Source: a virus
DNA: 24,331 bases
Strand: one strand, 5' to 3'
Virus record (IMG/VR): IMGVR_UViG_3300043543_000209
Span: 1-24,331 of that record
This document shows, piece after piece, positions 1 through 24,331 of the stretch (its first letter is position 1; each line of letters begins with the position of its first letter). Under the pieces are notes generated by a model. The model worked only from the letters and a program-made list of their open reading frames with translations, searched no databases and was not told the DNA's origin. The position numbers and the translations under genes are program-made.

Positions 1-385
1 CAGCCTGCTGGAACTCATCCAGCAGAAGGAGCCCATCCTCGGGAACCTCCCGGATGTTGGCACGATCAACCTCCGTGCCGTCCACCCACACGCGAATGTT
101 GTCGGGAGTGGGGATGAACGGCGGGCGGGCACGGACGATGACCAGTTTGTTGTTCTGGTCCTTGGCGGGCATGGGGATGCCCGCGAAGTCGGTCTCGCCC
201 CAAGTGGGCATCAGTACCTCCAGCAAGCCGAACGGCTTGCCAGAGGTGCGCGACATCTCCGCCGCCACGGTCTCCGCCACGGCCGACTTGCCCAGCCCGG
301 GCGCGCCGATGAGGTGGACAGAGACGCCGGCCCTGTAGAGGGCCGGAGCCGCGGCAGTGATCTGAGCCAAGTTCATAGGGTTCAT
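1..385 (-). CDS. MoxR-like AAA+ ATPase (partial, C-terminus outside window)
   Basis: The first 128 residues are visible and the gene runs off the left edge. A Walker A motif (GAPGLGKS, residues 27-34) and a Walker B motif (LLLLDE, residues 119-124, followed by FQQA) define a P-loop AAA+ ATPase. The spacing, and the stretch between the motifs that mentions tryptophan-glycine-glutamate and a long basic-to-proline segment, fit MoxR/CoxD-type ATPases, which often work with von Willebrand factor A proteins as chaperones that remodel or activate protein complexes. The partner gene would lie beyond position 1 and cannot be checked here. The start at 385 has GGAG seven bases upstream; an in-frame ATG at 376 is an alternative. 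It is the last visible gene of a minus-strand group with the pentapeptide and Csx16-like genes. The ATPase call is firm; the MoxR subfamily and any role are inference. Confidence 0.82.
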   Translation of the reverse strand, partial: MNPMNLAQITAAAPALYRAGVSVHLIGAPGLGKSAVAETVAAEMSRTSGKPFGLLEVLMPTWGETDFAGIPMPAKDQNNKLVIVRARPPFIPTPDNIRVWVDGTEVDRANIREVPEDGLLLLDEFQQA

Positions 386-407
386 CGGTTACTCCACAAT
401 CATCTCA

Positions 408-968
408 TTACGGAACCGCCCCAGCCCGGACCGCGTAGCGGCGCCAGACACGGCCCAGCTTGGCCTGGTAGATCGTGGCACCAGCCAGGCTGGCGCCGGT
501 CAGGTCGGCGCCAAGCAGGTTGGCGCCACGCAGGCCCGCCGCCGTCATGTTGGCGCCGGTCAGGTCGGCGCCCTGGAAGGCCGTGTCGTAGAGCACGGCC
601 CCCACCAGATTGGCGCCGCGAAAGTTGGCGCCACGGGCGTCGGCCGCATGAATCCGAGCGCCAACCAAGTTGGCGCCGGTCAGGTCGGCGCCGCGAAGAT
701 CGGCGCCGTATAGGCTGGCGCCGACCAACGAGGCGCCACTCAGATCGGCGTGGCTCAGGTTGACGTAGCGGAAATTTCCGCCACTCAAATTGGCGCCGAC
801 CAACGAGGCGCCACTCAGATCGGCGTGGCTCACGTCCACGCCGGCCGCCAGCGCGGCCAGCACCGCCCGGCCCAGCAGGACGCCGTAATCGGCCCCCGGC
901 TGGGCATCAACCTGGGCAGTGTAAAACACATCGCCCGCCCTCGCTTTCAGAGCGATCTCCTTCATCAT
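408..968 (-). CDS. Pentapeptide-repeat protein, 186 aa
   Basis: From about residue 45 nearly the whole protein is built of A(D/N)LxG pentapeptides (ADLSG, ADLRG, ADLTG, ANLVG), the signature of the right-handed quadrilateral beta-helix. The N-terminal 45 residues form a short non-repeat cap (KARAGDVFYTAQVD... then an Ala-rich helix), a plan seen in many phage pentapeptide proteins and also in the second pentapeptide gene of this window. Characterised members such as Qnr and MfpA mimic DNA and bind gyrase; whether this one does is unknown. The start is ATG 968 or the adjacent ATG 965, both served by GGGAG just upstream; a longer open frame to 1031 lacks support. The gene ends 22 bases before the ATPase start, so the two are probably co-transcribed. 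An internal duplication of five pentapeptides is described separately. Confidence 0.9.
   Translation of the reverse strand: MMKEIALKARAGDVFYTAQVDAQPGADYGVLLGRAVLAALAAGVDVSHADLSGASLVGANLSGGNFRYVNLSHADLSGASLVGASLYGADLRGADLTGANLVGARIHAADARGANFRGANLVGAVLYDTAFQGADLTGANMTAAGLRGANLLGADLTGASLAGATIYQAKLGRVWRRYAVRAGAVP
716..832 (-). repeat. 42-bp exact direct repeat, 75-bp offset, inside pentapeptide gene
   Basis: Positions 716-757 and 791-832 are identical, 75 bases apart, which equals 25 codons or five pentapeptides. Identity at the nucleotide level points to recent tandem duplication of one coil of the beta-helix by slippage or recombination. Confidence 0.85.
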
Positions 969-1065
969 ACTTCTCCCGTAGTTGGTCGTGGGGGGCAGGT
1001 TCCCCCGCCCCCTGCCAAGGCTTCTAACCAACCGCCCCGGCCCGGACCGCGAGCGGCTGCCTCTG

Positions 1066-1347
1066 TCAGCCGACCACCGTGACCTTGTACGTCACGGGGC
1101 GGCCGGCGCGTGCCGCGACCTCGTCGGCGTCGAGGTCGCGGCCCCTGTCCTCCGGACGGAGGGCCAGCGGCACCTCCGTCACGCTGGCGGCCAGCGCCGC
1201 CAGGTGGAGGGGCAGCACGCCGATCACGTGCTGCCCGCGCACGTCCTCGGGCGAGGCGTGCGCGATAACGCGGGCGTCGGGGGGGATCAGCCCCTCCCGA
1301 CGCAGATATGCCACGAGCCCCTCGTGGCGGGTGACAACCACGGTCAT
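1066..1347 (-). CDS. csx16: Csx16-like CRISPR-associated protein; candidate viral ring nuclease / anti-CRISPR
   Basis: The 93-residue product matches the Csx16 (VVA1548) family along its length as I remember it: an N-terminal beta strand ending in VTRH with Gly two residues on (residues 5-10), a central His30, the block VIGVLPLHLAA (41-51), and the segment EDRGRDL followed by D-A-D-E-V (66-76), ending in a Y-K-V strand. Csx16 is an accessory protein of type III CRISPR loci, and it has been proposed to be a ring nuclease that destroys cyclic oligoadenylate second messengers. No cas gene or CRISPR array is visible, and the neighbours are phage genes, so a counter-defence role like that of AcrIII-1 is the natural inference. 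Start at ATG 1347 has GAGGAGG nine bases upstream; the longer frame to 1398 overlaps the preceding gene. Recognition is from memory of the family, not a search. Confidence 0.72.
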   Translation of the reverse strand: MTVVVTRHEGLVAYLRREGLIPPDARVIAHASPEDVRGQHVIGVLPLHLAALAASVTEVPLALRPEDRGRDLDADEVAARAGRPVTYKVTVVG

Positions 1348-1364
1348 ACGGTTTCCTCCTCTCA

Positions 1365-1631
1365 TTAGCGGTTTCGGATCGCCACCGCCCAGCGCCATCC
1401 GGCGCTGGTGCGGTAGGCCACTTCGCGCGGCCTGTCGCTGTACGACAACAGGCCGTCCGACATGTCTCGCCAGATCGCCTCGGTCGCGGCGTCACAAGAT
1501 TTGTGACCCCACGACCACACACGCTCTCCCGGGCGAATCAGGTCGGCCTTGTCGGTCTCGCCGTAGGCATTGAAGGCCACGAGACCTTCGTGCCACGGCT
1601 GTTGGTCGAGTTGCTTGAAAAACTCGTTCAC
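1365..1631 (-). CDS. Hypothetical protein, 88 aa, upstream partner of the Csx16-like gene
   Basis: I do not recognise this family. The product is small, soluble and tryptophan-rich (PWHEG, RVWSWGHKSCD, AIWRD, AGWRWAVAI), with no membrane segment or signal peptide. A single Cys follows His-Lys-Ser near residue 46. It starts with GTG at 1631, with a near-perfect AGGAGG six to seven bases upstream, and ends 17 bases before the Csx16-like start, so the two are almost certainly translated from one message. It is the first gene after the minus-strand promoter near 1763-1791. Position next to a candidate anti-CRISPR makes it a candidate accessory or counter-defence protein, but nothing in its sequence demonstrates a function. 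Confidence 0.75.
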   Translation of the reverse strand: MNEFFKQLDQQPWHEGLVAFNAYGETDKADLIRPGERVWSWGHKSCDAATEAIWRDMSDGLLSYSDRPREVAYRTSAGWRWAVAIRNR

Positions 1632-1725
1632 TTTTTTCCTCCTTTTACATGCACGTTTTACACGCGCCCCCGCACGCCCGTGCTACGCTGCGCGTGCCCC
1701 GCGCCCTACACACCGTTACCCCCGT

Positions 1726-1750
1726 GCTACGCCACATGCGTGTGCGTAGC
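1726..1750 (-). other. Hairpin near the 5' end of the left-operon leader
   Basis: GCTACGC (1726-1732) and GCGTAGC (1744-1750) form a perfect 7-bp stem with an 11-base loop. It begins only a few bases downstream of the transcription start expected from the promoter at 1763-1791, so it would cap the leader RNA of about 125 bases. A role in message stability or leader control is possible but not shown. Confidence 0.5.
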
Positions 1751-1762
1751 GCGGCAGGTATG

Positions 1763-1791
1763 AGAATAGCGCAAGCCGGCTCAAGTGTCTA
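1763..1791 (-). promoter_or_regulatory. Sigma70-type promoter for the left minus-strand operon
   Basis: On the minus strand TAGACA (1786-1791; five of six matches to the -35 consensus) is followed after exactly 17 bases by TATTCT (1763-1768; four of six matches to the -10). Transcription would begin near 1756 and run into the 88-residue protein, the Csx16-like gene, the pentapeptide gene and the ATPase. The same -10 hexamer is found before the plus-strand tail operon at 4526. Confidence 0.55.
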
Positions 1792-2605
1792 GCTCGAATT
1801 TTAGTTTATACAATTTATTTTTGGAGCTTTACATGGGCATGCGAGAGAAAAAATTAAGGGGTTGATATTGTTGGGGTTTTTTGGTTGGGTGTTAAGGGTT
1901 TTGCGCAAATGTTGGCTTAAAAGGCACCCCTTTTTTAGGGGGTAGGGAAAATTTTCTATAAACACTTTGCGGAACATTTAACGAACATCGGACCCCCATA
2001 AAGGGGTGTGTTTAAAGAAAATCGTTGAAAAATCCTTGACACTCCTAACCGCCAGGTGGGGGGTCCTTTATTTATTTTATTAATAAAGATAGATAGATAG
2101 CCCTTGGCGACCCTGGCGTCGCTGCACCTGCATTGCCAAGAAGAAAAAATAAATTATTCACGGTTTTTTCCTGTTTTCATGCAGTTTTTGTAACGGATTC
2201 GGAACGAGCACTACACAAAATGATTTTTTTCCTTAACAAACACGAAATAATATTTCACAAAAAAGCAATAATATTTCAAGATTTCTGCGGTGCGGCGCTG
2301 AAGAAAAATCAGGATTAAATAATGGTCGAATTTTTTGTTTAACAAATGTTATTTTTTTCCTTAACAAGTTCGCGCTTTGTTCTATTTTCTTGTTAAGGAT
2401 TCGGAAAGGCATTGTTTAACAAACCGGGATTTTTCTGCGGTGCAGCATGTTAAGAAACCATATTTTTTCTTTATATTTTCACTTTTTGTTCCTTTACAGG
2501 GAACTGACAATTTATTTTTTTCTCTTGACAACATCACATTCAACAAAAAATAAACGGAATATGTTCTGCGTTGCAGCGTTGCGCTGCGTGCATAGCTACG
2601 GGCGT
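1792..2605. other. Gene-free AT-rich region with recurring motifs; origin/control-region candidate
   Basis: This stretch is far more AT-rich than the flanking genes and holds no convincing gene. It contains a G-run cluster on the plus strand (1858-1898); an inverted pair GGACCCCC (1990-1997) and GGGGGTCC (2059-2066) followed by a T-rich tract; a run of GATA steps near 2088-2100; five copies of TTAACAA (2233, 2339, 2361, 2416 and inverted at 2390); and three copies of a motif TTCTGCG(G/T)TGC(G/A)GC near 2283, 2433 and 2563. Low melting stability plus repeated short motifs, next to tandem repeats, is the usual look of a replication origin or a phage control region. No DnaA-box match was seen, so a phage-specific initiator would be needed. 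Confidence 0.45.
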
Positions 2606-2689
2606 ATGCCGCGCCGCGGCATCGTTATGCCGCATTGCGGCATCGTTATGCCGCAGTGCGGCACAGTGATGCCGCGCTGCAGCATACAC
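2606..2689. repeat. Four tandem 21-bp palindromic units
   Basis: Units begin at 2606, 2627, 2648 and 2669. The first three have arms ATGCCGC and GCGGCA(T) around a three-base centre, separated by CGTT or a variant; the fourth has one mismatch in the right arm. Repeated dyads at two-turn spacing would suit cooperative binding of a dimeric protein to one face of the DNA, and each unit can also fold as a hairpin. Confidence 0.75.
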
Positions 2690-2714
2690 CCGTGTTGTGG
2701 TATGCGGTTACCCC

Positions 2715-2988
2715 GCGCTGTCACAAGTAGGGTGGTTACAATTGTGTATTTGGGTGGGTTAGGCTTCGCGCAGGCTTAAAAAGCGAGCGCGCTGTCACAA
2801 GTAGGGTGATTACAATTGTGTATTTGGGTGGGTTAGGCTTCGCGCAGGCTTAAAAAGCGAGCGCGCTGTCACAAGTAGGGTGGTTACAATTGTGTATTTG
2901 GGTGGGTTAGGCTTCGCGCAGGCTTAAAAAGCGAGCGCGCTGTCACAAGTAGGGTGGGTTAGGCTTCGCGCAGGCTTAAAAAGCGAGT
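2715..2988. repeat. 74-bp tandem repeat, three full copies plus one 52-bp deleted copy
   Basis: Copies start at 2715, 2789, 2863 and 2937, all beginning GCGCTGTCACAAG. The first three are 74 bp and almost identical (one visible base change, GGTGG to GGTGA, in the second). The fourth lacks 22 bp lying between two GGGTGG copies, and decayed pieces (GTGCGCTATCAC at 2987 and 3077) follow. Each full unit contains the perfect 8-bp palindrome ACAATTGT, a -10-like TACAAT, and a GCTTAAAAAGC hairpin. Iterons of an origin, or an array of operators, are the main possibilities. No spacers are present, so it is not a CRISPR array. Confidence 0.85.
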
Positions 2989-3097
2989 GCGCTATCACAA
3001 CTCTGAAAGGCGAAAGCACGCGGCAAAGAGCGAGCAACAACCCTGGCGGCTGAGGGCTTAAAACCTTAAAAGATGGTGCGCTATCACGCTACGCGCT

Positions 3098-3168
3098 GTC
3101 ACGCGAAGCGTGACCGCCGCCCCGTAGGGCGGCGGCCGTTGATGACGCGGTCACATGACCGCGTCATC
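3098..3168 (-). terminator. Three consecutive hairpins at the 3' end of the second pentapeptide gene
   Basis: Reading leftward from the stop codon: GATGACGCGGTCA / TGACCGCGTCATC (3141-3168, 13-bp perfect arms, overlapping the stop), CCGCCGCCC / GGGCGGCGG (3114-3135, 4-base loop) and GTCACGC / GCGTGAC (3098-3114, GAA loop). Together they should block read-through or protect the message end. No T-tract follows, so classical intrinsic termination is not certain. Confidence 0.5.
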
Positions 3169-3537
3169 GTCGAAATCCGCGGCGCCGATGTTGACGGCGC
3201 CATCGAATTTGGCGCCGGTCAAATCGGCGCCGCGGAAGTCGGCGCCGAACACGTCGGCGCCGCGGAGATCCGCGCCGCGGAGATCCGCGGCGCGGAAGTT
3301 GGCGCATTTGAGAATAGCGCCACGCAGATCCGCGGCGCGGAGATCCGCGGCGCGGAAGTCGACCCACGAAAGGTTGCACCCCCGCAGGTCGGCGGCACGC
3401 AAGCCGTCCTTCAGTGCCTGAAGGACGGCCTTGGTGTAAACGGCGCGGATGTCCGCGCCGTCATTGTCGTCGACGTCGACGCTGGCCACGTGCTTCACGT
3501 GGCCGTTGACGTCCCTGATGTCGATGTCGATGAGCAC
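3151..3537 (-). CDS. Pentapeptide-repeat protein, 128 aa
   Basis: Residues from about 46 onward are A(D/N)LRG and ADFRG pentapeptides, a short beta-helix of about four coils, ending in an acidic tail (DFDDDAVM). The N-terminal cap (LIDIDIRDVNGHVKHVASVDVDDND, then a helix ending KDGL) follows the same plan as the 186-residue pentapeptide protein at 408-968, so the two are probably distant paralogues. The start is GTG 3537 with GAGGAGG upstream. The DNA is unusual: besides GGCGCC repeated through the pentapeptides it contains long perfect hairpins, including 11-bp arms at 3404-3428, 10-bp arms at 3440-3461 and 9-bp arms at 3484-3504. DNA mimicry or gyrase protection is known for the fold, but nothing here shows it. 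Confidence 0.85.
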   Translation of the reverse strand: MLIDIDIRDVNGHVKHVASVDVDDNDGADIRAVYTKAVLQALKDGLRAADLRGCNLSWVDFRAADLRAADLRGAILKCANFRAADLRGADLRGADVFGADFRGADLTGAKFDGAVNIGAADFDDDAVM

Positions 3538-3557
3538 GTTTCCCTCCTCAGAGAAAG

Positions 3558-3579
3558 CCGCCGCCCCGTAGGGCGGCGG
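3558..3579. repeat. Second copy of a 22-bp hairpin, identical to 3114-3135
   Basis: CCGCCGCCC, CGTA, GGGCGGCGG is repeated exactly at 3114-3135 and 3558-3579. The second copy sits between the RBS of the pentapeptide gene and the stop of the Ala-rich gene. The two copies bracket the pentapeptide gene, as a small mobile hairpin element or a shared processing or termination signal might. Confidence 0.8.
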
Positions 3580-3591
3580 TCTGGTTGTGAG

Positions 3592-4098
3592 TTACCGGCG
3601 GGCCGCCGCGTAGGCGGCCCGGATTGCGGCCGGTTCATCGGCGAGCTCCATGAGCTCGCCGATAAGCTTGTTGTGGGGGAGGCCGACGCTATCGAGAGCG
3701 CCGGCAAGTCGTCTCCACTTGGCGACACGGCCAACGACGACGAGCGTATCGCCATCGGCCTCGCTGTTGGCAAGCACCTTGCTCTCGCTGACCCCCGCCT
3801 TTTGAGCGAGGTCACTGACTTCGTTCCAGCAGGGAGTAGCCTTCACGGCCGCCGCGAAGGCGGCCGCAAAGGCCGCGCGCAAGGCGCGCTCGGCCTCACT
3901 GAGCACCTCGCCCCGAGCGGGGCGAGGCAGCAGCTTGCTGATGTCGGCCTTAAGCTCGGCCAACCTGTTAGCGAACTCGGGAACGTTGTCCACGTTCCCG
4001 AGCCGGTTGCTAACGACCTCGGACACGGCCGCGGCCAGAGCCGCGGCCGAGCGGCTCTCGCGGAAATCCGCGATAGCCGCAGATAGCATGTTGCTCAT
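3592..4098 (-). CDS. Hypothetical Ala-rich protein, 168 aa, encoded by hairpin-dense DNA
   Basis: I do not recognise this protein. It is alpha-helical and Ala/Glu/Arg-rich (SAAALAAAVSEVV, AERALRAAFAAAFAAAVKA, AAIRAAYAAARR), with a possible HTH-like segment (VSDLAQKAGVSESKVL) about two thirds along; no membrane segment is seen. ATG 4098 has GGAG ten bases upstream, but a GAGGAG touches it, so ATG 4089 (GAGGAG nine bases upstream) is an equal alternative. Its coding DNA contains at least eight strong hairpins with arms of 7-12 bp and loops of 2-5 bases, so codon choice appears constrained by base pairing. Helical runs of Ala and Arg codons (GCC/GGC-type) may partly result from this constraint. 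It could instead be a structured RNA gene with a fortuitous frame; the RBS and long frame favour coding. Confidence 0.6.
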   Translation of the reverse strand: MSNMLSAAIADFRESRSAAALAAAVSEVVSNRLGNVDNVPEFANRLAELKADISKLLPRPARGEVLSEAERALRAAFAAAFAAAVKATPCWNEVSDLAQKAGVSESKVLANSEADGDTLVVVGRVAKWRRLAGALDSVGLPHNKLIGELMELADEPAAIRAAYAAARR

Positions 4099-4139
4099 CT
4101 CCTCTTGTCTCCTTCTGCGCGGCACGCCCCTTGCGTGCC

Positions 4140-4320
4140 TGCCCGCACCCATTGTGCCGGTATGCTCACGCTACGAGTTGGCGCGCTATGGAGTGGCGCG
4201 CGTGAGTGTAGACGTTAATTTGGTCATTATTTTTTGGCATTATTTTTGACGTGGATATGGAAATGGACCCCCATCCCCGATTGGACTTGGGGGGTGGGGG
4301 TCCTTGGCCCCTCGGGACCG
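4140..4320. other. Gene-free spacer upstream of the Ala-rich gene
   Basis: This spacer lies between the divergent minus-strand and plus-strand units. It contains CTCACGC...GCGTGAG and two GCGCGC palindromes (4165-4207), an AT-rich stretch (4213-4255) in which a minus-strand promoter for the Ala-rich and pentapeptide genes would be expected but no good hexamer pair was found, and the long hairpin at 4265-4303. Confidence 0.4.
4265..4303. other. 14-bp stem-loop in the divergent spacer
   Basis: GGACCCCCATCCCC pairs with GGGGGTGGGGGTCC over 14 bp with one G-T wobble and an 11-base loop. No T-tract follows on either strand and it lies between divergent units, so it is not an obvious terminator. 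The GGACCCCC/GGGGGTCC arms recur at 1990 and 2059 in the AT-rich region. Confidence 0.65.
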
Positions 4321-4500
4321 CCTTAAACACCAAACCCCCAAACCACCCAACCCTACACACAGCACGCCTAACCCCCCAAACCACCCAACCCTACACACAG
4401 CACGCCTAACCCCCCCCTAACCCCAAACCCCCCTAACCCCCCCTAACCCCAAACCCCCCTAACCCCCCAAACCACCCACCCCTAACCCCCCTAACCTCCC
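4321..4500. repeat. C-rich telomere-like repeat tract (G-rich on the minus strand)
   Basis: About 180 bases almost devoid of G and poor in T. It starts with two copies of a 38-bp unit (offset 4340 to 4378) containing AAACCACCCAACCCTACAC, then degenerates into repeats of CCCCTAACCCCAAACCCCCC. The minus strand reads as GGGGTTAGGGGG and TTTGGGG repeats, a strong G-quadruplex candidate; the plus strand could form an i-motif. It lies directly upstream of the tail-operon promoter. No gene is present. Confidence 0.85.
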
Positions 4501-4502
4501 TC

Positions 4503-4531
4503 TTCCCACACGCCCCTTCCTGGCGTATTCT
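4503..4531 (+). promoter_or_regulatory. Promoter of the tail operon, probably giving a leaderless message
   Basis: TTCCCA (4503-4508; four of six -35 matches), a 17-base spacer and TATTCT (4526-4531) stand upstream of ATG 4538. The start codon lies six bases after the -10, where transcription itself should begin, and no Shine-Dalgarno sequence is present. A leaderless transcript is therefore the simplest reading. Confidence 0.5.
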
Positions 4532-4537
4532 GCGCGT

Positions 4538-4882
4538 ATGAGCGTGGCCTTCAGGCATATCAGGGGGTCGTCCCTCTCTTTAACCTTGACGGCCGTGGCC
4601 GATGAGGGACTCCCCCCGCTTCTCGAACCCGGGGACACGATCACTGCCTGGATAACCGACCAGAACGGCTCCTGGCGTGGCACGATGCATGTGGAGCCGA
4701 GGTTCGGGCCGCAGGAGCTGGTGCTGTGGGTGCATCCGTCGGAGCAGGCTGACTGGCCTTCCGGGCGGTTGCTGGTCCAGGTGGAGTTCTCCAAACCCGA
4801 GCGACCGGGACGCGCCCCCATGGTCCTCGTGTCGGGGCCGCCCATTGTGCTCGATGTTCTTCCAGGACGGAGGGGCATGTGA
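4538..4882 (+). CDS. Small tail-associated beta-sandwich-like protein, 114 aa
   Basis: The protein has alternating strands of the type found in small phage fibre or baseplate proteins: RGSSLSLTLTAVADEGLPPLL, then DTITAWITDQ, LVLWVHPSEQADWPSGRLLVQVEF and a closing VSGPPIVLDVLP. The N-terminal pattern (S-L-x-L-T followed by a D/G-rich turn and T-I-T-A) resembles the 128-residue protein at 8034-8420, so the two may share a fold. It has no signal peptide or membrane segment. Its ATG lacks an RBS and sits just after a -10 box. Its last codon ATG and stop TGA overlap the GTG start of the collagen-like spike, so the two are translationally coupled. A structural or adaptor role in the tail-fibre complex is inferred from context. 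Confidence 0.75.
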   Translation: MSVAFRHIRGSSLSLTLTAVADEGLPPLLEPGDTITAWITDQNGSWRGTMHVEPRFGPQELVLWVHPSEQADWPSGRLLVQVEFSKPERPGRAPMVLVSGPPIVLDVLPGRRGM

Positions 4883-7533
4883 CCACGAGACCCCCTGCCG
4901 ATGGCGATTATGGTTACCGGCTGGTGTCGCCTGAGACCGGCTACTCGGTGCGCGTGATCTACGGTCAGGGCAAGCCTGGCGAGCGCGGCCCCAAAGGTGA
5001 TCGTGGTCCGCCCGGCGAGCGTGGCGCTCCGGGCGCCAGGGGTAACGACGGGCGCGACGGGGAGACTCCCATTCTCAGGCGCACTGCGACCGAGCTGCAG
5101 TGGAAGTTCCAGTCGGAGCCGGAGACGGCCTGGCGACGGCTGGTGCTGCTGGAGACGTTGCGCGGCCCCAGGGGGCTCGACGCCCCGCCCCCCAGGGACG
5201 GCGTCGACGGCCAGGATGGCGCGCCCGGTGTGGGGCTGGTGTTCAAGGGCACGGCGGCGTCGGTGGCGGCCATTCCGACTTCCCCCGCGCCCGTCCCGGG
5301 CGATACGTGGATCGTCGGCGGGCAGGCCTACGTGCGGACAGCGGCGGGGACGTTCGAGCTGATTGATCTCGGCGCGACCATCGAGCCGCCCGTGGACTAC
5401 ACCCCCCACCTGGCGCTTAAGCACGACCTGCAAAGCGCGAGTTTCCCGGACGCCCGCCCCGGCGACCGGCAGCAGATGTTCGCACGCTACCCCTACGGGG
5501 TGCCGGAGACGGCGCTGCCGCCGGACCCGGACAAGGTGAGTCGGGTCAGCACGCCGCGCGGCAACGCCCAGCGGATGGTGGGGCAGACGCAGGTGGCGTC
5601 CCGGGAGAGGGTGAAGTGGACTCCGGGGCACATCTACGAGATCAGACTGGCAGCCAGGCGGGCGGTGCCTCCGTCGGACCCGCTCAACGACGGGGTTACG
5701 GTCCACGTGGAGTGGCTGGACCAGGCGTTCGCGTCCCTGGGGGACACCCAGGTGGCGGTGGTCGTGCTGACGGCGGAGAGCCCCGAGACCGACCAGCGGT
5801 GGTTCGTGAGCGACCAGGCGACCTGGGGGGACCCGCCCGCTATCCTGAAGACGGGGCTGGACCCCACGGGCGAGAACACGGTGAGCGTCCAGCCTCCGCC
5901 CGGTGCGGTCTACATGACGGTGTGGTTCAGGACCTACGGGGGTGACCAGGAGACTGATCTCCACCACCTTGAGCTCCGCGATACGTCGAAGGCGGTGGAC
6001 CTCAGGCGCGTGGTGCTGCCGGCGGACTGGCAGCTGCCGCACCAGCTGGTCGAGCAGGTGCCGGTGCGGCATGTCATCCACGTCTCGCCCGATGGGGCCG
6101 ACTACAAGGATGGCAGGAGCTATTTGAACGCGGTCCGGACGCTGGAGCGCGCGGCGGAGCTGATGGACCAGCGGGTGGGGCCGGAGGGGCCTCAGCACGC
6201 GGTGCTGTATCCGGGGACTTACTACACGCCCGGGGAGTTGCCGACTCCCGACGAGTGCACCTGGAAAAGCTCCCATGGCACCCGGACGGTGCTTGTCAGG
6301 CCGTCACCGGGGTTCGAGGAGACCAACGTGTTCCTGCTGGGGTCGGGATGCCACGTTACTCAGATCACCTTCCAGGGCAGGCGGGTGGACGACCTCGACA
6401 ACCCGAGCAAGGGGTTCGCCGTGGCATTCCGGCCGGGGGCGCGGATCGTGAGGGTGCCTTACATTCAGGACTGCTCGGTCTACCGGGTGTCTCCGCCGAG
6501 CCTGATTCCGCCGCCCATGGATCGCGGCTCCAACCCGTACTACGGGAACGGGCCGGGGGTGGTGATTGCCGATGGCGCGGTGGTGTCGGACTACTCGGTG
6601 TTCCCCAACATCATGGCGTGGGGGGCGACGCCGATATGTCCCAACGGGGTTGGCTACGTTGCCAAGAATGCGGCGTTCGTGAACGGGATCAACGCTGTGG
6701 CGATGTGGTGCAACAAGCATTACTACGCCTTGTCGGGCGGGCAGATGATCCTCAACGGGTGTTCCTCGCAGTTCGGACTGTGGGCACTGGCGGCTGATGG
6801 GTATGCATTTTCGGTCAGTCCTCCCAAGGCCACGGCACTCAAGGTGACGGACCCGACTTCGGCGGCGGCCATCGAGAGTGCAACGCCGGGGATCGTCGAT
6901 GGGGTGTGGAACGACCTCGTGTCGGCGGGATACGCCGGGACATGGACGCTCGACCAGCAGACTTATACGCGCACCGATACGGAGCTGCTGCTCAAGGCCA
7001 TTTCCTACGACGTGAAGTCGGGGCAGGACGTGTCGGTCCGCAACTTCGCGCGGGGGCTGTTTCGGTATAACGGGCAGCCGGTGTTCGGGCCGGAGTACAA
7101 GGAGGCATTTCTGTATTCGTTCGGGAGGGTGAGGGACAGGATCAACGTCCTGGGGCTGCCGATGGGGACGCAGGCTTACATCGACAATTTGATTGCCAAC
7201 CTGTCGGCGACCGTCGACACGCCGATGCTCAGGCGGGAGCCGAGCCGGATCACGGCTATTGCTCATCAGTTCAACGCGACGCTGAGCGGGGTGGACCTCG
7301 CGGCGTTGCCGACGGCCTTCAAGCGGGACGGGAAGGTCTACGCCATCGCGGATGCGGTGCTGGAGCGCAACTACGGGATCGTGGCGCTTCAGGGCGCTGA
7401 TGACCGTGGGTCGGCGGTGTTCCCGGGAGGGCTTTACGTCGACGGCGGGACGGGGGAGCTGGGCGGGGCGCCATACGTGCGGTCGGTCGGGCGCCTGGCG
7501 GCGCGGGCGGCCTTGGCGTTCGGGGAGTTTTGA
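4879..7533 (+). CDS. Tailspike/fibre with collagen-like repeats and beta-helix, 884 aa
   Basis: Residues 31-63 are eleven unbroken Gly-X-Y triplets (GKPGERGPKGDRGPPG...), followed by a second short Gly-rich stretch around 92-120; such segments form trimeric collagen-like stalks in phage fibres. A central region of beta strands follows. From about residue 397 the sequence (RHVIHVSPDGADYKDGRSY, a long helix, then PGTYYTPGELP) and the following strands and Asn/Gly turns look like a pectate-lyase-type right-handed beta-helix of a tailspike. The C-terminal end is a separate small module. The protein probably projects from the virion and binds or cleaves host surface polysaccharide; no catalytic pair can be assigned. 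GTG 4879 is preceded by GGAGG and overlaps the previous stop. Confidence 0.85.
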   Translation: MTTRPPADGDYGYRLVSPETGYSVRVIYGQGKPGERGPKGDRGPPGERGAPGARGNDGRDGETPILRRTATELQWKFQSEPETAWRRLVLLETLRGPRGLDAPPPRDGVDGQDGAPGVGLVFKGTAASVAAIPTSPAPVPGDTWIVGGQAYVRTAAGTFELIDLGATIEPPVDYTPHLALKHDLQSASFPDARPGDRQQMFARYPYGVPETALPPDPDKVSRVSTPRGNAQRMVGQTQVASRERVKWTPGHIYEIRLAARRAVPPSDPLNDGVTVHVEWLDQAFASLGDTQVAVVVLTAESPETDQRWFVSDQATWGDPPAILKTGLDPTGENTVSVQPPPGAVYMTVWFRTYGGDQETDLHHLELRDTSKAVDLRRVVLPADWQLPHQLVEQVPVRHVIHVSPDGADYKDGRSYLNAVRTLERAAELMDQRVGPEGPQHAVLYPGTYYTPGELPTPDECTWKSSHGTRTVLVRPSPGFEETNVFLLGSGCHVTQITFQGRRVDDLDNPSKGFAVAFRPGARIVRVPYIQDCSVYRVSPPSLIPPPMDRGSNPYYGNGPGVVIADGAVVSDYSVFPNIMAWGATPICPNGVGYVAKNAAFVNGINAVAMWCNKHYYALSGGQMILNGCSSQFGLWALAADGYAFSVSPPKATALKVTDPTSAAAIESATPGIVDGVWNDLVSAGYAGTWTLDQQTYTRTDTELLLKAISYDVKSGQDVSVRNFARGLFRYNGQPVFGPEYKEAFLYSFGRVRDRINVLGLPMGTQAYIDNLIANLSATVDTPMLRREPSRITAIAHQFNATLSGVDLAALPTAFKRDGKVYAIADAVLERNYGIVALQGADDRGSAVFPGGLYVDGGTGELGGAPYVRSVGRLAARAALAFGEF

Positions 7534-7548
7534 GGGGAGGCGCGAGCT

Positions 7549-8037
7549 ATGCCGACGATCAAGGTTACGGAGCCCAGCCCCGGCAAAGTTACACCGGTGT
7601 TCGCGCAGGTGACGACGAGCTGGACGACGCTGGTCGAGGCGCCGCTGTTTTCCAAAGTTGACCCGTCAAACCGGTTTCTGAACAGGGACCCGGGCGACCC
7701 GGACAGGGCGCTGCTCCCGGGGCTGGTGTTCTTCGACACGCCGATACGGGTCTTCAATCACACGGGGGCTCCCGGGTCTTCTGATGGCAACTCGGCCTGG
7801 CTGAAAGTGCGCGTGCTGGACCACACCGGGGCGGCGTTCGAGCTGGCGACTGTGTTTGTGCCGCCGCAGGAGACGGCGTTCGCGTCGTTGCAGGCGTTGT
7901 CGCTTATCAGGATGCCCACCTGGAGCAATGGGCAGAGGCTCCAGGTGAGCGCCACCCACAACAACCGCTTGACCCTTGCCTGGAGCTACACGCTCTCGGT
8001 GCTTGCTGATCACTTTATATCGGATACCGACCTATGA
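7549..8037 (+). CDS. Tail-operon hypothetical protein, 162 aa
   Basis: No family was recognised. The protein is rich in beta strands and aromatic/Thr residues (VFAQVTTSWTTLVEAPLF, TPIRVFNHTGAPG, AWLKVRVLDHTGAAFELATV) and reads like a single compact beta-sandwich with a binding-type loop. ATG 7549 has GGGGAGG ten bases upstream. Its stop overlaps the ATG of the next gene (ATGA at 8034), so it is coupled to the downstream protein. Position between a tailspike and a fibre suggests a minor tail or fibre-tip component. Confidence 0.78.
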   Translation: MPTIKVTEPSPGKVTPVFAQVTTSWTTLVEAPLFSKVDPSNRFLNRDPGDPDRALLPGLVFFDTPIRVFNHTGAPGSSDGNSAWLKVRVLDHTGAAFELATVFVPPQETAFASLQALSLIRMPTWSNGQRLQVSATHNNRLTLAWSYTLSVLADHFISDTDL

Positions 8038-8420
8038 CGACACGTCCTCCTTCCTGGCCGGACCCGGCCGCCGCTGTTCTCGCCTCGGTCGGGAAGGCAG
8101 ACGTGACAGGTATCCCCGGGGAGTCGGTGGAGCTCTCTTTGTCGTTCGTGGACGACGGTGGGGACCCGGTGCCGCTGGCGGCGCTTGGAGACATGAAACT
8201 GCGCCTGGCCTGGCCGCAGTCGGGAGGCAACCCGCTGGCGCCTGCGGAGACTCAGGACTGGGTGACTGTCAGCGCAGAAGACCTGTCCGCGGGCCGGGTG
8301 CGGGTCAAGCTGGACTGGGCCGGTCCCGTGCCGCGCGTGAGAGAGGCGGCGCTGATCGCCAGTGTCTCCGCTTCGACGGGCGTGTACGTGTCGCCGTTGA
8401 TCGTGGTGAGGTGGGAGTAG
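8034..8420 (+). CDS. Small tail-associated beta-sandwich-like protein, 128 aa
   Basis: After a Pro-rich N-terminus the core (GESVELSLSFVDDGGDPVPLA, MKLRLAWPQ, DLSAGRVRVKLDW, ALIASVSASTGVYVSPLIVVRW) follows a pattern common in short phage proteins encoded beside fibres: polarised strands with a D/G-rich turn. It resembles the 114-residue protein at 4538-4882 in layout, which precedes the other large fibre. Each fibre gene in this operon therefore has one such small protein directly before it, as expected of an adaptor or assembly partner. The start is ATGA-coupled to the previous gene; the stop lies four bases before the fibre GTG. Confidence 0.78.
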   Translation: MTTRPPSWPDPAAAVLASVGKADVTGIPGESVELSLSFVDDGGDPVPLAALGDMKLRLAWPQSGGNPLAPAETQDWVTVSAEDLSAGRVRVKLDWAGPVPRVREAALIASVSASTGVYVSPLIVVRWE

Positions 8421-8424
8421 ATCC

Positions 8425-9972
8425 GTGAGCAGCATCAATGTCGTCGTCAGGCAGGTCAGAGGGCCGACGGGACCGACGGACATCACGTCCCTGGCTCTGG
8501 CCGACGGGTCGGCGTTCGCGCCGTCGCTGACCTGGGAGGGAGAGCCTACCTCGGGGCTGTATCGGGTCGGTCCGGCGGAGATGCGGCTGTCGGTGTTGGG
8601 GCTGGATACCCTCGGGCTCGCGGCGGACCGCGTGCGGGCGCACAAGCGGCTGACGCTGCCAGGAGGCAGTGAGGACGAACCGGCTCTGGCGCCTCAGGAT
8701 GACGACAACACGGGGGTGTGGTTCCCCGACGTGGGTGTGATGCATCTCAGAGCGGGCGACCGCGACGTGCTTCGGTTGAGTTCCATGGAGGTCGTCGCCG
8801 ACCGGCCGGTGCGGGGGGTGAGCGGCACGCCCGCGACCCCCGCCCTGGCGTCCGCCGACGATATCGACACGGGGGTGTTCTGGGAGGGCCCAAACCGGCT
8901 TGGGTTGTCGGCGGGGGGGACGGCCGGGGTCGTCGTCCACCAGAGTTACACGAGGGTAAACACGCAGGTCCGGGCTGTTAACGGGTCGGTGGGAGCGCCT
9001 GCATACTCATTCGCCTCGGACCCGGACACGGGGTTCTTCAGGCCGACTACAGACACCGTGGCAATTGTCGGGGGAGGGGTGGAGCGGCTGCGCGTGTCCG
9101 CGCAGGGGATTGCGTTCAACTCGGGGACGGCGGTGGCGCCGTCGATCTACGTGTTGAGCGACACTGATACGGGGATCTACAGCCCGGACGCCGACCAGGT
9201 TGCGCTGGCGACCGGCGGCGTGGAACGGGTACGGGTCACCAACGCCGGGATGCAGGTCACCGGCACGATTACCGGCACGGCCGTGACGCAGTCGCCGACC
9301 GACGCGACGGCGGGGCGGCTGCTGAAGGTCGGCGACTTCGGGCTGGGGCTTGTCAGCAACGCGCCGCCGACCGTCGCCGACCTCGACGACGCGACGCTGC
9401 CAGTCGGCTTCTATCGCGTCACCCCGGCCGGAACGACCGCCGGAACGTGGCCGCCGTCCATGTCGGCGACCGGCGGCTATCTGACCGTGCGCCGCTACAA
9501 CGTGGACAACGTCGAGCAGACGCTCGCCCGGCAGGGCGTGACGACACACGGCATCTGGCGGCGGCTCTACACTAGTGGCACGTGGCAGGCGTGGCAATTG
9601 GTCGGGCTGCAGGTGCTTGGCACCGTGAGCCAAACGGCCGGCACGCCGACCGGCGCGCTCTGGCAGGGCAACGCCCACGAAGCGAGCCCCGCGAACGGCT
9701 ATTTCGAGCGGTCGGCGAACGGCTTTCAGACCTGCCAGCATACGATCACGTCGAGCGCGAGCTCCGATACCACCTGGACCTTCCCGGCGGCGTTCCTGTC
9801 GGGCTCGACGCCGCAGATCAGCATCACCCCCGTCGGCGACAGCGACCTGCGCCCGCGCGTGGTGTCGCGCTCGGCGACTTCGGTCGTGTTCTCGATCCGG
9901 GACGGCTCGGGCGCGCGCGTCGCCGTGCCGGTCGACCTGATCGCGCGCGGACGGTGGAGTGCGATGGCATGA
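8425..9972 (+). CDS. Tail fibre with repeated DTG modules and knob-like C-terminus, 515 aa
   Basis: Five diverged copies of a roughly 45-residue fibre repeat are visible: a (D)TG(L/V/F/I)Y or similar turn, a short acidic loop, then strands ending in L-R-V (GLYRVGPAEMRLSV, TGVWFPDVGVMHLRA, TGVFWEGPNRLGLSA, TGFFRPTTDTVAIVGGGVERLRVSA, TGIYSPDADQVALATGGVERVRVT). The C-terminal third changes style (GFYRVTPAGTTAGTWPP, YLTVRRYNVDNVEQTL, LYTSGTWQAWQLV), resembling pyocin-knob-type receptor-binding ends. Base composition and codon use also seem to shift from about 9290, suggesting a swapped C-terminus. GTG 8425 follows GGGAG; the stop overlaps the next ATG. Confidence 0.85.
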   Translation: MSSINVVVRQVRGPTGPTDITSLALADGSAFAPSLTWEGEPTSGLYRVGPAEMRLSVLGLDTLGLAADRVRAHKRLTLPGGSEDEPALAPQDDDNTGVWFPDVGVMHLRAGDRDVLRLSSMEVVADRPVRGVSGTPATPALASADDIDTGVFWEGPNRLGLSAGGTAGVVVHQSYTRVNTQVRAVNGSVGAPAYSFASDPDTGFFRPTTDTVAIVGGGVERLRVSAQGIAFNSGTAVAPSIYVLSDTDTGIYSPDADQVALATGGVERVRVTNAGMQVTGTITGTAVTQSPTDATAGRLLKVGDFGLGLVSNAPPTVADLDDATLPVGFYRVTPAGTTAGTWPPSMSATGGYLTVRRYNVDNVEQTLARQGVTTHGIWRRLYTSGTWQAWQLVGLQVLGTVSQTAGTPTGALWQGNAHEASPANGYFERSANGFQTCQHTITSSASSDTTWTFPAAFLSGSTPQISITPVGDSDLRPRVVSRSATSVVFSIRDGSGARVAVPVDLIARGRWSAMA

Positions 9973-10298
9973 TGATCCTGACGCTGATCCCGCAACTTGC
10001 GGCCGACGGCGATCCGCCGCTGACCCTCGAACGCCAGGGCGAGACGCTGATCGTGGACGGCGTGGAGCTGGACTTCTCCAGCATCGCGCCCGGCGGGCGG
10101 CTGCCGCACGCCGCGATTCCGGCTCCCCGCATTGCGGGCGACGTGACCCGCGACGCGGACGGGACGCTCCGGGTGCCGGTGATCCTGCCCTACACGGACG
10201 CGCCGCTTGCTGGCGGGGAAGTCCCCGTGACCGAGGATGGCCCAGTGGTGCTGCCGCATTCTGACGACTTGGCTGAGTTGGCTGCTGAGGGGGAATGA
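9969..10298 (+). CDS. Small protein coupled to the tail fibre, 109 aa
   Basis: No family name is certain. The sequence has an N-terminal ILTLIPQLA, then strands TLIVDGVELDFSSIAPGG, a Pro/Ile stretch (LPHAAIPAPRIAGDV), and GTLRVPVILPY, with an acidic end (SDDLAELAAEGE). Small proteins of this kind are common directly after fibre genes and may be fibre chaperones or adaptors. The ATG at 9969 overlaps the fibre stop (ATGA). A longer open frame reaching back to 9582 lies inside the fibre and is not used. Confidence 0.75.
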   Translation: MMILTLIPQLAADGDPPLTLERQGETLIVDGVELDFSSIAPGGRLPHAAIPAPRIAGDVTRDADGTLRVPVILPYTDAPLAGGEVPVTEDGPVVLPHSDDLAELAAEGE

Positions 10299-10317
10299 TG
10301 GGCAAGCGGGGGATGAG

Positions 10318-10623
10318 ATGTACAACATCGACTGGCCTCTCATCGACCGGCTGATTCAGTGGCTGATTTTGCCAGCCATTGCCTGGCTGTGGGCACTGCA
10401 AACGCGCGCTACAGACACGGAGCGCTCGATTTTGCGCGTCGAGGGTGAAATTGCGCGGCTGTTGACGGTGCTCGAAGAGCGTGAGCGGCGTCGGGTTGAG
10501 GATCGCGAGGAGTTCGCGGAGGCCGTGAAGGAGCTCAAAGCGGCCATTACGGGGCTCAGCGCCAAGCTGGACCAGTTGCGCTTTATGGCGACGCGGGGGT
10601 CAAAGTCGGTCACCAGCGACTGA
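10318..10623 (+). CDS. Membrane-anchored coiled-coil protein, 101 aa (candidate holin or spanin-like)
   Basis: One hydrophobic segment (IQWLILPAIAWLWAL, residues about 12-27) is followed by a long charged helix (TERSILRVEGEIARLL, EERERRRVEDREEF, KAAITGLSAKLDQL) with coiled-coil spacing. An N-terminal anchor with a periplasmic or cytoplasmic helix is the plan of an inner-membrane spanin and of some small holins. It is not next to the endolysin, so the role remains open. ATG 10318 follows GGGGGATGAG; a longer frame from 10237 overlaps the previous gene. Confidence 0.7.
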   Translation: MYNIDWPLIDRLIQWLILPAIAWLWALQTRATDTERSILRVEGEIARLLTVLEERERRRVEDREEFAEAVKELKAAITGLSAKLDQLRFMATRGSKSVTSD

Positions 10624-10637
10624 CTGGGGGATGGCAG

Positions 10638-11153
10638 ATGCCGAGTGCGTCGCTTGTTGGGTCGGCATCGTGGCGCGCGTACCTGGCTGGACACGTCCAG
10701 CGCTGGCACACCAATCCGGCCTTGGCTTGGACCGGCCAGACGGTCGGACATCATCAGTGGGGCGTGGCGTGTCTGATCCTGATGCTGTTTCCGGGTGAGG
10801 CGACGTCGTTTTTGCTCCGGGAAGCGCTCACGCACGATTGCGGAGAGGGCGGCACGTGCGACCTGGCGCGCCCGGTGCGGAGCCGCTATCCGCACCTCGC
10901 TCACGCCGCGGACGAGGCCGGCGAGGCCGAACGGCTTGATCTCGGGTTTCCGGCCGCGCCGCTGACGCACCGAGAACGGGGAATTTTGGGCCTCTGCGAC
11001 AGGCTGGAGGCGATTCTGTTCGTTGCCGCGCGCACGCCGCATCTGTTGGACCGTGACGATTGGCGGCAGGCGCGCGACGAGGTGCTGGCGCGCGCCCGCG
11101 CGTTGGGCGTCGGCGTGGCGGTGGACGCGCTGTTGGTGGCGGCTGGTTTATGA
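10638..11153 (+). CDS. HD-domain nucleotide phosphohydrolase-like protein, 171 aa
   Basis: The metal-binding HD signature is visible: paired His in GHHQWGVA (38-39), HD at 66-67 (LTHDCGEG) and a later Asp in LCDRLEAIL (121). The order and length fit the YfbR-like HD group, which includes 5'-deoxynucleotidases; phage members adjust nucleotide pools, and the dATPases of phages with modified adenine belong to the same broad superfamily. No purZ or modified-base gene is visible here, so a dATPase role cannot be claimed. ATG 10638 follows GGGGG. The gene lies with the phosphoesterase in a block whose codon use looks different from the flanks. Confidence 0.78.
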   Translation: MPSASLVGSASWRAYLAGHVQRWHTNPALAWTGQTVGHHQWGVACLILMLFPGEATSFLLREALTHDCGEGGTCDLARPVRSRYPHLAHAADEAGEAERLDLGFPAAPLTHRERGILGLCDRLEAILFVAARTPHLLDRDDWRQARDEVLARARALGVGVAVDALLVAAGL

Positions 11154-11156
11154 GCG

Positions 11157-12437
11157 ATGCCTGTCCTGACACCAGAGGAGCGGTATCGGCGCATCAAAAT
11201 GATGGTTGACGCCGCGGCCGTTGGGGTTTCGTTGCGGGATTGCGCGCGCCGGCTTGGGATTGACGGGGCGAGCCTGCGGCGGTGGGCCGTGACGTTGCGC
11301 GCGCAATACGGCAGTCTGGACGCGGCGCTTGCCGACGCGGAGCGGCGGTTAGCGGTAATCGCGACGCCGGGCGTTGCGCCGTCGCCACCACAATCCGCGC
11401 CTGTTCTGACCCCGTCTGAACGTCATAGTCTGGCGTTCTGGCGCGCGCGGGCAGAGAGCGCGGAGCGGGAACGCGACCGCGCCGTGCATCTGGCAGAGCA
11501 GTTGGCGGGGCTGCGGAACGCGCCGCTCGATCCGCCGCCGTGGAGCCACGCGCCACCGTCCGAGCCGAGCCGGTCTATTGTGATCGCGCATACGTCCGAT
11601 CTGCACATGGGCGAGGTAATCGCGCCGCGCGAGGTGGAGGGAATCAATCGCTACGATCCGGACGTGGCGCGGGAACGACTGCGCCGGTATTTCGACGCGG
11701 TCGTTCATCTCGGCCCGAAATGGGTTGGAACGGACGCTTGCGACGGCGTGCTGTTGACCCTGGCGGGTGACCTGATTGCCGGGGATATCCACGAGGATTT
11801 GGCTCGCACCAACGCATTGACCTCGACGGAGGCCGTGACCGCGGCGGCGGCGTGTTACGTTAGCGGTATCCGGCAGTTGCTGGAACATTTCTCGGCCGTG
11901 CACGTGGTTGCTGTGCCTGGTAATCACGGCCGAACAACGGCTCGTCCGCCCGTGAAACTGGTGGCGCGGCTGTCCTACGATATGCTTTGCGCGCAAATGG
12001 TTCGCGATGCGCTGCGGGATGAGAATCGCGTGACGTGGACGCTCAGCGCGGCGATCGATGCGCGCGTGCCGGTTTACGGCCGGACAATCGTGGTGACACA
12101 CGGGGATCGGTACGCGAAAGGAGGGCAGGGGCTGACGGGCCCCGGCCTGCCGGCGATCCGCGGCGCGGCGCGAGTGCGGCAACAGGCGGCTGCGGCCGGG
12201 CTCGGCTGTGATCTGCTTCTCATCGGGCATTTTCACACGTCGATGATGCCGGGGGGCGTGTTGGTTAACGGCTCGATCGTTGGCTATTCGGAGTATGCGC
12301 ACGGCCTGCGGGTTGCGGTGGAGCCGCCGCAGCAGTGGCTTGCGCGGTTTTCGGCGCGGTGGGGGTTGTGTGAGATGCGGCAGATTCGCCTCGACGATCC
12401 GCCGGAGGGGGTCAGGTGGCGACAGAAATCGACATGA
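11157..12437 (+). CDS. HTH-fused calcineurin-like metallophosphoesterase, 426 aa
   Basis: All five metallophosphoesterase motifs are present in order: DLH (Asp148, His150), GD (Asp205), GNH (Asn256, His257), THGD (His315, Asp317) and GHFH (His358, His360). A homeodomain-like helix-turn-helix (YRRIKMMVDAAAVGVSLRDCARRLGIDGASLRRW is the span 10-43) precedes it, joined by a Pro-rich linker and a short Glu/Arg coiled coil. The enzyme domain is of the Mre11/SbcD type, acting on nucleic-acid or nucleotide phosphoesters; the HTH suggests DNA binding. The start ATG 11157 is four bases after the HD gene stop and has only a weak RBS, implying coupling. It is the last gene before the terminator. Confidence 0.88.
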   Translation: MPVLTPEERYRRIKMMVDAAAVGVSLRDCARRLGIDGASLRRWAVTLRAQYGSLDAALADAERRLAVIATPGVAPSPPQSAPVLTPSERHSLAFWRARAESAERERDRAVHLAEQLAGLRNAPLDPPPWSHAPPSEPSRSIVIAHTSDLHMGEVIAPREVEGINRYDPDVARERLRRYFDAVVHLGPKWVGTDACDGVLLTLAGDLIAGDIHEDLARTNALTSTEAVTAAAACYVSGIRQLLEHFSAVHVVAVPGNHGRTTARPPVKLVARLSYDMLCAQMVRDALRDENRVTWTLSAAIDARVPVYGRTIVVTHGDRYAKGGQGLTGPGLPAIRGAARVRQQAAAAGLGCDLLLIGHFHTSMMPGGVLVNGSIVGYSEYAHGLRVAVEPPQQWLARFSARWGLCEMRQIRLDDPPEGVRWRQKST

Positions 12438-12517
12438 CGGCGCAGCGCTTGTTAATAGTTGACAGGGACTACGCTTCGTGCTTCGATGTCTTCACTCCTC
12501 CTTTCTCCCTGCGACTT

Positions 12518-12546
12518 GTCCGGCGGCTTTGGCCGCCGGACTTTTT
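12518..12546 (+). terminator. Strong intrinsic terminator
   Basis: GTCCGGCGGC pairs perfectly with GCCGCCGGAC (12518-12541, TTTG loop), followed by TTTTT and further T-rich sequence. It ends the tail operon that starts at 4538. Confidence 0.92.
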
Positions 12547-12548
12547 CA

Positions 12549-12577
12549 TTGTTTTGTTGTCTGTCGGTTCGTATACT
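12549..12577 (+). promoter_or_regulatory. Sigma70-type promoter directly after the terminator
   Basis: TTGTTT (12549-12554), a 17-base spacer and TATACT (12572-12577) lie immediately downstream of the terminator T-tract. Transcription would start near 12584, about 20 bases before the GTG at 12605, and would restart expression into the lysis genes. Confidence 0.5.
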
Positions 12578-12604
12578 GGGGTCCTTACATGGGGGGAGGT
12601 CGGC

Positions 12605-13201
12605 GTGGTTAAGATTCGCAAGGTTCGGGGAGCTTTGCACGCCGGGACGCTGGATCTGCACCACATTATCGAGCACGAGGTTCGCCTAGGGCGGGTTATC
12701 GCCCATGGAGTTCCAACCCCGTTGGAGTTTATGGTGTGGTTGCATGTAATGGGTGAGCTGTCCGGGCTGGTGGAGCATTTTGTGCCGCCTGACTGTGCTA
12801 AGTCGAAGCGGTATATAGCCGCTGCCAGGTCCATAAAACTGCCGTCTGGTGTGTGCTACACGAGGCCGAAAGCGCTCGATCTGCTTGCTGCGTGGGTTAT
12901 GGACCGCAGTCAGGCCGAAGAGGAGCACGAGCGGCGGCTGACTGGTGTCGCCTACGTCAGTGTAGGTTCAAGCTTCGGGTCCAAGGTGATTGCCGCTAAC
13001 ATCGCGGCTAGTGGGTTGGACTTGCCGGTGGAGCAGTTCTATTCCACCGATAAAGCGACGGAGCTTGCCTACCTGGCTCAGCTTCGTCACCGTGGCGACT
13101 GCGTCTCGCAGGCCAGGCATACGTTCGCCGCGCTGATCGAGGCGTTTGAGGAAGCTGACGACTGGATCAAAAGGGTGGAAGCATGTCCGAAAGTCGGGTG
13201 A
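12605..13201 (+). CDS. Hypothetical protein, 198 aa
   Basis: No family was recognised. The product is mixed alpha/beta with several conserved-looking aromatic and His positions (LDLHHIIEHEVRLG, MVWLHVMGELSGLVEHFVPPDC) and a helical C-terminus (ARHTFAALIEAFEEADDWIKRVEACP); there is no membrane segment. An open frame extends back to 12416, but that would run through the terminator and promoter; GTG 12605 with GGGAGG upstream is the supported start. Its last 19 bases overlap the endolysin start, so it belongs to the lysis transcription unit. Confidence 0.72.
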   Translation: MVKIRKVRGALHAGTLDLHHIIEHEVRLGRVIAHGVPTPLEFMVWLHVMGELSGLVEHFVPPDCAKSKRYIAAARSIKLPSGVCYTRPKALDLLAAWVMDRSQAEEEHERRLTGVAYVSVGSSFGSKVIAANIAASGLDLPVEQFYSTDKATELAYLAQLRHRGDCVSQARHTFAALIEAFEEADDWIKRVEACPKVG

Positions 13202-13839
13202 AGCTGCTTCAGCAGATGTTGCGTGATGCCGGGTTCTCGCCGGGACCCATTGACGGCGTTTTTGGCCCTGCGACTGAGAAGGCGCTCCGGGAACTCGTGA
13301 CGACCTATAACAGGCTCAGGAACAACGTCGGCCGTCCTCTTGCCAGTGACTCGGACCCGCTGCCGTGGATGGCACTGGCGAAGCGGTTGCTGTGGTTGCA
13401 CGAGGTGCGGGATAACGCCAAGGTGCGGCAGTTTCTTGAGTCGGACGGCTCCACGGTGGGAGACCCGGCCAAGGTTCCGTGGTGTGGGGATTTCGTCGAA
13501 ACTGTCATCAAGAAGAGCATTCCCACGGAGCCGTTCCCCAAGCCGCTTGCCGACAACCCGTACTGGGCACGTAACTGGGTTCACTTCGGCGTGCCGTGTC
13601 CCCCCTGCTACGGTTGCATTATCGTGTTCTCGCGCGGCTCCGGCGGGCATGTCGGGTTCCTGGCCGGAGACAACGGGGACTACTGGGCTGTGCTTGGAGG
13701 CAACCAGAACGACTCCGTCTGCTATGCCAACATTGCCAAGGCTCGCACCCTGGCAACCCGCTGGCCGTCGGTCAGGCCGATCATGAACCTGCCGTTTGAC
13801 TCCATCAAGGTTGCCGGAGTGACGAAAAATGAGGCCTGA
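13183..13839 (+). CDS. Endolysin: peptidoglycan-binding domain plus CHAP/NlpC-like peptidase, 218 aa
   Basis: Residues 5-45 form a PG_binding_1 domain (LLQQMLRDAGFSPGPIDGVFG, then AT-KALRELV). Residues 58-200 match the TIGR02594-type cysteine peptidase fold: WMALAKRLL, VPWCGDFV with Cys101, HVGFLAG with His156 and GGNQNDSV with Asn174, the expected catalytic trio. The protein cleaves peptide bonds in peptidoglycan at lysis. There is no signal peptide, so it needs the holin downstream (14067). The start ATG 13183 has GGTGG upstream and overlaps the preceding gene; its own stop overlaps the next start. Confidence 0.9.
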   Translation: MSESRVKLLQQMLRDAGFSPGPIDGVFGPATEKALRELVTTYNRLRNNVGRPLASDSDPLPWMALAKRLLWLHEVRDNAKVRQFLESDGSTVGDPAKVPWCGDFVETVIKKSIPTEPFPKPLADNPYWARNWVHFGVPCPPCYGCIIVFSRGSGGHVGFLAGDNGDYWAVLGGNQNDSVCYANIAKARTLATRWPSVRPIMNLPFDSIKVAGVTKNEA

Positions 13840-14062
13840 GAGCAATGTGGTTAGGCTTCTGCCCAGGTATGTCTGCGACGCGCTGGAGCACGTTGATGCT
13901 GTTCGTGCCAGACTTCTTGACGGCAAGGTCGACGGGCTGCTCGTTGTCGAGTATGCTGAGAATCAAGAGGGACAGTTGCGCATCGGCACTTTCTGTGAAA
14001 GCAACCTGAAGCTGCTTGGAGCGCTGACCCTGGCACAGAAGACTCTACTGGATATGGAGTGA
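13829..14062 (+). CDS. Small hypothetical protein in the lysis cluster, 77 aa
   Basis: A short alpha/beta protein: an N-terminal helix around ALEHVDAVRARLLDGK, a strand pair DGLLVVEYAE and QLRIGTFCES, and a C-terminal helix (LLGALTLAQKTLLDME). The plan, a helix then GLLVV-x-(E/D) then strand then helix, matches a common small phage protein found beside lysis genes whose function is unknown. Start ATG 13829 follows GGAG and overlaps the endolysin stop by 11 bases. Confidence 0.72.
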   Translation: MRPESNVVRLLPRYVCDALEHVDAVRARLLDGKVDGLLVVEYAENQEGQLRIGTFCESNLKLLGALTLAQKTLLDME

Positions 14063-14066
14063 ATCC

Positions 14067-14261
14067 ATGCACAACGTCTATGTGAGGCTCCTGGTCTACG
14101 TCATGTCCACTACGCTGACCTGGCTGGCCGCGTTTCTGGCCGGGTGGGGGGTTACCGTGACGGAAGATGTGATCACCATCGACATTAAAACGTTCGTCGC
14201 CGGAATCGTGGCTGCTATCGGTCTTTCGGGTGGCGTGTTCAAACAGTGGGGGGTTAAGTGA
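14067..14261 (+). CDS. Holin candidate, 64 aa with two membrane segments
   Basis: Two hydrophobic segments are seen: about residues 8-27 (LLVYVMSTTLTWLAAFLAGW) and 43-58 (FVAGIVAAIGLSGGVF), with a short charged loop and a basic C-terminus (KQWGVK). Size and topology fit a class II-like holin, which would form membrane lesions so that the endolysin two genes upstream reaches the wall. ATG 14067 follows the previous stop by four bases; the stop overlaps the GTG of the next gene. Confidence 0.75.
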   Translation: MHNVYVRLLVYVMSTTLTWLAAFLAGWGVTVTEDVITIDIKTFVAGIVAAIGLSGGVFKQWGVK

Positions 14262-15454
14262 CCAACTACATCAGCCGGAAACTGCTGAAGCTTCCCAGGC
14301 TGTTCCGGCGCACGCGAGAAGAGCTGCTCGAGACCCATCCGGACATCGTAGAGGATAGTTTTCTGCTTGATCAGCGTGGGCATCCGCTCTCGCACAATGG
14401 CGAGGAGTATCGGCCCTTCACCCTGAACATGCCGAGCCCCATGACGCTTACGGTGGGGGCCGACGGCAACTTTCCGACTCTGGCAAGTGCGCTTGAGTAT
14501 GCGTCCAGGTTCCGCCCTGTCCCCTGGCCTGCTCAGGTAATGTCTCGCATTCACATCCTGGCCGGGCACGTCATTTCCTACCCCATCTACTTGCACAACC
14601 TCGATCTTAGCGCTTGGTACATAACCTCCCAAGCTCCTAGTGTCGAAGTGACTGTCGATGGTTTCGGAGAGGTTTTTGACGAAGTTGCCGGCAGGGATGA
14701 AGCCACGTCGTACCGGGTGTTCTGGCACCAGATTGGAGGCGTGTCCCCTGCGTTGATGACCAAGCTCGTATGCACAATGTCTTCCTGGACGGGCACCTGG
14801 AACCATCTTGGTCCTGGCGGGCATCGGTACATTGGAGCGTTTGTGTCGCAAGGAGTATTCCGGTCTCTATCTCAGAACGTTCCATCTCTTGCGGATGCCG
14901 TGCCTGTCGGTTTTGAGGGGTTTTCTGTTGGCATAGAGGCCCGACACCATAGTCGCGTGATGGTTCGTCACATGCGGTTGGATAACAACAGGGCGCGCGG
15001 CTTGATTTTAGACTCGGGGTCGACCGCCTTCCTCAGCCATGTGTCGATTACTAATGTTGGCAGGCATCCGCTGACGTTGTTGGGTCGTGCTTATGCCGAG
15101 CTCAGCGTAGCCGTGGATTGTCGCCAGAACGGCATTTCGGAGTCGAGCGACGATGTCAACCTTTCCGGGGGGATTCTGTTTATTCGCAACGAGCCTGACA
15201 TCTTCTGCGGTTACGGCGGGACACACGGCCCGCGGTTCGTTTCCGGGGGAGGGGTGTATGACAGGCGCCGGACCGACCCGCCCGTGGTGAGCGGAGCGAT
15301 CCGTCCTGCTCAGACCACCCTGGCCGAGCTGCCTTCGATGCCTGCGCTTCCGGGGACTGTTGTTTATGTGACTGACGGGGATGCTGGTTCGCCTTGCCTG
15401 GCTGTGTATTCCGGCGGAGCCTGGCGTAAGTTGGCTTTGGGCTCGGCGCTTTGA
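14258..15454 (+). CDS. Second tailspike, beta-helix type, 398 aa
   Basis: The start of the spike fold is typical: MTLTVGADGNFPTLASALEY, a helix, then RIHILAGHVIS, and repeated strands with His/Asn/Ser turns (RHHSRVMVRHMRLDNNRARG, AFLSHVSITNVGRHPLTLLG) that look like rungs of a right-handed beta-helix. The C-terminus (GTVVYVTDGDAGSPCLAVYSGGAWRKLAL) is a small module common at the ends of phage fibres. It probably recognises a second surface glycan. GTG 14258 overlaps the holin stop; a GGGG run precedes it. Its stop abuts the stop of terL on the other strand. Confidence 0.82.
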   Translation: MTNYISRKLLKLPRLFRRTREELLETHPDIVEDSFLLDQRGHPLSHNGEEYRPFTLNMPSPMTLTVGADGNFPTLASALEYASRFRPVPWPAQVMSRIHILAGHVISYPIYLHNLDLSAWYITSQAPSVEVTVDGFGEVFDEVAGRDEATSYRVFWHQIGGVSPALMTKLVCTMSSWTGTWNHLGPGGHRYIGAFVSQGVFRSLSQNVPSLADAVPVGFEGFSVGIEARHHSRVMVRHMRLDNNRARGLILDSGSTAFLSHVSITNVGRHPLTLLGRAYAELSVAVDCRQNGISESSDDVNLSGGILFIRNEPDIFCGYGGTHGPRFVSGGGVYDRRRTDPPVVSGAIRPAQTTLAELPSMPALPGTVVYVTDGDAGSPCLAVYSGGAWRKLALGSAL

Positions 15455-16870
15455 TCAGGTCCAGGCTTTTGGGCTGATCCGCTTGGCTGTCATAGTGCGG
15501 CGTCGCTCTTCGATCCGCAGCCGTGTGGCTATGAAGTTGTTTTGGTGTCCCAGAACTGCGTACTGGAGGGCGTCGTGAACGTGGGTGAACCTGGCAGAGG
15601 CTCCGGCTTTGTCTGGGACGTTCAGCAGGTCTCCGGTCTTGGTGCGCCGGTACTTGTAGCCGCGCTCGAATCCCTCGATCAGCAGGGGGCACCCCTCGAG
15701 GGATACCAGCAGTCCCGGTCCGGCGCTGCTCCTTTGTAGCAACCTGCGCTCAACCGCTTGGATGCGGCGCATCGGGTCGTTGGTCGGGGCGGGCATGGCC
15801 GATAGCCCCCACTGCTTCAGCACGGAGAACGCCGAGGAGTCGTCCAGTTGCGACCGGTGGGCGCCTGCTGGATCGCCAATGACGAACAGCTTGTATAGCG
15901 TGTAGTGTTCCTTGAGATAGGGAATTAGGATGTACTCCAGGAAGGCGTGGAGTCCCATGTCCTCGGAAGACAACTCCTTCAGCACCAAGACCCTGCCGCG
16001 AAGGTCTTCCTGGGTGATCACCGCCGCGGGAGTGCGTCCGAAGTCCATCCCGATCACGACAGGCAGTTGCGGGTTGGCCTTCAGCCCCCTGGCGATATGC
16101 ACCTCGCCCTTCCATACGGCCTTGTAGACGGCCTGACCGCCGGGGTCGGAGCCCCACTTGCCGTGAACGTGGACGTCGATCCACTCCTGAGACCGGCCCT
16201 CCAGCAGTCTGGTGTAGTAGTCGGGGTCCAGGTTTTCCAGGTTCTCGGCGTCGGGGTCGAGCCCGCCGGGTTGTTTGAAAAGCTCCCACCCGGGGGGCGG
16301 GTTCAGGACCAGGTTGGTGTGATACTCCGACACCACGGACCACGGGTTGGACACCAGGATCATGCCCCGCCACGTGCGAGGCGCTCGCACTTTAGGCGGG
16401 AAGCGCCCGATGCGGCCGTCGAGCGGCGCGATGATGTCATAGGGAACTTCCCTGCACTCGTCCACGAGCGCGCCGGTAAGGTTGAGCGACAGGAGTTTCT
16501 TCTGGTCTTCGGGCCGGTCCAGGGCGGTCAGCAGCCAGTCTGACTCCACAAAAGTCCCGTCGGCCAGCTTGAACCGGAACTCCATGGTCGAGGTAGAGAC
16601 TTTGTAGTTGAAGAACTCTCCGAAATAGCTTGTGGCGTCTTTGAGCAGTGTCTCCCTGAGTTGCGCCGCGGTGTTACGTACGAGGGCAAAGCGGGTAGGG
16701 CGGATACCGTTCTCATCTGGCGCTTGCTGGACCATGCGTCGGAAAAGTTCCATGAGGCCGCCCATCGACTTGCCTGAGCCCAGCGGGCCCACAAGGGCGC
16801 GGATGCGCGCCTCGCTCAGCATGAACGCGCCGATGGTCTTTGACGCCTTGTAGACAAAGGTTCCGGTCAT
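15455..16870 (-). CDS. terL: Terminase large subunit (TerL), 471 aa
   Basis: The ATPase domain has Walker A GPLGSGKS (28-35) and Walker B LVDEC (Asp137, Glu138). The RNase H-like nuclease domain has three Asp positions: Asp276 (GMDFGRT), Asp333 (IGDPAG) and Asp433 (HVHDALQYA). It cuts concatemeric DNA and pumps it into the prohead through the portal encoded at 17665. The start overlaps the stop of the preceding small gene (ATGA at 16867-16870), and its stop TGA abuts the spike stop at 15454. The gene lies on the opposite strand to the rest of the head genes. Confidence 0.93.
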   Translation of the reverse strand: MTGTFVYKASKTIGAFMLSEARIRALVGPLGSGKSMGGLMELFRRMVQQAPDENGIRPTRFALVRNTAAQLRETLLKDATSYFGEFFNYKVSTSTMEFRFKLADGTFVESDWLLTALDRPEDQKKLLSLNLTGALVDECREVPYDIIAPLDGRIGRFPPKVRAPRTWRGMILVSNPWSVVSEYHTNLVLNPPPGWELFKQPGGLDPDAENLENLDPDYYTRLLEGRSQEWIDVHVHGKWGSDPGGQAVYKAVWKGEVHIARGLKANPQLPVVIGMDFGRTPAAVITQEDLRGRVLVLKELSSEDMGLHAFLEYILIPYLKEHYTLYKLFVIGDPAGAHRSQLDDSSAFSVLKQWGLSAMPAPTNDPMRRIQAVERRLLQRSSAGPGLLVSLEGCPLLIEGFERGYKYRRTKTGDLLNVPDKAGASARFTHVHDALQYAVLGHQNNFIATRLRIEERRRTMTAKRISPKAWT

Positions 16871-17181
16871 TCCAGCAGTAACCAGACCGGAAGGTTAACG
16901 TACCCCGGCGAAGGCTTCTCGGCCCTTATGACAAAGATGGCTGGAACCGGGTCGCCAACGCATAGCTCGTCGACTTGTGTCAGGTTATAGTTTACCGCCG
17001 TAACCAGGGCGCACCCGTCCGGCGCTGTTTTGTCCTCATGTGCTGGTAAGACCAGACGCAGGTTGGTGCTTCCCTCGCCGCCATCAGGAAACAGGGCACG
17101 GATAACGTCAAGGTCTCTGCGATTAAGCGTCCTTGGCTTTATCAGGTGCGGAAACAGTGTAGGAGTCTGGGGCGGCGTCAA
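16867..17181 (-). CDS. Small protein between terS and terL, 104 aa
   Basis: Not recognised. It has no membrane segment; the C-terminal half is strand-rich (LRLVLPAHEDKTAPDGCALVTAV, ELCVGDPVPAIFVIRAE, YVNLPVWLLLE). The start is TTG 17181 with AGGAG seven bases upstream, overlapping terS by 59 bases; no other in-frame ATG, GTG or TTG start was found in the first third. Tight overlap with both terminase genes suggests co-translation. Role unknown. Confidence 0.68.
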   Translation of the reverse strand: MTPPQTPTLFPHLIKPRTLNRRDLDVIRALFPDGGEGSTNLRLVLPAHEDKTAPDGCALVTAVNYNLTQVDELCVGDPVPAIFVIRAEKPSPGYVNLPVWLLLE

Positions 17182-17650
17182 TGACCTTCTCCTGAGACAA
17201 AGCTTTGGCGTTGCTGACGACGATGCTGTCTTGCCCGACCACGATAGTGATGCTGGGCAGGGTTGGTCCTGTCGTCGTTGTCGTTTCCGCTTCTTGCTGT
17301 CGTACGGCCATACCGGCTAGCTCCTTCAGTTCCTTGGCGGCCGCAACCCTGGCAACAGGGTTCATCTGAGGCGACACCAGCATGCTGTGTAGCTGGATAA
17401 TGCCTTCCTCAAGGGCAAGCTGTGCCTTGGCGCGGATGCGCTGCTGCGTGCTTTTCAGTGAAGCCCACTCGGCTCGTAGCGTGTTGACCATCTCCACAAA
17501 TTGCGGAGACTTGCGGATGAGCTCGAACTCAGCTTCCGTGATCCCGTGTGCCGATAGAATGTCGGATACTTCTCGCAGGTCGTGCGCCACCTCCAAAGCC
17601 AGGCTAGCAGACAGGGCGTCGAGCTGATACAGTCTATCCTGCTTTACCAT
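17123..17650 (-). CDS. terS: Terminase small subunit (TerS), about 175 aa
   Basis: The protein is almost wholly helical in the first 130 residues (ALSASLALEVAHDLREV, a hinge ILSAHGITEAEF with an HTH look, then FVEMVNTLRAEWASLKSTQQRIRAKAQLALEEGIIQL and VARVAAAKELKELAGM), then a flexible Thr-rich tail. This is the plan of podovirus TerS: DNA recognition first, then oligomerising helices. It selects phage DNA and hands it to TerL. I prefer ATG 17650; GTG 17701 would lengthen it into the divergent portal gene, and neither has a good RBS, so the start is uncertain. Confidence 0.82.
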   Translation of the reverse strand: MVKQDRLYQLDALSASLALEVAHDLREVSDILSAHGITEAEFELIRKSPQFVEMVNTLRAEWASLKSTQQRIRAKAQLALEEGIIQLHSMLVSPQMNPVARVAAAKELKELAGMAVRQQEAETTTTTGPTLPSITIVVGQDSIVVSNAKALSQEKVIDAAPDSYTVSAPDKAKDA

Positions 17651-17664
17651 GGAGGCTCTTACCG

Positions 17665-19674
17665 GTGCTGGAAACCAGACTGGCGATTCCTGAAGGGTCA
17701 CCCTACTACGACTCTCCCGAGCTTGTGCACCGCATTCGTCGCACCTGGGAGATCATGCGCAACCACAGGGCCTCCTCAGGGCTCGAAGAACGGCTGCTCA
17801 AGGCGCTCAGGGCCTTTACAGGCAGTTACGATCCTAGCACGCTTGCCGAAATCCGCAAGTTCGGTGGCTCTGACGTTTACGCCCGTGTAATCGCCACCAA
17901 GGCACGCGGGGCTACCGCCCTGTTGAGGGACATCTACTTCAGCGGAGCACGCCCCTGGCAGATTCTGGCTACGCCTAAGCCTACGTTGCCGGATGACTCC
18001 ATGGCGACTGCTGCGCAGCTTCTTCAGGCTGAGGTCATGGAACTTCAGGCGCAGGGCGTGCAGGTAAGCGAGGCGCAGATTGCCGAACGCATGGCTCAGC
18101 TTGAGGAGGCGATCCGCAAGGCAGAAAAGCAGAAAGCGGACGACGAAGCCAAGAAGCTGGCTGACATGCTTGACGATATATTGACGGAGGGCGAGTTCTA
18201 CGACGCGCTCAGTCAGATTCTGGTGGACATTCCCTACTTCCCCTTTGTCGTCCTCAAGGGGCCGTCGGTGCGGATCACTAAAAACGTGGCTTATGTGGAC
18301 GGTGTGCCGGTTGTTCAAGAAACTCCGACTATGTACTGGAGCCGCGTCAGTCCGTTTGACTTCTTCTGGACGCCTGGCGTCAGCAAGCTCGACGGTGCGG
18401 AGACTTGTGAACGACTGCGGTGGACTCGCCGTGACTTGTCCTCGCTGCTGGGCCTTGCTGGCTGGAACGAAGCAGCTGTGCGACAGGTGCTTGAAGATTA
18501 CGACCATGGCCTGAGCGATTGGGTTACTGGCACGGATGCCGAGCGGGCTCGGTATGAGTCGCGCGAGGACCCGGGCTTTAACTCTTCCGGGATAATCGAT
18601 GCGTTGGAATATCACGGTTACGCCTCCGGCAAGGAGCTGATCGAGCTGAAGCTGCAAGGGTTCTTGCCGGAGGTCGAGGAGCTTGACGAACACAAGGAAT
18701 ACGCCATCGGTGCCTGGCTGGTGGGTAACACGCTCCTCAAAGTGCACGTCAACCCCGCTGGGGTCGCGCTGCATCCATACAACATCACGTCCTACGATAA
18801 AGTGCCGGGCACTCCTGTTGGAGTCGCGCTGCCCGACATGCTTGAGGATGTGCAGCAGATCGCCAACTCGATCCTGCGGGCGCTGAACAACAACATTGGC
18901 ATCGCCTCGGGGCCGCAGGTAGTTGTGGTCACTGATCGACTGGCAGCGGACGCCGACGCCGACGAGCTATACCCCTGGAAGCGCTGGCTGGTTCAGTCGG
19001 AGGCTTTTGGGCAGGCGTCGGGACCTCCGCTGACGTTCTACCAACCTGAATCCAGGGCGCAGGAACTTCTGTCGGTCTACCAGCAGATAACGCTGATGGC
19101 TGACGATATCTCCGGCATCCCCCGCTACGTCACAGGATCAGGCACGACAGGGGGAGCTGGTCGCACCGCCAGTGGCCTCTCCATGCTGATGCAGAACGCC
19201 TCTAAAATCCTTCAGCAGGTGGCGCACAACATCGACCAGGACATTATTCAAGCGACGCTTAAGGGGCTGTTCAGTCTGCTTATGGCCACCGATGCCGGGG
19301 CTATGTTCCGGGGCGACGAGAAGATCGTCGTCAACGGGGTGACCAAGCTGATCAGCAAGGAAGCCGAGCGTATGCGGCAGCTCGAGTTCCTGAGTCTGAC
19401 TTCCAACCCTGTTGACCTTCAAATTCTTGGGCTGACCGGCAGGGCGGAGCTGCTGCGGGCGCTTGCCGAACAACTCAATCTTCCTGCCGCGGCCATTGTA
19501 CCTTCGCGCGACGAGGTTGCGGCGCGGCAAGCGGAGATGCTACAATCCACTGCGGCTCAGGCGGCGGCGCAAGGTGACCAGCCTACGCCTTCTCCGCCCG
19601 GCAATGACGACAGGCAGGACGGGGCGCAGAACACCAATGTTGTGCAACCCAACTACAACATGAGAGGATCGTGA
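17665..19674 (+). CDS. Portal protein, 669 aa
   Basis: Length and layout fit the large portals of HMO-2011-like podoviruses: an N-terminal helical region, a coiled-coil insertion rich in Ala/Glu/Lys (about 110-175), a strand-rich core (VRITKNVAYVDGVPVVQETP, SPFDFFWTPG, HPYNITSYDKVPGTP), a long crown-type helix with QQIANSILRALNNNIGIASG, and a Gln/Pro/Asn-rich disordered C-terminus. Twelve copies form the DNA entry ring that docks the terminase. GTG 17665 follows GGAGG at good distance and is only 14 bases from the divergent TerS start. Its stop overlaps the next gene's start region. Confidence 0.9.
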   Translation: MLETRLAIPEGSPYYDSPELVHRIRRTWEIMRNHRASSGLEERLLKALRAFTGSYDPSTLAEIRKFGGSDVYARVIATKARGATALLRDIYFSGARPWQILATPKPTLPDDSMATAAQLLQAEVMELQAQGVQVSEAQIAERMAQLEEAIRKAEKQKADDEAKKLADMLDDILTEGEFYDALSQILVDIPYFPFVVLKGPSVRITKNVAYVDGVPVVQETPTMYWSRVSPFDFFWTPGVSKLDGAETCERLRWTRRDLSSLLGLAGWNEAAVRQVLEDYDHGLSDWVTGTDAERARYESREDPGFNSSGIIDALEYHGYASGKELIELKLQGFLPEVEELDEHKEYAIGAWLVGNTLLKVHVNPAGVALHPYNITSYDKVPGTPVGVALPDMLEDVQQIANSILRALNNNIGIASGPQVVVVTDRLAADADADELYPWKRWLVQSEAFGQASGPPLTFYQPESRAQELLSVYQQITLMADDISGIPRYVTGSGTTGGAGRTASGLSMLMQNASKILQQVAHNIDQDIIQATLKGLFSLLMATDAGAMFRGDEKIVVNGVTKLISKEAERMRQLEFLSLTSNPVDLQILGLTGRAELLRALAEQLNLPAAAIVPSRDEVAARQAEMLQSTAAQAAAQGDQPTPSPPGNDDRQDGAQNTNVVQPNYNMRGS

Positions 19675-19676
19675 TT

Positions 19677-19889
19677 ATGAACAAGTTTCCCCTGCCGGGG
19701 CACACTCAGAAGCCCACCGTCCAGCCTCGCGAGGTTGGTAACGGACCCGGTAGAATCGGTGAGGACGTTCGCGGTCAAGGCAACACCCCGACGATGATGC
19801 CGCGGGAGGTTCCTAAGGGGCCGGGGTCGATTGGCGGTGACGTCCGCGGGCACAACCGGTCGCCTACCAGAATGCCGACGACTGCCTGA
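19677..19889 (+). CDS. Small protein with duplicated motif, 70 aa
   Basis: The sequence contains two copies of a PREV-x-(N/K)GPG-x-IG-x-DVRG motif about 25 residues apart (starting near residues 17 and 42), joined by Gly/Thr/Pro-rich linkers. The repeats look disordered and basic. ATG 19677 has GAGG nine bases upstream; GTG 19671, overlapping the portal stop, is an alternative. Position directly after the portal suggests a head or internal minor protein, but no family is recognised. Confidence 0.65.
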   Translation: MNKFPLPGHTQKPTVQPREVGNGPGRIGEDVRGQGNTPTMMPREVPKGPGSIGGDVRGHNRSPTRMPTTA

Positions 19890-19907
19890 AGACTCGGGGT
19901 GTGCTTA

Positions 19908-20387
19908 GTGAAACTGTCAAGCAAAGAGCTGGAGCAGCTTGCTGTTGCGCCGGGTTACGAGGAGCTGCTTGCGGCGCTTAAGGCCTTGACAGACACTTTG
20001 CTTAATGACGCCAAGCCGACAGGCACGGGGTTTCACCACGCGGTCTACCTGTCCGGGCAGGCGGCTATCGCCTACAGGTTGCGTGATGCACTCCTTGCGC
20101 CTAGTAGGCGGGAGCCTGCTTTGGTGTATCCATCGAATATCGGCCGCCAGGCGTGCCTGGACTTGGTGTCATCGGCGCTGTCCAAGTATGCGGCGTGGGC
20201 TTCCGGGAAGCCTCACCCCGCACTGGCTATTGCGCAAGGGCTGCATAAGCACGCTTATGACGAAATGCTCAAACCTCCGCCATATCGCGAGATGCTTGAG
20301 TACAGGTTGGGCGTGCTAAATATGCTTGAAGACCTGATCGACCGCTTTGCCCATTCGGCCTCCTACTCCAGTAAGGACCACTCATGA
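19908..20387 (+). CDS. Hypothetical helical protein between portal and scaffold, 159 aa
   Basis: Largely alpha-helical: LEQLAVAPGYEELLAALKALTDTLL, FHHAVYLSGQAAIAYRLRDALL, ACLDLVSSALSKYAAWASG, REMLEYRLGVLNMLEDLIDRF. No motif was recognised. The nine codons before 19908 also read open from GTG 19899, but GGGG eight bases upstream favours GTG 19908. The stop overlaps the scaffold ATG at 20384, indicating coupling to head assembly. It could be a minor head or scaffold-like factor. Confidence 0.75.
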   Translation: MKLSSKELEQLAVAPGYEELLAALKALTDTLLNDAKPTGTGFHHAVYLSGQAAIAYRLRDALLAPSRREPALVYPSNIGRQACLDLVSSALSKYAAWASGKPHPALAIAQGLHKHAYDEMLKPPPYREMLEYRLGVLNMLEDLIDRFAHSASYSSKDHS

Positions 20388-21325
20388 CCATCCCTAAGAA
20401 GCTTCTCGAACAGGAAAAAGCTGCCGAGGAAGCGTTTCTGGCTGCTTATAACGAGGCTGCTGAGCGGGAACTCGAGAGGCAGGCTCAAGAAGGGTCAGAA
20501 GAGGTTCTTCAGGACCAGCAGGATCAGCAGGACCAGCAGGATCAGCAGGAATCCAAGGATACCTGGGAGCAGCGTTATCGCAGCCTTCAGGGCAAGTATA
20601 ATGCTGAAGTTCCGCAGCTGCGGGCTCAGGTTCAGCAGCTTCAGGCGATGCTGCATCAGCTTCAGCAGTCCATGCAGTCTACACAATCGTCTGCCGAGAA
20701 CGAAGACACTAAAATTTCTCTTGTCACGGAGGAAGAAATCGAGGAAGTTGGGCGCGAACATGCCGCCATGCTGGAGCGTGTGGCACGGCGGGCCGTCGAA
20801 GCGGCAAAGCGCGAGCTGACTCCCGAGATCGTGCAGGTGCGGGAAGAGCTGGCGCAGCGCAAGCTGACCGAGGCACGTGCTGCAATCTACAGTTCGTTGG
20901 ACCGGGCGGTCCCGGACTGGAGAACAATCAACCAGAGTAAGCCGTTTCTGGATTGGCTTGACGAGGTTGATACGTTCAGCGGCCGTCCCCGCAAGGACCT
21001 TCTACTCGATGCGTTCAACCGGGGAGACGCCGCCAGAGTGGTTGGCATCTTCCAGACGTTCGCCGGTGCCAATGGACAAGGCAGACGGCAGCAGAAAGCT
21101 CCTCTTGAGTCGCTTGCTGCTCCGCGCCAACAGTCGGGTCCCGGTGCCTCTGTTACCCTGCAACCCAAGACGATCACGCCGGCCGAGATCGAGGCGTTCC
21201 ACAAGGACTTGCGGTTGAAACGCTCCCGCGCCCGCACACCCGAAGAGTTTCAGAGGTTGGCGCAAGCAGAGCGAGAGTTTGACGCACGTGTGCAAGCCGC
21301 GATCAGTGCCGGGAACCTGACATGA
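20384..21325 (+). CDS. Scaffolding protein, 313 aa
   Basis: Highly charged coiled-coil protein with Gln/Glu/Ala runs, a DQQ tandem repeat at residues 44-55, and long helices (TWEQRYRSLQGKYNAEVPQL, QLRAQVQQLQAMLHQLQQS, EIEEVGREHAAMLERVARR). The C-terminus has a basic segment (FHKDLRLKRSRARTPEEFQR), as in scaffolds that touch coat subunits. It directs capsid assembly and leaves or is released before packaging. It sits directly before the major capsid gene with a start coupled to the upstream gene, the expected position. Confidence 0.85.
   Translation: MTIPKKLLEQEKAAEEAFLAAYNEAAERELERQAQEGSEEVLQDQQDQQDQQDQQESKDTWEQRYRSLQGKYNAEVPQLRAQVQQLQAMLHQLQQSMQSTQSSAENEDTKISLVTEEEIEEVGREHAAMLERVARRAVEAAKRELTPEIVQVREELAQRKLTEARAAIYSSLDRAVPDWRTINQSKPFLDWLDEVDTFSGRPRKDLLLDAFNRGDAARVVGIFQTFAGANGQGRRQQKAPLESLAAPRQQSGPGASVTLQPKTITPAEIEAFHKDLRLKRSRARTPEEFQRLAQAEREFDARVQAAISAGNLT
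20513..20548 (+). repeat. 18-bp repeat x2 encoding (DQQ)4 in the scaffold gene
   Basis: GAC-CAG-CAG-GAT-CAG-CAG occurs twice in tandem, giving DQQDQQDQQDQQ. It is an in-frame short tandem repeat that can change copy number without breaking the reading frame. Confidence 0.85.
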
Positions 21326-21338
21326 AAGGCGCACCGCT

Positions 21339-22343
21339 ATGAGTATCCCTTCCGCTTCCAGCCGTTATCCTGGCGGTACCGGCGCCGCCATCGGGGCCGG
21401 TGGTTCGTACTCCGGCACGTTCATCCCGCAGCTCTGGAGCTCCAAGCTCCTCGTCAAATTCTATGACGCCACCGTGCTGTCGGCGGTGTCAAATACTTTG
21501 TACGAGGGCGAGTTCGCTAACCACGGCGACACCATTAAGATCCGGCAACGGCCGAACATTACGATCCGTAATTACTCGCCGGACCAGGAACTGACGGTTG
21601 AGCGTCCCAACGCCACGGTCATTGACTTCCAGATCGACTATGCGCACTACTTCACCGTGGTGCTTGACGATGTGTATCGCGTCCAGGCCGACATGGACCT
21701 GTTGAACATGTGGACCCAGGACGCCGCCGAGGCGATGAAGGTGCATATCGACCACCTGATGCTCAGAAACGTGTTCCTGGGCGGCGCGCATCCTGATAAC
21801 CGCGGCAACACCGCTGGTCGCATCTCGAACAACATCAAACTGGGGGTCACGACTAACCCGGTCCGTATCGGGTCGCGCGAGAACATCTACGTTGCTGGCA
21901 CCAAGATGGTTACAGACCTCATCATGGAGATGGGGCAGGTGCTCGATGAGCAGAACATTCCCGAGAATGACCGCTGGCTCATCATCCCGCCGTCTATCGC
22001 CACCATGATTAAGGTGTCGGAGCTTCGGGACGCCTCGCTGTCGGGTGACGGAACCTCGATGCTGCGCAACGGCCGGATCGGGCGGCTTGACCGGTTCACT
22101 GTGTATCAGAGCAACCTGCTGCCCACCGGCACTGCCGACGGCCTGGCCGCTAACGAGACCGCCATCTTTGCCGGGCATCCCATGGCGGTCACCTTCGCGT
22201 CGCAGATCAACAAGGTTCAGCGTATGGAGTCTGAACGTACGTTCGGCACCGTCCTGCGCGGACTTATGGTCTACGGTTGCAAGGTGCTTCAAAGCACGGC
22301 TCTTGTGCAAGCCATCGTCAAGCCCGGCAACCTGGTGTCGTAA
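21339..22343 (+). CDS. Major capsid protein, 334 aa
   Basis: The protein follows the scaffold, is strongly translated (GAAAGG RBS) and has the capsid style of podoviruses: a short N-arm (SGTFIPQLWSSKLLVKFYDATVLSAVSNTLYEGEF), a loop with NITIRNYSPDQELTVERPN, a long spine helix (DLLNMWTQDAAEAMKVHIDHLML) and strand-rich A-domain segments (ENDRWLIIPPSIATMIKV, RFTVYQSNLLP). The fold is expected to be HK97-like, as in P22- or HMO-2011-type coats. A strong hairpin follows the stop at 22352. No other candidate coat is present. Confidence 0.88.
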   Translation: MSIPSASSRYPGGTGAAIGAGGSYSGTFIPQLWSSKLLVKFYDATVLSAVSNTLYEGEFANHGDTIKIRQRPNITIRNYSPDQELTVERPNATVIDFQIDYAHYFTVVLDDVYRVQADMDLLNMWTQDAAEAMKVHIDHLMLRNVFLGGAHPDNRGNTAGRISNNIKLGVTTNPVRIGSRENIYVAGTKMVTDLIMEMGQVLDEQNIPENDRWLIIPPSIATMIKVSELRDASLSGDGTSMLRNGRIGRLDRFTVYQSNLLPTGTADGLAANETAIFAGHPMAVTFASQINKVQRMESERTFGTVLRGLMVYGCKVLQSTALVQAIVKPGNLVS

Positions 22344-22351
22344 CCTAGCAA

Positions 22352-22381
22352 GCGCGAGCGGCCTATGCAGGCCGCTCGCGC
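22352..22381 (+). other. 12-bp perfect hairpin after the major capsid gene
   Basis: GCGCGAGCGGCC (22352-22363) pairs perfectly with GGCCGCTCGCGC (22370-22381) around TATGCA. No T-tract follows. It lies between the capsid stop and the next RBS, where a message-stabilising or partial-attenuation hairpin is common, allowing high capsid synthesis relative to downstream genes. Confidence 0.7.
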
Positions 22382-22400
22382 CTACTCAGAGGAGATTGTC

Positions 22401-22661
22401 ATGGGCATCTCTACTTCTCATCGGTTCAAGCGGAGTCCGGCCGGAGACGTCTACCCGCTTGTGGAAGACCCCGAAAACCCGGGGACCTACGAGCTCCCAC
22501 TCCACTGGACGCTCTGCAGCGATGCAGAGGCGGCTGAGTATTTTCTTTCTGTGGGTGCCGACCTTGCTGCGCTCGGGCTGCAGGGCGCTCTCAAGCCAGA
22601 GCGCAGGTCCCGTAAGGTGACTGAGGCCGCGCCGGACCCGAACGCTGAGTTTCCTCTGTGA
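22401..22661 (+). CDS. Small hypothetical head protein, 86 aa
   Basis: A compact, acidic protein (RFKRSPAGDVYPLVEDPENPGTYELPLHWTLCSDAEAAEYFLSVGADLAALGL, then a basic/Pro-rich tail). The first 50 residues could be a small beta-rich decoration-like fold, but no family was recognised. ATG 22401 has GAGGAG six bases upstream; the open frame further upstream crosses the hairpin and is not used. Confidence 0.72.
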   Translation: MGISTSHRFKRSPAGDVYPLVEDPENPGTYELPLHWTLCSDAEAAEYFLSVGADLAALGLQGALKPERRSRKVTEAAPDPNAEFPL

Positions 22662-22678
22662 GCTGACGGGAGGCGGGC

Positions 22679-23011
22679 ATGATCAGCATGGGCAGGCTGA
22701 TCGCTGCCGTGCGCAGGGTAGTGCTCGACTCCGACCTGGACCAGCGCCGCTACTCGGATCAGGACATCAGGGAAGCAGTTCGCCTGTCTCTTGGCGAACT
22801 GCGCCTGTTTCGTCCTGACTTGTTCGTTGGGAATCCGGTCTCTATGCCGGATACCGACACTGCGGATGTTCTGCCTTTTGACGCCACGTTTGAGAGTGCT
22901 CTTGTCTACCTAACTGCCGGACAACTGCTGTTTGCCGGGCAGGATGGGCAAGCGCTTCAGGCTGGAGCAGCGTTCCAGGAGCGTGGGCGGATCATGCTAC
23001 AGGGGGTGTAA
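22679..23011 (+). CDS. Head-tail adaptor-like protein (DUF6682-like), 110 aa
   Basis: Helical protein beginning LIAAVRRVVLDSDLDQRRYSDQDIREAVRLSLGELRLFRPDLF, a pattern typical of the small adaptor family that follows podovirus coats and includes DUF6682 members. It would sit under the portal at the head-tail joint. ATG 22679 follows GGGAGG; its stop TAA overlaps the next ATG (TAATG at 23009). Confidence 0.78.
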   Translation: MISMGRLIAAVRRVVLDSDLDQRRYSDQDIREAVRLSLGELRLFRPDLFVGNPVSMPDTDTADVLPFDATFESALVYLTAGQLLFAGQDGQALQAGAAFQERGRIMLQGV

Positions 23012-23634
23012 TGGACACGGCTGTCAGCATCGCGATGGCTGATCTGCCCGGTGCGGGGCTTGAGGCGGTGCGGGCAGCAGCGCTGACTGTTGCGCGCGAC
23101 TTCTTTTCCCGCACTGGCACCTGGAGGATGACGGTCACGGAGGACCTCGATTTCGCTGACCCGGTCTACCAGTTGACATGCCCGCCCGGCTCCACCTTGG
23201 CAAATATTCCGTTTGCCCAAGTCGACGGCTGGCCGTTGCCTGCCGTGGCCAAGGACTTCCTGCACTCGCGCAACATGGATGGGCGCCGATGCTTTCACTG
23301 GACGGCTAGCCCGGACGGAGCTGAGGTCAGGTTTGAGGGTCTTGGGGAGGGGGGCACCGGCAAAATGCTCCTCGAAGCAGCTCTGTATCCTACTCGTATA
23401 GATGCCGTGCCGCCCCAACTTGATGCCCAGCACGGACCGGTCGTGGCGCTTGGCATCCTCAGTCTGATGATGAACCAACCCAAGCGGCCATACACCAACC
23501 CGGTGCTTGCCAGGCAACACGGGATGGCGTACCGTTCTCAACGGTATATGGCTGCCAGAACCGCCGCGACAGGCAATCTGCATGACCCAGCCTACGAAAC
23601 CCGGCTCCCCTCTCCCCTCAGGTGGTATCCATGA
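23011..23634 (+). CDS. Second head-tail adaptor-like protein, 207 aa
   Basis: A mixed alpha/beta protein: helix EAVRAAALTVARDFFSRTG, strands WRMTVTEDLDF and YQLTCPPGS, then a Cys/His/Trp region (DGRRCFHWTASPDG) and a C-terminal helix (GPVVALGILSLMMNQPKRPY). Position after the small adaptor and before the nozzle-like gene matches tail tubular A-type adaptor proteins of podoviruses. Start and stop overlap both neighbours (TAATG, ATGA), indicating continuous translation. Confidence 0.75.
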   Translation: MDTAVSIAMADLPGAGLEAVRAAALTVARDFFSRTGTWRMTVTEDLDFADPVYQLTCPPGSTLANIPFAQVDGWPLPAVAKDFLHSRNMDGRRCFHWTASPDGAEVRFEGLGEGGTGKMLLEAALYPTRIDAVPPQLDAQHGPVVALGILSLMMNQPKRPYTNPVLARQHGMAYRSQRYMAARTAATGNLHDPAYETRLPSPLRWYP

Positions 23635-23741
23635 AGTCTTCGAAGAAACCGATGGCAGGCAAACCGACGTTCAAGCCATGCAAGAAATGCCCGAACCCGG
23701 CGAAGTGCGCGCGGGCAGGGGTGTGCGCAGCCAAAAGCTGA
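23631..23741 (+). CDS. 36-aa Cys-rich putative zinc-binding peptide
   Basis: A very short gene starting at ATG 23631, coupled to the previous stop (ATGA). The sequence ends FKPCKKCPNPAKCARAGVC followed by AAKS, with Cys spaced C-x2-C-x5-C-x5-C, a compact zinc-knuckle-like pattern. Small Cys-rich peptides of this form occur in many phages; no function is known. The gene overlaps the N-terminal reading frame of the next HTH protein in a different frame. Confidence 0.65.
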   Translation: MKSSKKPMAGKPTFKPCKKCPNPAKCARAGVCAAKS

Positions 23742-23938
23742 CACCTTTCGGTAGATACCTTCAGACAGACCTGGCGGGAAGCACGTATGCGCAGGTAGCT
23801 GCGCAACTGGGCATTAGTGAAAGCTATGTCGGACTGCTCGCCACAGGGCGTCGGGTCCCGTCATTGCGTCTGGCTAAGCGCATAAATCTGTTTACCGGAG
23901 GTAAGATCGACCCCTTGCGCGACTGGAGCGACCGATGA
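23687..23938 (+). CDS. HTH protein inside the head-tail operon, up to 83 aa
   Basis: The C-terminal part is a clear helix-turn-helix of Cro/XRE character: TPFGRYLQTDLAGSTYAQVAAQLGISESYVGLLATGRRVPSLRLAKRIN. The start is uncertain: ATG 23687 has a weak upstream AAGAA, and GTG 23705 or GTG 23723 are alternatives; the frame is open further left, inside the previous gene. The stop overlaps the next gene (ATGA at 23935). A DNA-binding protein in the middle of a structural operon could repress or tune late expression; its target is not visible. Confidence 0.7.
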   Translation: MPEPGEVRAGRGVRSQKLTPFGRYLQTDLAGSTYAQVAAQLGISESYVGLLATGRRVPSLRLAKRINLFTGGKIDPLRDWSDR

Positions 23939-24331
23939 TCGAGCGGTTCCGGCTTGCCATTCCTTCGCTCGACATGCGGCACCTGGCGTCGCCGGAACTG
24001 GCATCTTACGCCGTCAATGCCGTTACGCGCTCAGGCTCGTTGTGCGGGCTGCGGCAGCCCAAATTGGAGGTTAAGCTTAGCGCGCCATTCGGGCGAGCAA
24101 TCAGACTCAAGGATCCCAGCGACGGCACCGTGTTGTGGGTGGGACTGCCTGCGGCGGACGACGAACTGATTACTTCTCCTGTGGTCAACGATCAGTTCGG
24201 CAGAGTTTATCGGTTCTCCAGGTTCGAAGCTCCTCAAGTCAGCACCTTTGCCGGTTTGCGGCGCGGAGACGGCTTCTTTCCATTGGCTGTCCCCGCTCCT
24301 ACGCAATCTCCCTTGGCAGAAGTGGTCACGA
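23935..24331 (+). CDS. Tail nozzle/tubular-B-like protein (partial, C-terminus outside window)
   Basis: 132 residues are visible and the frame stays open to the window edge. The start is coupled by ATGA. The text (FRLAIPSLDMRHLASPELASYAVNAVTRSGSLCGLRQPKLEV) resembles the opening of large podovirus tail-nozzle proteins (tail tubular B type), which begin with a list of default values followed by beta-propeller-like repeats. It would form the tail channel below the adaptor ring. Only the N-terminus is present, so the family is inferred from position and style. Confidence 0.7.
   Translation, partial: MIERFRLAIPSLDMRHLASPELASYAVNAVTRSGSLCGLRQPKLEVKLSAPFGRAIRLKDPSDGTVLWVGLPAADDELITSPVVNDQFGRVYRFSRFEAPQVSTFAGLRRGDGFFPLAVPAPTQSPLAEVVT

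Follow-up and report, generated by a model that had tools for sequence, protein, structure and literature searches.

The csx16-like gene and its phage setting

The window, that is, the whole 24,331-base stretch of DNA analyzed here, is an IMG/VR virus fragment, with the remainder of the genome lying outside the record. At positions 1066-1347 on the minus strand it harbors a csx16-like (PF09652) gene, whose open reading frame starts with an ATG at 1347 and fills the interval exactly. The 93-residue product listed in the first-pass annotation is thereby borne out, with the strand now assigned; a plus-strand reading of the same interval was rejected, as its translation is not Csx16-like while that of the minus strand is. 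A ribosome-binding sequence, AGGAGG (1355-1360, minus), can be read from the sequence 7 nt 5' of the start codon. The product itself reads MTVVVTRHEGLVAYLRREGL...RPVTYKVTVVG.

A gap of 17 nt separates the csx16-like gene from an upstream ORF of 88 residues (1365-1631, minus), for which the search run against IMG/VR returned no relative; the two genes probably belong to one operon. Just downstream lies a gene for a pentapeptide-repeat protein (408-971, minus; PF00805, E 7e-37), and beyond it the start of a MoxR-like AAA+ ATPase gene (1-376, minus; phrog_1297 ATPase at 5.6e-13, along with weak AAA matches), which is cut off by the end of the contig. A repeat-rich stretch of low GC lies at ~1750-3000, and from it these four genes all point leftward; a sigma-70-like promoter candidate upstream of them (1763-1791, minus) is a match to the consensus only. 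A second pentapeptide-repeat gene at 3151-3537 (minus), together with that at 408-971, places leftward genes of this type on either side of csx16.

The region at 1750-3070 is AT-rich (35-50% GC versus 62% for the phage) and apparently gene-poor, and contains 3.3 near-identical 74-nt tandem repeats as well as a 46-nt inverted repeat. It may serve as an origin or as a region of early control. A CRISPR array was considered for the tandem repeats (2714-3000) and dismissed, since the 74-nt units are near-identical throughout and hold no variable spacer. C-rich degenerate repeats (CCCCCCTAACCCC type) are found at 4330-4500, just before the rightward structural genes.

Two phage hallmark genes, encoding the terminase large subunit (15455-16870, minus; 39% to Rhizobium phage RHph_TM3_14A, phrog_2 at 1.3e-19) and the major capsid protein (21339-22343, plus; 56% to the same phage), confirm the phage setting recognized at first pass, as do exonuclease and endolysin-like genes. 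Searches of the 24.3-kb record, itself a fragment, returned no Cas10, CRISPR-like array, Rfam match or tRNA, which agrees with the earlier remark that cas genes and arrays are missing nearby. The nearest isolate, RHph_TM3_14A (61 kb), has no PF09652 gene. Its genome displays many small genes, followed by an ATPase gene and a DUF2201 metallopeptidase/VWA gene; judged by this gene order, the csx16 neighborhood resembles an early accessory region, and the csx16-like gene is presumably expressed early. A MoxR-like ATPase gene near a DUF2201 metallopeptidase/VWA gene is seen in phages at L002:10314-12657, at L044:26620-30091 and at positions 1-376 of the window. An AAA ATPase as a general neighbor of csx16 was rejected, being present near two csx16 genes and not throughout.

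A divergent member of the Csx16 superfamily

Profile searches offer a first level of detail about the identity of the product. It matches Pfam PF09652 (Csx16 superfamily) with 71.7 bits (E 6e-20) over profile positions 2-90 of 91, the gathering cut-off being 25 bits, and the PADLOC Csx16 profile at 2.5e-19. Against TIGR02620, the NCBIfam Csx16 equivalog, it scores only 20.8 bits, below the curated cut-off of 46.35. Passing PF09652 but failing TIGR02620 indicates a divergent branch of the superfamily rather than NCBI's Csx16 equivalog, so that the family match claimed in the first-pass annotation stands for PF09652 and PADLOC and falls for TIGR02620. PF09652 is the sole significant Pfam match, and by sequence the product matches neither a PHROG family nor AcrIII-1 (Crn2). 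Going by its sequence, the window gene encodes a divergent Csx16-superfamily protein.

In length, in its match to the Pfam profile along the whole protein and in its conserved RH, H, G, LP, RG and L residues, the window protein resembles the Csx16 ring nucleases of type III CRISPR systems (PF09652/TIGR02620). Residues common to its clade and to type III-linked Csx16 are R7 H8, H30, G43, L45 P46, R68 G69 and L72; the His, Gly and Arg positions of the family, which the first-pass annotation had singled out, are thus retained (R7 H8, H30, G43, R68 G69). In the alignment, neither H8 nor the arginines vary within the virus clade, with the Meiothermus plasmid copies, which carry TQH instead of TRH, as the exception. 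The segment after LPL.LA, in contrast, reads GAxYxHL in the type III-linked members and ASVTEVPL in the window clade, where T57 is nearly invariant. From the sequences, this swap could change substrate or activity. Differences from standard Csx16 hence comprise this segment, the score below the TIGR02620 cut-off and the position in a separate clade.

This separate position becomes clearer in a maximum-likelihood tree of 38 sequences, in which the window and 30 virus, plasmid and MAG sequences form a 31-leaf clade (bootstrap 93), its boundary being provisional on a sampling with few cellular sequences (three type III-linked). Those three, as well as the proteins of Methanobacterium viruses Drs3 and PhiF3, fall outside it. 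The type III-linked Csx16 genes, from Allochromatium, Aeromonas and Photobacterium plasmids, adjoin cas10, cmr, cas1, csm6 or RAMP genes. Their proteins score 87-113 bits against TIGR02620, those of Drs3 and PhiF3 45, and members of the window clade that were scored individually 20-29. Such low scores of the sampled members may explain why these genes escape annotation.

Predicted structure

An AlphaFold2 model built on a 27-sequence alignment reached a pLDDT of 96.2 and a pTM of 0.84. The top VIA-align match of this model is AcrIII-1 (6scf), with a weak Z of 4.4 and an rmsd of 2.8 over 71 residues, followed by the Cam1 CARF domain and, lower, by the Sis0455 ring nuclease with substrate, SiRe_0806 with cA4 and the Cad1 CARF domain. 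The AcrIII-1 and CARF matches, which would go with a CARF-like fold of a derived Rossmann sheet between helices, are all weak (Z 2.7-4.4), and some unrelated folds appear in the same list; Foldseek of the model against PDB and BFVD gave no match at E 0.001. A published model of cellular Csx16 likewise has an AcrIII-1 homologue as its best match, with Z 4.8 (PMC12409355). The conserved residues of the window protein are located just after strands 1, 2 and 3 of the model and in the loop before the helix at 74-80. If the superposition is taken as ungapped (model 1-90, chain 40-114), H8 would come near the catalytic H47 of AcrIII-1, which we regard as only a lead. A profile search of PDB sequences with a five-sequence alignment hit designed ankyrin proteins only, and was rejected as a composition artefact of the 'GxxPLxLAA' stretch.

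Relatives in viruses and plasmids

Scans of IMG/VR returned 31 loci and then one more; in each of the 32 records the PF09652 match was verified and the ORF is intact, free of internal stops. As five of the 32 viral copies duplicate another protein exactly, 27 different proteins remain, to which the window adds its own. In the core alignment, which comprises the window, 25 virus proteins and one MAG protein, every one of the 27 sequences passes PF09652. No IMG/VR sequence matched patterns built from two type III-linked Csx16 proteins. Among isolate viruses, PF09652 proteins were found by these queries only in the Methanobacterium viruses Drs3 (two records) and PhiF3. Plasmid relatives with about 55% identity occur on pDEIPR02 of Deinococcus proteolyticus and pMESIL02 of Meiothermus silvanus. 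A scan of cellular genome contigs from 84,980 species gave a single match, on a 4.7-kb contig of a Patescibacteria MAG; as the same scan also missed the Deinococcus plasmid copy, which fits its pattern, rarity in cells can be stated only tentatively. With that reservation, the sequences suggest a branch that is nearly confined to viruses and plasmids.

Neither the window nor any of 31 related virus records (fragments) or four csx16-bearing plasmids contains Cas10, while the same search recovered it in the Allochromatium plasmid as a positive control. In this respect the clade differs from Csx16 at type III loci. The carriers of csx16-like genes encode several different terminase families, and the nearest phages found are without the gene, most of those records being fragments. 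Only 11 of 496 pairs of loci have any flanking ORF in common, and when a shared operon partner was sought around the loci, no other gene family proved common to four or more of them. The csx16-like gene is under purifying selection, with dN/dS of 0.10-0.18 in the closest pairs, where synonymous sites are near saturation. Anti-defence genes typically show just this pattern, a lone gene that selection maintains in mobile elements not otherwise related, which hints at such a role here.

Proposed function and alternatives

Retention of the family residues in an element without Cas10 is best read as pointing to a phage ring nuclease that removes host-made cA4, and the near-confinement of the clade to viruses and plasmids suggests that it is probably a tool to switch off type III CRISPR immunity. 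The most plausible function, as far as sequence can tell, would be that of an anti-CRISPR degrading cyclic oligoadenylate (cOA). Taking sequence, structural model and analogy together, we consider it rather probable that the window protein, a member of the Csx16 superfamily, is a small ring nuclease of CARF-like type, employed as a phage accessory anti-CRISPR that cleaves cA4. Upon infection, the type III CRISPR system of the host (Cas10) would produce cyclic tetra-adenylate (cA4), which the phage protein, probably as a dimer, would bind in a pocket of conserved TRH, H30, GVLP and RG motifs and cut to linear products. The cA4-activated effectors would then remain off, allowing the phage to replicate. 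For this particular protein we infer cleavage, cA4 specificity, the dimer, early expression and a type III host.

The clade-specific segment and the nearly invariant T57, together with the gap in TIGR02620 scores between sampled clade members and type III-linked proteins, might instead reflect degradation or binding of another nucleotide signal, such as that of CBASS or another cyclic oligonucleotide; the protein would then be anti-defence, and not, or not only, directed against type III. Some signals are indeed common to type III and CBASS (PMC12409355). However, all family-wide polar residues are kept and the sole characterized Csx16 is cA4-specific, which makes this explanation unlikely in our estimate. 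We give even less credit to a cOA sponge that binds cA4 without turnover. Sponging is a known phage strategy and has been suggested for Csx15, a related CARF-like protein that binds cOA well and is a very slow nuclease (PMC13148439), but the invariance of H8 and the arginines in the virus clade argues for more than binding, and the large cOA output of type III systems may render sponging alone ineffective.

A part in, or regulation of, the element's own CRISPR system, rather than a weapon against the host, seems very improbable: one virus contig, L010, does have a type IV-like csf1-cas11-csf2-csf3-cysH operon ~1.4 kb away from its csx16-like gene, yet 30 of the 31 other virus records (fragments), all except L010, are free of RAMP matches, and neither these 31 nor the window contains Cas10, a protein that type IV itself lacks. 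Scattering of a single gene over otherwise unrelated phages could also be expected of a chance passenger or a decaying copy without function. Intact ORFs in all 32 records, a good ribosome-binding sequence and the dN/dS values leave this with hardly any likelihood. We retain the cA4-cleaving anti-CRISPR as the preferred reading. Its extension to the whole virus and plasmid subfamily is conceivable and rather doubtful: a widespread anti-defence ring nuclease with an active-site segment of its own (ASVTEVPL, T57) and possibly altered or broader substrates, which might have passed on its own, as one gene, between unrelated phages and been overlooked because its sampled members score below the NCBI cut-off.

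Relation to known ring nucleases

Degradation of cOA by Csx16, given as a proposal in the first-pass annotation, was right in direction and outdated in status, since work published in 2025 established a cellular Csx16 as a ring nuclease specific for cA4, with no cleavage of cA6 (PMC12409355). The accompanying suggestion, that a viral copy would be a new kind of anti-CRISPR beside AcrIII-1, went too far. The idea of phage ring nucleases acting as anti-CRISPRs is established, AcrIII-2, phage Csx20 and phage and plasmid Crn4b have been described, and PMC12409355 already lists two phage genomes with Csx16, which probably correspond to the two records of Methanobacterium virus Drs3; viral Csx16 as such is therefore not new. 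The new part is the widespread divergent clade in viruses and plasmids, for which our literature search found no paper.

Drs3 and PhiF3 also encode a PF09652 protein, in the case of Drs3 in a genome without Cas10, but these are archaeal viruses whose proteins, besides lying outside the clade, are nearer to type III-linked Csx16. AcrIII-1/Crn2, a viral cA4 ring nuclease, provides the best structural match of the window model, although this similarity is weak and the two belong to different sequence families in the searches run. AcrIII-2 (a viral SAVED protein) and Crn4b are, similarly, ring nucleases acquired by phages or plasmids and likely anti-CRISPRs, while differing in fold or family (PMC12751052, PMC12830947). 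AcrIII-2 is active in vitro and failed in an in vivo assay (PMC12751052), indicating that ring-nuclease activity is no guarantee of an anti-CRISPR effect.

Viral anti-CRISPR ring nucleases are few, with AcrIII-1 established and AcrIII-2 and Crn4b proposed. Csx16 in viruses previously rested on two database records, and now extends to a distinct clade on at least 33 metagenomic virus contigs, a number near the 36 reported for AcrIII-1 in phage genomes, although these contigs come from a different and much larger collection. Given this breadth, cA4 may be intercepted more often than published work would lead one to expect. About 28 different proteins are available in the clade, and its defined segment may determine which substrate is chosen.

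Several relatives display further features. The type IV operon of L010 (IMGVR_UViG_3300037424_001387, a 64.5-kb virus contig) lies downstream of the csx16-like gene at 12053-15412 and looks complete, with csf1, cas11, csf2 and csf3 followed by a CysH-like gene, the arrangement of type IV-B. L010, L012, L018, L020, L032 and L036 encode viral Csx16-like proteins that are 214-252 residues long; most of them have C-terminal extensions, which match no Pfam family in the proteins scanned. The plasmid proteins of pDEIPR02 and pMESIL02 share the clade of the window protein and the absence of Cas10, and differ in being plasmid-borne and, for Meiothermus, in their extra segments. pMESIL02 encodes two long proteins with an N-terminal Csx16-like domain, of 671 residues (L039:11998-14013) and 261 residues (L049:5989-6774), the latter seemingly with two such domains and encoded between conjugation genes.
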